From Arthrobacter sp. HY1533 (GTDB taxonomy: Bacteria > Actinomycetota > Actinomycetes > Actinomycetales > Micrococcaceae), in assembly GCF_027568515.1 (NCBI RefSeq), contig NZ_JANKZF010000021.1:1-64000 (forward strand): DNA of 64,000 nt, given 5' to 3'. Shown piece after piece: positions 1 through 64,000 of this stretch. The notes below the pieces were generated by a model, which worked only from the letters and a program-made list of their open reading frames with translations, was not told the origin of the DNA and ran no database searches. The position numbers and the translations under genes are program-made. Position 1 is the first letter of the stretch; each line of letters opens with the position of its first letter.

Positions 1-12
1 ATTCTCCCCCGG

Positions 13-40
13 GGGGTCGAGCCCGTCGAGGCCCCTTTTT
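13..40 (+). terminator. Rho-independent terminator of a gene left of the window
   Basis: A stem of GGGG-TCGA against TCGA-gg-CCCC (2-nt bulge, 5-nt loop) is followed directly by TTTTT on the + strand. The T run lies on the + side, so it best serves a + strand gene ending before the window, convergent with pyc. Confidence 0.5.
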
Positions 41-46
41 GCGTTG

Positions 47-3000
47 CTAGGCGATGACCACCAGCAGGTCCCCGCCCTGCACCTGGGCAACCCCGGACAC
101 GGCCAGGCGTGCCACGGTGCCACCCACCGGTGAGGTGATTGAGGCTTCCATCTTCATGGCCTCAATGGTCGCGATGGTGCCGCCGGCCTCCACCACGTCG
201 CCCACGGCTACCTTGACCGAGACGGCGCCGGCGAACGGTGCAGCGACCTGTCCGGGCACGGCTTCGTCGGCCTTCTCGGCAACCTTGACGGTGCTTTCAA
301 TGCTGCGGTCTCGCACGGTGACGGGGCGGCTCTGGCCATTGAGCTTGGCCACCACTGTGCGCATGCCCTTCTCGTCAGGCTCCGAAACGGTCTCCAGCTC
401 GGCGATCAGGCGCACGCCCTTGCCCAGGGGCATGACGTGCTCCACGCCGCGGCGCAGGCCGTGCAGGTAGTCGCGGGTGTCCAGCACGGACACGTCGCCG
501 TACGTGGCACGGACGGCGTCGAAGTCCTTCGTGGGGCCGGCGAACAGCAGGCGGTTCAGGGCGGCACGGCGGGTGGCGCTGTCACCAGCCAACTGGGCGC
601 TGTCATCGGCCGTGAGGGTGCCCATGCGTTCCACAATGGCGCGCCCCTGAAGGGCCTTGGTACGGAACGGTTCGGGCCAGCCGCCCGGAGGTGTGCCCAG
701 CTCGCCGCCCAGGAAGCCCACCACGGAATCCGGGATGTCGTAATTTTGCGGGTTGGCCTCGAAGTCGGCAGGGTCGGCCTTGATGCCCACCAGGTGCAGG
801 GCCAAATCGCCCACCACCTTGGACGACGGCGTGACCTTGACCAGGTGCCCCAGGATGCGGTCCGCCGCAGTGTACATGTCCTCGATTTCCTCGAAGCGCT
901 CCCCCAGGCCCAGCGCAATGGCCTGCTGGCGCAGGTTGGAGAGCTGGCCGCCGGGGATTTCGTGCTGGTAGACGCGGCCCGTGGGCGAGGCCAAGCCGGA
1001 CTCGAACGGGGCGTACAGGCGGCGCACGGCCTCCCAGTACGGCTCAAGCGAGCTGATGGCGGCCAGGTCGATCCCGGTGTCGCGTTCGGTGTGCGCCAGG
1101 GCAGCCACGAGTGAGGAGGCGGACGGCTGGCTTGTGGTGCCGGACAGCGACGCGGAGGCGACGTCAACGGCGTCGACCCCTGCATTGATGGCGGCCATGA
1201 GCGTGGCCAGCTGCCCGCCCGCGGTGTCGTGGGTGTGCAGGTGCACGGGCAGCTCGAAGCGTTCACGCAGGGCCGTGACCAGCTTGGCCGCGGCGGCCGG
1301 TCGCAGCACGCCGGCCATGTCCTTGATGGCCAGGATGTGGGCCCCGGCATCGACGATGCGCTGGGCCAGTTCCAGGTAGTAGTCAAGGGTGTAGATGTCC
1401 TCGGCCGGATCCAGCAGGTCGCCCGTGTAGCACAGGGCCACCTCGGCCACGGCGGTTCCCGTGGCGCGCACGGCCTTGATGGCCGGCTCCATCTGGTCCA
1501 CGTCGTTGAGGGCGTCGAAGATGCGGAAAATGTCAATGCCGCTGGCGGCGGCTTCCTGCACAAACGCGTCGGTGACCTCGGCCGGGTACGGCGTGTAGCC
1601 CACCGTGTTGCGTCCGCGCAGCAGCATCTGCAGGCAGACGTTCGGCAGGGCCTCGCGCAGCTGCGACAGGCGCTGCCACGGGTCCTCCCCGAGGAAGCGC
1701 AGTGCGACGTCGTAGGTGGCGCCGCCCCAGGCCTCGACCGAGAGCAGCTGCGGGGTCAGCACGGACACGGCGGGGCCGGCGGCCAGCAGGTCGCGGGTGC
1801 GCACGCGGGTGGCGAGCAGCGACTGGTGGGCGTCGCGGAACGTGGTGTCCGTGACGGCCACGGCGGTCTGCGCACGCAGGGCGGCGGCGAAGCCCTCCGG
1901 GCCCAGCTCGGCCAGCAGCTGGCGCGATCCTGCGGGGGCCGTGGCCAGGTCCACCGCGGGCAGCTTGCGCGCCGGGTCTTCCAGTGCGGCAAGCTCGCCG
2001 TACGGCTTGTTCACCGTGACATCGGCCAGCCAGGTCAGCAGCTTGGTGCCGCGGTCCGAGGAAACGTGGGAGGTGAGCAGTTCGGGGCGCTCGTCAATGA
2101 AGGAGGTGGCCACGTCGCCGGCGTTGAACGCGGGGTCGGCCAGCACGGCCTGCAGGAACGGAATGTTGGTGGAGACGCCGCGGATGCGGAACTCCGCCAG
2201 GGCGCGGCGGGCACGGGACACGGCGCTGGAGTAGTCGCGGCCGCGGCAGGTCAGCTTGACCAGCATGGAGTCGAAGTGCGGGCTGATCTCGGCGCCCGCG
2301 TAGATGGTGCCGCCGTCGAGCCGCACACCCGCACCGCCGGCCGAGCGGTACGTGGTGATTTTTCCAACGTCGGGGCGGAAGCCGTTGGCGGGGTCCTCAG
2401 TGGTGATGCGGCACTGCAGTGCGGCGCCCTTGACGTGGACGGTGTCCTGGCTCAGGCCGAGGTCGGCGAGTGTTTCGCCGGCGGCGATGCGCAGCTGGGC
2501 CTGGACAAGGTCGACGTCGGTGATTTCCTCGGTGACGGTGTGCTCGACCTGGATGCGCGGGTTCATTTCAATGAAGACGTGCTGCCCGGCCCGCTCACCG
2601 ACCGTGTCGACGAGGAACTCGACAGTTCCGGCGTTGACGTAGCCCATGGCCTTGGCGAACTTCACGGCGTCGGCGTGCAGGGCCTTGCGGATGTTTTCAT
2701 CCAGGTTCGGGGCCGGGGCAATCTCCACAACCTTCTGGTGGCGGCGCTGCAGGGAGCAGTCGCGCTCGAAGAGGTGGATGACGTTGCCTTCGCCGTCGGC
2801 AAGGATCTGCACCTCGATGTGGCGCGGGCGCAGCACTGCCTGCTCCAGGAACATGGTGGGATCGCCAAAGGCGGCGTCGGCCTCGCGCATGGCGGCCTTG
2901 AGGGCATCCTCAAGGTCCTCGGCCTTTTCCACGCGGCGCATGCCGCGCCCGCCGCCGCCGGCGACTGCCTTGGCGAAGATGGGGTAGCCAATCTCCGCGG

Positions 3001-3442
3001 CGGCGCCGATCAGGTAGTCAAGGTCGGCACTGGGCTCGCTGGACTGCAGCACGGGAATGCCAGCATTGCGGGCGGCCTCGAGGGCGCGGACCTTGTTGCC
3101 GGTCAGTTCCAGCACCTCGGCGGGCGGGCCCACAAAGGTGATCCCGGCGTCGCGCGCCGCGGCCGCCAGCTCCGGGTTTTCCGAGAGGAATCCGTAGCCT
3201 GGGTAGATCGCGTCGGCACCGGCCTCCTTGGCCACCCGGATCACCTCGGCCACGTCCAGGTAGGCGCGGACGGGGTGCCCCTCCTCGCCGATCAGGTACG
3301 CCTCGTCGGCCTTCTGCCGGTGGATGGAGGTGCGGTCCTCATACGGGAACACAGCAACGGTCTTGGCGCCGAGCTCGTAGCTGGCACGGAAGGCCCGGAT
3401 GGCGATTTCGCCGCGGTTGGCAACCAGAATCTTGGAAAACAT
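47..3442 (-). CDS. pyc: Pyruvate carboxylase
   Basis: Biotin-dependent, ATP-driven carboxylation of pyruvate to oxaloacetate, a cytosolic anaplerotic step. The 1131-aa protein has the full single-chain order: N-terminal biotin carboxylase starting FSKILVANRGEIAIRAF with ATP-grasp glycine loop GGGGRGMR, carboxyltransferase starting near TDTTFRDAHQSLLATRVRT, PYC/OADA region, and a C-terminal biotinyl domain with EAMKMEAS (biotinylated Lys about residue 1097, 35 residues from the end). The length is normal for the family. I chose the ATG at 3442 because AGGAG lies 5 nt upstream and the family starts here; the open frame continues 15 codons further but those residues look non-coding. It is monocistronic, with a 257-nt gap before gcvP. 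Confidence 0.97.
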   Translation of the reverse strand: MFSKILVANRGEIAIRAFRASYELGAKTVAVFPYEDRTSIHRQKADEAYLIGEEGHPVRAYLDVAEVIRVAKEAGADAIYPGYGFLSENPELAAAARDAGITFVGPPAEVLELTGNKVRALEAARNAGIPVLQSSEPSADLDYLIGAAAEIGYPIFAKAVAGGGGRGMRRVEKAEDLEDALKAAMREADAAFGDPTMFLEQAVLRPRHIEVQILADGEGNVIHLFERDCSLQRRHQKVVEIAPAPNLDENIRKALHADAVKFAKAMGYVNAGTVEFLVDTVGERAGQHVFIEMNPRIQVEHTVTEEITDVDLVQAQLRIAAGETLADLGLSQDTVHVKGAALQCRITTEDPANGFRPDVGKITTYRSAGGAGVRLDGGTIYAGAEISPHFDSMLVKLTCRGRDYSSAVSRARRALAEFRIRGVSTNIPFLQAVLADPAFNAGDVATSFIDERPELLTSHVSSDRGTKLLTWLADVTVNKPYGELAALEDPARKLPAVDLATAPAGSRQLLAELGPEGFAAALRAQTAVAVTDTTFRDAHQSLLATRVRTRDLLAAGPAVSVLTPQLLSVEAWGGATYDVALRFLGEDPWQRLSQLREALPNVCLQMLLRGRNTVGYTPYPAEVTDAFVQEAAASGIDIFRIFDALNDVDQMEPAIKAVRATGTAVAEVALCYTGDLLDPAEDIYTLDYYLELAQRIVDAGAHILAIKDMAGVLRPAAAAKLVTALRERFELPVHLHTHDTAGGQLATLMAAINAGVDAVDVASASLSGTTSQPSASSLVAALAHTERDTGIDLAAISSLEPYWEAVRRLYAPFESGLASPTGRVYQHEIPGGQLSNLRQQAIALGLGERFEEIEDMYTAADRILGHLVKVTPSSKVVGDLALHLVGIKADPADFEANPQNYDIPDSVVGFLGGELGTPPGGWPEPFRTKALQGRAIVERMGTLTADDSAQLAGDSATRRAALNRLLFAGPTKDFDAVRATYGDVSVLDTRDYLHGLRRGVEHVMPLGKGVRLIAELETVSEPDEKGMRTVVAKLNGQSRPVTVRDRSIESTVKVAEKADEAVPGQVAAPFAGAVSVKVAVGDVVEAGGTIATIEAMKMEASITSPVGGTVARLAVSGVAQVQGGDLLVVIA

Positions 3443-3522
3443 TTCACTCCTGTGTGAATGATGGCGCAGCGGGGACCGCCTGGCCACTCTGGGTCAGATC
3501 GTGTAAAGCCATGCTGTGCATC

Positions 3523-3537
3523 CCCCGGAATCCGGGG
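3523..3537. repeat. GC-rich palindrome CCCCGGA-a-TCCGGGG upstream of pyc
   Basis: Two perfect 7-nt arms around a single A, about 80 nt upstream of the pyc start. It could be an operator or part of a leader; a 1-nt loop cannot form a normal hairpin. A related hairpin is at 32446-32465. Confidence 0.35.
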
Positions 3538-3644
3538 CCTGCGCAAAGTCTTGCCAGTTTGGCGCCACTGGCCACCATGCGGCAAGTACTGTGGCGCACT
3601 TCACTTTCTGCCGCGTAACAAAGCAACGGGCACAAGTAAACTGC

Positions 3645-3691
3645 GGGCGCCCGTCCCGCGAGCCCTGAAAGGGTCCGCAGGACAGGCGCCC
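3645..3691 (-). terminator. Terminator of gcvP
   Basis: A long imperfect hairpin (outer arms GGGCGCC/GGCGCCC, inner arms CCCT/AGGG, several mismatches) starts 8 nt after the gcvP stop on the minus strand. It is followed by a weak T stretch (GCAGTTTACTT). Confidence 0.6.
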
Positions 3692-3699
3692 GGGGTGTG

Positions 3700-6597
<2,898 letters not shown>

Positions 6598-6699
6598 TGG
6601 GATCTCCAAGTCGCGAACGTTCCACAGCTATTGTATGTGTCAGAGCTAATAGCAGCCGCACATGATTGGGTACGCAAGGCAAAGGGTTATGGTTCATCC

Positions 6700-7536
6700 G
6701 TGCAAGTAGTGAGCATCAGCAGCCTCAAGGGCGGCGTCGGCAAGACTTCTGTCACCCTGGGGCTGGCATCGGCGGCATTGGCAGCCGGCATCCCAACCCT
6801 CGTGATCGACCTCGACCCGCACGCCGACGCCACCACAGGCCTGGGCGTTGCGGCACGGGGCCACCTGGACATTGGCCAGCTCATCAAGAATTCCCGCAAG
6901 GCCGACCTTGCCGCGAACGTTGTGCCCAGCGGTTGGCTTGCCGCGCACAAGCACGACGGCGGGCCCCTCCCCACGCTCGACGTCGCCATGGGCTCGGCCT
7001 ACAGCGGCATCTACGACCGCCCCGATTTGGGCAAGCGCGACCTCAAGCGGCTTGCCACGGTGCTGGCCAATGCGGACCGCGACGGCGGCGCCCCCTACCA
7101 GCTGGTGCTGATCGACTGCCCGCCGTCCCTGAACGGCCTGACCCGCATGGCCTGGACGGCAAGCTCGCGCGTGCTGCTCGTGGCCGAGCCCGGGTTGTTC
7201 TCCGTGGCCGGGACGCAGCGCACGCTGCGCGCCATTGAATTGTTCCGCACCGAATTTGCCCCGGCCCTGGTGCCGGCCGGCATCGTGGCCAACCGGGTGC
7301 GCACCGGCTCCAACGAGCACGCGTACCGCCTGGGCGAAATGAAGACCATGTTTGGTGAGCTGCTGCTCTCCCCCACCATCCCCGAGCAGGCCAACTGGCA
7401 GCAGATCCAGGGTGCCGCGCACCCCGTGCACCAGTGGCCCGGAGATTCGGCGAAGAACGCCTCGGCGCTGTTTGACCGGCTTCTGGACTCGGTGCTGAAC
7501 CAGAGCGCCACGCGCAGCCGCCTCTACCGCGGCTAG
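6700..7536 (+). CDS. Orphan ParA/MinD-type ATPase
   Basis: The protein (about 278 aa from a GTG start) opens with a deviant Walker A motif, LKGGVGKTS (residues 9-17), followed by LVIDLDPHADATTGL and LIDCPPSLNGL, as in ParA-family partition ATPases that bind DNA and ATP and form gradients or dimers. No parB or centromere-like repeats lie next to it, and the segregation-operon ParA is separate (39515-40396), so its cargo is unknown. The GTG at 6700 is preferred because the family begins a few residues before the P-loop; the frame stays open to 6487 but that part overlaps gcvP antisense. Ribosome site is weak (AAGGG, 13 nt upstream). Confidence 0.8.
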   Translation: MQVVSISSLKGGVGKTSVTLGLASAALAAGIPTLVIDLDPHADATTGLGVAARGHLDIGQLIKNSRKADLAANVVPSGWLAAHKHDGGPLPTLDVAMGSAYSGIYDRPDLGKRDLKRLATVLANADRDGGAPYQLVLIDCPPSLNGLTRMAWTASSRVLLVAEPGLFSVAGTQRTLRAIELFRTEFAPALVPAGIVANRVRTGSNEHAYRLGEMKTMFGELLLSPTIPEQANWQQIQGAAHPVHQWPGDSAKNASALFDRLLDSVLNQSATRSRLYRG

Positions 7537-7548
7537 CCAAAAAGGAAA

Positions 7549-7587
7549 GGCCCGTCACCACCAGCTTCGCAGCTGTGGTGACGGGCC
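7549..7587. terminator. Bidirectional terminator between the ParA-like gene and MerR
   Basis: Near-perfect hairpin: 13-nt arms beginning GGCCCGTCACCAC pair with GTGGTGACGGGCC, with a further AGCT/AGCT inside the loop. It is followed by ATTTCTTTT on + and by TTCCTTTTT on minus, so it can serve both convergent genes. Confidence 0.85.
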
Positions 7588-7598
7588 ATTTCTTTTGG

Positions 7599-8192
7599 CT
7601 AGGAGATCTTGCGGGCCTCGCGGCGGCGGCTGAGCTCGTCGTCGGGGTAGGCCTCAACGGCTGCGTGCTCGCTCGGGAGGGCGGCCAGGCTGCCCTCAAC
7701 CTCACGCCACACACGGCCCACGGCAATGCCGAACACGCCCTGGCCGCCCTGGACCAGGTCAATGACCTCGTCGGCGGAGGTGCATTCGTAGACGGAGGCG
7801 CCGTCGCTCATCAAGGTGATCTGGGCCAGGTCCTCCACGCCGCGCTCACGCAGGTGTTCTACGGCCGTGCGGATCTGCTGCAGGGAAACCCCTGTGTCGA
7901 GCAGCCGCTTGACCACCTTCAGGACCAGGATGTCGCGGAAGCCGTAGAGGCGCTGCGAACCGGAGCCGGCGGCGCCGCGCACGGCGGGCTCCACCAGGCC
8001 GGTGCGTGCCCAGTAGTCCAGCTGGCGGTAGGTGATGCCGGCGGCCTTGCAGGCCGTGGGCCCGCGGTAGCCGGCGTGCTCGTCCAGGACGGGAAGGTCT
8101 TCGGTGAACAGCAGGCCCTGGGCGCCTGCGCCAAGGGCGGAGCTGGGCACAACGGCGGGCGCCAATTCGCCGGCGTCACTGTTGGCACTCAC
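7599..8192 (-). CDS. MerR-family transcriptional regulator (Rv1830-type)
   Basis: The 197-aa protein carries a MerR-type winged HTH in its middle (GPTACKAAGITYRQLDYWAR, then QRLYGFRDILVLKVVKRLL), with a low-complexity N-terminal stretch and a C-terminal dimerisation or effector part. The GTG at 8192 is chosen because AGGAGG stands 6 nt upstream; the frame is open 57 codons further but without a ribosome site. Gene order (MerR, DUF151, MerR, FHA, gcvH) matches the mycobacterial Rv1830-Rv1826 order as I know it, so it is the Rv1830 counterpart by position. Its target is not evident. Two copies of a 14-nt motif lie in its upstream region (8330-8343, 8410-8423). Confidence 0.85.
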   Translation of the reverse strand: MSANSDAGELAPAVVPSSALGAGAQGLLFTEDLPVLDEHAGYRGPTACKAAGITYRQLDYWARTGLVEPAVRGAAGSGSQRLYGFRDILVLKVVKRLLDTGVSLQQIRTAVEHLRERGVEDLAQITLMSDGASVYECTSADEVIDLVQGGQGVFGIAVGRVWREVEGSLAALPSEHAAVEAYPDDELSRRREARKIS

Positions 8193-8329
8193 GTGGATCC
8201 TCCTGTTCAGCGTCCCCTGATGGAAGTCATGCGCACACTCGGTGGACACGCACGGCTGCGGGACGAGCTGTTGGGGCTCTTCCTCAAGTGTGCCTGTGCC
8301 CGCCGAAGCTTGCAATGGGGAACTCAATA

Positions 8330-8423
8330 CTTTGACGTTAGAGCCGCACGGGACCAAGGTCAAAGACGTGGGGGCAACTATTTGGGCGTGTCGAAAGTTT
8401 CACCCTCAGCTTTAAGGTTAGAG
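8330..8423. promoter_or_regulatory. Two-copy motif CTTTRASGTTAGAG upstream of MerR
   Basis: CTTTGACGTTAGAG (8330-8343) and CTTTAAGGTTAGAG (8410-8423) agree at 12 of 14 positions, in the same orientation 80 bp apart, in the 260-nt gap between the MerR gene and DUF151. Possible binding sites of one of the two adjacent MerR regulators. The rest of the gap shows no gene. Confidence 0.4.
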
Positions 8424-8452
8424 ATCGCAGAAAATCCCCGGAATGGCGCGGA

Positions 8453-8944
8453 CTATTTGTCAAAGTCCTCGGGTTCGACGTCGTTGAGGAATTCGCGGAA
8501 TTGACGAACCTCACGTTCCTTGGCCTCGTCGTCCTCGGGGGCATCGGCGTCTCCGCCAATGACCACACCAGCTTCCTCCACCATGGCCTCGGAGGCCCAG
8601 ATGGGGCATTCAGCCCGTTGCGCGATGGCGATGGCGTCGGAGGCGCGGGAGCTGACGGTGGTGCCGTTGTCAAAGACCAGCTCGGCGTAGAACACGCCCT
8701 CCTCGACCTTGGTCAGGTTGACCCGGAGAATGTTGTGGCCCAGGGCCCGCACCACGCCGCAGAGCAGGTCGTGGGTCAGCGGGCGGGGCGGCACCACGCC
8801 CTGTTCGGCGAGGGCAATGGCCGTGGCCTCGGCCGCGCCGATCCAGATGGGGATGTGCCGTTCGCCGTGGAGTTCACGCAGCAGCACCAGCGGCTGGTTC
8901 GAGGGCATTTCGATGCGGACACCGACGATGCCGACCTCAATCAT
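8453..8944 (-). CDS. DUF151 (bifunctional nuclease family) protein
   Basis: The 163-aa protein begins MIEVGIVGVRIEMPSNQP and matches the BFN/DUF151 family: a short alpha/beta domain with LLRELHGERHIPIWIGAAEA and an acidic C-terminal tail. Plant members have nuclease activity; the actinobacterial function is not established. The ATG at 8944 overlaps the stop of the upstream MerR gene (ATGA), so translation is coupled; the frame extends 19 codons upstream inside that gene. It sits in the same place as Rv1829 in mycobacteria. Confidence 0.88.
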   Translation of the reverse strand: MIEVGIVGVRIEMPSNQPLVLLRELHGERHIPIWIGAAEATAIALAEQGVVPPRPLTHDLLCGVVRALGHNILRVNLTKVEEGVFYAELVFDNGTTVSSRASDAIAIAQRAECPIWASEAMVEEAGVVIGGDADAPEDDEAKEREVRQFREFLNDVEPEDFDK

Positions 8945-9696
8945 GGCGTTTCCATGTGCGAGATCCGGGCCTGGACCAGGGCGCTGTGCAGGTTCAGGCA
9001 CTGCCCGGCGATTTCCCGGGCCGCTTCGGCAGCCCGCATGGCCGAGGTGCCGTCCCGGCGTGAGGAGAGCGGGCCCACGGCGCGTTCCACGAGACCGAAC
9101 TCCCGCTCCGCCGCAGCCTGGAAGGGGCGCAGGTGGCGCGGCTCCAGGCCGTGGGCGGCCAGGGCGGTGCAGGCCTGGGCCACCTTGAGCGCGTGGTCGT
9201 CGAAGGCGCCGTCACGCATTTCCACGAGTCCGTAGCTGAGCAGGCTCTCGTACAGTTCGGGGCCGGCGCCTGACTCGGCGCACAGCTGTTCGGCGGTGAG
9301 TCTGCGCGAGCGGCTGAGCACCTCATCGGGGACCATGCGCGGGGCGATGGAGACGCCCGGGGGCAGGTTGTCGGGGGTGCGTCCGTCGTCAATCGCGTCC
9401 AGGTATTCGCGGATGACCTTCAGCGGCAGGTAGTGGTCGCGCTGCAGGGCCAGCACAAACCGCAGGCGCTCGACGTCGTGCTCCCGGAACTGGCGGTAGC
9501 CCGCCGGGGTCCGCTGCGGGGTGATCAGGCCCTTTTCCTCGTAAAAGCGGATCTTGGAGGCAGTCACCGACGGGAAATCCGCGCACAGCTGTGCCAGGAC
9601 CTCGCCAATGTTCAGGACTGCGGCGGCGCCGGAACGCCGGCCGGCGGACTGCACGTCCACCAGCCGGCGTCCCGCACCGGAATTCACACTCGCCAC
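8941..9696 (-). CDS. MerR-family regulator, FtsR-like
   Basis: The 251-aa protein has an N-terminal MerR helix-turn-helix with the recognisable stretch SKIRFYEEKGLITPQRTPAG followed by YRQFREHDVERLRFVLALQR. The long C-terminal domain contains RMVPDEVLSRSRRLTAEQL. It lies directly after the FHA gene and before DUF151, the position of Rv1828 in mycobacteria and of FtsR, the ftsZ activator, in Corynebacterium glutamicum. A role in cell-division control is inferred from synteny only. GTG start at 9696, 6 nt after the FHA stop; AGGG is the only ribosome site candidate, so a nearby downstream GTG (9687) is possible. Confidence 0.85.
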   Translation of the reverse strand: MASVNSGAGRRLVDVQSAGRRSGAAAVLNIGEVLAQLCADFPSVTASKIRFYEEKGLITPQRTPAGYRQFREHDVERLRFVLALQRDHYLPLKVIREYLDAIDDGRTPDNLPPGVSIAPRMVPDEVLSRSRRLTAEQLCAESGAGPELYESLLSYGLVEMRDGAFDDHALKVAQACTALAAHGLEPRHLRPFQAAAEREFGLVERAVGPLSSRRDGTSAMRAAEAAREIAGQCLNLHSALVQARISHMETP

Positions 9697-9702
9697 GGCG
9701 CC

Positions 9703-10185
9703 CTAGGAATCCGCGGGAGCGCTGTTGGGGCTGAAGTAGTAGGTGAGCCGGAACTTGCCAATTTGCACTTCATTGCCGTTGCGCAGCCGCACGGCATCCA
9801 CCCTGTCGCCGTTGACGTAGGTGCCGTTGAGGCTGCCTGCGTCAATGACTTCGAATCCACCGTCGTACTTCATGAAGTTCACGTGCCGGCGGGAAACCGT
9901 CACGTCGTCCAGGAAGATGTCCGCGTCCGGGTGCCGCCCTGCCGTGGTGACCTGGCTGTCCAGCAGGAAGCGTGCACCCTCGTTCGGACCCATGTGGGCG
10001 ATGAGCAGCGCGGAACCGGCGGGAAGCGAGTTCACAGCGGTTTGCTCGTCGGGGGCCAGAACCGGGATGGATGTCGGTCCGGACTGGACGGGAGGGAGCT
10101 GGATCGAGGTGGTATCCGTTGCACCTGGCTGATCCTGGGAGCCCGCCTGACCATGCACCCCGGCGCCGTTACCCGTGTCAACCAT
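9703..10185 (-). CDS. FHA-domain protein of the GarA/OdhI type
   Basis: A 160-aa cytosolic protein with a C-terminal FHA phosphothreonine-binding domain (GRHPDADIFLDDVTVSRRHV, then GSLNGTYVNGDRV) and a disordered N-terminus carrying DTTS at residues 24-27. GarA and OdhI carry an ETTS motif there, phosphorylated by Pkn kinases; unphosphorylated protein binds and inhibits 2-oxoglutarate dehydrogenase and acts on glutamate metabolism. The same role is likely here. ATG at 10185 is supported by GGAGGAG 6 nt upstream. First gene of the FHA-MerR-DUF151 run, with gcvH 144 nt upstream. Confidence 0.9.
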   Translation of the reverse strand: MVDTGNGAGVHGQAGSQDQPGATDTTSIQLPPVQSGPTSIPVLAPDEQTAVNSLPAGSALLIAHMGPNEGARFLLDSQVTTAGRHPDADIFLDDVTVSRRHVNFMKYDGGFEVIDAGSLNGTYVNGDRVDAVRLRNGNEVQIGKFRLTYYFSPNSAPADS

Positions 10186-10329
10186 TGGTACTCCTCCTTG
10201 CAGAAAAATGCTGGCCTGGATCCCTGTTGGGTCCAGGTGTTAACAACGTACGGGCCGTTGCTGGGAAAGGACTGGTGGACGGGCCGGCGCAGTCGCGCAT
10301 CCGGCCGTCCCACGGAACTTTCTTAGCGT

Positions 10330-10716
10330 CTAGCCTACCTTTTCCTGGTAGTCGGCCGCGCTGAGCAGGGTGCCGTAGCTGGCGGCGTCGGCGAGTGTGA
10401 TTTCCACGAGCCAGCCGTCACCGTACGGATCCGAGTTGATGAGGGCGGGGTCGGCGTCGAGTGCCTCGTTGCGTGCCGTGACGGTGCCGGTGAGCGGGGC
10501 GTAGATGTCGCTGACGCTCTTGGTGGATTCCACCTCTCCCACAACGGTGTCGGCGGTGACCTCGGTGCCGGGCTCGGGCATCTGCACGTAGACAACATCA
10601 CCCAGGGCATCCTGGGCAAAATCGGTGATGCCGATGCGCACCACGCCTTCGGCGGTGGGGGCCACGACCCATTCGTGCTCTGCTGTGTAGGACAGGTCTG
10701 CGGGGATGTTGCTCAT
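10330..10716 (-). CDS. gcvH: Glycine cleavage system H protein
   Basis: A 128-aa lipoyl carrier that shuttles the aminomethyl group between GcvP, GcvT and dihydrolipoamide dehydrogenase. The lipoylated lysine is K66 in GEVESTKSVSD, and TAEHEWV near the N-terminus and LINSDPYGDGWL near the C-terminus are typical. Length is normal. ATG start, AAAGGTG 9 nt upstream. It is on the same strand as gcvP but 3.7 kb upstream, separated by the FHA/MerR block, so it is probably transcribed separately. Confidence 0.97.
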   Translation of the reverse strand: MSNIPADLSYTAEHEWVVAPTAEGVVRIGITDFAQDALGDVVYVQMPEPGTEVTADTVVGEVESTKSVSDIYAPLTGTVTARNEALDADPALINSDPYGDGWLVEITLADAASYGTLLSAADYQEKVG

Positions 10717-10930
10717 TGGTGCGCACCTTTCATGGTTCTTCGCTGCCGTGCGGGGAAAACTGAAGTCTAGGGCAAAACATACAGTAAATCACGGTCGGCG
10801 GCGGATACTTTTCCGCCGGTCCACAACCAGTCTTTAGGGTGTGGGCCGTCTTGACAAGTCGAAGGCGCCACAACCCGGTTTTTAGAGAAATGGCACGCCG
10901 CCGCGGGTGCGGTTCTGACATGATTCAACC

Positions 10931-11647
10931 ATGACTGATTCCACGCCCGTCACTCCCCCGCCCGGGGCGCCCGCGCCCGCCACCAAGGAAAAAATGCCCG
11001 TGTGGGCATTTCGCACCATCCTGGGTGCCGTGGCCGCCGTCGTCCTGGTGCTTGGCTACCTCATTGGCTCGGTGACGGTGCCGCTCATGTGGGCCACCTC
11101 CATCCGCGACCAGATCGGCGGGCAGCTGGGCAACAGCATCCCGCTGGGCATGTTCTACGGCTTTGTGTTCTCGTTCGTGCCTGTCCTGCTGGCGTGGCAG
11201 GTCCGCCGGCGCAACCTCAACAAGTGGGTGCGCATTGCCCTTGCCGCCGCTGCCGTGTTGCTGACCATCCCCAACCTGCTGACGCTGGGCGTTCTCTACG
11301 GCGGCACCCAGACCGCCGCCGACGCCCGCTCCATCTGGGCCAACAGCGCCAACTGGTTTGGCACCTGGAGCCAGATCTTCATGCTGGTGGGCGTGGTGTG
11401 CGCCGTGGCAATCATTGTGCTGGGCCGCGTGTGGCTGCGCCGGGGCCGGAAGATCCGTGAGATCAAGGCCGCCGAGAAGCTCGTGCGCGAAAACCAGCAG
11501 GCCAAGGACAAGGAAGCCAAGGCCGCAGCCCGCGCCGCGGAGAAGGAAGCCCGCGCGGCCGGCAGGAGGCAGCCGGCAACGGATGCTCCGGCCCCTGACA
11601 CGGACCCGCAGGACACCGGCACCGGTTCCGGCACACCCCAGGCCTAG
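10931..11647 (+). CDS. Membrane protein with charged C-terminal coil
   Basis: A 238-aa protein of unknown function. A short Pro/Ala-rich N-terminus is followed by about four hydrophobic segments (around residues 30-55, 75-92, 100-125, 150-172) and then a strongly charged Ala/Lys/Glu stretch (about 180-215) likely to form a cytoplasmic helix. It ends with a Pro/Thr/Asp tail. The stop shares a base with the GTG start of the stress-protein gene, so the two are translationally coupled. A -10-like CATGAT six bases before the ATG and the lack of a ribosome site suggest a leaderless message. Confidence 0.75.
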   Translation: MTDSTPVTPPPGAPAPATKEKMPVWAFRTILGAVAAVVLVLGYLIGSVTVPLMWATSIRDQIGGQLGNSIPLGMFYGFVFSFVPVLLAWQVRRRNLNKWVRIALAAAAVLLTIPNLLTLGVLYGGTQTAADARSIWANSANWFGTWSQIFMLVGVVCAVAIIVLGRVWLRRGRKIREIKAAEKLVRENQQAKDKEAKAAARAAEKEARAAGRRQPATDAPAPDTDPQDTGTGSGTPQA

Positions 11648-12183
11648 TGGACGCCACGGAGCCCTGCGTCCTGGCCGGGGTGCACCCGGGCCAGTCCCCC
11701 GTCGTGGTGCTGGAGGCCGTCCGGATGGCCGCCGCGCTGGGCCTGCCACTGGTGTGCGCCTACGCCGACCCCGCCAGGTTCACCCTGGCGCAGTCCCCCG
11801 ACGGCTCCGTCACCTCCGCCCCCGTTGACCCGGACATTCCGGACGACGCCGGCACCTCCTTTCCCGGGCACCTCGCCACCGAGCTGGCACAGTTGGTCGG
11901 CCACTCCCTGCCGCAACGTGTGGACGGCGGGCCCGGCTGGCGGACAGTGCTGCTGGCCGGCGATCCGGCCGACGCCCTGGCCCGGTGCGCCGAAGCGGTT
12001 GACGCCGCCATGATCGTGGTGGGCACCCACGGCTCCAGCCAGGCGCCCCTGCGTGAGATTCTGGGCCGCTCGGTGGCGGCCCGGCTGGCCCGCAGGCAGC
12101 TGCGGCCGGTCCACGTTGTCCCGACCCACCACGGCCACACGGCCCAGCCCAGCCCGGCGGGCAGCGGCCCGGAGCGGCCGTGA
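11647..12183 (+). CDS. Universal stress protein (UspA) family
   Basis: A 178-aa single-domain protein. The C-terminal half holds the ATP-binding signature of the family, GTHGSS followed by LGRSVAARL, preceded by DAAMIVV. The N-terminal half starts with VLAGVHPGQSPVVVLEAV and has a long insertion. The role is usually nucleotide binding in stress or persistence; no specific partner is shown. The GTG start overlaps the last base of the upstream stop (TAGTG), and its stop overlaps the start of crcB (GTGA), placing it in a four-gene coupled chain. Confidence 0.85.
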   Translation: MDATEPCVLAGVHPGQSPVVVLEAVRMAAALGLPLVCAYADPARFTLAQSPDGSVTSAPVDPDIPDDAGTSFPGHLATELAQLVGHSLPQRVDGGPGWRTVLLAGDPADALARCAEAVDAAMIVVGTHGSSQAPLREILGRSVAARLARRQLRPVHVVPTHHGHTAQPSPAGSGPERP

Positions 12184-12581
12184 GCACCGCCTTCCTGCGT
12201 TCGCTTGGGCTGGTGGCCGCCGGCGGCGCCGCCGGGGCCGCCGCCAGGGAGGGGCTGGTCCTGGCCATCCCGGACGCGGGAGCACTGCCGTGGGCCATCA
12301 TTGCCGCCAACCTCTCCGGGGCCTTTGCACTCGGCTGGCTGTACGCGGCCCTGGCCCGGACCCAGGCACCGTCTGCCCGCCGGCTCCGGCTGTTGCTGGG
12401 CACGGGCTTCTGCGGCGGCTTCACCACCTACAGCACCCTCGCGGTGGGAGTGGTGTTGCTGGCCGGATCCTCAGGTCCGGGCTGGGCCGCGGCCTACGGG
12501 CTGGGCACGGTTGCCGCCGGCGCCCTGGCCACCTGGGCCGGGCTGGCACTGGGCACGGGCACGGCGGGCCGGAAGCCGTGA
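12180..12581 (+). CDS. crcB: Fluoride efflux channel subunit CrcB/Fluc (first copy)
   Basis: A 133-aa four-helix inner-membrane protein. It has the family hallmarks: an Asn in IIAANLSGAFALG and the GTGFCGGFTTYSTL loop with the Phe/Thr/Ser residues that line the pore. Fluc proteins work as antiparallel dimers exporting fluoride; Gram-positive bacteria commonly encode two adjacent, non-identical subunits, as here. Start GTG overlaps the preceding stop by 4 nt, and its own stop overlaps the next start. I saw no fluoride riboswitch ahead of the operon. Confidence 0.93.
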   Translation: MSTAFLRSLGLVAAGGAAGAAAREGLVLAIPDAGALPWAIIAANLSGAFALGWLYAALARTQAPSARRLRLLLGTGFCGGFTTYSTLAVGVVLLAGSSGPGWAAAYGLGTVAAGALATWAGLALGTGTAGRKP

Positions 12582-12973
12582 CGCCGCTGCTCTTCGCGGC
12601 CGTGGCCGCCGCCGGCGGTGCCGGCGCGTGCGCCCGCTTCGCGCTCGATTCCGCCATCAGCGCCCGTGTCCGCACTGCCTTCCCCTGGGCCACGTTCACC
12701 ATCAATTTCTCGGGCTCGCTGGCACTGGGGCTGCTGACCGCCCTGTCGGCCGGACGGCTGCTGGACCCCGCCTGGGCCCTGGTGCTGGGCACAGGTTTCC
12801 TGGGCGGATACACCACCTTCAGCACCGCCAGCTACGAAACCGTGCGGCTGCTGGGCGAAAAACGCTACGCCGCCTCGCTGGCCAACGCCGCTGGGGTCCT
12901 TGCCGCCTGCACGGGGGCCGCGGCCCTGGGCTGGTGGCTGGGGTCGCTGGCCACCGGCCTGCCTGCTTCCTGA
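12578..12973 (+). CDS. crcB: Fluoride efflux channel subunit CrcB/Fluc (second copy)
   Basis: A 131-aa protein, similar to but clearly diverged from its neighbour: FTINFSGSLALG and GTGFLGGYTTFSTAS are present and four hydrophobic helices are predicted. It probably forms a heterodimer with the first copy. The GTG at 12578 overlaps the stop of the first copy (GTGA). The same frame is open far upstream through the other gene, but that part is a shadow. Confidence 0.93.
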   Translation: MTPLLFAAVAAAGGAGACARFALDSAISARVRTAFPWATFTINFSGSLALGLLTALSAGRLLDPAWALVLGTGFLGGYTTFSTASYETVRLLGEKRYAASLANAAGVLAACTGAAALGWWLGSLATGLPAS

Positions 12974-13062
12974 GCAGCAGGCTACGGATGAGAGGTGGAC
13001 AATGATCGCGGACGGCTATCGTTGATAAACTTCCCGTGTCGTGACACTGAAGGGAAGCAACC

Positions 13063-13659
13063 ATGAAACTCACTGTCAGCCTGCAGCTCACCCTCGACGG
13101 CGTCGCCCAGACAAACGGCGGCAACAACGAGGAGATGGACCCCGGTTTCACCCGCGGCGGCTGGGCGCTCCCGCACAACGACAACGATGCCGTGCAGTAC
13201 ATCCTGGAGACCTGGCAGCGTCCGGACGCGTTCCTGCTCGGCCGGAAGACGTACAGCCTGTTTGAGACATATTGGGGTGCCCGCAGCGACGACGGCAGCT
13301 TCGGCGAGGCGATCAGCTCGAAGCCGAAGTACCTCGTTTCCACCACCGTGAGCAACCCTGCGTGGCAGCAGACCACAGTCATCTCCGGAGATGTCGCGGA
13401 TCATGTACGCAAGCTCAAGGCGCAGCCCGGCGGCGAGCTGCTGGTGGTTGGCAGCGCGGCGCTGGCGCGGTGGCTGCTGGAGCATGAGTTGGTCGACGAG
13501 CTGAACCTGCTCCAGTTTCCTGTCATCGTCGGCGAGGGCAAACGCCTGTTCCCTGAGCAGGGTACCGACTTCGCCCTCGAATTGACCGACTCCCGCGTGT
13601 TCGGCACGGGCATCGTTGCCCTCAGCTACAGGATGGGCGGCCGCCCCGAGTACGCCTGA
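13063..13659 (+). CDS. Dihydrofolate reductase family protein (RibD C-terminal-like)
   Basis: A 198-aa NADPH-type reductase fold. N-terminal MKLTVSLQLTLDGVAQ, then FLLGRKTYSLFETYWG, and a C-terminal LLVVGSAALARWLLEHELVDEL with FPVIVGEGKRLF are characteristic of the YyaP/YwjB and RibD-C group. The substrate is unknown, as for most of these proteins. ATG at 13063 has GGGAAG 5-6 nt upstream. It stands alone, convergent with the LuxR-type regulator, 30 nt apart. Confidence 0.88.
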   Translation: MKLTVSLQLTLDGVAQTNGGNNEEMDPGFTRGGWALPHNDNDAVQYILETWQRPDAFLLGRKTYSLFETYWGARSDDGSFGEAISSKPKYLVSTTVSNPAWQQTTVISGDVADHVRKLKAQPGGELLVVGSAALARWLLEHELVDELNLLQFPVIVGEGKRLFPEQGTDFALELTDSRVFGTGIVALSYRMGGRPEYA

Positions 13660-13689
13660 GGCAAAACACGGCGTCGCGTGGCCAAAACG

Positions 13690-16221
13690 CTACCCGGCCA
13701 GGGCCGCAGCCAGCTCAGCACGGCTGGCAACACCGAGCCGGGCAAGGATGTTGCCCACGTGCGTGTCCACGGTGCGCACCGACAAGTGCAGCTTTTGGGC
13801 AACAGCCTTGTTGGACATGCCCGCGGCCACGAGGGCGGCAATTTCGTGTTGCCGCCTGGTGAGTTCGGCCCGGGCGGCCGGGGCCGGGAACCACAGCCCC
13901 AGCGCGTTCAGTCCGGCCACCGCCGCGCCGACCATGCCCGGCTCGGCCTCGATGAGGGCCCTGGCGTGGGACAGCAGGGCGTGCGGCAGCGGGCCCTCGA
14001 CCCGGGCCGCGGCCGCCTCAACCCCCGGCAGCAGGGCAGCCCTCCGCGCGGCGGGGGCCTGCGCCAGCTGCAGGTGCGTTCCCAGCAGCACGCCGAGGGC
14101 GAGGCCGCCGGCATCGGACCAGTTGATGTAGTCGGCCACGAGCACCTCCAGCCCGGGCGTGCCCAGCGCACTCTCGGCCAGCAGCACCCGGTACCGGCTG
14201 TCGCATTCAATGTTGCGGTCGGAGTAGGGCGCGTTGTTGCGGTATTCCCGGCAAGCCTGCTGGGTGTTGCGGCGCTCGCCCAGCATGGCGTAGGCCTGGG
14301 CAAGCCCCGCCCAGGCTGTCGCCTCAAGGCCCGAGGGCGCACCCTGGCCCATGCGTGAGAGCCCGCCGCGCAGGTGCGCCACGGCATGGTCCCAGGCACC
14401 CAGCAGCACGGCGCTGTAGCCCTCGCCGGTCTGGATGAGTGCCGCGTGGTGGCGTTGGTGTGCATCCTCGGGCAGCTCCGGGAAGGTCAGCGCCGCGGCC
14501 AGATTGCCGGACCACACGGCGGCCCAGTACCGGGCACCGATGATCGCGGCCCGCACCAGCGGGAAATCGGCGTGCGCGGGACCCACGAGCTGCAGCTGAA
14601 GATCGGCAAGTTCAAAGGCCGCCACGGGCTTTCCCGACTGGCCCAGGGCGAAGATGTACGACGGCGCAAGGGTCATGTTGGCGGGGATGTCGGCTGCCGC
14701 CAGCTGGGGTGCCCAGCCGGCCAGCACCTCCGCAAAGCGGCCACCATGACCCAGCCGGGCAAGATGCTCCACGGACAGTTCGGTTGCTGCCACACCGGCG
14801 GGGTCCAGCTGCTTGGCCGCGGCGGCCAGCAGCTCAAGGGCGCCCTCGAGGTCCCGCCGGTGGAACTGGCGCAGGTCGGCACGGATGCGTGCCACCTGCA
14901 CCAGGACGCCCTCGGGCAAGGGCTCCGTGCCGGCCTCGAGCAGGTCCAGGTCGGCCGCGGCGCTTTCACCCCAGCCGGCGTCGCGGTTGGCCCGCGCGCG
15001 CTGCAGCAGGGCTTGCGTGCGCTCCGCGGCGGAAATGCGCGGCTGTGCCAGGGCGGCCGTGGCCATGGCTGCGGCCCGTTCCGGCTGCGACATGGACTCC
15101 ACCGCGGCCGACGCGGCCAGGAGCACGGGCACCCCCGGGCTGGCTCCGCATTCCATGGCCCATTCCACCCAGCGTGCCAGTTCCTGGTGGTTGTGGGGGC
15201 CGGGCTCGGGTGCGGGCAGGAGGTCAAAGAGCGCCCTGCGGCGGCGGGGGTACAGGAGCCCGCGGAGTGTCTCGGCGTACAGGGGGTGGCCGATGCGCAC
15301 GATTTCCGGGCCCTGCGCGGCGGATATGGTGACGAGGCCGCGCTCCACGAGGTGCTTCAGGTCCGCGTCCGTGGCCGCCGGCCCCAGTGCGTGCAGCGGC
15401 ACGGCCTCGGCCAGGGCCACAAGGTCCACCACGTCGCGGGCGGGTCCAGTCAGCGCCGTGACGTCTGCGGCCAGCAGGTCGGCCAGGCGCCGGTTGCTCC
15501 GCAAGGGGGCGGTCCAAGTCCAGGCGTGCCCGGAATGGACCACGTCCCCGGCCTCCACAATGGAAAACAGCAGCTCACGGACATGCAGCGGGTTGCCCCC
15601 CGTGGCGTGCCACAGCCGGTAAGCCATCTCGTTGGATGACGGGCCGGGCAGCACCTTGCCAAGGATCAGCCGGACGGCGTCGTAGGCAAGCGGCGTGAGG
15701 TCGGTGCGGTCCAGGTGCCCGCTGCGCCACAGGGCGTCCAGCGCCCGCGGCAGGCCGGGGTTCTCCCGCGCTGAGCCGACCAGCCGGGCCGCCCCGCCCG
15801 CTACGAGGCTCGCCAGCACGCCGGCGCTGACGTCGTCGAGCAGGTGCAGGTCGTCGCAGCCAAGCAGCGGCACGGCACCGGGCACCATGGCACCGATGAT
15901 GGCGGCTGCGTGCGCGGCGAGCATTTCCGGCGGCGCGGACGATGGCACCGGAATGCCCAGCCATTGCTCGATGTAGACCGCACCCGTGCCGTGTTCCTGG
16001 GGAGCAGGCAAGCGCACGACGGCGTAGCCCTCGGCTTCCAGCCCGGCAAGGGCCCTGGCAGCCACCGTGGACTTGCCCAGTCCCGGGGAGCCCATGATGG
16101 CTGTCCCGCCGCTTCCGCCGGCCAAGCGGGAGGACAGGAGGGCAATTTCAGCCTCGCGCCCCACGATGGGCCAGTGCAGCCTGGGCGGCAGCGCTTGCAG
16201 CAGCGCGTCATGTGAGGCCAA
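13690..16221 (-). CDS. Large ATP-binding LuxR-family transcriptional regulator
   Basis: An 843-aa regulator of the MalT/LAL-like architecture: N-terminal AAA-type ATPase (Walker [10 protein letters not shown] at residues 44-52, Walker B-like [14 protein letters not shown]), a long helical-repeat middle rich in Ala/Leu, and a C-terminal LuxR HTH (about residues 780-843: [20 protein letters not shown], then [19 protein letters not shown]). Such proteins activate transcription on binding ATP and an inducer. The target is unknown; the nearest divergent candidate is none, since the SMP-30 gene is on the same strand. The start reads TTG with GGAAG 4 nt upstream, so it is only moderately sure. Confidence 0.88.
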
Positions 16222-16545
16222 AGGGCTTCCCCCGCGTGTTGTGGGCCACGGCCGTGCCGCCCGGGCCGCCGCGGACCCGGGGGCAGGCCCCGAATATGTT
16301 TACAACATAACCATACTTTGCCATGCGTGCCCCGGATTGCTCCGGGGCCTGCCCATATCGTGGCTACATTTGTACAAATTGAGGGAAATGTCGCGCAGCT
16401 TAAACAAGTCAGCCCGTGCGAGCATCGGCGAGATACTCGTACGGGCCTAACCGCAGCTAACTCTGAGAAGAGCGCATTGGCTAGAAAGAACATTACCTGC
16501 CTCCGGGGCGAAGGCGCGCATCCACAGACGGCATTGAGCCGGAAG
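16222..16545. promoter_or_regulatory. 324-nt regulatory gap upstream of the LuxR-type gene
   Basis: No gene is seen. It holds three symmetrical elements: TATGTT-tac-AACATA at 16295-16309, a hairpin with 8-bp stem GCCCCGGA/TCCGGGGC and TTGC loop at 16329-16348, and a perfect 12-bp palindrome ATTTGTACAAAT at 16368-16379. The first and third look like regulator operators. The LuxR-type gene starts 74 nt from the first one. The hairpin could be the terminator of SMP-30 transcripts, although it lacks a T run. Confidence 0.45.
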
Positions 16546-17379
16546 TCACAGCTGCGCGGCACCGCCACCGAGGCCGATGAGCACCGCCCGCCCCGAAGCC
16601 GACGCCGCGGGGTCCAGTGCGCCGGGCCAGTCGGCGACCATGACGAGCAGCGTGTCCGCCTCCTCCCCGCCCACGGCACAGGAGAACGCCCCCTGGCCAA
16701 TGTCCACCCGCCGGAGCACGTCCCCGCCCTGGGCCACCAGCACACAGCTCGCATTGGGCACATCTGCATACCAGATGCCACCGTCACCCAGGCAGATGCC
16801 GTCGGGTGCGCTGCCGGGCACCGCGGCCCAGACCCGGCGACCGGCCAGGGACCCGTCGGGCAGGATGTCGAAGGCGGTGAGGCAGCCGGCGTTCGATTCG
16901 GCAACGACCAGCGTGCGGCCGCCGTCGGCAATGGCCATGCCATTGGGGAAGGCGAGGTCCCGCGCCACAACCCGGGCACCGCCGTCGGGCGTCACGAGGG
17001 CAATGAGCCCGTGCGCCGACGCCGGTCCGGGGTAGTTGTAGCCGATGCAGTTCACATAGGCGTTGCCGCCATGCGTGGCGACCTCATTCCAGGGGGTGCC
17101 GGACAGCCCGTCCAGGGCGGCAAACTTGGCCAGCGTGCCCGCGGGCGTCAGCGCCAGCAGCTCGCCGTCGGCCCCGGAAACCACCAGGAGCTCGCCGTCG
17201 GGCAGCCAGTCAAAAGTGATGGGGAAGGACGGGACAGGAAAGCGCTGGTGCTCGGTGCCGTCCGGGTCCACCACGTGGATGAGCAGTGCCTTCCAGTCCG
17301 CAAACCAAAACCGTCCCCCGTGCCAGCGCGCCGACTCCCCCATGCCGATCCCTGTGGCAATGACGTGCTGGTTTTCCAT
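16546..17379 (-). CDS. SMP-30/gluconolactonase family protein
   Basis: A 277-aa six-bladed beta-propeller lactonase. Visible family elements are GMGESARWHGGRFWFAD near the N-terminus (metal-binding Glu), FDWLPDGELLVVS, FPNGMAIADGGRTLVVAES, and GSAPDGICLGDGGIWYADV (metal-binding Asp region). Members hydrolyse sugar-acid lactones such as glucono- or fucono-lactone in the cytosol. The ATG at 17379 has GAGGAATG close upstream; the frame extends far upstream without family similarity. Divergent from the acyl-CoA dehydrogenase. It may belong functionally with the SDR and enolase-type enzyme at 20-22 kb. Confidence 0.88.
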   Translation of the reverse strand: MENQHVIATGIGMGESARWHGGRFWFADWKALLIHVVDPDGTEHQRFPVPSFPITFDWLPDGELLVVSGADGELLALTPAGTLAKFAALDGLSGTPWNEVATHGGNAYVNCIGYNYPGPASAHGLIALVTPDGGARVVARDLAFPNGMAIADGGRTLVVAESNAGCLTAFDILPDGSLAGRRVWAAVPGSAPDGICLGDGGIWYADVPNASCVLVAQGGDVLRRVDIGQGAFSCAVGGEEADTLLVMVADWPGALDPAASASGRAVLIGLGGGAAQL

Positions 17380-17477
17380 GGCATTCCTCCCGGCGGGGTT
17401 GGATGGGGAACTGGGCCAGTTTAGGCTCCGTGGCGCGGTGGTGGAAAGGGCTGTTTTTGGGGGTGACCCACGCAACA

Positions 17478-17491
17478 TTACTGACAAGTAA
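17478..17491. promoter_or_regulatory. Palindromic operator TTACT-gaca-AGTAA before the acyl-CoA dehydrogenase
   Basis: Perfect 5-nt arms around a 4-nt spacer, 45 nt upstream of the acyl-CoA dehydrogenase ATG in the divergent promoter region. The form is typical of TetR-type operators for fatty-acid genes, but no such regulator is encoded nearby. Confidence 0.4.
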
Positions 17492-17536
17492 CAAAATGCC
17501 TCCCCAAACGCGATCGGCCGGGGTACGCTGGCGTCC

Positions 17537-19333
17537 ATGAGCCAATACCAACCTCCAATTGCAGACATAGCCTTCGCCCTTGAGCATGTTGTGGGATACC
17601 CGGACATAGCCGCATTGCCGGGCTTCGAGCACGCAGACCTCGACACCGCCGTCGAGCTTCTGGAGCAGTGCGGGGAGTTCATGGCCGAGGCCGTGGCACC
17701 GCTCAACCGGCAGGGCGACGTGCAGGGCTCCCGGCTCCTGGCGGACGGTTCGGTGGTGACCCCCGACGGCTTCAAGGAGGCGTATGCGCAATACGCCGAC
17801 GCCGGATGGGGCTCGGTGCCGCTGCCGGAGGAGTTCGGCGGCGGCGGCTTCCCTCGGACCATTGGCGTGGCCATCCAGGAACTCATGACCAGCGCCAACA
17901 TGGCGTTCTCCCTGTGCCCTCTGCTCACCCAGGGCGCCATTGAGGCCCTGCTGCACTACGGCAGCGACGAGCTCAAGGCGCGCTACCTGCCCAAGATGGT
18001 CAGCGGCGAGTGGACCGGCACCATGAACCTGACCGAGCCGCAGGCCGGCTCCGACGTGGGTGCCCTGACCACCCGTGCCGTGCCGAACGCCGACGGCAGC
18101 TACGCCATCACGGGCCAAAAGATCTTCATCACCTACGGCGACCATGACATGGCCGGGCAGATTGTCCACCTGGTCCTGGCCCGCACGCCGGGGGCGCCCG
18201 AGGGCACCCGCGGCATTTCCTGCTTCATTGTGCCCAAGTTCGCCGTCAACGACGATGGATCGCTGGGCGCGCGGAACGCCGTGGAGACGGTGTCGCTGGA
18301 ACACAAGATGGGCATCCACGCCTCCCCCACCTGCGTGCTGCAGTACGAGAACGCCACCGGCTACCTCATTGGCGAGGAAAACAAGGGCATGCGGATCATG
18401 TTCGTCATGATGAACAGCGCCCGGCTCGGCGTCGGCGTGCAGGGCCTTTCCCTGGCGGAGCGCGCATACCAGCAGTCGCTGGAGTACGCGCAGCAGCGGG
18501 TGCAGGGCCAGGCCATCGGTGCCACGGGCGGCGGCTCCGCCATCATTGAATTCCCCGACGTGCGCCGGATGCTCCTGACGCAGCGGGCCGGCATTGCCGC
18601 ACTGCGCTATCTCATGCTCCTTGATGCAAAGTATGTGGACCTGTCCATGAAGGCCCCCGACGCCGCCGGGCGGGCCCGGGCCGAGGAGATTGTTGGCCTG
18701 CTGACGCCCATCTGCAAGTCCTTCGGCACGGACATGGGCAACGAGCTCACGTCCCTGGCGCTGCAGGTCCACGGCGGCATGGGCTTCATCGAGGAGACCG
18801 GCGCCGCCCAGCACGTGCGCGACGTGCGGATCGCCGCCATCTACGAGGGGACCAACGGCATCCAGGCCGCGGACCTTGTGGGCCGCAAGCTCGGCGTCCG
18901 CGGCGGCGCCTCAGTGCTGGAGTTCCTGGCCACCATGCGGGAGATTGACACGGAGCTGGCGGCGGCCGGCAGCGGCTTCGAAGGCATCCGCGAGGAGCTG
19001 GGGCGCCAGTTCACTGCCCTGGAGCAGGCCACGCACTGGATGCTGAAGACGGGGCTGGCCGACCCCAATGCCGTCTTGTCCGGATCGACGCCGTACCTGC
19101 GCATGTGGGGGCTGTGCACGAGCGCCTGGATGCTGGCCCGTGCCGCAGTCGCGGCCGCGGGGACGGGGGACGCCGAGCTGGCCCGCGAGCAGCTGGTCCT
19201 GGCCCGCTTTTACGCCGGCCAGGTCCTGCCGCAGTGCGCCGGCCTGCTGGGCGCCGCCACGGCCGGTTCCGGTGACCTGTTCGCGCTCGACGCCGCCGGG
19301 CTCGCCGGCACGGCCCGCAAGGTGCGCCGCTAG
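17537..19333 (+). CDS. Acyl-CoA dehydrogenase (long, DmdC-like form)
   Basis: A 598-aa FAD enzyme that introduces an alpha-beta double bond in an acyl-CoA. It has the ACAD N-terminal domain, the middle domain with MNLTEPQAGSDVGAL, the FAD-binding C-terminal domain with QVHGGMGFIEETGAAQ and IYEGTNGIQAADLVGRKL (the Glu in YEG is the family's catalytic-base position), and the extra C-terminal domain of about 120 residues found in DmdC-type and related large ACADs. The substrate is not shown. A TACGCT -10-like box ends 7 nt before the ATG and no ribosome site is visible, so a leaderless message is likely. Its stop shares CTAG with the convergent gene. Confidence 0.93.
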   Translation: MSQYQPPIADIAFALEHVVGYPDIAALPGFEHADLDTAVELLEQCGEFMAEAVAPLNRQGDVQGSRLLADGSVVTPDGFKEAYAQYADAGWGSVPLPEEFGGGGFPRTIGVAIQELMTSANMAFSLCPLLTQGAIEALLHYGSDELKARYLPKMVSGEWTGTMNLTEPQAGSDVGALTTRAVPNADGSYAITGQKIFITYGDHDMAGQIVHLVLARTPGAPEGTRGISCFIVPKFAVNDDGSLGARNAVETVSLEHKMGIHASPTCVLQYENATGYLIGEENKGMRIMFVMMNSARLGVGVQGLSLAERAYQQSLEYAQQRVQGQAIGATGGGSAIIEFPDVRRMLLTQRAGIAALRYLMLLDAKYVDLSMKAPDAAGRARAEEIVGLLTPICKSFGTDMGNELTSLALQVHGGMGFIEETGAAQHVRDVRIAAIYEGTNGIQAADLVGRKLGVRGGASVLEFLATMREIDTELAAAGSGFEGIREELGRQFTALEQATHWMLKTGLADPNAVLSGSTPYLRMWGLCTSAWMLARAAVAAAGTGDAELAREQLVLARFYAGQVLPQCAGLLGAATAGSGDLFALDAAGLAGTARKVRR

Positions 19334-19986
19334 CCTGCTGCCGCCTGGCCGTGGCCCGCGGGCGGTTCCCCGCCTCGGGCCACGGGCTGGCGCAGGATGG
19401 TCTTGAGTTTTTCGGGGGCGGCCTTGCGCGGGTCGCCCAGATAGATTTCATGGTGCCTGCCGTTGAAGTGCAGGCCGTGCTCCGGCATGAATTCGTGGTG
19501 GAGGCGTTCCAGGACGGGGCCCTCGGCATCATAGGGACCAATGTGCATGATCTGCACGCACAGGCCCTCATCGAGCTCCGCAACGCGCAGGCGGGGCAAC
19601 CCCGGCAGCTCCTTCTTGCCGGCCACCAGCCGGACCATGGGCGCCACGAGGTCCGCCGGGGCCCAACCAGGCAGTGCGATCATCATGGTCCAATCCCAGC
19701 TTGCCTTGTCGCGTGCGGTGAAGGCCGCCATGTCCCGCGCCCACCACAGGCCCTCCAGGGGTGCCACGACACAGTCCTGCCCCAGTTCCTTTTTGCCGTG
19801 GAACTTCAGCGCGTACGCAACGGAGTACAGGGCCTCGAGCGCCTCGGTGTAGGCGGGCGCGGTGTTGGGGTCGCCATGGCCGTCGATGGCAAGGTATGCC
19901 AGCGGCGGGACCTGGACGATTGAGAAGCTTCGCGCACTGGGGGCGTACAACTCCCTGTGTGCCCTCTTGATGTCATACTTTTCCAC
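19330..19986 (-). CDS. GyrI-like small-molecule-binding domain protein
   Basis: A 218-aa protein starting MEKYDIKRAHRELYAP with a GyrI-like fold: VPPLAYLAIDGHGDPN near the N-terminus, CVQIMHIGPYDAEGPVLERL and HHEIYLGDPRKAAPEKLKTI at the C-terminus. Such stand-alone domains bind or hydrolyse cationic or electrophilic small molecules; the ligand here is unknown. Stop codon overlaps that of the acyl-CoA dehydrogenase by one CTAG. Only 6 nt separate its start from the SDR stop, so the two are probably co-transcribed. Confidence 0.85.
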   Translation of the reverse strand: MEKYDIKRAHRELYAPSARSFSIVQVPPLAYLAIDGHGDPNTAPAYTEALEALYSVAYALKFHGKKELGQDCVVAPLEGLWWARDMAAFTARDKASWDWTMMIALPGWAPADLVAPMVRLVAGKKELPGLPRLRVAELDEGLCVQIMHIGPYDAEGPVLERLHHEFMPEHGLHFNGRHHEIYLGDPRKAAPEKLKTILRQPVARGGEPPAGHGQAAAG

Positions 19987-19992
19987 GCGCCG

Positions 19993-20811
19993 CTAGTCCT
20001 TTTCCGGAAGGGCGGCGGGGATGCGGGCGAGCATGCCGCCGTCGGCCCTGATCTCGGCGCCGGTGACAAAGCTGGCCTCGCTGCTGGCCAGGAAGCAGGC
20101 CACCTTGCCCACTTCCAGGGGCTGCCCCACCCGGCCCAGCGCATGGGCCGTGCCCCAGTTGGCGATGGTCCGCTCAATGCCCTCGGGAGAGCCGTCTGAC
20201 CAGTCGGCGGCCGCCTGCCGCAGCATGGGCGTGTCAATGGAGCCCGGGAGCAGGGAGTTGACCCGGACGCCATGGCGGGCCTCGTCGACGGCGAGTGCGC
20301 GGGCCATGGCGTTAAGTGCACCCTTGGTCATGGCGTAGCCAACCACATTGTTTTGCGCCGCGACACCCTGCACGGATGAGATGAGGGTGATGGTGCCTTG
20401 CGTGCGGCGGATTTCCGCGATGGCCGCGTGGACTGCCAGGAAGACGCCGCGGACATTGACGGCGTAGACGCGGTCAAAGTCCTCCGGCGTGGTGGTCTCC
20501 GCGTCCCCGTATGTTTGGATGCCCGCCGAGGTGACCAGGTGGTCGATGCGGCCAAACTCGGACAGGGCCAGTGCAACTGTGCGCCGGTGCACATCCTCGC
20601 TTGCGACGTCTCCCCAGATTCCCACGGCCCTGCCGCCGGCCCCGAGGACCTGGGCCACCGCGGATTCCACCGGCGCCTGCGTCAGTCCGTGGACCACGAC
20701 GGCGGCACCCTCGGCTGCGAAGGCCTCGACGGCACCGCGCCCGATCCCCGTTGACCCGCCAGTGACGATGACGACCTTGCCTTCATGCCGAAGCACACCC
20801 ATGTTCCCCAT
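19993..20811 (-). CDS. Short-chain dehydrogenase/reductase
   Basis: A 272-aa classical SDR oxidoreductase. The cofactor loop TGGSTGIG (residues 17-24) and the catalytic set N119, S146, Y159, K163 (YAMTK) are all present. The acidic or basic residue deciding NAD(H) versus NADP(H) is not clear (VVVHGLTQ after strand 2). Related enzymes oxidise sugars such as L-fucose or D-arabinose, but also many other alcohols, so no substrate is assigned. The ATG at 20811 is used; an ATG 3 codons on is as likely (GGGG just upstream). It is divergent from the enolase-superfamily gene 373 nt away. Confidence 0.9.
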   Translation of the reverse strand: MGNMGVLRHEGKVVIVTGGSTGIGRGAVEAFAAEGAAVVVHGLTQAPVESAVAQVLGAGGRAVGIWGDVASEDVHRRTVALALSEFGRIDHLVTSAGIQTYGDAETTTPEDFDRVYAVNVRGVFLAVHAAIAEIRRTQGTITLISSVQGVAAQNNVVGYAMTKGALNAMARALAVDEARHGVRVNSLLPGSIDTPMLRQAAADWSDGSPEGIERTIANWGTAHALGRVGQPLEVGKVACFLASSEASFVTGAEIRADGGMLARIPAALPEKD

Positions 20812-21184
20812 GCCTCTCGTTCTTGTTCCAATCCCGGTCCGGACCGTGTCCGGCCCGGGCGGTCGCTTGAAGGCTAGTGCATGGTTGCCGCCGGCACCAA
20901 GGGGTCAGCTGGGCCGCCGGCACAAAGTGGCGCCGTTACAGGATGAACACCATTTTCTTCCCGGAAGCAACAATATTTCCAATATAACTCATATCTATTG
21001 TCCTTTTGGCTTAGCTTAGTTCGACTCTATTGCTTCCAAATGCCCATCATTGCCACAATGAATCAGATCCATTGGAGTCCTGCGAACGGCGGCCAATGTG
21101 AGCCGCCCGGGCCATGGCCAGGGGTGGCGCAGCGAACGAATAGGCCCCGTTTGAGGGCACAACTTCCAGGGGAGGGCCCATTCG
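20812..21184. promoter_or_regulatory. 373-nt divergent promoter region (SDR / enolase-type gene)
   Basis: No gene is seen. It contains a perfect 12-bp palindrome CGGTCCGGACCG (20835-20846) 24 nt upstream of the SDR start, and an unusually AT-rich patch (about 20965-21020) with an inverted pair ACAATA (20970-20975) and TATTGT (20996-21001) flanking TATAAC-like boxes. Both fit control of the divergent genes by a nearby regulator that is not encoded in this region. Confidence 0.45.
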
Positions 21185-22291
21185 ATGAAAATCACCCACG
21201 TGCGCGTTGTGCCTGTCAAGGTGCCCGCAGCCGAACCTGCCTTCAAATGGCGCGATGGCCTACCGGGAAGTTCGGGCCCCTATGAGGGCGCCGTCCTGCG
21301 CATCTCCACCGATGTTGGGGCAGAAGGCGTTGCCGTCTTTGCCCGTCCGGGCGCCGCAACCATGTTGCAGGACCTGGTGGACAGGCTCCTGCGCGCGGAA
21401 CTCGTTGGCCAGGACCCGTTGCGCCGCGAATACCTGTGGCACCGCCTCTGGGAACTGGACCGCATCGACGAAATCCCGCTTCCAGCCCTTGGCCTGGTGG
21501 ACACCGCCCTTTGGGACCTGGCCGCCCGGCTGCAAGGCCTACCCCTGTGGGAAGTTTTGGGCGGCTTCCGTGACAAGATCCCGGCCTACGCATCAACATC
21601 CACCTTCGCCAACATCCCGGAATTTCTCGACGTCGCCACACAATGCCTCGAGCTCGGATACCAGGGCATCAAACTCCACGCCTGGGGCGACGCCCGCCGC
21701 GACGCCAAGCTATCCCAGGCCCTGCGCGAGCACGTAGGCGGGGACGTCCCCCTGATGTACGACGGATCCGCCGGCTTTGACCTGCCCGACGCCACCTACC
21801 TGGGCCATGCCCTCGCCGACGCCGGCTACCTCTGGTACGAGGAACCCATGCGCGAATTCAGCATCACCGCCTACCGGCGCCTGGCCGAAACCGTGCGCGT
21901 GCCGCTCCTGGTGGCCGAGACCTCCGATGGCGCCCACATGAACTCCGCCGACTTCATCGCTGCCGGCGCCGCCACCTTCGGCGTAAGGATCAGCACGAAT
22001 CTGCGCGGTGGCGTCACGGGTGCCATGCGCACGGCGCACCTCGCAGACTCCTTCCGCCTCCGCGCAGAACCCCACGGTTCCGACCTGCCAACACACCACC
22101 TGTGCATGGCCGTCCCCAACGCCACCTACTTCGAGTCCCTCGTCACCAGCACCGCCGTGGTGCGCGACCCGCACATCGACGCCAACGGCATGCTGCACGC
22201 ACCCACCTCACCCGGCATCTCCTTGCCGGCGTTCATCGACTATCCCGCCGAGCTTTCTGAGTTCGTCGAAGAATTGCCTGTCTTCCCCTGA
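21185..22291 (+). CDS. Enolase-superfamily enzyme of the mandelate racemase/muconate lactonizing type
   Basis: A 368-aa enzyme, probably a sugar-acid dehydratase. Metal ligands are at D193 (MYDGS), E219 (WYEEPM) and E245 (LVAETSDG), within two residues of mandelate racemase D195, E221 and E247. The second-strand motif is K163-L-H165 in place of the usual K-x-K. H297 (RAEPHGS) falls on the catalytic His of mandelate racemase, but the position of its dyad partner Asp270 is Ser here (VRISTNLRGGVTG). So the family is clear but the reaction is not. ATG start, weak ribosome site. It ends 41 nt before the secreted-protein gene on the same strand, so the two may form an operon. Confidence 0.9.
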   Translation: MKITHVRVVPVKVPAAEPAFKWRDGLPGSSGPYEGAVLRISTDVGAEGVAVFARPGAATMLQDLVDRLLRAELVGQDPLRREYLWHRLWELDRIDEIPLPALGLVDTALWDLAARLQGLPLWEVLGGFRDKIPAYASTSTFANIPEFLDVATQCLELGYQGIKLHAWGDARRDAKLSQALREHVGGDVPLMYDGSAGFDLPDATYLGHALADAGYLWYEEPMREFSITAYRRLAETVRVPLLVAETSDGAHMNSADFIAAGAATFGVRISTNLRGGVTGAMRTAHLADSFRLRAEPHGSDLPTHHLCMAVPNATYFESLVTSTAVVRDPHIDANGMLHAPTSPGISLPAFIDYPAELSEFVEELPVFP

Positions 22292-22332
22292 TAGGCATGT
22301 TCCCCACCCAACAGAGAACAAAAGGAATGACA

Positions 22333-25300
22333 ATGATGTCAGCAAGTCCACCGCGCGCCCTGCGGCGTGTTGCCCTGACCGGGGCTGCAGCGCTCATCGC
22401 CGCGGGCCTGGCCCTGCCGGGTGCTGCGCAAGCGCAGCAAGTCCCCGGCAACGCCCCCTTCATCAACTCGTGGCTGGTCTCCGGCCCCTACGACACGGCC
22501 GTGGCCGACGGGATTTACGGCTGCACTGTGCCCACGGTCAGCAACCTCGCCAGGTCCGCAACAGCGACGGCCTCCTCTGCGCTGGCGCCCAATCCGGCGG
22601 CACAGCTCAATGACGGCGACGTCCGCAAGCAGTGGGTGGCCGAGGGCGACACGGCCCCCTGGGCCAAGTTGACGTGGGCATCGCCCATCTCCCTGAACGA
22701 GGTCCGGATCGCGCAATGGGGCGACGGCCGCCATGTGAACGGCGCCTACCAGCTCACGTTCACGCTCGCCGACGGCTCGAGTGTCGAGTCGCCGCGGGTG
22801 GCCAGCACGTCCGGCTCCCCCACCTCACCCACGATTTACACCCATCCCTCGACGCTGCAGGGCGTCGTGTCGGTGACGGTGGCCGTTGACCCGGGCCTGG
22901 TCCCCTACCCCTCCATCACGGGCCTGTCCGAGATCGAGGTCTATGAACGGTCGCAGCCGGCAGAGGGCAAGGAACCGATCACCCCTGCCCTCGGCGGACA
23001 GCTCACCCCCGGCGCCACGGACGGCAAGTGGGAGTACTTCGATGACCGCGTGTACAACCGCAACTACGACGACTACCAGGACCTGTACGGCTACTTTTCG
23101 GTCAAAAAGGGCGAAGACACCCGCAACAAGTACGTCTACGCCCACAGCTACGTGTACAGCCCCGAGGCCCGGAAGGCATTTGTCAACGTCGGCGCCAGCG
23201 GTTCATACCGCCTCTACGTCAACGACCGCTGCATGACGGCACCGAGCACCCCCGCCGAGGTCCAGAAAGACCAGACGCGGCAGGAAGTTGAGCTCAAGGC
23301 AGGCTGGAACAAGGTCCTGCTCCAGATCCAGCACACGTACACCGAGGACCTGAACGCCAATGGCGTCCCGGCCGCCAAGGACCAGAATGTGGCCTACCTC
23401 GGGTTCTATGGCCGCATCAGTGATGCCAACGGCAACCGCATTGACGGGATTCAAAGCTCCGTCGAGGGCCCCGGCAAGGCGCTGTCGATCGACACCCAGG
23501 CGCTGAAGAATCAAGGTGGCGGGGAGGATTCACTGCCGTCCGGAACACTACCGACCGGTTACCTCGAGTGGCCGTATGTATGGAACGGCTCGGTCACCAA
23601 CAACCGCTACGGCGTCTCGGCCTCGGCCTTCCAGTTCATCGCCAGCGGCGGCCAGCCCGGTTACACCTGGAAGCTGGTGGACGGCGCACTCCCCGACGGG
23701 CTGGAGCTGACCCCGGACGGCCGGATCGCCGACGGGTTCGTTAACGGCAAGCCCGACCTCGCCAGCGGCAAGGGCATCATCAGCGCCTCTGCACGCATTG
23801 GCGACTACAAGTTCACCCTGGCCGTCACGGATGCCTCGGGCGCAACAGTGAACAAGGAGTTCACGCTCACCGTCAAGGACCGGCCCAACCGTGACTTTGA
23901 GGAGGGGCGCGTCAGTGCCTTGACGCACGCAACACCCATCTACAACTACTTTGTGGACCCGAACTACTCGGTGGACCAGTGGGCCCAGCGGGCCCAGAAG
24001 CAGGGCCACTCACTCGTTGCCCTCGAGGCCCTGCAGCAGAACTACCACTGGCCGTCAAAGTTTGCCGATCCTGCGCATGACCGCAACCAGTACATGCCCA
24101 AGGATGCCAACGGCAAGGTGGTGGACGGACTCAAGCCGTTCGCCGACGCCGTGCGCCGCTACGGCATGGACCTGGGAATCTACTACGCCACCGAGGGCGG
24201 CGGGCTCCAGCACTACTCAACGGATGTTTTCGTGCAGAACGTGGAGGACCTGCTGGAGCGCTACAACCCCAGCTACCTCTACTTTGACGGCCCGCAGGCC
24301 ATGCCCGGGGCGAACTACGACGTGATGTACAGCGCCGTGCGCAACCACGGCAACGACGTCGTCATTGATTCAAATGCCTGGGGCGAGGAATTCGGCGATC
24401 CAGACATCCGCACCGATGAGGCCTCGGGCATGTTCTCCAATGCAGGCGCCAACCACCTGGCCAAGCGCACACCGGTGGAGCCCTGGAAGATGATCCGCAC
24501 CCAGAACCAGCAGTCACCGTACTACGGCCAGCGCGACGATTTCCGGATGGTGGCCCAGGAGACCATCATGAACGCCGGGCGCGGCTACGTCGACAACAAC
24601 GACCAGACGGTGATCGACAGCCGCGGACCGAACTGGCACTCCCCCACGGAGATGGCAACCCGCTACCCCAAGGGTGTCCAGGAATTCATCGATGTGCGCG
24701 AAGCCATGGTCGACTGGTGGCAGCCGGCGGCGGGCATCAACCTGCATGAATCGATCACCGGCACGACCCCCCGCTTCCTGCCCGGATACGGCTACGAAGA
24801 CGACGGGCAGGGCAACTACGACAAATTCGCCCACCCGAACGCGGCCACCGGCCCGCAGTGGGGCTACGCAACAAGCCGCGACAACAACATCTACCTTCAC
24901 ATCGTGAAGGGCCCCGACGGCAAGAAGGGCTTCGACGCCATCACGGGCAATTCCCTGGACGTCGGCGGCATTGCACACAAGGTCAAGTCCGTCACGCTGC
25001 TCAACACGAACAAGCCGGTCAAGTCCTTCAAGCAAGACGGCGCATCGCTGGCCATTGACCTGTCCGGCATCGCCGCAGACCCGATCGACACCATCATCAA
25101 GATCGAAACCGACGACAAGGCACGCAAGTACCAGCTGACGAACCTGACAGTCGATGCGCAGCCGCTGGATGAGGGCAAGCTGGCGCTGAGTGCCGGCGGA
25201 TACATGAAGTACCCCTCGCTGGCCACCTCGGTGGAGAAGGTCAAGTTCAAGTCCTCCAGCAACAAGGTCGCCAAGGTCCGCAAGGACGGCGTGGTGGAGC

Positions 25301-26181
25301 CCGGCGCGGACGGCACGGCAACGGTCGCCATCACGGCCGAGTCCGGCGGTGTCAAGAAGGCCACAGAGGTCAAGGTCTCGGTCCTCAACGGTGTTGCCTT
25401 CATCGGCGAGGACCTGACCGGGGCCGTGCTGCGCCTCGACGGCAAGGAGGCGTTCGGGACATTTGGCAACGGCGCGGCAGCTTCCTATGCACTCGACGGG
25501 CGCTCGGTGAACGGCCAGTCCGTCCGCCTGGATGCAGCCGACATTACGTGGCACACCGGCACAGTCGCTTTGTCGGGCGGCACCAAGACGGCACCCATTG
25601 CCATCACCGAGGTGGACACGTTCACCATTGCCGACGGCAAGGTCACCATGCCCCACGTCTCGTCAACAACGCGCGGCGTTGTCTGGGCCGAGGTCAAGCT
25701 GGGCGGAAAGTCCGTCACCAGCAACCGGGTGTTCTTCGACATGCTGCCCACAGGCAACCTCGCCGCAACAGCGAAGGCCACGGCCAGCGACAACTCCCCC
25801 TCAGCGGCCAAGCTGGTCGACGGGATCGGCATCGATGCTGCCAACCTCGCCGGTTCCGGCTGGTCGGCACCGGGCGAGAAGGCCTCCTGGGTCCAGTTTG
25901 AGCTCGGCAAGACTGCTGTCCTGTCCGGCGTCGAGCTGAAGTTCAATGTGGCCAACCACCGCTACGTCAATGCTCCGAAGAAGATCAACCTCCAGACCAG
26001 CGCCGACGGTGCCACCTGGGTTGATGCGGGGACCGTGAACGGCCCTGGCGGCCAGTCCTACTTCGGCACCATCAACAGCTACCCGCTGGCGGGCTCGGCC
26101 AAGTATGTCCGGGTTTCCTTCCCGGAGGGTTCGCAGGGATCCACCCTGGACCTGCTCGAGGTCGCTATCAACGGCAAGTAG
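22333..26181 (+). CDS. Secreted discoidin/Ig multidomain protein with fucosidase-like core
   Basis: A 1282-aa exported protein. The signal peptide (RR, hydrophobic core, AQA cut before QQV) is followed by an F5/8 type C domain (about 70-205), a WLVSGP...YFDDRVYNRNYDDYQDLYGYF region (about 35-60 and 230-400), a putative Ig domain (LPDGLELTPDGRI, about 440-515), a glycosidase-like region (about 517-860), beta-rich Ig/Big2-like repeats, and a C-terminal F5/8 type C domain (1141-1282). YLYFDGPQ places an Asp (D652) where GH29 fucosidases have their nucleophile, but the HHDGF motif is absent. I see no LPXTG or membrane anchor. ATG 22333 has AAAGGA 6 nt upstream. Paralogue of the convergent gene at 26572. 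Confidence 0.82.
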   Translation: MMSASPPRALRRVALTGAAALIAAGLALPGAAQAQQVPGNAPFINSWLVSGPYDTAVADGIYGCTVPTVSNLARSATATASSALAPNPAAQLNDGDVRKQWVAEGDTAPWAKLTWASPISLNEVRIAQWGDGRHVNGAYQLTFTLADGSSVESPRVASTSGSPTSPTIYTHPSTLQGVVSVTVAVDPGLVPYPSITGLSEIEVYERSQPAEGKEPITPALGGQLTPGATDGKWEYFDDRVYNRNYDDYQDLYGYFSVKKGEDTRNKYVYAHSYVYSPEARKAFVNVGASGSYRLYVNDRCMTAPSTPAEVQKDQTRQEVELKAGWNKVLLQIQHTYTEDLNANGVPAAKDQNVAYLGFYGRISDANGNRIDGIQSSVEGPGKALSIDTQALKNQGGGEDSLPSGTLPTGYLEWPYVWNGSVTNNRYGVSASAFQFIASGGQPGYTWKLVDGALPDGLELTPDGRIADGFVNGKPDLASGKGIISASARIGDYKFTLAVTDASGATVNKEFTLTVKDRPNRDFEEGRVSALTHATPIYNYFVDPNYSVDQWAQRAQKQGHSLVALEALQQNYHWPSKFADPAHDRNQYMPKDANGKVVDGLKPFADAVRRYGMDLGIYYATEGGGLQHYSTDVFVQNVEDLLERYNPSYLYFDGPQAMPGANYDVMYSAVRNHGNDVVIDSNAWGEEFGDPDIRTDEASGMFSNAGANHLAKRTPVEPWKMIRTQNQQSPYYGQRDDFRMVAQETIMNAGRGYVDNNDQTVIDSRGPNWHSPTEMATRYPKGVQEFIDVREAMVDWWQPAAGINLHESITGTTPRFLPGYGYEDDGQGNYDKFAHPNAATGPQWGYATSRDNNIYLHIVKGPDGKKGFDAITGNSLDVGGIAHKVKSVTLLNTNKPVKSFKQDGASLAIDLSGIAADPIDTIIKIETDDKARKYQLTNLTVDAQPLDEGKLALSAGGYMKYPSLATSVEKVKFKSSSNKVAKVRKDGVVEPGADGTATVAITAESGGVKKATEVKVSVLNGVAFIGEDLTGAVLRLDGKEAFGTFGNGAAASYALDGRSVNGQSVRLDAADITWHTGTVALSGGTKTAPIAITEVDTFTIADGKVTMPHVSSTTRGVVWAEVKLGGKSVTSNRVFFDMLPTGNLAATAKATASDNSPSAAKLVDGIGIDAANLAGSGWSAPGEKASWVQFELGKTAVLSGVELKFNVANHRYVNAPKKINLQTSADGATWVDAGTVNGPGGQSYFGTINSYPLAGSAKYVRVSFPEGSQGSTLDLLEVAINGK

Positions 26182-26183
26182 AA

Positions 26184-26220
26184 ATGAGGCGCCGCACCCC
26201 TTCTGGGTGCGGCGCCTCAT
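26184..26220 (+). terminator. Strong hairpin after the 1282-aa secreted protein
   Basis: A perfect 16-bp stem (ATGAGGCGCCGCACCC and its complement) with a 5-nt loop starts 2 nt after the stop. No long T run follows. Confidence 0.75.
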
Positions 26221-26221
26221 T

Positions 26222-26484
26222 GCTTGTGCGGGGTCCCGGTTCAGCCGAGGCCGGGTTGCCGGTCACGGGACGTAGAGGCGCATCCGCGGCTGCCATGGCT
26301 GCCCATGCGTGGTCGTGCATCTGGGGCAGCGGGTGTGCCGACACGCGGTAGCCGTTGAGCCACTGCCACGAAGTCCTCCGGTGCAGCCTTGCGCAACTCT
26401 TCACGCAGCGCATGCAACTTCGGCGTTGGCACGCCCGAAGCAGTGACCTTGGATAAATTAACAGTGATCCCGTGGGCACAGAAA
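26222..26484 (-). pseudogene. Possible decayed small reading frame
   Basis: In the 390-nt gap between the two large secreted-protein genes, the minus strand reads SKVTASGVPTPKLHALREEL then RKAAPEDFVAVAQ in one frame. It continues plausibly as QWLNGYRVSAHPLPQMHDHA in another frame, changing near 26355. The amino-acid content looks protein-like but neither frame has a good start and stop. I do not recognise a family. It may be a frameshifted remnant or chance. Confidence 0.25.
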
Positions 26485-26517
26485 CGCCCGGCGCCGCCTT
26501 GGGGGCAGCACCGGGCG
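26485..26517 (-). terminator. Terminator of the 1612-aa secreted protein gene
   Basis: A 7-bp outer stem CGCCCGG/CCGGGCG with a partly paired interior lies 55 nt after the minus-strand stop and is followed on minus by TTTCT. Confidence 0.6.
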
Positions 26518-26571
26518 CTTGAGCCTGTCACTTGCGTCCCGGGCGCGGGGATCCGCGCCACGGGACTGGAA

Positions 26572-29500
26572 CTACGGCCGCTTGACGGTCACCACCGCCT
26601 TGGCCTTGACCGGGGTGCCGGCAATGGTGCCCTCGACGGCGAACCATCCGGCCGCGGCGACGTCGGCTGCCGGGATTGGTGCCCAGCTGACCGGGACGGC
26701 TTCGGTGCTGCCGTCGGTGAACACCGCATTGACCTGTGCCGGCAGCGCCGGCAGGGCACCGACAACCGTGTCCGCCACCGTGGTGATGGCGTCGGCGACG
26801 GCCCGTTCAGTTTGCGGGCCGAAGACCTGGAATTCGGCCAGGCCGGATTCGGATCCGATCGCCACATTGTCAAAGGGCATGTTCGGGTCAATGGTGAACT
26901 TCAGCCACGAGGTGGTGACTGGGGCATCGAGCTGCACGATGTTGTCCGGCTGGCCATCCCATTTCATGCCGGTGACCATCTTGGACCCGCCTTCCCACTC
27001 GAGCAGGCCTTCACCGGCGCGGTCCACCGCGGCGCCGCGCTCCACCAGGTTGATCCGGTCAATCTGCACGGGATTGGGGAAGCGGAGGGTAATGGTGGGT
27101 GTCGCGTCGGACTTCTTTGCCGCCCAGGACGTCGACTTGTTCCCATCGAGGGCCTTGGCTCCCACATAGCGTGAGTCCGCATCGTTTCCGTCCGGGTTGC
27201 CGTTGCGGTCACGCACGGATGACACGCTCACTTCGGCCAGTCCGGCGAGGTTGTCGCCGCTGGCTTGCAGGGTTGCGGTGTTGGTGCTGACAACCACGCC
27301 GTCCAGGGTCACGGTGGCCACAACGCTTGAGCTGAACGTTCCCGCAATGGGCTCCTTCAGGACGATGACGTTGCTGCCGGGCACTTGCTGGAGCCGGTTG
27401 TCGCTGAAGGAATAGGTTACCTCCGCGCCTGCCACGTTGGCCGGCTCACCTGTGTTCAAGACCCCTTCCAGGGTGGCAACCACAGGGGATCCGACGCGGA
27501 TGTTCGCTTTGTCCAGCTTCAGTGTTGCGGAGGTCAGGTACGTGGGCAGCGTGATGCGCAGGTCCTGGTCCACGTCCACGTACAGTTCCCCAGCGGCGCG
27601 GTAGCCATTGCGGCTGGCAGCCACGGCAATCTTGGCCCGCCCCGGCGCAACAGCGGTGGCAGTCCCCCGCGCGTCGACCGTGGCAACGGCCGGGTTCGCA
27701 CTGGAGTAGGCCAGCTCACCCTTCTTCAGGTCAACGGGCTGGTCCATGAAGGACTTGCCCTGGCTCTTGATCTTCGCGGTCCGGCGGTCCTTGGCCACAT
27801 CCGCCTCAAGGGCGATGCTTCCCAGCGCCGTCATGTCACGCAGGGAGTGGACCTGCACTTCCAGGACGTCGACGGGGCTGCCGTCCTGGCCTCCCCCGGG
27901 GAAGGACACCCGGACATACCGGGCCTGCACGGTGGTGTGGTTCGGATCCACGGGGTAGTTGTAGTAGAGCCCTTCCTGTTCCCAGCCATACAGCGTGGTG
28001 TCACTCTTGGGCACTGCCTTGGTGTTGCGCTGGGTGGGAAGCCCGCCGCCGGAGAGCTCCGAGGTTTCCGTTCCCGTTGTCCAGCTCTCACCGTCCTTGC
28101 TGTACTCAATCTTCAGCTGCTTCGGCACGTTGTAGTACGTGACATTGTCCCGGTTGGGCATGTGGTGGTTGAAGAAGACATTCACGCGACTGAGGTCCTG
28201 GACTGACTTCAGGTCGTAGCTCAGGCTGCCGGCCTCCCCTGCGGGAACCACCCACTTGTCTGCATTGCCGCCTGCGGCATCATTGATCGTGCCATTCGAA
28301 AGGCTCTTCGCATGGTCGGTGTCCGTGGAAACCTCAGGAACAATTCCGGCCGCCGCGTTGCTGTCCGGCTTGATGGTGACAAAGTTGCGGGTCGAGGTGA
28401 AGGCCTTGCCGTCGATGGTGACATCGGCCCAGTAGCTGTACATGGTGGGCTTGGTGACGCTGCCGGTGACTTCCAGGACCCCGTCCTTGACGTCGAAGGG
28501 CACCTTGTCGGCTGTGACCTCGCTGATGTCAACCTTGCCGGAGGGGATGTCGCGGCGTCCATTGACTGTCGCAAAGTGGTACTTCACGTCGCCCGCATTC
28601 GGGATGTCGACCTGGCCGCCCTTCTCGGTGTACGCCTGGAAGGCAACGGGCACCTGCTGGCGGACCTGCAGCTCCTTCCAGAACTGCGCTCCGCCGGTTG
28701 TCATCTCGACGCCGGTGAGCGGAAGGTTTGGTGAGATGACGCCGTCGCGGACGATCACCGGGTAGGTGTCTGTCTTCACCTGCGCCGCATTCACGCCGTC
28801 CTTGTAAGTTGCGGTGACGGTGATTGTCGCTGTGCCGTCACCCTTGGCCTTGATTTTTCCGCTCGCCCCGCTGGGCGAAGCGACCGACTTGTTGTCGCTG
28901 CTGTACGTCAACTTTGCCGGTGCCAGGACGTTGGTGAGGCCGTTCAGGTAGCTTTCGGCACGGAGCTGCAGGGTGCCTGCATCCTTTTGGCTGCTGAAGG
29001 CCTTGACGCCGCTCAGCTTGTAGTCGCGCACAGGGTTGTCCGTGGTGACCTTCAAGATGGTGTCGATCGGATCGGCGCTGACCGTGGAGCTGTCAATGGT
29101 GGCATAGTACTTCTCCCCCACCCTCTTGGAGGTGAAGTCCAATGATTTGCCTTCGTTGAGCCATTCGACCTTCGTGACGGGGTGGCTGAACGGTCCAATT
29201 TCGCTCAATTGTTCCTGGCCGGCCAACCCGGACTTGGCCGTTCCCTTGATGTAGTTCTCGATCAGGTGCAGGTAGACGTACTGGTCGCGGGCCATGGCGT
29301 AGCCCCAGTCGGGCCCCTGCCCGAACGCAATCGCCTTCTGGGGGTCCTCGAACCATCCCGGCTTGAGGTCGTAGTCGAGCGTGTAGGGCGTGGTGCCATA
29401 GAGGGACTCGCGCAGGTCCGGTCCACCGGAGTTGTCCATCCAGGTGATGATTGACTTGCGCATGTCCGAGAGCTGCTGGGAGGAGATGGGCACCATGGAG

Positions 29501-31410
29501 AAGATGTTCTCGTTGTCCAGGTTGGAACTGAGGTTGTCCATGCCGCGGCTGACGGTGATCGAGGAGTCATAATTCATGACGTATCCGTGGCCGTATTGGT
29601 TGATCATCTCCTTGGTGGCCTGGGTCCAGTCATCACGCTCGTTGCCCTTGGCGTACTGAGTCCAGACGTCCAGGGCCGTGGTGTAGGGATCGTTCCACTC
29701 TTCGTGGGCGGTCTTGCGGCCCTGTTTGAGGATGCCGTTGACCCAGCCGCCCTCGTTGTAAGGTTCGGCGTGCCAGAAGGGCCGCTCGTGCAAGGTGATG
29801 TCCTGGTCACCAGTCTGGGCATTGGGGTTTGCATCGATCAGGACCCGGTCATTGAAGTTACGGGCCGAGCTCCAGGCCACGTCAACGTTGGAGTATGACT
29901 CGGGGCCGCCGTCGGCAAACACGTACCAGGGATCGTACTTTGCCACCAGGCCTTGGATGTCGCTTTCAAGGATTTCACGGCCTTCGTACAGCGAGGAGAG
30001 GTAGACGCCGAATTTCAGGCCTTGGCGTTCGGCCGCTTCCTTTGCCTGCTGGACCCGGTCGCGCACATGCCAGCTGCCGTCGCCGGCCTGCTGCAGGGCG
30101 TTGTACTTGAACAGCTTGTTGCCGTTGTTCGGTGTCAGGTTGGCGTTCGGGGAGGGCCAGAAATACACGGTGTTTTGGACGGTCTCGGTGGAGAGCATGG
30201 TCATGCCCATCTCTTTTGCCGTCTGGGCCCACTCGTCATAGTTGTAGTTCGGGTCATAGAGGTTGGGCATGGTGCCGGTGGTGTGCGACAGTGCGGACAT
30301 TTTCCCGTCGATGAACCAGTCCACGGGGTTCTTCTTGGCCGTGATGGTGAACTGCTTGCTCGCGGTGCCGCCATCGGCGTCGGTGACCTTGACTGTGAAG
30401 GCGTAGTCCTTGGCCCCGCTCCCGTGGGCCCCGTCCTTGACCGTGCCCTCGATGCGGCCATCGGCTGCAAGGGCCAGGCCCGGAGGAAGGTCCCCGCCGG
30501 CAAGGCTCCAGCTGTAGCCGGGCGCTCCGCCCGCGGCCTGGAAGGTGAATGCCGAGGCCTGGGGCGCGATTGAGGAGGTGTTTGCCTTGCCGTCAAGGGT
30601 GGCCTTCATGGCGACATAGGGGTTCTCGTCGTAGGCGTACGGCAGGACGTTGGCCGGGAACTCGTTGGCAGGCACGTTGGCGTTGCGCGCCTCGAAGGCT
30701 TGCTTGTCGACGTCGAGCCCGCCTGTTGCGATGGACAGCCCGCCGGTGCCGCCCGCCACGGAATAGCTCAGATTGGGCACCTCGTTGCCGGCGGTGTCGG
30801 AGATCCGTGAATAAAAGCCCAGGAAATTCTTGTTGGCCCCGGGGTCCTTGTGCTGGATCTCGAGGACCAACTTGTTCCAGCCGGCCTTCAGCGAGACCGG
30901 GTAGCGCGTCCCGGACTTGCTCACCCGGTTCGCTATGGCCGTTTGGGCGCCCACGCGCGCATCATTGGCGTAAACCCGGTAGACACCTGACCCGCCAAGC
31001 TGCCACTGCACGTCCTTGGCGGTAGGGCTGAAGACGTACGTGGCCGCCAGGACCCATTTGTCGTCGGTGGGCTGGCCCTGCTTGACGTCGAAGTAGCCCA
31101 TCAGGTCGTTGTAGTCGTCGTAGTTGCGGTTGAATATCCGGTCGTCGAAATACTGCCAACTGGATTCTTCGGCGCTGCCGGGTGCCGCCAGTTTGGCGCC
31201 AAGCACGGGTGTCACGGCACCGGCGTTGCCCTCGGCCACGGGCGCCGTGAACGGGCCCGAGACCAGCCACTGGTTTTGGTAGGGCGCGGTGCCGCCTGTC
31301 TGCATGGCTTGTGCCGGCGGCGTCGCCAGCACTGCGCCGGAGGCCAGCAGGGCCGTGGTCATGGCCACGGCTGCCGTTCTGTGCGCTGCAATGCGCAATC
31401 TCTTCATCAT
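26572..31410 (-). CDS. Secreted giant multidomain protein, paralogue with fucosidase-like core
   Basis: A 1612-aa exported protein (signal peptide KRLRIAAHR, hydrophobic core, cut near PAQA-MQ). Shared with the 22333 gene: QWLVSGPF, YFDDRIFNRNYDDYNDLMGYF-like segment, LKAGWNKLVLEIQH, FLGFYSRISD, and Ig domain LPPGLALAADGRI. It also has the catalytic-like region with YVFADGGPES (Asp 500 matching D652 of the other). The C-terminal half differs: two Big2-like Ig segments (GDGTATITV; AVATVDARGTATAVAPG), two discoidin-like regions (about 1030-1180 and 1430-1530), and a final Big_4-like domain. No anchor is visible. ATG with AAGGA 4 nt upstream (next ATG equally good). The glycan substrate is not known. 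Confidence 0.82.
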   Translation of the reverse strand: MMKRLRIAAHRTAAVAMTTALLASGAVLATPPAQAMQTGGTAPYQNQWLVSGPFTAPVAEGNAGAVTPVLGAKLAAPGSAEESSWQYFDDRIFNRNYDDYNDLMGYFDVKQGQPTDDKWVLAATYVFSPTAKDVQWQLGGSGVYRVYANDARVGAQTAIANRVSKSGTRYPVSLKAGWNKLVLEIQHKDPGANKNFLGFYSRISDTAGNEVPNLSYSVAGGTGGLSIATGGLDVDKQAFEARNANVPANEFPANVLPYAYDENPYVAMKATLDGKANTSSIAPQASAFTFQAAGGAPGYSWSLAGGDLPPGLALAADGRIEGTVKDGAHGSGAKDYAFTVKVTDADGGTASKQFTITAKKNPVDWFIDGKMSALSHTTGTMPNLYDPNYNYDEWAQTAKEMGMTMLSTETVQNTVYFWPSPNANLTPNNGNKLFKYNALQQAGDGSWHVRDRVQQAKEAAERQGLKFGVYLSSLYEGREILESDIQGLVAKYDPWYVFADGGPESYSNVDVAWSSARNFNDRVLIDANPNAQTGDQDITLHERPFWHAEPYNEGGWVNGILKQGRKTAHEEWNDPYTTALDVWTQYAKGNERDDWTQATKEMINQYGHGYVMNYDSSITVSRGMDNLSSNLDNENIFSMVPISSQQLSDMRKSIITWMDNSGGPDLRESLYGTTPYTLDYDLKPGWFEDPQKAIAFGQGPDWGYAMARDQYVYLHLIENYIKGTAKSGLAGQEQLSEIGPFSHPVTKVEWLNEGKSLDFTSKRVGEKYYATIDSSTVSADPIDTILKVTTDNPVRDYKLSGVKAFSSQKDAGTLQLRAESYLNGLTNVLAPAKLTYSSDNKSVASPSGASGKIKAKGDGTATITVTATYKDGVNAAQVKTDTYPVIVRDGVISPNLPLTGVEMTTGGAQFWKELQVRQQVPVAFQAYTEKGGQVDIPNAGDVKYHFATVNGRRDIPSGKVDISEVTADKVPFDVKDGVLEVTGSVTKPTMYSYWADVTIDGKAFTSTRNFVTIKPDSNAAAGIVPEVSTDTDHAKSLSNGTINDAAGGNADKWVVPAGEAGSLSYDLKSVQDLSRVNVFFNHHMPNRDNVTYYNVPKQLKIEYSKDGESWTTGTETSELSGGGLPTQRNTKAVPKSDTTLYGWEQEGLYYNYPVDPNHTTVQARYVRVSFPGGGQDGSPVDVLEVQVHSLRDMTALGSIALEADVAKDRRTAKIKSQGKSFMDQPVDLKKGELAYSSANPAVATVDARGTATAVAPGRAKIAVAASRNGYRAAGELYVDVDQDLRITLPTYLTSATLKLDKANIRVGSPVVATLEGVLNTGEPANVAGAEVTYSFSDNRLQQVPGSNVIVLKEPIAGTFSSSVVATVTLDGVVVSTNTATLQASGDNLAGLAEVSVSSVRDRNGNPDGNDADSRYVGAKALDGNKSTSWAAKKSDATPTITLRFPNPVQIDRINLVERGAAVDRAGEGLLEWEGGSKMVTGMKWDGQPDNIVQLDAPVTTSWLKFTIDPNMPFDNVAIGSESGLAEFQVFGPQTERAVADAITTVADTVVGALPALPAQVNAVFTDGSTEAVPVSWAPIPAADVAAAGWFAVEGTIAGTPVKAKAVVTVKRP

Positions 31411-31462
31411 TGCGTCCTTAGCTCTTCGTTGAGTTGGCGGCGTTAGGCCGCCGGAGAACGGT

Positions 31463-31484
31463 ATGCATCGAAACTAATGCATCG
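31463..31484. promoter_or_regulatory. Direct repeat ATGCATCG upstream of the 1612-aa gene
   Basis: ATGCATCG occurs at 31463-31470 and 31477-31484 (14-bp period), 53-74 nt upstream of the start on the minus strand, each containing the palindrome ATGCAT. A hairpin GGCGGC-gtta-GCCGCC-like element lies just downstream (31437-31453). Possible operator of a carbohydrate regulator. Confidence 0.35.
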
Positions 31485-31699
31485 CGTCGAAAGGAAGTAG
31501 ATCAGATCAATTTCAGGCGAACAAGGGTTGACTTCAGCCATTTAATCGGCATGACGGGACAATTTCCGAACAACTAGCCGATTGGACAGGTCAATCGTGG
31601 AGTATTAGTCACATTCTTCGATACGCTTCGGCCGGCCGGCGGCCCTCCTGCAGCGCCAGCCGGGCGTGCAACTTCGTATGCCGCCGTTAGGGTGGTGCC

Positions 31700-32386
31700 A
31701 TGGCCACCGACAAATCCACCCACGTGACATCCCCTGGCGTGCGCCAGTTCATCGTCGACGCGCTGCTGTTCGACCTGGACGGCACGCTCATCGACTCCAC
31801 CCCCGCCACGGAGCGGGCCTGGCGCACGTGGGGCCTGCGCATGGGGCTGGAGAATTTCAGCTACGGCGCACACGGCATCCCGGCCCAGGCCCTCGTGGAA
31901 CAGGTGGTGGAACCGGCCCGTTGGGCCGAGGCGTTTGAGTTGATCAAGGAGCTCGAAACCTCCGACACCGCAGGCGTGGTGTGCAAGGACGGCGCCAAGG
32001 CGCTGCTGGAGGGGCTGCCGCCGGGATCCTGGACCATCGTCACCTCCTGCACGCAGGGCCTTGCACAGGCCCGCCTGGGGACCGCCCGGCTAGCGCAGCC
32101 TCCCCACATGGTCACGGCGGACCAGGTTTCGAAGGGCAAGCCCCACCCCGAGCCGTTCCTCCTGGGCGCCAGCCGGCTTGGTGTGGACATTGGCAGCTGC
32201 CTGGTGCTGGAAGACGCCCCGGCGGGGCTGGCCGCGGGGCGCGCCGCCGGGGCTGTGACACTGGCCGTGGCGGGAACCAGCGAGGCCTCGGAGCTGGAAG
32301 CCGATTTCCTGGTGCACAGCCTGGCGCAAGTGCGCGTGGACGTGGCCGGCGACGGGCGCCTGCGCGTCACACTGTCCGGCGGCTGA
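31700..32386 (+). CDS. HAD-family phosphatase (beta-phosphoglucomutase-like)
   Basis: A 228-aa haloacid-dehalogenase-type hydrolase. Nucleophile motif LLFDLDGTLIDST, a small helical cap, motif III lysine region KGKPHPEPFLLGA, and motif IV VLEDAPAGLAAG are present. These enzymes dephosphorylate sugar phosphates such as 2-deoxyglucose-6-P or glycerol-3-P; substrate not predictable. A TAGGGT -10-like box ends 6 nt before the ATG with no ribosome site, consistent with a leaderless message. It stands alone between the secreted protein and tRNA-Pro. Confidence 0.88.
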   Translation: MATDKSTHVTSPGVRQFIVDALLFDLDGTLIDSTPATERAWRTWGLRMGLENFSYGAHGIPAQALVEQVVEPARWAEAFELIKELETSDTAGVVCKDGAKALLEGLPPGSWTIVTSCTQGLAQARLGTARLAQPPHMVTADQVSKGKPHPEPFLLGASRLGVDIGSCLVLEDAPAGLAAGRAAGAVTLAVAGTSEASELEADFLVHSLAQVRVDVAGDGRLRVTLSGG

Positions 32387-32445
32387 GCCGCCCCAGGCCG
32401 GGGTTCCCGCTCCGCATCCGGGAAATGACACCGGTCCCCCAAACT

Positions 32446-32465
32446 GATCCCGGAATCCCGGGATC
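32446..32465. repeat. Perfect hairpin GATCCCGG-aatc-CCGGGATC
   Basis: 8-bp stem with a 4-nt loop, 60 nt after the HAD gene stop and before the tRNA terminator. It resembles the GC-rich palindromes at 3523 and 16329 in form. Confidence 0.35.
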
Positions 32466-32503
32466 GAAAGGCGGGATCGGCGTCAGAAAGTGCCGGGGCA
32501 ACA

Positions 32504-32549
32504 AAAAACCGCCCAAACCCCGGGTGTTCCCAGTGTTTGAGCGGTTTTT
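32504..32549. terminator. Bidirectional terminator (HAD gene / tRNA-Pro)
   Basis: 15-nt arms AAAAACCGCCCAAAC and GTTTGAGCGGTTTTT pair with one mismatch around a 16-nt loop. T tracts end both strands. It follows tRNA-Pro on minus and the HAD gene on +. Confidence 0.85.
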
Positions 32550-32555
32550 GTTCGG

Positions 32556-32629
<74 letters not shown>

Positions 32630-32776
32630 AAAGTTCATTCCCTCGGAGATTATCTCCACCGGCTGAACCAACGGAAAAAGCTTACCCCATATTTTGGGGC
32701 GCTTTGACCAATCCTGCTGTGATGGCCATCTCATTTCCCGGCCGGAGTGGAATCCGGCCGGGAAATGGGGGCTTTG

Positions 32777-34333
32777 CTACTTCTTTCGGCTGCGCTTTTC
32801 GCGCACGCGCATGCTGACCTCGATGGGCGTGCCCTCGAAGCCGAACGTTTCGCGCAGGCGGCGCGTGATGAAGCGGCGGTAGCCGGGATCCAGGAACCCG
32901 GTGGTGAACAGCACGAACTTCGGCGGCCGGCTGGAGGCCTGCGTGCCGAAGAGGATGCGGGGCTGCTTGCCGCCGCGGACCGGGTGGGGGTGCTCGGCAA
33001 CCAGCTCGCCCAGGAACGCGTTCAGGCGGCCCGTGGGAATGCGGCGGTCCCAGTTTTCCAGCGCCAGGTCCAGGGCGGGCACCAGCTTGTCCTTGTGCCA
33101 GCCGGTCTTGGCCGACATGTTCACGCGCGGGGCCCAGGCCACGTGGGCCAGGTCCTGCTCAATTTCCCGTTCCAGGTACTTGCGGCGCTCGTCGTCCAGC
33201 AGGTCCCACTTGTTGAAGGCGAGCACCAGGGCGCGGCCGGACTCGATGGCCAGCTGCAGGATGCGCACGTCCTGCTCGCTGAGGACCTCGTCCACGGCCA
33301 GCAGCACCAGGGCCACCTCGGCCTTTTCCAGGGCACCCTGGGTGCGCAGGGAGGCGTAGAAGTCGGCGCCCTGGGCCATGTGCTGGCGGCGGCGGATGCC
33401 TGCGGTGTCGACGAAGCGCCAGGTGCGGTCGCCCAGTTCGATGAGCTCATCGACGGGGTCGCGGGTGGTGCCGGCCACGTTGTCAACCACAACGCGCTCG
33501 GAGCCCACCAGCTTGTTCAGCAGTGAGGACTTGCCAACGTTGGGGCGCCCGATCAGGGCGATGCGGCGCGGGCCGCCCGTGCGCTCGACGCCGGCGACGG
33601 CGGAGAACTCGGGCAGGACGTCCATGACGCGGTCCAGCATGTCGGCAACGCCGCGGCCATGCACGGCCGAAACCGGGTGGGGCTCGCCCAGGCCCAGGCC
33701 CCACAGCGATGCTGCGTCGGCTTCCTGCACCAGGTCATCAACCTTGTTGCCCACCAGGATGACGGGCTTCTTGGACTTGCGCAGCATGCGCACAATGGCC
33801 TCGTCGGAGGCGGTGATGCCAACAATGGCGTCCACCACCAGCAGCACGGCGTCGGCCATTTCCACGGCGATTTCGGCCTGTTCGGCCACGCGCAGATCGA
33901 GGCCGCGGGCGTCGCGTTCCCAGCCGCCGGTGTCAACGAGCGTGAAGTTGCGCCCGTTCCATTCGGCGGAGTACTGGACGCGGTCGCGGGTCACGCCGGG
34001 GGTGTCCTCCACAACGGCCTCGCGGCGGCCCAGGATGCGGTTGACCAGCGTGGACTTGCCAACGTTGGGACGTCCCACAATGGCCAGCACGGGGTCCTGG
34101 CGCAGCGAGTCCGCGCTGGTGCCGTCGTCGAACTCGCCGGAGAGCAGGGCTGCATCCTCGGCGTCGAGCTCGTAGTTGGCCAGGCCGGCGAGGAGGCTGG
34201 CTGCGCGGGCATCGGCGTCCTCATCGGAGATCGCCGCTAGCCGCTCAGCAATCTGGTCAGTGCCTGTGGGCTCGTAGTCCTGGTGGCCAAGCTCACCAGC
34301 ACCTGCGGGTTTTGCTGACGTGGAGTCGCTCAT
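32777..34333 (-). CDS. der: Ribosome-associated GTPase Der (EngA)
   Basis: A 518-aa essential GTPase that matures the 50S subunit. It has the unique double-G-domain layout: [13 protein letters not shown] in the first domain and [13 protein letters not shown] in the second, with NKVD and NKWD base-recognition motifs. The C-terminal KH-like domain ends in a basic tail (REKRSRKK). An N-terminal extension of about 80 residues, acidic and Ala-rich, is common in actinobacteria. ATG with AAAGGA 8 nt upstream; start overlaps the plsC stop by 4 nt (ATGA). Last gene of the parA-to-der operon. Confidence 0.96.
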
Positions 34334-35052
34334 TGTTGCTGTCCTTTTTGCTGTGAAGATGGGTGGTCGTGCACGGGCAGTTGCTGCCCGGTTGCGGATT
34401 GTGCCGCGGAAATGTGCGCCGCCAGCCGCAGGCGGATGTGTTCTGTTGCCCTGTCCATTGAAACACGGCCGGAAACTCCCGGCTCACGCCCAATTTGCAG
34501 CGGCTCCCCAAACACCACGTGCAGCCTGCGGCGCGGGGCCGGAATGGTGTCCCGGTGTTCGCCGTTGCGTCGGGTGCCCAGGATGGCCACGGGAACGACG
34601 GCGGCACCCGAGTTCAGTGCCAGCCACGCCACCCCGCTGTTCATGGTTGAGGCATCGCCTGTCCCCCGGGTTCCTTCGGGCAGGATGCCGATGCAGTCGC
34701 CGCGGTCCAGGACTTCCCTGGCGTAGGCGAGGGCTGCCCGGTCGCCGCTTCGGTTGACCGGAATTTGCCCCGAGGCGTGCAGCACCCAGCCAAGGAATCC
34801 CTTGAACATGTCGTGGCGGACCATGACGTGCATGTACCGGCTGCTGGCGCCAACCATGACGGGCCCGTCAAGGTAGCTCAGGTGGTTTGCCGCGAACACC
34901 ACGGGACCGGTGGCCGGGATGTTTTCGCGCCCTAAAACCTTTGTGCTGTACACAATATGGTCCAGGACCCGGCCCAGTGGCCGGCTCCAACGGGTCTTCC
35001 AGCGGGGCGGGGCCGCCGTCAGCACGCGCAGCGGCTTGTTGCCTCCGCTCAT
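34330..35052 (-). CDS. plsC: 1-acyl-sn-glycerol-3-phosphate acyltransferase
   Basis: A 240-aa membrane-associated acyltransferase that makes phosphatidic acid from lysophosphatidic acid. The catalytic NHLSYLD (H-x4-D) block and the PEGTRG block are both present with typical spacing. Actinobacterial der loci commonly carry such a gene fused in operon with cmk. Start ATG overlaps the cmk stop by 4 nt. Confidence 0.92.
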
Positions 35053-35783
35053 GCAGCCGGGCCCGCGTTGACGGCCTGGCGCACCACGGCGATGACGGCG
35101 TCAACGGTCTGCTCAAAGTCGAGGTCCGAGGAATCCACCGTGTACACGCCGTCGGCGGCACGGTGGAAGTCAACCACTGTGGAGTCCTTGGCGTCGCGGG
35201 CCAGGACCTGCTCCACCAGCTGCTCGGCGCTCTGGGTGCCGCCGAGCTGCAGGCCGCGGCGTCGCAGCCGGGCCTCCTCGCTGGCAGTCAGGATCAGGCG
35301 TGCCTCGGCGTCGGGGGCCACCACTGTGGTGATGTCCCGGCCCTCGACCACGATGCGGCGGTGGTGCTCGGCGATCAAGGCACGCTGGCGGCGCACCAGT
35401 TCGGCGCGGGCGCCCAGGTTCGTGGCCACGGCGCTGACGGCTGCGGAGATCTTGGGTTCACGGATCGCGTCGGTGACGTTGATGCCGTTGACGCGGAACA
35501 GCTCCACGTCCGGGCTCATGGTCTGCTCCATGGTGATGGTGCGTGCGGCGGCCTCCACGGCTGCCGCGTTCTCCAGGTTGATGCGGCCGTTCAGGCAGTG
35601 CCAGGCCACGCTGCGGTACATGGCGCCAGTGTCAAGGAAAGCCAGGCCCAGGCGCTTGGCCACGGCCTTGCTGACACTGGACTTGCCCGAGCCGGAGGGC
35701 CCGTCAACGGCCACCACGAGCGGCTTGCCCTGGCGCAGCGTCTGCTCCGGGGAGTGTTCCTGCGTTGCTTCCGTGTTGCTCAT
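35049..35783 (-). CDS. cmk: Cytidylate kinase
   Basis: A 244-aa cytosolic CMP/dCMP kinase. P-loop VDGPSGSGKSSVSKAVAKRLG follows a short N-terminal extension, and LDTGAMYRSVAW and VVEGRDITTVV match the family. The ATG at 35783 has GGAAGG 7 nt upstream and overlaps the tyrA stop (ATGA); an in-frame TTG five codons upstream lies in the ribosome site and is rejected. Confidence 0.95.
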   Translation of the reverse strand: MSNTEATQEHSPEQTLRQGKPLVVAVDGPSGSGKSSVSKAVAKRLGLAFLDTGAMYRSVAWHCLNGRINLENAAAVEAAARTITMEQTMSPDVELFRVNGINVTDAIREPKISAAVSAVATNLGARAELVRRQRALIAEHHRRIVVEGRDITTVVAPDAEARLILTASEEARLRRRGLQLGGTQSAEQLVEQVLARDAKDSTVVDFHRAADGVYTVDSSDLDFEQTVDAVIAVVRQAVNAGPAA

Positions 35784-36883
35784 TGAAGTACCTTCCAACC
35801 GCGTTGCGTCAATTCATCCACCAGTGCCACCCTGCGCGAGGGCAACACGGAAAGTTCCACCATGCCCACCTGCAGCCCGGCCGAGTGGTCCAGGCGCAGG
35901 TCCTCGACGTTCACGCCGATCTCGCCGATCTCGGTGAGCAGCCTGGCAATCTGGCCCGGCTTGTCGTCCACCAGGACGGTGAGCCAGGAGTACTGCTGGG
36001 CGGGGCCGCCGTGCTTGCCGGGGATCCGGCTCTGGCCCGCGTTGCCCTCAGCCATGAGCTGGGCCAGGTCCAGGCGCGCGCCCGGCGCCGTGGGGGCGCT
36101 GAGCGTGTTGATGAGCCTGTCCAGGTCGGCACGCACGCCCTGCATGATCTCCAGCAGCTTGGGCGCGTTGGCACCCAGGATCTGCACCCAGAGTGAGGGG
36201 TCGCTGGCGGCAATGCGTGTCACGTCGCGCAGCCCGTTGCCCGCCAGTGACAGTGCGTGCGACGGGGTCTCCTGCAGCCTGCTGGCCACGAGGGAGGACA
36301 TGACCTGCGGCAGGTGCGAGACCAGGGCCACGGCGCCGTCGTGCTCCTCGGGGGTGAAGCGGAACACCACCGCATCCAGGTCAATCGCGAGCGAGTGCGC
36401 CACCTTGACGGCGTGCGGCGTGCTCGCATCCGAGGCGCACAGCACCCACGGCATGGAGTTGAACAGCTCGCCGCGGGCGGCCACGGGGCCGGAGCGTTCG
36501 CGGCCGGCCATGGGGTGTGTGCCCACGTAGCGGGAAAGTTCCGCCCCGCCGAGGGAATCCATCGCAGCAAGTTCGTCCAGGATGGCGCCCTTGACGCTGG
36601 CAATGTCCACCACGACGGCGGACGGGTGCGCCTTGAGCGCGCCGGCCACCACGGCCGCCGTGACATCCGGCGGTGCCGCCACGACCACCAGCTGGGGATC
36701 GAGTTTTTCGGCAGCGTCAAAGGGGCGCCCGGCGCCAATGTCCACGGCCACGGCCTGGGCCGACGGCGAGGGGTCGCTCAGGACAACGTCAAGGCCGCGG
36801 GCACGCAGCCCCAAACCAATGCTGGCCCCCAGCAGACCGGTGCCGAGGACCAGCACCGGTCCGCTCAAGTGCGAAGGATTCAT
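35780..36883 (-). CDS. tyrA: Prephenate dehydrogenase
   Basis: A 367-aa enzyme for tyrosine synthesis (prephenate to 4-hydroxyphenylpyruvate, NAD-dependent). Rossmann loop LGTGLLGASIGLGLRARG at the N-terminus, HPMAGRERSG in the catalytic region, and a C-terminal ACT-type regulatory domain (LTVLVDDKPGQIARLLTEIG) that would bind tyrosine. ATG with AGGA 7 nt upstream; the site overlaps the rluB stop. Confidence 0.95.
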   Translation of the reverse strand: MNPSHLSGPVLVLGTGLLGASIGLGLRARGLDVVLSDPSPSAQAVAVDIGAGRPFDAAEKLDPQLVVVAAPPDVTAAVVAGALKAHPSAVVVDIASVKGAILDELAAMDSLGGAELSRYVGTHPMAGRERSGPVAARGELFNSMPWVLCASDASTPHAVKVAHSLAIDLDAVVFRFTPEEHDGAVALVSHLPQVMSSLVASRLQETPSHALSLAGNGLRDVTRIAASDPSLWVQILGANAPKLLEIMQGVRADLDRLINTLSAPTAPGARLDLAQLMAEGNAGQSRIPGKHGGPAQQYSWLTVLVDDKPGQIARLLTEIGEIGVNVEDLRLDHSAGLQVGMVELSVLPSRRVALVDELTQRGWKVLQ

Positions 36884-36892
36884 GGATGCGTC

Positions 36893-37954
36893 CTACATCC
36901 CCACGTCTGCAAGCAGGTAGCCCACCTCGTGGCGGCCCAGCACGCGGACGCTGCCCTGGCGCTGGTCGCCCAGGGAGATGGGGCCGAACTTGACGCGCAC
37001 CAGGCGCTCCACGGGGTAGCCGACGGCGTCGAACATGCGGCGCACAATGCGGTTCTTGCCGGAGTGCAGCACAACCTCGGCCAGGACGTGGCCGGGGGTC
37101 GAGTCGACCAGGCGGAAGGAGTCAACCTTCTGCCAGCCGTCCTCGAGCTCCACGCCGTCCTTGAGCTGGGCGCCGACGCCGTGTGCCATCGGGCCGCGGA
37201 CCTGCACCAGGTAGGTCTTCGGGATGCCGTACTTGGGGTGGCTGAGGCGGTTGGCCAGCTCGCCGTCGTTGGTCAGCAGCAGCAGGCCCTCGGTGTTGGT
37301 GTCCAGGCGGCCCACGTGGAAGAGGCGCTCACGGGTCTGCTTCTTCTTCAGGAAGTCGCTGATGCACGGGCGGCCCTCGGGGTCATCCATGGTGGAGACA
37401 ACGCCGCGGGGCTTGTTGAAGACCATGTAGACCATGGAGTCGTTGGTCTGGATGGTCATGCCGTCCACGGCAATTTCAACGGTTTCGGGGTCAACGCGCA
37501 GGCCCAGCTGGTTGACGGTCACGCCGTCGACCTGGACGCGGCCTTCAAGGATCATGTCCTCGCACAGGCGGCGCGATGCCACACCGGCCATGGCCATGAC
37601 CTTTTGCAGGCGCACGCCCTCGGCATTGTGGATGTCAATGTCATCGGTGGTGCGCTCGGGGCGGCGGTTCTGCTCGGTGGGGCGGTTCTTGCTGGAGCTT
37701 ACGGTGCGGCCGTACTGCTCGTTGTTGTACGGGCGGGCACCGCTCTGGCTGGGCTTGCGGGCGCCGGGCTTGGAGCCGCCGGCCTTCGGGGCACCGAACT
37801 TGGAGCCGCCGGCCTTGGGCGCACCGGACTTGAAGCCGCCCGACTTCGGGGCACCGGACTTGAAGCCGCCGGCCTTGGGCGCGCCGGAGCGGGGCTTGCC
37901 GCCACGGGGCTGGTTGTTGCCGGAAGAGCTTCCGGAGCGGGGTGACGGAGTCAT
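36893..37954 (-). CDS. rluB: 23S rRNA pseudouridine synthase (RluB-type) with repeat-rich N-terminus
   Basis: A 353-aa enzyme. The S4 RNA-binding domain (LQKVMAMAGVASRRLCEDMI) is followed by the RsuA/RluB catalytic domain with the Asp in GRLDTNTEGLLLLTNDGE. Unusual is the N-terminal ~100 residues: basic, Gly/Pro/Ser-rich, containing four tandem 10-residue repeats like SGAPKAGGFK. It is probably a disordered RNA-binding tail. ATG at 37954 with AAGGA 9 nt upstream; a TTG three codons earlier is also in frame. Confidence 0.93.
   Translation of the reverse strand: MTPSPRSGSSSGNNQPRGGKPRSGAPKAGGFKSGAPKSGGFKSGAPKAGGSKFGAPKAGGSKPGARKPSQSGARPYNNEQYGRTVSSSKNRPTEQNRRPERTTDDIDIHNAEGVRLQKVMAMAGVASRRLCEDMILEGRVQVDGVTVNQLGLRVDPETVEIAVDGMTIQTNDSMVYMVFNKPRGVVSTMDDPEGRPCISDFLKKKQTRERLFHVGRLDTNTEGLLLLTNDGELANRLSHPKYGIPKTYLVQVRGPMAHGVGAQLKDGVELEDGWQKVDSFRLVDSTPGHVLAEVVLHSGKNRIVRRMFDAVGYPVERLVRVKFGPISLGDQRQGSVRVLGRHEVGYLLADVGM
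37771..37890. repeat. Four tandem 30-bp repeats in the 5' part of rluB
   Basis: Units at 37771-37800, 37801-37830, 37831-37860 and 37861-37890 differ at only a few positions and each encode a 10-residue repeat (consensus SGAPKAGGFK on the minus strand). Copy number could vary between strains. Confidence 0.85.
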
Positions 37955-37993
37955 GAGGTTCAATCCTTAAAATACTTGAATGTGTGGGTCGTG

Positions 37994-38596
37994 CTAAAAG
38001 TGTGGTTCGTCAAAATCCTGGAGGTTTTCCAGGCCGGGCAGGTGAGGTGCAATTTGCGGCAGCTCGTCCACGCTCCCCATCCCCAGCCTTTCCAGAAAGT
38101 ACGCCGTGGTCCGGTACAGGAATGCCCCGGACACCGGATCGGTGCCCACTTCCTCAATCAGCCCGCGCTGCACCAGCGTCCTCACCACAGAATCCACGTT
38201 GACGCCTCGAATGGCGGAAACGCGGGCCCTGGACACGGGTTGGCGGTAGGCAATCACCGCCAATGTCTCCAAGGCTGCCTGCGTGAGACGGGCTGTCTGG
38301 CCGTCCACAACAAACTGTGACACGATATCGGCGTACGCAGCGCGTGAATAAACACGCCATCCCCCGGCAAGTTGCCGTAGTTCAAAGCCGCGCACGGGTA
38401 CAGTGCCACCTTTTCCAGTATAACCGTCGTACTCCCGCGCCAGTTCGTGCAATAGCTCACGCACCGCGTTTGTGGGCAAGCCCACCACGGACGCCAGGGC
38501 CTCCTCGGACACGGGCTCGTCCACCACCATGAGGACCGCCTCCAGTGCGGCCCGCACGTGGGCGCGAGATTCCTGCGTTGCCTGCTCTTCGCTCAT
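37994..38596 (-). CDS. scpB: Segregation and condensation protein B
   Basis: A 200-aa ScpB, the winged-helix partner of the SMC-ScpA condensin complex. The matching stretches are LEAVLMVVDEPVSEEALA, LRQLAGGWRVYSRAAYADIV, LTQAALETLAVIAYRQPVSR and IRGVNVDSVVRTLVQRGLI. Start overlaps the scpA stop by 4 nt. Confidence 0.95.
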   Translation of the reverse strand: MSEEQATQESRAHVRAALEAVLMVVDEPVSEEALASVVGLPTNAVRELLHELAREYDGYTGKGGTVPVRGFELRQLAGGWRVYSRAAYADIVSQFVVDGQTARLTQAALETLAVIAYRQPVSRARVSAIRGVNVDSVVRTLVQRGLIEEVGTDPVSGAFLYRTTAYFLERLGMGSVDELPQIAPHLPGLENLQDFDEPHF

Positions 38597-39513
38597 GGCA
38601 GTTCCTCCCCGTCGCTGTCGTCGTCAAAGTCACTGCCGCTGCCGGCGGCGATGGATGGCCCGGCGCTCCAGCGCACCAGCAGTTCACCGAGCGGGTTGGG
38701 CTGGTCAAAGGCCACCAGCTGGTCGCGGAACAGTTCCAGCAGCGCCAGGAAGCGGGCAATGACCACCACGGACGATTCCGCGTCGGCGCTGAGCTGGGCA
38801 AAGGACAGGGGGGCGCCCTCCCAGCCGGCGGGGGCGTCGGCGTCCTCGGGCATCCCTTCGGTCAGCATGGCCACCAGGATCGCGGACTGTTCCCGTACGC
38901 TGACGGGCTGAACGTGCAGGTGGGCCAGCCCGACTTCCCTGCTGCGGGCTTCCTTGGGTTCCATGGCCTTGGCCGCCAGTTCTGCGAACTGTTGGGGCGT
39001 GTGGCGCCAGACAAGCTCCGGCAGAAGGGCCGCAAAGTGGGGTTCCAGGCCGGCCTGGCGGGGGAAGCGCCGCGCTTCGCGGTCCAGTTCGGCACCCATG
39101 AGGGAGGCCACTTCCTTGAATGCCTTGTATTGCAGGAGCCGGGCGAACAGGAGGTCCCGTGCCTCCAAAAGTGCCAGGTCGTCGTCGTTCTCCACCTCGC
39201 CGGCTGGCAGCAGCCGGGCGGCCTTCAGGTCAAGGAGGGTGGCGGCGAGGACCAGGAACTCGCTGGCCTCGTCGAGCGCCCACTCCTGGCCCAGGTCCTG
39301 CAGTGCCTTCAGGTAGCTGATGAACTCGTCCGTGACAGTGGCCAGCGCAACATCGGTGATGTCCATCTCATGCTTGGAAATCAGCCCCAACAGCAGGTCA
39401 AAGGGGCCGGTGAAATTCTCCAGCCGCACCTCAAAGCGCCTGGCGCCGTGGTTCTCGCCGCCCTCCCGGGCGGGCCCTGCCGCGATCCCCGCGGCCTCCG
39501 ATGGTGAATTCAA
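38593..39513 (-). CDS. scpA: Segregation and condensation protein A
   Basis: A 306-aa kleisin that bridges the two SMC heads. Family hallmark RLENFTGPFDLLLGLISKHE lies near residue 30, followed by LVLAATLLDLKAARLLP, and there is a C-terminal winged-helix part (FLALLELFRDQLVAFDQ). The start TTG at 39513 is 1 nt after the parA stop and lacks a clear ribosome site, so coupling to parA is likely and the exact start is uncertain. Confidence 0.94.
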   Translation of the reverse strand: MNSPSEAAGIAAGPAREGGENHGARRFEVRLENFTGPFDLLLGLISKHEMDITDVALATVTDEFISYLKALQDLGQEWALDEASEFLVLAATLLDLKAARLLPAGEVENDDDLALLEARDLLFARLLQYKAFKEVASLMGAELDREARRFPRQAGLEPHFAALLPELVWRHTPQQFAELAAKAMEPKEARSREVGLAHLHVQPVSVREQSAILVAMLTEGMPEDADAPAGWEGAPLSFAQLSADAESSVVVIARFLALLELFRDQLVAFDQPNPLGELLVRWSAGPSIAAGSGSDFDDDSDGEELP

Positions 39514-39514
39514 G

Positions 39515-40396
39515 TTAGGGGGAACCGCCGCGGGCGATCAGTTCCTTGGCCAGCCGGCGGTAGGACTCGGCGCCCTGGTGGTTGGCGGCGTAGGAGGTGA
39601 TGGGTTCGGCGGCCACGGAGGCGTCGGCGAACTTGATGGTGCGCTTGATGACTGTTTCGAAGACCTTGTCGCCGAAGGCCTCCACGAGGCGGGCCAGGAC
39701 TTCACGGGCGTGGAGGGTCCGCGCGTCGTACATGGTGGCGAGCACGCCGTCCACCTGCAGGCCCGGGTTCAGGCGGTCCTGCACCTTGTCAATGGTCTCC
39801 ACGAGCAGTGCCACGGCGCGCAGGGCGAAGAACTCGCAGATGAGCGGGATGATGACGCCGTGGGCGGCAGTCAGGGCGTTGACGGTCAGCAGTCCCAGGG
39901 AGGGCTGGCAGTCGATCAGGACCACGTCGTAGTCGTCCTCGACCTTGCGCAGCGCGCTGGCCAGGACTTGCTCGCGGGCAACTTCATTGACCAGCTGGAC
40001 CTCGGCGGCGGAGAGGTCGATGTTGGCCGGCAGCAGGTCAATGTTTTCCACGTCGGTGTGGATGATGGCGTCGCGGATGTCAACCTTGCGGTCCATCAGG
40101 ACGTTGTAGACGGTCATGTCGAGTTCGTGGGGGTTGGTGCCCAGGCCGGCCGAGAGTGCGCCCTGCGGGTCGAAGTCGACCATGAGGACCCTGCGGCCGG
40201 ACTCTGCCAGTGCCGCACCGAGGTTGATGGTGGAGGTGGTCTTTCCCACGCCGCCCTTTTGGTTCACCATGGCGATGATGCGTGCGGGGCCATGGGAGCT
40301 AAGGACGGGGGGCTCCGGGAATTCGGTCAGGGGCCGGCCGGTGGGGCCCAATACATCCTCGCCGGCGAATGCCGTTGCACCCTGCTCGTTGCTCAC
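39515..40396 (-). CDS. ParA-family chromosome segregation ATPase (scpAB operon)
   Basis: A 293-aa ParA/Soj ATPase: deviant Walker A VNQKGGVGKTTSTINLGAAL, VLMVDFDPQGALSAGLG, and VVLIDCQPSLGLLTVNAL. It heads the conserved operon ScpA-ScpB-RluB-TyrA-Cmk-PlsC-Der, an arrangement common in actinobacteria and distinct from the oriC parAB pair. GTG start; only a weak ribosome site upstream. Divergent from the ABC ATPase gene. Confidence 0.93.
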   Translation of the reverse strand: MSNEQGATAFAGEDVLGPTGRPLTEFPEPPVLSSHGPARIIAMVNQKGGVGKTTSTINLGAALAESGRRVLMVDFDPQGALSAGLGTNPHELDMTVYNVLMDRKVDIRDAIIHTDVENIDLLPANIDLSAAEVQLVNEVAREQVLASALRKVEDDYDVVLIDCQPSLGLLTVNALTAAHGVIIPLICEFFALRAVALLVETIDKVQDRLNPGLQVDGVLATMYDARTLHAREVLARLVEAFGDKVFETVIKRTIKFADASVAAEPITSYAANHQGAESYRRLAKELIARGGSP

Positions 40397-40518
40397 CTGT
40401 CAGTCCACACTTTCGCTGCTTAATTGTTTCTCACCACTGCCATCTCCTAGGTTACCGGGTGGCGGGGGCATGTTTTGGACATTTGGCGCCCATCACCTTT
40501 TGAGCCTTGACCCTCAAC

Positions 40519-40549
40519 TTGAGGCTGAACGTTACCGCGCGCCTATACT
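40519..40549 (+). promoter_or_regulatory. Promoter for a leaderless ABC transporter message
   Basis: TATACT (40544-40549) ends 6 nt before the GTG start at 40556, so transcription would begin at or next to the start codon. A TTGAGG -35-like box (40519-40524) lies 19 nt upstream. Confidence 0.5.
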
Positions 40550-40555
40550 TCGAAG

Positions 40556-41308
40556 GTGAACAGCAAAGCAGGCGGCGCCCAGAACAACGTTCCCCCAGAA
40601 AGCCCGCAGTCCCCCCGGCGGGACGTGGTGCGGGCCGAAAAACTGCAGGCCGGCTATGCCGGAAAGGCAGTGTGCGGCGTGGTCAGCTTCAGCCTCCACG
40701 CGGCCCAGGCCCTGGCCCTGGTGGGCCCCAACGGCGCAGGCAAGTCGACAGTGGTGAAAACCGTTGTGGGTCAGCTCGAGGCCGTCTCCGGAACCACGCT
40801 GGTCAATGGTGCCGAGGTTGACGACAGGACGCTGGACTTCCGCCGCGAGGTTGCCGTGGTGTTCGACGACGACGCGTTCTTCCCGGCCCTGACGGTGGAG
40901 GAACACCTGGCGATTGTCTCCGCCGGGCATGGCGTGGAAGACGTGGAGGCGGTCATTGCCGCCGAGCTGGAGTTCTTTGGCCTGGCCGCCCTGGCCAAGT
41001 CCCGTCCCTACAACCTGTCCTCGGGGCAGCGCCGGCGCATGCTGCTGGCCGCCGCGTTTGTGCGCCCGCGGTCGCTGCTGGTGCTCGACGAGCCCGAGCA
41101 GCGCCTGGACACGGCCATGCGGCACAAGCTGGCGGACCGGCTGCGCGCCGAGGTGGACGCCGGGCTGGCCCTGCTGGTTGTCACGCACGACCCCGACTTC
41201 CTGGCCGCCGTGGCCACCAAGGCCCTGTTCATTGCCGACACCATCCACACCATGACTCCCCGGCAGGCGGCCGCGGCCATCGCCTCCGAGAACCCGCACG
41301 CGGACTAG
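40556..41308 (+). CDS. ABC transporter ATP-binding protein
   Basis: A 250-aa nucleotide-binding subunit. Walker A GPNGAGKST, signature LSSGQRRRM, Walker B LLVLDEPEQRLD and H-switch THDPD are present. The Q-loop position, normally Q in PQ-x(4-6)-LTV, reads VVFDDDAFFPALTV, with Asp replacing Gln. It is paired with the downstream DUF6297 membrane protein, 5 nt apart. Substrate unknown. Confidence 0.92.
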   Translation: MNSKAGGAQNNVPPESPQSPRRDVVRAEKLQAGYAGKAVCGVVSFSLHAAQALALVGPNGAGKSTVVKTVVGQLEAVSGTTLVNGAEVDDRTLDFRREVAVVFDDDAFFPALTVEEHLAIVSAGHGVEDVEAVIAAELEFFGLAALAKSRPYNLSSGQRRRMLLAAAFVRPRSLLVLDEPEQRLDTAMRHKLADRLRAEVDAGLALLVVTHDPDFLAAVATKALFIADTIHTMTPRQAAAAIASENPHAD

Positions 41309-41313
41309 CCGCC

Positions 41314-42960
41314 ATGGCAGCCATGCAGACGAGCGAGCGCTTCAGCGCCAGGGAAATCCGCCAATACACGTTCCGGGCCGGGCTCAGCCGCACCCAGGGC
41401 GGGCTCATGGAACTCATCTCGGAGGTGTACACCTCCATCCTGGGCGGGCTGACCCTGCTCACCATGGCGGGTGCCCTCATCGTGGCCCTGCGCCACAACC
41501 TGGGCGTTGGCGACGAATCCGCCCTCCTGGCCTCCGCCGTCGCCCCCGGATTCCATTCCGTGACGCTGCTGCAGGCCAGTGCCACCGTGCTGCTGACCCT
41601 GGCCGCCGCGCTGCTCAGCGTGGAAATGACCATGGGGCCGGTGGCCATGACACTGCCGCAGACTGCCTGGTGGCTTGGCCTGCCCGTGCGGCGCCGCGGC
41701 TTCATCCAGCCCGGCTTCCTCAAGTCCCTGCTGTGGCCCACCATTGCGGCCGTGGTGGTGGTCCTGCCCATGGCGTTGGGCATGGCCAGCTCTCCGACGC
41801 CGGGCCGCCTGGCCCTTTCGGTGCTGTGCGGTGCCGGGCTGGCCTGGCTGCTGTACGGCATTGCCGCCTGGTGCCAGGTGACCGGCTCCGGTGCGTGGCT
41901 GCGCAAGGCCATGGGCGCCATCACCCTGTTGGCGCCGCTGACGCTGGTGGCCACGGCCCTCTACAACAACGGTGCCGGGGCTGCAGCCATCACGGGCCAC
42001 CAGACGGCGTGGATGGAATACCTCCCCACCAGCTGGCCCCTCCTGGTGGCCGACGGCGCCACCTGGCCGCTGCTCATCGTGGCCCTTGCGCTGGGGTTGC
42101 TGGTGCTGGTCAACGCCAACCTGGAGCGGATTTCGACGGCGGCGCTGAAGAAGGCGGCCGCGGCGGGCGCCTACGCGGCCAGTTCGCTGCTGTCCATGGA
42201 TGCCACCGAGCTGTCCCGCTCACTGGGCGGAGGCACGGCCACGGGCAGCACCAAGGTGAGGCTCAAGCTGGCATTCAAGGGCGGGACGGACTTGGCCCGC
42301 AGCGTCAAGACCCTGGCGGCAACGCATGCCACCATGGCGCTGCGCTCCCCCGCCGTGCTGCTGCGCGTCCTGGTGCTGGCCGCGATACCGGCCTCACTGG
42401 CGTCCGTGGAGTTTTTGGGCAACGCCGTGCTGATCGCCGTGGCCCTGTACCTGTGCGCCCACTTTGCCGCGACGGCGCTGGGCGCCACTGCACGCTTTTC
42501 GGCGGGAAATCCCGCCGTTGACATGCTCATGCCGTTGCCGGCCAAGACCGTGCGGCAGGTGCACTTCCTGGTTCCCGGCGTGCTCATGACGGTCTGGATG
42601 CCCCTGTGCTTCGGGCTGCTGCTGGCCCTGGGCGTGGGGTCCCCGGCACTGCTGACGCTGGCCTTCCTGGCCGGGCCCGGCCTGGGTGCGGCCACGCTGC
42701 GTGCGGCATTCCGCCCGGCCCCTGACTGGAACATGCCGGCCGTGGCCTCCCCCACCGGCCCCATTCCCACAGGTGCCATCCGCTCGTTCCTGATTGGCCC
42801 GGACCTGACGCTCATTGTGCTGCTGCCCGTGCTAATCTGCCTCATTTCCGGCGGCGTCCCGCTCGTGGCGTTCCCCGCCCAACTGACGCTCACGTGGCTG
42901 GCGTTCCTGTGGGGCACCCACATCCGCAAGCCAAAACCTGCCGTGCAACCGGCCAAGTAG
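41314..42960 (+). CDS. DUF6297-family membrane protein, putative ABC permease
   Basis: A 548-aa integral membrane protein with about ten to twelve hydrophobic segments (for example LTLLTMAGALIVAL, IAAVVVVLPMALGMA, and VLVLAAIPASLASVEFLG). It belongs by recall to the actinobacterial DUF6297 group, found next to an ABC ATPase. The pair has no substrate-binding protein, so export or a regulatory role is as likely as import. ATG 5 nt after the ATPase stop. Confidence 0.82.
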   Translation: MAAMQTSERFSAREIRQYTFRAGLSRTQGGLMELISEVYTSILGGLTLLTMAGALIVALRHNLGVGDESALLASAVAPGFHSVTLLQASATVLLTLAAALLSVEMTMGPVAMTLPQTAWWLGLPVRRRGFIQPGFLKSLLWPTIAAVVVVLPMALGMASSPTPGRLALSVLCGAGLAWLLYGIAAWCQVTGSGAWLRKAMGAITLLAPLTLVATALYNNGAGAAAITGHQTAWMEYLPTSWPLLVADGATWPLLIVALALGLLVLVNANLERISTAALKKAAAAGAYAASSLLSMDATELSRSLGGGTATGSTKVRLKLAFKGGTDLARSVKTLAATHATMALRSPAVLLRVLVLAAIPASLASVEFLGNAVLIAVALYLCAHFAATALGATARFSAGNPAVDMLMPLPAKTVRQVHFLVPGVLMTVWMPLCFGLLLALGVGSPALLTLAFLAGPGLGAATLRAAFRPAPDWNMPAVASPTGPIPTGAIRSFLIGPDLTLIVLLPVLICLISGGVPLVAFPAQLTLTWLAFLWGTHIRKPKPAVQPAK

Positions 42961-43009
42961 GACCCACGCCCGGGTGCCCCACGCGTCGAGTCTGACGGAG
43001 AAGTGCCGA

Positions 43010-43033
43010 GGGAGACGTTGCGCAACGTCTCCC
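43010..43033. repeat. Perfect 24-bp palindrome between converging genes
   Basis: GGGAGACGTTGC and its exact complement abut at 43021/43022 with no loop. It lies in the 115-nt gap between the DUF6297 and dctA stops. A flanking inverted pair CCCTGT...ACAGGG follows. No T run, so it may be a REP-type repeat or protein site rather than a terminator. Confidence 0.6.
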
Positions 43034-43075
43034 ACTGCCCTGTCCCGCAGAATCGACGAACAGGGGCCGGGAGAA

Positions 43076-44467
43076 CTAGACCGCGACGGGCACGCGCACC
43101 GGATCCTGCGCCCCGGTTCCCCCGTTTTCCGCCCCGGCTCCCCCGTTGTCGGCGCCGTTGGAGTCCGAGCCGTGGCCGTCGTCGTCAACTGACAACTCAT
43201 CGAAGGGGTCGCGGCCGGCCAGGACCTCGCGGGCCTTGTCAACGTCCAGCTCCCGCGTCCACTTGCCGATCAGCAGCGTGGCCACGGCGTTGCCCGTGAA
43301 GTTGGTCAGCGCGCGGCACTCGGACATGAACTTGTCGATGCCCACAATGACACCCATGCCATCCAGCAGCACCGGCTTGTGGGCGGCGAGCCCTGCGGCC
43401 AGCGTGGCCAGGCCGGCACCCGTGACCCCGGCGGCGCCCTTGGAGGCGATCACCATGAAGACCAGCAGGCCGATCTGCTCGCCGAGGTTCATGGGCAGGC
43501 CCATGGCGGTGGAGATGAACAGGGCGCTCATGGTCAGGTAGATGGCCGTGCCGTCCAGGTTGAAGGAGTAGCCGGTGGGGACCGTGATGCCAACAACCGG
43601 CTTGGACACGCCGGCGTGTTCCATCTTGGCCATGAGTCGCGGCAGCGCCGATTCGGAGGAGGAGGTGGCGAAGATCAGCAGGTATTCGCGGCCCAGGTAG
43701 CGCATCAGGGTGAAGATGTTCAGGCCGGTGACCAGGCGCAGCAGGGAGCCGAGTATGACCACGATGAACAGGGCGCAGGTTAGGTAGAACGCACCCATGA
43801 GGATGGCCATGGAGCCAATCGCGGCCCAGCCCGTGGCGCCAACCACTGCGGCAATGGCGCCAAAGGCACCGATCGGGGCCAGCCACATGATCATGGTCAT
43901 GAGCTTGAACACCACTTTTTGGATGTGCTTGACGGCGTTCAGGACCGGTTCGCCTGACTTGCCCAGGGACTGCACTGCGAAACCGACCATGAGGGCCAGC
44001 ACCAGGGTGGGCAGCACGGGGATGTCGCCCGGGATCATTTCCATCAGGAACTTCACCGTGGAGTTCTCCTCGGCGCCGCCGCCGGCCTTGTACGGCTGCA
44101 GGTGCAGGCCGGCCCCGGGGTGGATGATGTTGCCCACCACCAGGCCGATTCCCAGCGCCACGGTGGACATGGTCATGAAGTACAGCAGCGCCAGGCCGCC
44201 CACCTTGCCCACCGTCGCCGCCTTGGCAATGGAGCCCACGCCAATCACCAGTGTGCAGAAGATGATGGGCGCAATGACCATCTTGATGAGCGAGATGAAC
44301 ATGGTGCCCAGCGGCTTGAGCGCCTTGCCCAGTTCGGGGGCCAGCAGGCCGATCGCCGCGCCGAGAACCACCGCCGCGATGACTGCAATGTAAAGCCAAT
44401 GGGTCTTGTCCATCCGGCGCCGCGGCGGCGTTGCCGTGGCGGCTGTCCCTCGTCCTTGAGAGCTCAT
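43076..44467 (-). CDS. dctA: Sodium/proton C4-dicarboxylate symporter DctA
   Basis: A 463-aa DAACS (SLC1-type) transporter importing succinate, fumarate and malate. The serine-rich reentrant loop SSSESALPRLM, the NLDGTAIYLTMSALFIS motif and DKFMSECRALTNFTGNAVA are characteristic. The C-terminal tail is acidic and Gly-rich. ATG with AGGAG close upstream. The gene is divergent from a DcuS/CitA-type sensor system, which likely controls it. Confidence 0.94.
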   Translation of the reverse strand: MSSQGRGTAATATPPRRRMDKTHWLYIAVIAAVVLGAAIGLLAPELGKALKPLGTMFISLIKMVIAPIIFCTLVIGVGSIAKAATVGKVGGLALLYFMTMSTVALGIGLVVGNIIHPGAGLHLQPYKAGGGAEENSTVKFLMEMIPGDIPVLPTLVLALMVGFAVQSLGKSGEPVLNAVKHIQKVVFKLMTMIMWLAPIGAFGAIAAVVGATGWAAIGSMAILMGAFYLTCALFIVVILGSLLRLVTGLNIFTLMRYLGREYLLIFATSSSESALPRLMAKMEHAGVSKPVVGITVPTGYSFNLDGTAIYLTMSALFISTAMGLPMNLGEQIGLLVFMVIASKGAAGVTGAGLATLAAGLAAHKPVLLDGMGVIVGIDKFMSECRALTNFTGNAVATLLIGKWTRELDVDKAREVLAGRDPFDELSVDDDGHGSDSNGADNGGAGAENGGTGAQDPVRVPVAV

Positions 44468-44595
44468 GGTGACTCCTTGTGTCGCTGGTGATTAGCATTG
44501 GTGGGTGTGGCGTGCGATCCGCCTCACACAAGACTGTCCCGGAAAGTGACACACCTCACTGTTGTGTTCATATTGGTCGCACGAAAGGGTTCACA

Positions 44596-46233
44596 ATGGT
44601 GTGGCGGCGATGGAGCATTGCCAGCAGGCTGTTTGCTGCAAATCTGCTCTTTGTTCTTGTTTTGACGGCCGGCCTGGCCGCCGCCATGGTGGCCGACGCC
44701 GGCTCCCGCACCCACGAGCAGACCAGCCAGCGCATGCTTTCGGTGGCCACGGCGCTGGCCGATTCCCCGTTCGTGGCGGCAGCGGCCGCGGCCCCCGACC
44801 CGTCGGCGGTTCTCCAGCCTTATGCGCAGGAGGTCATGCGCGACGCCCACGTTGACTTCATCACCATCATGGATCCGCGGGGCATCCGCTGGACCCACCC
44901 CAACCCGGCGGAAATCGGCAAGCCCTATGTGGGCTCCATTGCCCAGGCCCAGGCGGGAAACACGTATTTTGAGACCACGGCCGGCACGCTGGGCCCCTCA
45001 GTGCGCGTCATTGTGCCCATCAAGGACGCGGCCGGCACGGTCACCGGAATGGTGGCCGCCGGCGTGACTGTCAGCAACGTCCAGGTCCTCGTGGCGGCCC
45101 GGATCCCGGCGGTGCTTGGCCTTGCCACGGCGCTGCTGCTCGCCGGGTCCCTGGCCGCCTGGGCCCTGGGCCGGTACCTCAAGCGCGTGACATTTGGCTG
45201 GGGCCCGGCGGAACTGGGCCAGCTGTTCGCCTACTACGAGTCGGTGCTGCATTCCGTGCGCGAGGGACTCGTGCTGCTGGACACCCACGGCTCCATGGTC
45301 CTCTACAACGACCACGCCGCCCTGCTGCTGGGCATCGATCCGCCGCCGTCGAATTCCCCGGGGCCCCGGGGCCAGGCAAGCGGCACGCGCCTGGACGCGC
45401 TGGGTCTGCCCGATTCGCTGCGCGAGCTGCTGGCGAGCGGGCGCACGGCCACTGACGAGGTGCACCTGGCCGGTGACAGGCTGCTGGTCGTCAGCCAACG
45501 TCCCGCCCGCGCCCCGGGAGCCAACTCCCCCGCCGGGACGGTGGCCACCCTGCGCGACCACACCGAACTGACCGGGCTGGCCGGGCGCCTGAACAGCACC
45601 GAGACACTTGTTGAGGCGCTCCGCGCGCAAACCCACGAGCACGCCAACCGGCTCCACGCCATCATCTCCCTGATCGAGCTGGACCGGCCGCGGGAGGCGC
45701 TGGACTTTGCCGCCGCCGAGCACGCCCAGAACGTGCAGTTGGGCGGGGAGTTCGTCGGCGCCCTGGACGAGCCCTTCCTGGCGGCCCTGCTGCTGGGCAA
45801 GCGCGCCCAGGCCGATGAACGCGGGGTGGAACTGGAACTCACCGCCGCCGGCACACTGCCGCCGGACATGCTCGACGCCCGCGAGCTCGTGACCCTCCTG
45901 GGCAACCTGGTGGACAACGCCATCGAGGCCGCGGCGGCGCATGGCCCGCACCCAACGGTCTGGGTGGACCTGCTGGTGGCCGACGGTTCCCTGACCATCA
46001 CGGTGGCCGACAACGGCCCGGGCCTGCCCACCACCGACCTCGATGTGCTGGGCAGGATTGGCACCACGGGCAAGACCTCTGTTGCCCCGGGCGGGCGCGG
46101 CTACGGCATGGCCCTGATCCGGCGCGCCGCGGCCGCCCTGGGCGGCAGCGTCTCCGGCGAGAACGACGGCGGCGCCGTCATGACCGCCGTCGTGCCGCTC
46201 ACCCGCGGGGCAGCCGAGGGAGGCACGCCATGA
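44596..46233 (+). CDS. Sensor histidine kinase (DcuS/CitA type)
   Basis: A 545-aa membrane sensor: TM1 (about 12-32), an extracytoplasmic PAS sensor (about 38-170, containing DFITIMDPRGIRWTHPNP), TM2 (about 175-198), a cytoplasmic PAS (VREGLVLLDTHGSMVLYNDH), the H-box THEHANRLHAI (phospho-His about residue 347), N-box NLVDNAIEAA and G-boxes. This family senses C4-dicarboxylates or citrate. ATG at 44596 has AAAGGG 6 nt upstream. The stop overlaps the response regulator start (ATGA). Confidence 0.93.
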   Translation: MVWRRWSIASRLFAANLLFVLVLTAGLAAAMVADAGSRTHEQTSQRMLSVATALADSPFVAAAAAAPDPSAVLQPYAQEVMRDAHVDFITIMDPRGIRWTHPNPAEIGKPYVGSIAQAQAGNTYFETTAGTLGPSVRVIVPIKDAAGTVTGMVAAGVTVSNVQVLVAARIPAVLGLATALLLAGSLAAWALGRYLKRVTFGWGPAELGQLFAYYESVLHSVREGLVLLDTHGSMVLYNDHAALLLGIDPPPSNSPGPRGQASGTRLDALGLPDSLRELLASGRTATDEVHLAGDRLLVVSQRPARAPGANSPAGTVATLRDHTELTGLAGRLNSTETLVEALRAQTHEHANRLHAIISLIELDRPREALDFAAAEHAQNVQLGGEFVGALDEPFLAALLLGKRAQADERGVELELTAAGTLPPDMLDARELVTLLGNLVDNAIEAAAAHGPHPTVWVDLLVADGSLTITVADNGPGLPTTDLDVLGRIGTTGKTSVAPGGRGYGMALIRRAAAALGGSVSGENDGGAVMTAVVPLTRGAAEGGTP

Positions 46234-46931
46234 CGGGAACAACGCCCATCAGGGTCCTTGTGGTGGACGACGAGCCCATCGCCCTGGCCGCCCACGCGGA
46301 CTACGTCCGGCGAATGGACGGCTTCGAGGTGGCGGCGGAGGCGAACGGCATGGGGGCGGCGCTTGCCGCGCTGCACGACCCGGCAGTCCCCGCCATCCAG
46401 CTGGTCCTGCTGGACATGAACCTGACCGACGGGCACGGGCTGGACCTGCTGCGCCGCATCCACGGCCTGGGGCTGGTGCCGGACGTAGTGGCCATCACGG
46501 CCGTGCGGGAGGTGCACGTGGTGCGCTCCGCCATTGCGCTGGGCATCACCGCCTACTTGGTCAAGCCCTTCACCTTTGCCGCCTTCCGGGAAAAACTGGA
46601 GAGCTACCGCAAGTACCACGACGCCCTCACCGACCGGGCCCCCGCATCGCAGGAGGCAATCGACCGGGCCCTGTCGCAACTGCGGCCCTCCGGGAAGATC
46701 CTGCTGCCCAAGGGCATGCTGCCGGAAACCCTGCGCGCCGTGGCCGGCTGGCTCCGGGAACAGGAGGGGCCGGCGTCGGCCACCGAGGCCGCCGCGGGCC
46801 TGTCCATGTCCCGGGTCACGGCCCGCCGCTACCTGGACCACCTGGTGGAAAACGGCTCGGCGGCCAAGGCGCCGCGGCACGGTTCACCGGGGCGCCCCGA
46901 GCTGGAGTACAGCTGGTCCCGGCCCCGGTGA
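46230..46931 (+). CDS. Response regulator (DcuR/CitB type)
   Basis: A 233-aa two-component regulator. Receiver domain with VVDDEP acidic pocket, phospho-Asp 62 (LLDMNLTDG), and Lys in LVKPF. The C-terminal domain has a helix-turn-helix (TEAAAGLSMSRVTARRYLDH). Translationally coupled to the kinase. It most likely activates dctA and possibly the downstream symporter. Confidence 0.93.
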   Translation: MTGTTPIRVLVVDDEPIALAAHADYVRRMDGFEVAAEANGMGAALAALHDPAVPAIQLVLLDMNLTDGHGLDLLRRIHGLGLVPDVVAITAVREVHVVRSAIALGITAYLVKPFTFAAFREKLESYRKYHDALTDRAPASQEAIDRALSQLRPSGKILLPKGMLPETLRAVAGWLREQEGPASATEAAAGLSMSRVTARRYLDHLVENGSAAKAPRHGSPGRPELEYSWSRPR

Positions 46932-47053
46932 GGGCAGCCGGCGGATTTCGGGGAACGGCCGGCAGCCCCTACTATGGCTGGGGCGTGTCGTGCGCCACAG
47001 GTGTGCCCCTGCCCACAGGCCGGGCCGCCCCCGCCACAACCTGAGGACTTGCA

Positions 47054-48337
47054 TTGAAGCTCTTGAAATCGATCCCCCTGCTCGGCTGGATTGTCATAGC
47101 CATCGTTTTGGGCATCCTGGCCGGCCCGCTGATGCCCGCCTGGCTCGGCGGGGTGTTCCTGACGTACAACTCCATCTTCTCGGGGTTCCTCGGTTTTGTT
47201 GTGCCGCTGATCATCCTGGGCCTGGTTGCCCCCGCCATTGCGGAGCTGGGCAAGGGTGCCGGCAAGTGGCTTGGAATCACCGCAGCCATCGCGTACGGTT
47301 CCACCATCATCGCCGGGCTGCTGGCGTACTTCGTGAGCCGTTGGCTGTTCACCCCGGTGCTTGCAGGCGGAGGCCTCGATGCACTGGGTGAGGAATCCGG
47401 CTCTGGCTTCACCCCGTTCCTGACAGTCGTGGGCAAGGCCGGCGGCTCCGCAACGGAGATTGTGCTGCCGCCGGTCATCGACGTCATGAGCGCCCTGGTG
47501 CTGGCCTTCGTGATCGGCATCGGCCTGACCTCGTTCCACAGCAAGGTCCTGTTCCGCGGCGTTGTTGAGTTCCGCACCATCATCGAGGCCGTGATCCGGC
47601 GCATCATCGTGCCCGCACTGCCGCTGTTCATCTTCGGCATCTTCATGGACCTGTCCGCCAGCGGCGCAGCCGTCACGGTCGTGACGAAGTTCCTGCTCGT
47701 GGCCCTGGTGTCCTTTGCCCTGACCTTCGTGGTGCTCATCCTGCAGTACTCCATTGCGGGTGCAATGAACGGGACCAACCCGTTCAAGGCCCTGTGGAAC
47801 ATGCGCGATGCCTACTTCACGGCACTGGGCACCTCGTCCTCGGCCGCCACGATTCCCGTGACCTTGGCCTCGACGAAGAAAAACGGCGTGAGTGACTCCG
47901 TGGCAGGTTTCGTGGTGCCGTTGTGCGCCACGATCCACCTGTCCGGTTCGATGGTCAAAATCACCTGCTTCTCCATCGCCGTGCTGCTGCTCACCGGCGG
48001 CGACGTCACCTTCGGCGCCTACATGCCCTTCATCCTGATGCTCGGCGTCATGATGATCGCGGCCCCCGGCGTGCCCGGCGGCGCAATTGCAGCGGCAGCC
48101 GGCCTGCTGGCCCAGATGCTTGGTTTCGGCGAGGTCGAGGTGGGGCTCATGTTTGCGGCCTACATTGCCCTAGACAGCTTCGGCACGGCCACCAACGTGA
48201 CAGGCGACGGCGCGATCGCGATGGTCCTGAACAAGCTCACCCGCGGCCGGCTCGGCGCCCAGGCCCAGGATCCTGCCGACGAGGTAGTGGACCCGGCTGA
48301 AGGCAGCGAGGCCGAGGAGCACGCCCTGGCCAAGTAG
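47054..48337 (+). CDS. DAACS-family dicarboxylate/amino-acid:cation symporter
   Basis: A 427-aa transporter of the same superfamily as DctA but a distinct subfamily. It has two substrate-binding signatures, TSSSAATIPVTLASTKK (about residues 257-273) and the final SFGTATNVTGDGAIAMV region; the latter carries the DxxGT/NxxGD pattern of the family. It may carry acidic amino acids or dicarboxylates. TTG start with GAGGA 6 nt upstream, 122 nt after the response regulator. Possibly part of that regulon. Confidence 0.9.
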   Translation: MKLLKSIPLLGWIVIAIVLGILAGPLMPAWLGGVFLTYNSIFSGFLGFVVPLIILGLVAPAIAELGKGAGKWLGITAAIAYGSTIIAGLLAYFVSRWLFTPVLAGGGLDALGEESGSGFTPFLTVVGKAGGSATEIVLPPVIDVMSALVLAFVIGIGLTSFHSKVLFRGVVEFRTIIEAVIRRIIVPALPLFIFGIFMDLSASGAAVTVVTKFLLVALVSFALTFVVLILQYSIAGAMNGTNPFKALWNMRDAYFTALGTSSSAATIPVTLASTKKNGVSDSVAGFVVPLCATIHLSGSMVKITCFSIAVLLLTGGDVTFGAYMPFILMLGVMMIAAPGVPGGAIAAAAGLLAQMLGFGEVEVGLMFAAYIALDSFGTATNVTGDGAIAMVLNKLTRGRLGAQAQDPADEVVDPAEGSEAEEHALAK

Positions 48338-48372
48338 CACGCCGCTCAACAGGGCCCGCCCAAAAAAGCAAG

Positions 48373-48423
48373 GCGCCCGCCATCCCACAGCTGCCAGAAC
48401 GGCAGAGGTGGGGTGGCGGGCGC
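48373..48423. terminator. Bidirectional terminator (symporter / FadR-type gene)
   Basis: 16-nt arms (GCGCCCGCCATCCCAC against GTGGGGTGGCGGGCGC, one G-T pair) surround an inner hairpin CTGCC/GGCAG. It is followed by TTTGTGTT on + and TTGCTTTTTT on minus. Confidence 0.85.
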
Positions 48424-48429
48424 TTTGTG

Positions 48430-49203
48430 TTAGCGGCTTGAACGGGCGGCTGTTGCGGGGTCCCCGCTGAACAGGCGGTTGTGGATCCTGCTCTCCAGCT
48501 GCTGCTTGGTGGTTTCCAGGTGGATCGACATCAAGTCCATGGCACCTTCCGGATCCCCGTTCCCAATTGCCTTGGCAATGGCCTGGTGCTGTTCACCGGC
48601 AGTCTCCAGCGGGCCGGCCGCCTCGCCATGAAACAGGAACGTGCTGGTCTGGTGTGAATACCTGCGGATGTTGGACACCGTCGCGTGCAGGAAGACATTG
48701 TGCGAGGCCGCCCCCACGGCATCGTGGAACAGGGCATCCGCCTCGGCGAACGACTCGGGGCTGACCCTGGCGGCTTCCAGGCTGCGGGCTGCCGTCTCGC
48801 GAATCAAGCGCACCTCTTTGGGTGTCGCCGCCGTCGCCGCCAGGCGCGTTGTCTCGGTCTCGACGAGCGCCCGGTAGTCGAGCAGCATGAGCACATGCTC
48901 CATGTCCGTGGGCCGAAAGTCGGCCAGCAGCTCACCGGCCGAGGTGTTGACGGGAGATGCAACGAAAATTCCGGCACCCTTGCGCACGTTGACCCGGCCC
49001 ATGGCCGCGAGGACCTTCAGCGCCTCCCGCGTGACGTTGTGGGTGACACCAAGCAAGGCGGCCAGGCCCTTTTCGGTGGGGAGCCTGTCGCCCGGTTTCA
49101 ACCCAGATTCGCCAATGTGGCCCAGGATGCGCTCCGCCACAAGCTCATAGCCCGGCCTGTAACGTTCATCGGACCCATCGGCGGCGCCTTGACCTTCTGA
49201 CAC
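48430..49203 (-). CDS. FadR-type GntR transcriptional regulator
   Basis: A 257-aa regulator. The N-terminal winged HTH (LKPGDRLPTEKGLAALLGVT, NVTREALKVLAAMGRVNV) is followed by an FCD ligand-binding helical domain with LFHDAVGAASHNVFLHATV (metal-binding Asp/His pattern). GTG at 49203 has GGGAGGG about 8 nt upstream; the open frame starts 16 codons earlier with no signal. It is adjacent to and co-oriented with the alditol oxidase gene, whose promoter shares an 11-nt motif with its own promoter, so it probably controls both. Confidence 0.9.
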   Translation of the reverse strand: MSEGQGAADGSDERYRPGYELVAERILGHIGESGLKPGDRLPTEKGLAALLGVTHNVTREALKVLAAMGRVNVRKGAGIFVASPVNTSAGELLADFRPTDMEHVLMLLDYRALVETETTRLAATAATPKEVRLIRETAARSLEAARVSPESFAEADALFHDAVGAASHNVFLHATVSNIRRYSHQTSTFLFHGEAAGPLETAGEQHQAIAKAIGNGDPEGAMDLMSIHLETTKQQLESRIHNRLFSGDPATAARSSR

Positions 49204-49244
49204 GGGCACTTCCCTCCCTATTGAAAAAGATGCCAAATATCTTG

Positions 49245-49255
49245 ACAACATATCA
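49245..49255 (-). promoter_or_regulatory. Shared motif TGATATGTTGT upstream of the FadR-type gene
   Basis: The minus-strand sequence TGATATGTTGT lies 42 nt before the GTG start. The same 11-mer occurs 44 nt before the alditol oxidase start (50676-50686). It includes a -10-like TATGTT and could be promoter, operator or both. Confidence 0.5.
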
Positions 49256-49345
49256 CTGCGGAGGGCATGGCAAGGCCCGGCACATCGGCTGTCCTCGGCT
49301 TGGCGCAGCCAGCCTTGTACTCACCCCGGATGCCTGGGACTTTCG

Positions 49346-50632
49346 CTAAATGCCAAACACCTTTTCATCCAGGAAGGCGTTGCGGAACTTGCCCTCCGGG
49401 TCCAGCCGCTGCGCGAGCTCCACGAAGTCCGCGAAGCGCGGGTACAGGGGGGCCAGGGCGCCGGAGCCGGCGTCGAACACCTTGCCCCAGTGCGGGCGGG
49501 CGCCAAACGGCGCCAGGGCAGCCTCGACCGCCTTCACCACCTCCTCCACCGCGGCCTGCTCGCGGAGCCAGGTGAAGTGGAAGGCCACGCTGTCCCGCCC
49601 GGAAGCGGTGCTCAGCCACAGGCCGTCCGCGGCAACCGTTCGAATCTCGGCAACCTGCAGCAGGGGCGTGATGATCCCGGAGAGGGCACGCAGGGCGTTG
49701 ATGGCCGGCACGGCGTGGGCGCGGTCCACCAGGTATTCGGACTGGATTTCCTCACCCGCACTGGGCATGAAGGCCATCCGGAAGTGGGAGAGCCTGTCCT
49801 GCCACGGCCCGGCAACGCCCAGCTGTTGCGTGCAATTCACCGCCGAGACGCCCGGCAGCGGGTGCATGGCAGCTGTTGCCGCCGTGCCGCCAAGGAGTTC
49901 CGCCGGGTAGTCGTCGGTGCGCCCGTCGCCGGGCCGCTGCTTGAACCAGGCCTGGCCCACAGTGTCCCCGCTCCAGTCGGTGAACAGGCTGACCGAGTAG
50001 GCCCGGCCGGTCACCGCGTCGAAGTCCGCCAGCAGCTGCTCCCAGGGGAGGTCCCGGTAGACGTGCTGGGCCACCGTGAAGGCCGGCTCGATCGCCAGGG
50101 TGACCTCGGTGACGATGCCCAGCGCGCCGAGCCCCACCACGTACCCGGCAAAGTCGGGGGTGTCCTTGGCGTCCACCTGGCGCACCTCCCCCGTCCCGTC
50201 CACCAGCGTCAAGCCGACGACGGCGGCCGCCAGGTTTGCGTTGCCGTCGCCCGAGCCGTGGGTCGCGGTGGCAATCGCGCCGGCCACGGAGATGTGCGGC
50301 AGGGAGGCCAGGTTGGCCAGGGCGAAGCCGCGGGCTGCGAGCGCCGTGGCCAGTGCTCCGTAGCTGCTGCCTCCGTCCACGGTGACCGTCATGGCCTGTT
50401 CATCGATCCTGGCAAGCGGGGGCATCTTGTCCAGGCAGACCTGGATGCCGTCGCAGTCTGAGATGGCATTGAAGGAGTGCCCGGAGCCCAGTGCCTGCAC
50501 GGCCGCCGCTCCGCGCACCAACTCCTGCAACTGCTCCACGGTCTCCGGCCGGTGCAGCGCCGCAGCCCGGTAGTGGTGGTTTCCGGCCCAGTTGCTTTCC
50601 CGTTCCCTGCCCTGCGTTTGCTGCTGTGCCAT
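49346..50632 (-). CDS. FAD-linked alditol (xylitol) oxidase
   Basis: A 428-aa flavoenzyme oxidising a polyol such as xylitol or sorbitol to the aldose with H2O2 release. It has the VAO-type FAD domain with the covalent-FAD His in LGSGHSFNAIS (H52) and THGSGDGN. It matches the Streptomyces AldO pattern throughout, as I recall it: SLPHISVAGAIATATHGSG, AYSVSLFTDW, FRMAFMPSAGEEIQSEYL, EIRTVAADGLWLS and HWGKVF. The D-arabinono-1,4-lactone oxidase family is a less likely alternative. ATG start, ribosome site weak. Same strand as the FadR-type regulator but 94 nt upstream of its promoter. Confidence 0.9.
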   Translation of the reverse strand: MAQQQTQGRERESNWAGNHHYRAAALHRPETVEQLQELVRGAAAVQALGSGHSFNAISDCDGIQVCLDKMPPLARIDEQAMTVTVDGGSSYGALATALAARGFALANLASLPHISVAGAIATATHGSGDGNANLAAAVVGLTLVDGTGEVRQVDAKDTPDFAGYVVGLGALGIVTEVTLAIEPAFTVAQHVYRDLPWEQLLADFDAVTGRAYSVSLFTDWSGDTVGQAWFKQRPGDGRTDDYPAELLGGTAATAAMHPLPGVSAVNCTQQLGVAGPWQDRLSHFRMAFMPSAGEEIQSEYLVDRAHAVPAINALRALSGIITPLLQVAEIRTVAADGLWLSTASGRDSVAFHFTWLREQAAVEEVVKAVEAALAPFGARPHWGKVFDAGSGALAPLYPRFADFVELAQRLDPEGKFRNAFLDEKVFGI

Positions 50633-50675
50633 GCTGTGGCTCCCTTGCGTTCGCGCCGCTATTTTGGTGTGACTA

Positions 50676-50686
50676 ACAACATATCA
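50676..50686 (-). promoter_or_regulatory. Shared motif TGATATGTTGT upstream of alditol oxidase
   Basis: Exact copy of the motif before the FadR-type gene (49245-49255), in the same orientation and at nearly the same distance (44 nt) from the start codon. Confidence 0.5.
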
Positions 50687-50758
50687 GCGCCGGGCCGCGT
50701 CCGCCACTGTTTGGGGCCGAAAACCCATGACCACCTGACGAACGGGCATTTGCCTTCG

Positions 50759-50830
50759 ATGTATACATAGTTTTGGCGCGGCCCGGGAATTTTTCAGCCT
50801 TTCTCCCAAAATGCGTGTTCTTTGTATACA
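50759..50830 (+). promoter_or_regulatory. Twin TGTATACA palindromes in the GntR/prp promoter
   Basis: ATGTATACAT (50759-50768) and TGTATACA (50823-50830) are perfect palindromes 63 bp apart between the divergent alditol oxidase and GntR genes; the second ends 57 nt before the GntR ATG. This shape is typical of GntR operators, suggesting autoregulation and control of prpDBC. Confidence 0.55.
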
Positions 50831-50887
50831 CTGATGATGAAAGCTGGTGCACTGCCCCAGCCGCACCACACAGAACAGGGAGGGACC

Positions 50888-51523
50888 ATGCGCGCAGGCG
50901 AACGGGCCTATGCCGCCCTGTACAGCGACATCATCAATTGGAGGCTCGCCCCCGGAACCGTTCTTGGCGAGGTGGAGCTCTCCGAGCGCCTGGGCGTCTC
51001 ACGCACCCCCATCCGCGAGGCACTGGCCAGGCTCGTGGCCGAGGGCCTGGCGGAGCCGCAGAGCGGGCGCGGCACGGTTGTCAGCGAAATTTCACTGGAC
51101 CACCTCGATGAACTGTTTGAGCTCCGCTCCGCACTGGAATGCCGGGCGGCGGAACTTGCGGCCCGCCGCGGCGATCCGGCAACGTTCCTGGCCCTGCACC
51201 GCCAGCTCAGCAACGCCGGCGCCCTCATCACCGAGGACGACCCCAGCCGTTCCGGCTACTACCTGCTGGCAGCGGAGCTGGACACCGCCGTCGACGACGC
51301 TGCCGGCAACCACTACCTGCGCCAGGCGCTGAAGATGCTGCGCGTGCAGCTGGTGCGGGTGCGCCGCCTGGGCAAGGACAATCCGGAACGGCTGCGTGAT
51401 GCCGCCCGCGAACACGCAGCCATTGCGCTGGCCATAGCCCACGGCAACCCCGCCGTGGCGAGCGCCGCCACCACCCTCCACCTGGACAACAGCCTGCGCC
51501 ACCTACTGGGTACGGCTCCCTGA
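50888..51523 (+). CDS. GntR-family regulator of the methylcitrate operon
   Basis: A 211-aa GntR/FadR-subfamily regulator: winged HTH GEVELSERLGVSRTPIREAL near residues 25-45, then an FCD domain (LDELFELRSALECRAAELAA). ATG at 50888 has GGGAGGG 2-3 nt upstream of ACC; in-frame ATGs further upstream lack a ribosome site. It lies 42 nt before prpD on the same strand. A role in controlling propionate use is inferred from position and from the two TGTATACA palindromes upstream. Confidence 0.88.
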   Translation: MRAGERAYAALYSDIINWRLAPGTVLGEVELSERLGVSRTPIREALARLVAEGLAEPQSGRGTVVSEISLDHLDELFELRSALECRAAELAARRGDPATFLALHRQLSNAGALITEDDPSRSGYYLLAAELDTAVDDAAGNHYLRQALKMLRVQLVRVRRLGKDNPERLRDAAREHAAIALAIAHGNPAVASAATTLHLDNSLRHLLGTAP

Positions 51524-51565
51524 CCTGCATTGCCCCTAATGCGAACACCCTTTGAAAGGAACACC

Positions 51566-53086
51566 ATGACCATTGAGCACAACGTGCGCGTGTACAAGAG
51601 CGAAGAGAACCTGGCCCGTGAGGACCAGCTGGCCCACAAGATCGCCAAGGTGGCAGCGGACCCCGTGGCCGTGACCGATGAGGTCACAGGCATGATCATC
51701 AACCGCATCATCGACAACGCCTCCGTGGCCATTGCCTCGCTGAACCGCGCCCCCATCGTTGCAGCCCGCGCCCAGGCGCTCACCCACGCCCCGTCCACGG
51801 GGGGCGCCGGCGCCTCCGTCTTTGGCATCACAGAAAAGGTTTCCCCCGAATGGGCGGCCTGGGCCAACGGCGTGGCCGTGCGTGAGCTGGACTACCACGA
51901 CACCTTCCTGGCTGCCGACTACTCCCACCCGGGCGACAACATTCCCCCGATCCTGGCCGTGGCCCAGCACACCGGCGCATCCGGTGCGCAGCTCATCCGC
52001 GGCATTGCCACCGGCTATGAGGTCCAGGTGGACCTGGTGAAGGCCATCTGCCTGCATGCCCACAAGATTGACCACGTGGCCCACCTGGGCCCCTCCGCGG
52101 CCGCGGGCATCGGCACCCTGCTGGGCCTTGAGGTGGAAACCATCTTCCAGGCCGTGGGCCAGGGCCTGCACACCACCACGGCAACCCGCCAGTCCCGCAA
52201 GGGCGAGATCTCCACCTGGAAGGCCCACGCCCCGGCATTTGCCGGCAAGATGGCCGTGGAGGCAGCCGACCGTGCCATGCGCGGGCAGACCTCCCCCGTG
52301 CCGATCTATGAGGGCGAGGACGGCGTCATCGCCTGGATGCTGGACGGCCCCGACGCCAGCTACACCGTGCCCCTGCCCGCCCCGGGCGAGGCCAAGCGCG
52401 CCATCATGGACACCTACACCAAGGAACACTCCGCCGAATACCAGGCGCAGGCGTGGATCGACCTGGCCCGCAAGCTCCACGGCGAGCACCCCGAGGCCAC
52501 CGACCCGGCCAAGGTGGAGAGCGTGCTGATCCAGACCAGCCACCACACCCACTACGTGATCGGCTCCGGCGCGAACGATCCCCAGAAGTACGATCCCTCC
52601 GCCTCACGGGAAACCCTTGACCACTCCATCCCGTACATCTTCACGGTGGCGCTGCAGGACGGTGCCTGGCACCATGTTGACTCCTACTCCCCCGAACGAG
52701 CCAACCGCCCCGACACTGTGGCCCTGTGGCACAAGGTGACCACGGAGGAGGACGCGGAATGGACGCGCCGCTACCACTCCCTGGACATCGCCGAGAAGGC
52801 GTTCGGCGGCACGGTGGTCATCACACTCACTGACGGGACTGTCATCACCGAGTCGATCGCCGTGGCCGACGCCCACCCGCTCGGCGCCCGGCCCTTTGCC
52901 CGCGAACAGTACATCAACAAGTTCCGCACCCTGGCCGCGGGCCTGGTCGAGGAAGAGGAGATCAACCGCTTCATCGCGGCAGCGGAGAACCTTCCCAACC
53001 TGGCCGCCGGGGAACTGGACCAGCTCAACATCACGGCAGCTCCCGGCGTCGTGGACCTGGCCGCGGCACCCAAGGGCCTGTTCTAA
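51566..53086 (+). CDS. prpD: 2-methylcitrate dehydratase (MmgE/PrpD family)
   Basis: A 506-aa enzyme of the methylcitrate cycle (2-methylcitrate to 2-methyl-cis-aconitate). The [20 protein letters not shown] region, [20 protein letters not shown]-like segment and [17 protein letters not shown] are typical of PrpD. Length is normal. ATG with AAAGGA 5 nt upstream. First of prpD-prpB-prpC, separated by 1 nt from prpB. Confidence 0.95.
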
Positions 53087-53087
53087 C

Positions 53088-54017
53088 ATGCTGTACTCCA
53101 AGAAGTCCGCTGAGGAAAAGCGCCGGGAGCTGCGCGCCATGCTGGTCCCCGGCGCGGCCGTGCAGTTCCCGGGGGCCTTCAACCCGCTGTCGGCCCGCCT
53201 CATCGGGGAGAAGAAGTTCGACGGCGTGTACATCTCCGGTGCCGTGCTGGCCAACGACCTGGGCCTGCCGGACATCGGCATGACCACCCTGACCGAGGTG
53301 GCCGCCCGCGGCGGGCAGATTGCCCGCATGACGGACCTCCCCTGCCTGATTGACGCCGACACCGGCTTTGGCGAGCCCATGAACGTGGCCCGCACCATCC
53401 AGGAACTGGAGAACGCGGGCCTGGCCGGCTGCCACATCGAGGACCAGTTCAACCCCAAGCGCTGCGGCCACCTCGACGGCAAGAACATGGTGGATTTGGA
53501 CACGGCCGTCAAGCGCATTGCCGCGGCCGCCGATGCCCGCCGGGACCCGAACTTCCTGATCATGGCCAGGACGGACATCCGGGCCGTGGAGGGGCTGGAC
53601 GCCGCCATCGAGCGGGCCAAGGCCCTTGTCGACGCCGGGGCGGACGCCATCTTCCCGGAGGCCATGAAGGATGTGACGGAGTTTGAGGCCGTGTGCAAGG
53701 CCGTCAATGTCCCCGTGCTGGCCAACATGACGGAGTTCGGCAAAAGCGAGCTGTTCACCCGTGACCAGCTCGCCGCGGCGGGCGTCGCCATGGTCATCTA
53801 CCCTGTCACCCTGCTGCGCAGCGCCATGGGTGCGGCCGAGCGCGTGCTCGACGCCATCAGCGCGCACGGCACACAGGAATCCGCCGTGCCCGACATGCTG
53901 ACAAGGGCGCGCCTTTATGATCTGGTTGACTATGAGGCGTACAACCAATTCGACACCGGCATCTTCAACTTCCAGGTCCCCGGCCTGGACATCACGGGCA
54001 ACAACGCGAACCTCTAG
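53088..54017 (+). CDS. prpB: Methylisocitrate lyase
   Basis: A 309-aa PEP-mutase/isocitrate-lyase superfamily enzyme splitting 2-methylisocitrate to pyruvate and succinate. Motifs: LIDADTGFGEPMNVARTI (metal site), HIEDQFNPKRCGHLDGK (catalytic Cys in KRCGH), and NMTEFGKSELF. ATG lies 1 nt after the prpD stop; the long upstream frame is shadow. Confidence 0.95.
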   Translation: MLYSKKSAEEKRRELRAMLVPGAAVQFPGAFNPLSARLIGEKKFDGVYISGAVLANDLGLPDIGMTTLTEVAARGGQIARMTDLPCLIDADTGFGEPMNVARTIQELENAGLAGCHIEDQFNPKRCGHLDGKNMVDLDTAVKRIAAAADARRDPNFLIMARTDIRAVEGLDAAIERAKALVDAGADAIFPEAMKDVTEFEAVCKAVNVPVLANMTEFGKSELFTRDQLAAAGVAMVIYPVTLLRSAMGAAERVLDAISAHGTQESAVPDMLTRARLYDLVDYEAYNQFDTGIFNFQVPGLDITGNNANL

Positions 54018-54052
54018 AACAACAACACACGTTTCACGAAGGAGTGCACACA

Positions 54053-55192
54053 GTGGGCGAAGAAGAAGTACGCAAGGGCCTGGCCGGTGTGGTTGCCGAC
54101 TACACCGCCGTCTCCAAGGTCAACCCCGAATCCAATTCCCTGCTCTACCGCGGCTACCCCGTGCAGGAACTGGCAGCGCACAAGTCCTTTGAGGAGGTTG
54201 CGCTGCTCCTGTGGACCGGCGAGCTGCCCTCCGAGGCGGAGCTGACCTCCTTCGAGGCGTTTGAGCGGGCCAACCGGGCCCTGGACAGCCGGGTGCAGGC
54301 GGCGATCGACCTGCTGCCCCTGGACTGCCACCCCATGGACGTGGGCCGCACGGCCGTCTCCGTGCTGGGCGCGGCCCACCCCCTGGCCGAGGACTCCTCC
54401 CCCGAGGCGGAGCTGGACAAGGCAAAGTCCTTGTTTGCCCAGTTCCCGGCCGTCGTGGCGTACGACCAGCGCCGGCGCCGCGGGCAGGGCCCCGTGGAGC
54501 CCCGAGTGGACCTGGACTACTCGGCCAACTTCCTGTGGATGGTGTTTGGCGAGGCCGCGGCGCCCGAGGTGGTGGATGCGTTCCGCGTGTCCATGGTCCT
54601 GTACGCCGAGCATTCCTTCAATGCCTCAACGTTCACGGCCAGGGTCATCACCTCCACGCTCTCGGACCTGCATTCGGCCGTGACGGGCGCCATCGGCGCC
54701 TTGAAGGGCCCATTGCACGGCGGCGCCAACGAGGCCGTCATGCACACCTTCGATGAGATCGGCATCCGTGCCGACGAGTCCCGGGAGGAGGCCGCTGCCC
54801 GCGCCAAGGAGTGGATGGAGGCAGCCCTTGCCGCCAAGAAGAAGGTCATGGGCTTCGGGCACCGCGTCTACAAGCACGGCGACTCCCGCGTGCCCACCAT
54901 GAAGGCCGCCCTGGAGCGCATGGTGGCCCACTACGGGCGGCCGGAAATGATGGGCCTGTACGACGGACTCGAACAGGCCATGGATGAGGCCAAGGCCATC
55001 AAGCCGAACCTCGACTACCCGGCCGGGCCCACGTACCACCTGATGGGCTTTGACACCGACATGTTCACGCCCATCTTCATTGCCGCCCGCATCACCGGCT
55101 GGACGGCGCACATCATGGAACAGCGCGCCGCCAATGCGCTGATCCGGCCCCTGAGCGCCTACAACGGGGTTGCAGAGCGCCACCTGGGGTAG
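54053..55192 (+). CDS. prpC: 2-methylcitrate synthase
   Basis: A 379-aa citrate-synthase family enzyme condensing propionyl-CoA with oxaloacetate. Catalytic elements are PLHGGANEAVM (His), GFGHRVYKHGD (His) and a C-terminal Asp in GFDTDMFTPIFIAARITGW. The short N-terminus, VADYTAVSKVNPESNSLLYRGYPVQEL-type opening and operon context indicate methylcitrate rather than citrate synthase. GTG at 54053 has GAAGGAG 8 nt upstream; the GTG three codons earlier overlaps that site. Confidence 0.94.
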   Translation: MGEEEVRKGLAGVVADYTAVSKVNPESNSLLYRGYPVQELAAHKSFEEVALLLWTGELPSEAELTSFEAFERANRALDSRVQAAIDLLPLDCHPMDVGRTAVSVLGAAHPLAEDSSPEAELDKAKSLFAQFPAVVAYDQRRRRGQGPVEPRVDLDYSANFLWMVFGEAAAPEVVDAFRVSMVLYAEHSFNASTFTARVITSTLSDLHSAVTGAIGALKGPLHGGANEAVMHTFDEIGIRADESREEAAARAKEWMEAALAAKKKVMGFGHRVYKHGDSRVPTMKAALERMVAHYGRPEMMGLYDGLEQAMDEAKAIKPNLDYPAGPTYHLMGFDTDMFTPIFIAARITGWTAHIMEQRAANALIRPLSAYNGVAERHLG

Positions 55193-55199
55193 TTGGAAG

Positions 55200-55227
55200 C
55201 CCGCCTGTGTCCACGGCCACAGGCGGG
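55200..55227 (+). terminator. Hairpin after prpC
   Basis: 10-bp perfect stem CCCGCCTGTG/CACAGGCGGG with an 8-nt loop, 7 nt after the prpC stop. No T run follows, so it may be an attenuating or processing hairpin. Confidence 0.55.
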
Positions 55228-55272
55228 AGGGTACCCTTCAAGCAACGCCCCGTTCAGCCCACAAGGAGCATC

Positions 55273-55602
55273 ATGGAAAAATCGTCCCTGACAGCACTGG
55301 CACGGGAGCTCCTTGCCGCGGCGAAGACCAAGAGCAGCGGCCGCAGCTCCCGGACCGTCGTGGGCGGCCATGAGCGGGTCCTGCGCCAAACCCTGGTGGC
55401 TCTGACATCCGGGAACTCGCTGGATGAACACGACAACCCGGGCGAGGCCACCGTGCAGGTCCTGCGCGGCCGGGTGCTGCTGCGCTGCGGCGACGTCGAA
55501 TGGGAGGGCTCACCCGGCGACCACCTCGTGGTGCCGCAGGCCCGGCATTCGGTGCACGCACTGGAGGACTCGGCGTTCCTGCTGACGGTCGCCAAGCCCT
55601 AG
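55273..55602 (+). CDS. Small cupin-domain protein
   Basis: A 109-aa single-cupin protein. The cupin core is GNSLDEHDNPGEATVQVLRG and DHLVVPQARHSVHALEDS, with His/Glu residues for a metal. Function unknown; possibly an oxygenase-fold or sensor protein. ATG with AAGGAG 4 nt upstream, 80 nt after prpC, and it may be co-transcribed. The stop is 4 nt from the convergent NUDIX gene stop. Confidence 0.82.
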   Translation: MEKSSLTALARELLAAAKTKSSGRSSRTVVGGHERVLRQTLVALTSGNSLDEHDNPGEATVQVLRGRVLLRCGDVEWEGSPGDHLVVPQARHSVHALEDSAFLLTVAKP

Positions 55603-55606
55603 CCTG

Positions 55607-56119
55607 CTAGCTGCCCTGCCCGTCCCCGGGCAGGGCGCCGCGGGCCGCCGTGTGGGTGCTGGAGGCCACGGTTTCATTGTCGGCATTGAGCACCACGCGC
55701 CAGTCGCCGCGCTCCCCGGCCAGGAAGGCCGGCAGCCAGTGCCCGGCATCGGCCCACATATTCTCCAGCGGCAGCTCATCGACGGGGTACCAGCGGGGTG
55801 CAATTTCGCTGCTTTCCTGTGCCTCCCCGGCGTAGCGCCGGGCCAGGAACACCGTTGTAAACATGTCCCACTCGGGCCGGGCGGGGAACACGAACTCAAC
55901 CGTGCCGGCCGGTTCCAGGTCCAGGGGCGCCACGCTGATGGAGGTTTCCTCAGCGACCTCCCGGCAGATGGCCGCCACGGTGCTCTCCCCCGGCTCCACA
56001 TGCCCGCCGATGCCCACCACTTTTCCCGTGCCGAAACCGGTCTTTTTCAACCCCAGCAGCACCTGCTCCACGCCGTCGAACGTGCGCAGCAGGAAGCAAA
56101 GGGTCACGGGGGCACTCAT
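55607..56119 (-). CDS. NUDIX hydrolase, 8-oxo-dGTPase-like
   Basis: A 170-aa pyrophosphohydrolase. The Nudix box is complete except that the final G is T: GHVEPGESTVAAICREVAEE then TSI. N-terminal VTLCFLLRTFDGVEQVLLGLKKTGF fits the MTH1/MutT group that cleans oxidised purine nucleotides. ATG at 56119 has no strong ribosome site. A perfect 10-bp stem (GCCCTGCCCG/CGGGCAGGGC, 55613-55636) in its 3' coding end may end transcripts of the converging cupin. Confidence 0.88.
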   Translation of the reverse strand: MSAPVTLCFLLRTFDGVEQVLLGLKKTGFGTGKVVGIGGHVEPGESTVAAICREVAEETSISVAPLDLEPAGTVEFVFPARPEWDMFTTVFLARRYAGEAQESSEIAPRWYPVDELPLENMWADAGHWLPAFLAGERGDWRVVLNADNETVASSTHTAARGALPGDGQGS

Positions 56120-56132
56120 GGGACCAGCTTAA

Positions 56133-56151
56133 GGCCTGGCCCGGCCAGGCC
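56133..56151 (-). terminator. GC-rich hairpin after the deaminase gene
   Basis: GGCCTGGCC and GGCCAGGCC (9-nt arms, 1-nt spacer, so effectively a shorter stem with a small loop) in the 51-nt gap between the deaminase and NUDIX genes. The minus strand continues TTAAG, so termination is possible but weak. Confidence 0.3.
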
Positions 56152-56170
56152 CCGACAGGCGGCCCAGCCG

Positions 56171-56656
56171 CTAGTAGTCGATCCGCCCGGTGTTGGCCCG
56201 CCACGCATCGAACGGGTCCACGGCACGCCCGGCCTCCGGTTCCGCCTTGGCCACCGGCATCAGGGCGCGGTCGCCGGCAGCGTCAAAGTACTCGTAGAAC
56301 AAGGCGTCGTCGAATCCGGCGTCCGCCGCGTCATGGCGGTCGGCAGCGAAATAGACATGCCCGATCCGGGCCCACAGCGACGAGGCCAGGCACATGGGGC
56401 AGGGCTCACAGCTGGAGTAGAGGGTGGCCCCGGACAAATCGAAGCTGCCCACGCCCTGGCAGGCCGCCCGGATCGCTGTCACCTCGGCGTGCGCGGTGGG
56501 ATCCAGGGTGGCCGTGACCCGGTTCAGCCCGGCAAACTCCCGGCCGTCGGCGGTGACCACAATGGCCCCGAACGGGCCGCCATTGTTGCGGACGTTCTCC
56601 GTGGCCAGTTCAACGGCCTTGGCGAGGAAGTGGCTGGGCTGCTGTGAATCGTCCAT
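56171..56656 (-). CDS. Nucleobase deaminase, guanine-deaminase-like
   Basis: A 161-aa cytidine-deaminase-fold enzyme: zinc-binding HAEVTAIRAA (His and catalytic Glu) and SSCEPCPMCLASSLWARIG. The opening NGGPFGAIVVTADGREFA and the short length suit guanine deaminase of the GuaD type. Its position divergent from xdhABC supports making xanthine from guanine. tRNA-specific adenosine deaminase is less likely because the TadA signature is missing. Confidence 0.85.
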   Translation of the reverse strand: MDDSQQPSHFLAKAVELATENVRNNGGPFGAIVVTADGREFAGLNRVTATLDPTAHAEVTAIRAACQGVGSFDLSGATLYSSCEPCPMCLASSLWARIGHVYFAADRHDAADAGFDDALFYEYFDAAGDRALMPVAKAEPEAGRAVDPFDAWRANTGRIDY

Positions 56657-56864
56657 GGGCTTTTCCTTGTGTTCGTGCGCCGGGATGGGGCCGGCCGGCC
56701 ACTGGGTCGCTTTGGCTTGAGACTAGCAACGCGCCCCAGTGCTGACAATTCCCTGGCCACTCCGCAACCCGGGCACTCCTGCCCCCTTGCCCCGGGCTGA
56801 CAGGCATGTACGCTCTGTGTCATAAGGAACTGCATGCTTTCGACAATGAAGTTGGAGCACCACC

Positions 56865-58333
56865 ATGAACAACCCCGACCCCCTGGCCGACACGGAGCCG
56901 GCATTCACCGTCAACGGCACCGTGCGCCCCTTTGGCCAGGTTTCCGCACACACCACGGCCCTTGACTGGCTGCGGGACAACGGCCTCACGGGTGCCAAGG
57001 AAGGTTGCGCCGAGGGTGAATGCGGCGCCTGCGCCATTCTCGTGGCCCAGGGCGATGGGAACGGTGGAACATCCTGGACGGCTGTCAACTCATGCCTGGT
57101 GCCCATGGCCTCCCTGGATGGACAGGAACTGGTGAGCGCCGAGGGCCTGGGCACGCCGGAGCACATGCACCCCGTCCAGGCGGCCATGGCCGCGGCCGGC
57201 GGGTCCCAATGCGGCTACTGCACGCCGGGATTTGTGTGCAGCATGGCCTCGGAGTACTACCGCAGGGACAGAACACCGGCGCCGCAGGGGCCTGATGGCG
57301 GCGGGGGCGAAACGGGCCCCAACGGCTTCGAACTGGAGTCCCTCAGCGGAAACCTGTGCCGCTGCACGGGCTACCGCCCCATCCGCGATGCCGCCTACGC
57401 ACTGGGCCCGCCCGGCAACGACGCCATGGCCGGCCGGGCGGAATCGCCGGCACCGGCGCCCCGCAACACCCTGCTGGAACGCACGGACGGGGTCTTTGTC
57501 CGCGCCACAACGCTGCCGCAGGCCCTGGCGCTGCTGTCCGGCAACCCCGAAGCCGTGCTCGTGGCCGGCAGCACCGACTGGGGCGTTGAGGTCAACATCC
57601 GGGCCCGGCGCGCACCGCTGGTCATCGCCATTGACAGGATCCCGGAACTGGACGCCATCATGGCCACGGACACGGAGATTGAGATTGGTGCCGCCGTCCC
57701 GCTGTCCGAGATTGAACGGGCCCTGGGCGGCCGGGTGCCCATGCTGGCCCAGCTCATCCCCCAGTTCGCCTCCCGCCTGATCCGCAACCGGGCCTCACTG
57801 GGCGGAAACCTGGGCACCGCCTCGCCCATCGGCGACAGCCCGCCGGCCCTTCTGGCCCTGGACGCCCAGATCATCCTGGCTTCCGCCGACCGCGAGCGCG
57901 CCATGCCCTTGTCGGAGTACTTCACCGGCTACCGCACCACAGTGCGGCGAGCCGACGAGCTGATCAAGTCGGTCCGCATCCCCCTGCCGCTGGACAACGT
58001 CAACGCCTTCCACAAGATTGCCAAGCGGCGCTTCGACGACATTTCCAGCGTCGCCGTCGCCTTCAGCCTGCACATCGAAGATGGGGTGGTCGCCACGGCC
58101 CGGATCGGGCTGGGCGGGGTTGCCGCAACGCCGCTGCGGGCCCGTGCCAGCGAGGATGCGCTCACCGGCCGGCCCTGGACCCTGGAGACTGTCCAGCGCG
58201 CCGCGGCCGTGCTCGGCGCCGAGGGGACGCCGCTGGATGACCACCGGGCCAGCGCACGCTACCGCTCCCGCATGCTGTCCAACGCCCTCCTCAAGCTCCA
58301 TGCCCTCAACAGCCCCAGCCAGGAGGCCCCGCA

Positions 58334-58337
<4 letters not shown>
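56865..58337 (+). CDS. xdhA: Xanthine dehydrogenase, FAD and iron-sulfur subunit
   Basis: A 490-aa small subunit. The two [2Fe-2S] clusters are carried by GCAEGECGACAILV plus NSCL and by QCGYCTPGFVCSM plus NLCRCTGYRPI. An FAD-binding domain (LVAGSTDWGVEVNIRARR; RNRASLGGNLGTASPIGDSP) and the C-terminal CO-dehydrogenase flavoprotein domain follow. It passes electrons from the molybdenum centre to NAD. ATG with GGAG 7 nt upstream; the stop overlaps the xdhB start (ATGA). Confidence 0.96.
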
Positions 58338-60679
<2,342 letters not shown>

Positions 60680-60687
60680 CCTGCGCC

Positions 60688-61503
60688 ATGGACTGGCTTG
60701 AGGCGCTGGCCCGGCTGCGCGAACGCAACGAGCCGGCGGTCCTGGCCACGCTGGCCCGCGTGCGCGGCCATTCCCCGCGCGAGCCCGGGGCCAAGATGGC
60801 CATTTCCGCCACCGGGCTGTGGGGCACCATTGGCGGCGGGAACTTCGAGGCCGACGTCGTGGACCGGGCCCGCGAACTCATTGCCACCGGCCAGCCGCAG
60901 ACGGAACTGATGGCGTTTGCCCTCAATGACAAGGTGGCAACCCGCCACGGCGTGCAATGCTGCGGAGGCGAGGTGGAGGTGCTGTTGGAGCTGCTGGGCC
61001 CGCGGCGGACCGTGGCGGTCTTCGGCCTGGGCCATGTGGGCTACGAGATCGCGCACATCCTGGCCAGGCAGCCCGTCAACCTGGTCCTTGTCGATTCCCG
61101 CCAGGACGCCGTGGCCCCGGAGCGGATGCAGCCGCTGCTGGCGGGCCAGGCGGCCGTGGCCGTGCACCACGCCCCGGCACCTGAGGTGGTCCTGGCCGGG
61201 CTCCCGCCGGGCGCAACCATCCTGGTGCTGACGCACGACCACGCCGAGGACCTCATCCTGTGCGAGGCAGCCCTGCGGTCGCAGCCGTCCTACATTGGCC
61301 TCATCGGCTCCCGCAGCAAATGGCAACGCTTCAGCCGTCGCCTGCGGGCCGAGGGGCACGATGACGCCGCGATTGCCCGGATCACCTGCCCCATCGGGCT
61401 GCCCGGCATCACCGCCAAGGACCCGGCCAGCATTGCCGTGGGCGTTGCCGCGGACCTGGCCATGCGCTGGGAAAAGTCCCCCGCCGGCCAGGCCCCGTCC
61501 TAG
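60688..61503 (+). CDS. xdhC: Xanthine dehydrogenase accessory protein
   Basis: A 271-aa XdhC/CoxI-type protein needed to sulfurate and load the molybdenum cofactor. It begins MDWLEALARLRERNEPAVLA and has GSPREPGAKMAIS-like and GTIGGGNFEADVVDRARELI segments, a Rossmann-type domain (VAVFGLGHVGYEIAHI) and YIGLIGSRSKWQRF. The ATG lies 8 nt after the xdhB stop. Confidence 0.95.
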   Translation: MDWLEALARLRERNEPAVLATLARVRGHSPREPGAKMAISATGLWGTIGGGNFEADVVDRARELIATGQPQTELMAFALNDKVATRHGVQCCGGEVEVLLELLGPRRTVAVFGLGHVGYEIAHILARQPVNLVLVDSRQDAVAPERMQPLLAGQAAVAVHHAPAPEVVLAGLPPGATILVLTHDHAEDLILCEAALRSQPSYIGLIGSRSKWQRFSRRLRAEGHDDAAIARITCPIGLPGITAKDPASIAVGVAADLAMRWEKSPAGQAPS

Positions 61504-61509
61504 CTGTCC

Positions 61510-62145
61510 CTAGCGCAGGATGGCCGTGAACGCGGCGGCCCGTGCGCTGATGTCCTCCCAGTCGCCCGCAGCCACCACGGCGGGCGGAACCACGGCCGTG
61601 CCGCAGCACACTGCCAGGGCGCCGGCGGCCAGGTACTCGCCGGCGTTCGCGGCGTCGATGCCGCCCGAGGGCAGCAGCTTCACACCCGGGAACGGGCCCT
61701 GCAGGTCCTTCAGGTAGCCCGGGCCCAAGGCACGGGCCGGGAAGATCTTCACCACGGCGGAGCCCAGGTCCAGCGCCATGGCCACCTCGCTGGGGGTCAG
61801 GGCGCCCAGCGAGAACGGGATTCCGGCGTCGGCGGCCACCTTGGCCACCTCGGGGCGGATGCCGGGGGTGACCAGGAATTGGGCGCCTGCATCAATGGCG
61901 GCCCGGGCCTGCTCGGCGTCAAGCACAGTGCCAACACCCACCACGGCGCCGTGTTCGGCGGCCGTTTCTGCGGCGCGGGCCACGTGCTTGAGCAGGTTCG
62001 GGGTGGTGTAGGTCAGCTCCACCCCGTGGATGCCGCCGGCCACGAGGGCGCGGCACAGCTCGCCGGCGTCGGCAATGTCGGGCGCACGGACCACCGCGAT
62101 GGTGCGGTCTGCTTCAAGCCGGGCAATGAATTCGGAGTTGTTCAT
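61510..62145 (-). CDS. eda: KDPG/KHG-type aldolase
   Basis: A 211-aa class I aldolase: 2-dehydro-3-deoxy-6-phosphogluconate to pyruvate and glyceraldehyde-3-phosphate, or 4-hydroxy-2-oxoglutarate cleavage. Schiff-base lysine K133 (VVKIFPA), Glu 43 (GVELTYTT) and SLGALTPSEV are family elements. ATG at 62145 overlaps the deacylase stop (ATGA), so it is coupled to a D-amino-acid operon rather than to an Entner-Doudoroff dehydratase. Confidence 0.9.
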   Translation of the reverse strand: MNNSEFIARLEADRTIAVVRAPDIADAGELCRALVAGGIHGVELTYTTPNLLKHVARAAETAAEHGAVVGVGTVLDAEQARAAIDAGAQFLVTPGIRPEVAKVAADAGIPFSLGALTPSEVAMALDLGSAVVKIFPARALGPGYLKDLQGPFPGVKLLPSGGIDAANAGEYLAAGALAVCCGTAVVPPAVVAAGDWEDISARAAAFTAILR

Positions 62146-63770
62146 GGGATGCTTCGGGTTCCTTCCGGGGTGTGGCGCAGGGCCCTGCCGGCAAGTGCGC
62201 CGGTGGGCAGCCCCGCCGCGATGGCGGGCACGCCGTTGACAAAAACATGGTGGATGCCAACCGCGGGCTGGCGCGGCTGGGTGAAAGTGGCTGTCGCGTT
62301 GACGGTTGCGGGGTCGAACAGCACCAGGTCGGCGGCAAAGCCCTCGCGGAGAAGCCCGCGCCGCAGCAGCTTCAGCCTCCGGGCGGGACGGCCCGTCAGG
62401 TGGTGGACGGTTTCCTCCAGCGTCATCAGGCCCAGTTCCCGGCAGTAGTGCCCCAGGTAGCGAGGGAAGGTGCCCCACGCCCGCGGGTGCGGCTTGCTGC
62501 CCACCAGGATTCCGTCGCTGCCGCCCGTGTGGGCGCGGTGGACCATGATGGCCTGCACGTTTTCCTCGTGCCCCACGTGCTGGAGGATGCCTGTGGCCAG
62601 CTCGTCCCGGACCAGGATGTCCACAAACACCTCAAAGGGATCGCTCCCGGCGGCCTCGGAAATGCCGGCAATGGTCTGCCCCACGAGCGGTTCGAGTGCG
62701 GGGTTCCGGACGCCGGCAATTTCCAGGGTCTCCCATTCCGCCGGCACACCGTGGCAGCCGTCGGAGCCAAGGACTTCAACCTCGTGCCGGATCCGGGCCA
62801 GGGTGGCGGGGTCCTGCAGCCGCACCATGGTTGCGGCTGTGCCGCCGGCCGAGGCCCAACCGGGAAGGATGGCCGAAAGCGTGGTGGCACCGGGCAGGTA
62901 CGGGTACGAGTCCAGGGTGACGTCCACGCCGTCGTCTATGGCGGCATCAATGAGCTCCAGGAGTTCCGGCGCGCGGCCCTTGTTGGGCGCGAAGTTCATG
63001 GTGGCGTGGGCCAGGTGGAGGGGGCAGCCGCTGGCCCGGCTGAGTTCCAGCATCTCGGCGTACGCCTCCAGCGCGCCCCGGCCGTAGGAGCGGTGGTGTG
63101 GGGCGTAGAAGCCACCGGCCCCAGCCACAGTGGAGCACAGTTGTGCCAATTCCGCCGTGGTGGCGTACATGCCGGGGGTGTAGCTGAGCCCCGAGGACAT
63201 GCCCACGGCGCCCTGCTCCATGCCGGCCCGGATCATCTCCTGCTGCGCACCGAGCTGCGCCTGCGTGGCTGGCGCGTCGCCGAAGCCGCACACCACGGCC
63301 CGCACGGTCCCCTGCGGCACCAGGTAGGCGGCGTTGACGGCGATGCCGACATCCAGGCGGTCCAGGTACTCCCCCACGGTGCGCCAGTTGAAATCAAGGT
63401 CCGCCGGATCCCCGTTCCAGCCGGCAATCTGCTGCCGGATGCCTGCCAGCGCTGCATCGTCCACGGGGGCGTAGGAGAGCCCGTCCTGGCCCAGCAGCTC
63501 GGTGGTGACGCCCTGGCTGAGCTTGGCGTAGTGGCCCGGCTCATGCAGCAGCGCCAGGTCCGAATGCGCGTGCATGTCGATGAACCCCGGACTGAGCACC
63601 AGGCCCGAGGCGTCGATGCAGCCGGCCGCGCCTGCATGGGTGCCGGGCGCGTCAATGGACTCGATGCGCCCGTTGGCCAGCACGACGTCGGCCGCGTACC
63701 TGGGTGCGCCGCTCCCGTCCACCACGGTGGCGTTGGCGATGATGGTCCGCGCCGCGGGTGTGTCCCCCAC
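62142..63770 (-). CDS. N-acyl-D-amino-acid deacylase family amidohydrolase
   Basis: A 542-aa zinc amidohydrolase. Metal motif HAHSD (H67, H69), a beta-sandwich N-terminus, ILQHVGHEENVQAIMVH, and the C-terminal GFAADLVLFDPATVN are present. The usual metal-bridging Cys of D-aminoacylases (in GNCG) is replaced by Asp in LLGQDGLSYAP. It removes acyl groups from N-acyl-D-amino acids or amino sugars. GTG start 3 nt after the upstream stop. Confidence 0.9.
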   Translation of the reverse strand: MGDTPAARTIIANATVVDGSGAPRYAADVVLANGRIESIDAPGTHAGAAGCIDASGLVLSPGFIDMHAHSDLALLHEPGHYAKLSQGVTTELLGQDGLSYAPVDDAALAGIRQQIAGWNGDPADLDFNWRTVGEYLDRLDVGIAVNAAYLVPQGTVRAVVCGFGDAPATQAQLGAQQEMIRAGMEQGAVGMSSGLSYTPGMYATTAELAQLCSTVAGAGGFYAPHHRSYGRGALEAYAEMLELSRASGCPLHLAHATMNFAPNKGRAPELLELIDAAIDDGVDVTLDSYPYLPGATTLSAILPGWASAGGTAATMVRLQDPATLARIRHEVEVLGSDGCHGVPAEWETLEIAGVRNPALEPLVGQTIAGISEAAGSDPFEVFVDILVRDELATGILQHVGHEENVQAIMVHRAHTGGSDGILVGSKPHPRAWGTFPRYLGHYCRELGLMTLEETVHHLTGRPARRLKLLRRGLLREGFAADLVLFDPATVNATATFTQPRQPAVGIHHVFVNGVPAIAAGLPTGALAGRALRHTPEGTRSIP

Positions 63771-63773
63771 GTC

Positions 63774-64000
63774 CTAGAAGAAGGTGTGGACGAGGCCCAC
63801 AACCCGGTTGTCTGTGCCCGTGCGGGCCAAGACGGGGATGAGCGTCCACTTGTCGAAGGCCGTGCAGGGGTGGGAAAGGCCCAGGCGGACCACGTCGCCG
63901 ATGTTGACTGCCGTGGTCTCGGGGTTGAAGCGCAGGTAGCAGTGCTGGTCGTTGACAGCCGTGATGGCGGCATCGTCCAGAACTGCCATGTCCCCACCCA
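63774..64000 (-). CDS. D-serine dehydratase-like / amino acid deaminase, C-terminus only
   Basis: The C-terminal 75 residues or so of an alanine-racemase-fold PLP enzyme run off the right edge of the window. The DSD-like zinc-binding domain is recognisable: DQHCYLRFNPETTAVNIGDVV and SHPCTAFDKWTLIPV with the His-x-Cys zinc ligands. Such proteins deaminate D-serine, D-threonine or D-glucosaminate. No start is visible; the in-frame ATG at 63989 is internal. It belongs to the deacylase/aldolase operon. Confidence 0.8.
   Translation of the reverse strand, partial: GGDMAVLDDAAITAVNDQHCYLRFNPETTAVNIGDVVRLGLSHPCTAFDKWTLIPVLARTGTDNRVVGLVHTFF

Follow-up and report, generated by a model that had tools for sequence, protein, structure and literature searches.

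The HH pair of GH29 α-L-fucosidases binds the hydroxyls of fucose, and the two described clades of this glycoside hydrolase family, GH29-A and GH29-B, are the closest known systems to the proteins analysed here. In GH29 the nucleophile lies after strand β4 and the acid/base after β6, and a conserved Tyr hydrogen-bonds the nucleophile, as set out in PMC10154630 and PMC11189522. The same papers report that GH29 includes α-galactosidases or α-glucosidases (PMC10154630) and an exo-α-L-galactosidase (PMC11189522); BpGH29 (7lnp, 7ljj), an exo-α-L-galactosidase that is a GH29 member by name and by PMC11189522, illustrates how the GH29 barrel can be moved to another glycone. The GH151-like proteins (GHL6) are likewise relatives of the GH29 barrel without the HH pair, and they set an example of a family that stands apart from GH29. 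GH139, GH95 and GH141 also act on fucosides, and an (α/α)6 fold is described for GH139 and GH95 (PMC12282258) and a β-helix for GH141 (PMC10154630), so membership of the present proteins in these families was rejected on fold. Here we analyse a GH29-like clade in which the catalytic acids are apparently kept and the sugar-holding residues are swapped, which makes it a natural experiment in pocket change; it could also yield enzymes acting on sugars that may escape standard fucosidases. No prior description of this clade was found among the titles and abstract openings of a literature drawn mostly from outside subscription journals.

The stretch of DNA analysed (the window) comprises 64,000 nucleotides of Arthrobacter sp. 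HY1533 and contains two intact, convergent genes that we call A (22297–26181, forward strand, 1294 aa from its first ATG) and B (26572–31410, reverse strand, 1612 aa). An earlier, sequence-only reading had placed the open reading frames at 22333 and 26572; both positions and the convergent arrangement hold, with the first ATG of A lying earlier, at 22297, so that its product is 1282 aa long from the alternative start at 22333 and D652 in that numbering is D664 in the 1294-aa protein used below. Both genes show the distribution of GC over codon positions that is typical of coding sequence, and BLASTP aligns the two proteins over 1167 aa with 33% identity (473 bits, E 2e-146). A and B are real, colinear homologues whose similarity is far above chance. 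Both are predicted to be modular GH29-like proteins that are exported, as signal peptides can be recognized by eye: from the alternative start, A has an Arg-rich beginning, a hydrophobic stretch and an AxA motif (22333–22434, forward strand, ending in AQA at residue 46), and the start of B is also signal-peptide-like. Upstream of A lies a gene for an enolase-superfamily (mandelate-racemase type) sugar-acid dehydratase-like protein (21185–22291, forward strand) with 68% identity to a gene found in two Agromyces loci that carry A, and gene A is probably co-transcribed with it because the first ATG of A is only 5 bp past its end. A promoter scan found none, and the result of a terminator scan was near chance.

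The central parts of A (residues 528–948; 23878–25140, forward strand) and B (residues 359–800; 29011–30336, reverse strand) correspond to a GH29-like barrel plus C-terminal β domain. In single-sequence Pfam scans, PF01120 scored 19.5 bits for A (23.2 bits for its core alone) and 16.6 bits for a third copy encoded on another contig (C26) of the same genome, against a curated cut-off of 25.2, and gave no line for B; when only cores were compared, four of five members matched PF01120 at E ≤1, with a best E of 5e-5. Since the curated cut-off misses this family, annotation of its members probably covers nothing beyond the Ig and discoidin modules. A PDB search with a five-sequence core profile had 3ues as its best match (E 2.2e-6); the first 15 of the 18 entries listed were GH29 or putative α-L-fucosidases (E 2.2e-6 to 0.37, seven of them GH29/fucosidase entries at E <0.01), and the remaining three were unrelated (E 0.41–0.71). 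With hhalign, the core scored 97.7% over 134 columns against a GH29-B profile built from 28 loci and 99.1% against a GH29-A profile of 32 loci, two of which (L087 and L088) fell with GH29-B in the tree described below; this latter alignment extends over 316 columns that span the barrel and the C-terminal β domain. For comparison, five unrelated alignments, which included the TIM-barrel proteins LacZ and enolase type, gave 0.1–1.3%, and in 40 column shuffles (20 per set) the maximum was 1.6% for GH29-B and 3.3% for GH29-A. The profile comparisons make it clear that the A/B core is homologous to GH29 α-L-fucosidases over the barrel and the C-terminal β domain. The proposal of a fucosidase-like core in a distant group is thus borne out by matches to GH29 in both the PDB profile search and hhalign, with Pfam scores below the cut-off, and the description of the family assignment as weak does not survive once a profile is used.

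Structure prediction points in the same direction with less precision. AlphaFold models, each built from four sequences (A and B of the window and two Agromyces loci), were poor, with a mean pLDDT of 48.4 for A and 38.9 for B. For the A model, all of the best 50 of 95 Foldseek matches at E ≤0.001 were GH29 or α-L-fucosidase entries (best E 1.1e-11, TM 0.41–0.51, rmsd 9–12.5 Å), and for the B model the same was true of the first 45 of the 50 listed (best E 8e-7; TM 0.23–0.28 and rmsd 5.6–25.7 Å for these 45). GH29 thus came first for both models, and the refuting outcome named in the earlier reading, a predicted structure that fails to show a TIM barrel, was not obtained from these low-confidence models, which do not prove the barrel either. 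Because Foldseek also scores amino-acid letters, this result is not independent of the sequence comparison. The top Foldseek matches of the A model are of GH29-A (9eu2, AlfB and Thermotoga 1hl8), the clade that also gives the longest profile alignment, with 12–15% identity in the Foldseek alignments, and BpGH29 is among the matches listed for both models. Viral GH29 genes were also sought to enrich the model alignment; two loci were found and left out, and a profile search gave none.

The GH29-B enzyme represented by 3ues, 3mo4 and 3uet, the α-1,3/4-L-fucosidase of Bifidobacterium longum subsp. infantis, is the best PDB profile match. The Asp that had been singled out earlier (D652/D500) aligns with the GH29 nucleophile D172 of 3ues, which makes D664 the candidate nucleophile of A (24286–24288, forward strand) and D500 that of B (29911–29913, reverse strand); the title of PDB entry 3uet names a D172A/E217A mutant. 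The candidate acid/base residues are E708 of A (24418–24420, forward strand), where the alignment is less certain, and E542 of B (29785–29787, reverse strand). In forced alignments E708 falls on the Glu of the GH29-B motif GPDxRWxGNEAG, which is paired with DPDIRTDEASG, and against GH29-A its counterpart is the Glu in a d..t.E stretch; this region aligns with low confidence. These comparisons suggest that the nucleophile (D664/D500) and the acid/base (E708/E542) are apparently kept, the Glu less securely. An alignment of 11 rows, among them two pairs with the same core sequence, contains 109 invariant columns, including H544/H376, Y629/Y470, D664/D500 and E708/E542; E577 and Q580 are also invariant and are specific to the A/B clade.

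By contrast with these residues, the sugar-holding motif is replaced. The absence of an HHDGF motif noted earlier is confirmed for both proteins: hhalign places Q580-Q581-N582 of A (24034–24042, forward strand) at the HHD of HHDGF, in a segment two residues shorter, and the alignment puts Q412-N413-T414 of B (30169–30177, reverse strand) at the same place. Thus KHHDGFCLWPS of GH29-B corresponds to LQQN--YHWPS in A and VQNT-VYFWPS in B, so that the WPS past the second strand is preserved. In addition, the loop after strand 1, which bears EW in GH29-B, is ~12 residues shorter in the A/B family and lacks that EW element, and a large N-terminal domain has been added relative to GH29-B. Compared with GH29-A, the HH pair is again gone, and the WE of that clade aligns with WK in A or WN in B.

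With modest confidence, we read A and B as secreted exo-glycosidases that have a GH29-type barrel, a retaining mechanism, a remodelled −1 subsite, a fucose-like glycone and two specificities. The (β/α)8 barrel and the C-terminal β-sandwich of GH29 type would form the catalytic scaffold, and hydrolysis would proceed by a retaining double displacement as in GH29, with Asp664/Asp500 as nucleophile and, less certainly, Glu708/Glu542 as acid/base. The pocket would be rebuilt at the HHD after strand 2 (QQN in A, QNT in B) and at the shortened EW loop after strand 1; since the fucose-holding residues are those rebuilt, the enzymes would probably remove a fucose-like sugar from a context poorly accepted by canonical GH29 enzymes. 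The glycone is predicted to resemble an α-L-fucoside, and it may be substituted, of a different fucose or L-galactose type, or bound to a polymer; the target would probably be a galactose-rich polysaccharide, on which the N-terminal domain and the discoidin and Ig modules probably anchor the enzyme, and A and B may represent two specificities on one glycan. Several points count against this explanation: the models are poor, the alignment at E708 is of limited confidence, loss of the HH pair could mean loss of activity and need not imply a new sugar, and the linked genes vary among loci.

The significance of the missing HH pair depends on its constancy elsewhere. Among 396 genomes of the order, two contained matches above 500 bits (Arthrobacter sp. 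HY1533 and a genome termed G400) and 33 had matches at ≤40 bits, 28 of which were examined and carry KHHDG, so the control loci from this search show HHDG in 28 of 28 cases. A second set comprised 39 of the 63 PF01120 matches above the cut-off, mostly the best matches plus the five weakest: 35 contain HH(D/E)G, one contains HHSG (L090), and the three without HH were all among the weakest five. Frames for the 28 loci and for part of the 39 matches were picked by motif presence, so these counts are not blind, and one gene is common to both sets (L043 = L088). The three proteins without HH (L102–L104) are GHL6 proteins (PF14871, 101–106 bits), and the HH pair is therefore constant in all GH29 proper examined. 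The one of these three that was searched, L103, matches the α-L-fucosidase structure 6tvk (E 6e-81), that of the GH151 enzyme.

These controls bear on a simpler proposal, in which A and B are α-L-fucosidases that act on plain terminal L-fucose and have undergone motif drift, the remodelling being neutral or affecting only the aglycone. The HH pair is missing from fucosidase relatives of the GH151-like type as well, so plain fucose stays compatible with its loss, and the apparently kept catalytic pair, the nearness of one HH-less barrel to 6tvk and the presence in some loci of β-galactosidases, which fit Fuc-Gal side chains, all agree with such an activity. However, the HH pair was found in 28 of 28 loci and in 36 of the 39 matches above the cut-off, the other three being GHL6; the A/B clade preserves its own invariant E577 and Q580; and the genome of Arthrobacter sp. 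HY1533 already holds five canonical GH29 genes, all above the cut-off. We therefore regard the plain-fucose proposal as rather unlikely. Membership in GH151 (GHL6) itself was considered and rejected: GHL6 proteins are above the PF01120 cut-off and the GHL6 set reaches 97.9% against GH29-A in hhalign, whereas the A/B family is below that cut-off and reaches 0.7% against the three-protein GHL6 profile. PF14871 was not listed by Pfam for A or B, and 6tvk was absent from the PDB profile matches and from the Foldseek matches listed for both models.

Gene neighbourhoods of the relatives provide a metabolic context for these proteins. The A-loci of two Agromyces genomes, whose domains were scanned mostly in L011 and assigned in L012 by identity, contain a GntR regulator, an enolase-family dehydratase, a LacI regulator, a solute-binding protein, a permease, a Gfo/Idh/MocA oxidoreductase and A; in L011 a GH35 gene is near A, and a LigD gene then follows as a likely housekeeping flank. 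Genome G454 has GntR, an enolase-type gene, a second GntR, B, LacI, a binding protein, Gfo/Idh/MocA, A and LigD, and G400 has two Gfo/Idh/MocA genes, a permease, a binding protein, a ROK regulator, a LacZ-type GH2, GntR, B, LacI and A. The C26 locus of Arthrobacter sp. HY1533 is composed of GH38, a CBM6 protein, DUF5054, LacZ, ROK, a binding protein, a permease, Gfo/Idh/MocA and the third copy, and it shares with G400 its LacZ (78% identity), ROK (69%), binding protein (80%) and oxidoreductase (83%). No match to the enolase-family gene was found in the G400 and C26 stretches, and at E 1e-8 the binding protein of one locus type finds no match in that of the other, suggesting that two importers are involved. 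In the window, the neighbours of A and B that were scanned include no importer or β-galactosidase.

From the neighbourhoods of these relatives, the loci would point to removal of a side sugar outside the cell, import, trimming and oxidative breakdown: the products may be imported by the linked sugar ABC transporter and trimmed by the linked β-galactosidases, and the sugar may be oxidised or dehydrated by the linked Gfo/Idh/MocA and enolase-family enzymes. Searches with the enolase-family, Gfo/Idh/MocA and LacZ proteins did not name the sugar; the best NCBIfam match of the enolase-family protein is L-talarate/galactarate dehydratase, at 111 bits against a cut-off of 500, and its best PDB matches bear generic names only. 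The dehydratase, oxidoreductases and β-galactosidases linked to the relatives make the substrate question directly testable.

The same loci and models bear on the mode of action. Endo-action on a fucose-containing polymer, in place of exo-action, would suit large, modular, exported proteins, and the strand-1 loop, shorter than in GH29-B, might leave the active site as an open cleft. In addition, the CBM6 protein linked to the third copy has a weak GH141-type match (24.9 bits, below the cut-off of 27), and GH141 endo-fucanases are reported in PMC12786026. Against this, the structures retrieved bear the names fucosidase or exo-α-L-galactosidase, and the models are too poor to judge a cleft; we consider endo-action improbable. 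That A and B are non-catalytic, GH29-derived carbohydrate-binding proteins of a many-domain adhesin is very improbable, as the loss of HH and the many binding-type modules are outweighed by a D and E, plus site Tyr and His, that are invariant even though the A and B cores are only about a third identical, and by the position of relatives in catabolic-type loci.

Returning to the reading of A and B as remodelled exo-glycosidases, their relationship to GH29 was examined in a tree of 69 rows (two identical family rows dropped, no GHL6 rows, midpoint root). The nine A/B family rows are set apart by a branch 3.2 changes per column long (support 100/100), a length to be read with the program's warning of long branches, and GH29-A and GH29-B lie together on the other side, so the A/B family is outside both clades as sampled. 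With this root, row set and warning, the family could be either a sister of GH29 or a deep lineage within a more broadly drawn GH29. A more far-reaching proposal, which we advance only tentatively, has several parts. The family would be a new sister family comparable to GH151 or a third deep lineage next to GH29-A and GH29-B; its HH pair and EW loop would have been replaced for a different glycone; its N-terminal domain would be a new carbohydrate-binding one; and A plus B would form a conserved two-enzyme set directed at a single rare polysaccharide of soil or plants.

The family is rare and patchily distributed. Three full-length copies occur in Arthrobacter sp. HY1533; among 58 genomes searched, none of the 22 others of its genus has a full-length relative, five having a match to the discoidin region only. 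Four of 60 genomes in the genus of G400, identified as Agromyces by cores identical to L011 (Agromyces sp. Root81) and L012 (A. cerinus), match at E ≤1e-20, and among 396 genomes of the phylum the Arthrobacter genome alone matches at E ≤1e-12. Other phyla were covered by one contig scan sensitive to close relatives, and no relatives were found on plasmids (searched with A and B) or viral contigs. Class A is present in all five carrier genomes, and class B accompanies it in three (Arthrobacter sp. HY1533, G400 and G454). B proteins of different genera are 72–74% identical while A and B share about a third of their residues, so the split between A and B seems to predate the dispersal of the loci. 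Horizontal transfer is suggested by the scattered presence of the family in two families of a single order.

Both proteins carry further modules around the core. The N-terminal domain of A is in two parts, the first with the motif WLVSGP (22447–22542, forward strand, placed by alignment) and the second, an orphan domain, with YFDDRxxNRNYDDY, LKAGWNK and FYGRISD (22978–23499), separated by a DUF7402 discoidin-like insert (residues 83–216; 22543–22944; PF24135, E 2e-9) that is absent from B. It is followed by a He_PIG Ig-like domain (437–526; 23605–23874; PF05345, 26.3 bits, cut-off 24), the GH29-like core, a weak Big_2-like domain (25210–25365; 18.9 bits, below the cut-off of 22.8) and an F5/8 type C (discoidin) domain (1161–1277; 25777–26127; PF00754, 57.8 bits). 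B, on the reverse strand, has an uninterrupted N-terminal domain (40–230; 30721–31293), a He_PIG domain (278–357; 30340–30579; 39.9 bits), the core and a discoidin-like domain (1048–1121; 28048–28269; PF22633), and then a C-terminal tail, found by Pfam in B only, of Big_2 (1223–1266; 27613–27744; 36.7 bits), DUF7402 (1387–1530; 26821–27252; 47.8 bits) and Big_4 (1549–1598; 26617–26766; 45.8 bits). All the motifs that the sequence-only reading had named are present and aligned between A and B, with WLVSGP, YFDDRxxNRNYDDY, LKAGWNK and FYxRISD sitting in the N-terminal domain and not in the catalytic core; a differing module order, also proposed there, was ruled out by the alignment, as A and B are colinear and differ by extra modules. 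The third paralogue, 69% identical to A, carries both the N-terminal insert and a C-terminal DUF7402 extension.

Neither Pfam (best E 0.068) nor the PDB (best E 0.097) gave a significant match to the N-terminal domain. A search of 297 genomes from the order, a set that contained no Agromyces carrier of the family, found it only in the three Arthrobacter sp. HY1533 copies and as one weak partial match (E 9.6e-4) within an open frame otherwise unlike the A/B family. Functional divergence of A and B after duplication is plausible, the two being present together in three of the five carrier genomes. The N-terminal domain of B is 46–51% identical to those of class A rows and its core 32–34%, for which the simplest reading would be a common binding task with barrels that have diverged.

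Between the A and B classes, named after the paired secreted GH29-like proteins of the window, the orphan N-terminal domain is better conserved than the catalytic barrel. This domain lies at 30721-31293 (minus strand) in B and is in two parts in A (22447-22542 and 22978-23499, plus strand), where it is interrupted by a discoidin insert. A stretch with weak similarity to the domain also occurs in L099, a locus outside the window, inside an open frame that extends past the locus end and adjoins a solute-binding-protein-like gene.

Among the GH29-related sequences compared, the GHL6 (GH151-like) proteins L102, L103 and L104, of about 700 aa, lack the His-His pair of the HHDG motif and score just over the cut-off of the Pfam GH29 model (PF01120); L103 matches the fucosidase structure 6tvk. 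The strain's own genome holds five canonical GH29 genes that exceed the Pfam cut-off (contigs C3, C62 (two), C64 and C67), one of which, L090, has HHSG instead of HHDG. Two further loci with GH29-type sequence look broken or mis-sequenced: in L105 the sequence is distributed across at least two reading frames, and in L106 it is contained within a short open frame.

The strain's own genome also carries a second locus on contig C26 (L014, L013), with a third paralogue of 1647 aa, a CBM6 protein with a weak GH141-type match, and genes for GH38, a DUF5054 protein, LacZ, a ROK regulator and a sugar ABC importer. In the A and B locus of one Agromyces genome (G400), a 747-aa open frame (L053:3866-6109, minus strand) flanked by two Gfo/Idh/MocA genes had no Pfam match at E 0.01.

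Within the window, a short-chain dehydrogenase gene (19993-20811, minus strand) is divergent from the enolase-family gene upstream of A and could be part of the same sugar pathway; near three Agromyces loci, its only matches are distant members of the SDR family (about 36%). An 843-aa open frame at 13690-16221 (minus strand) has a LuxR-type DNA-binding domain at its C-terminal end.
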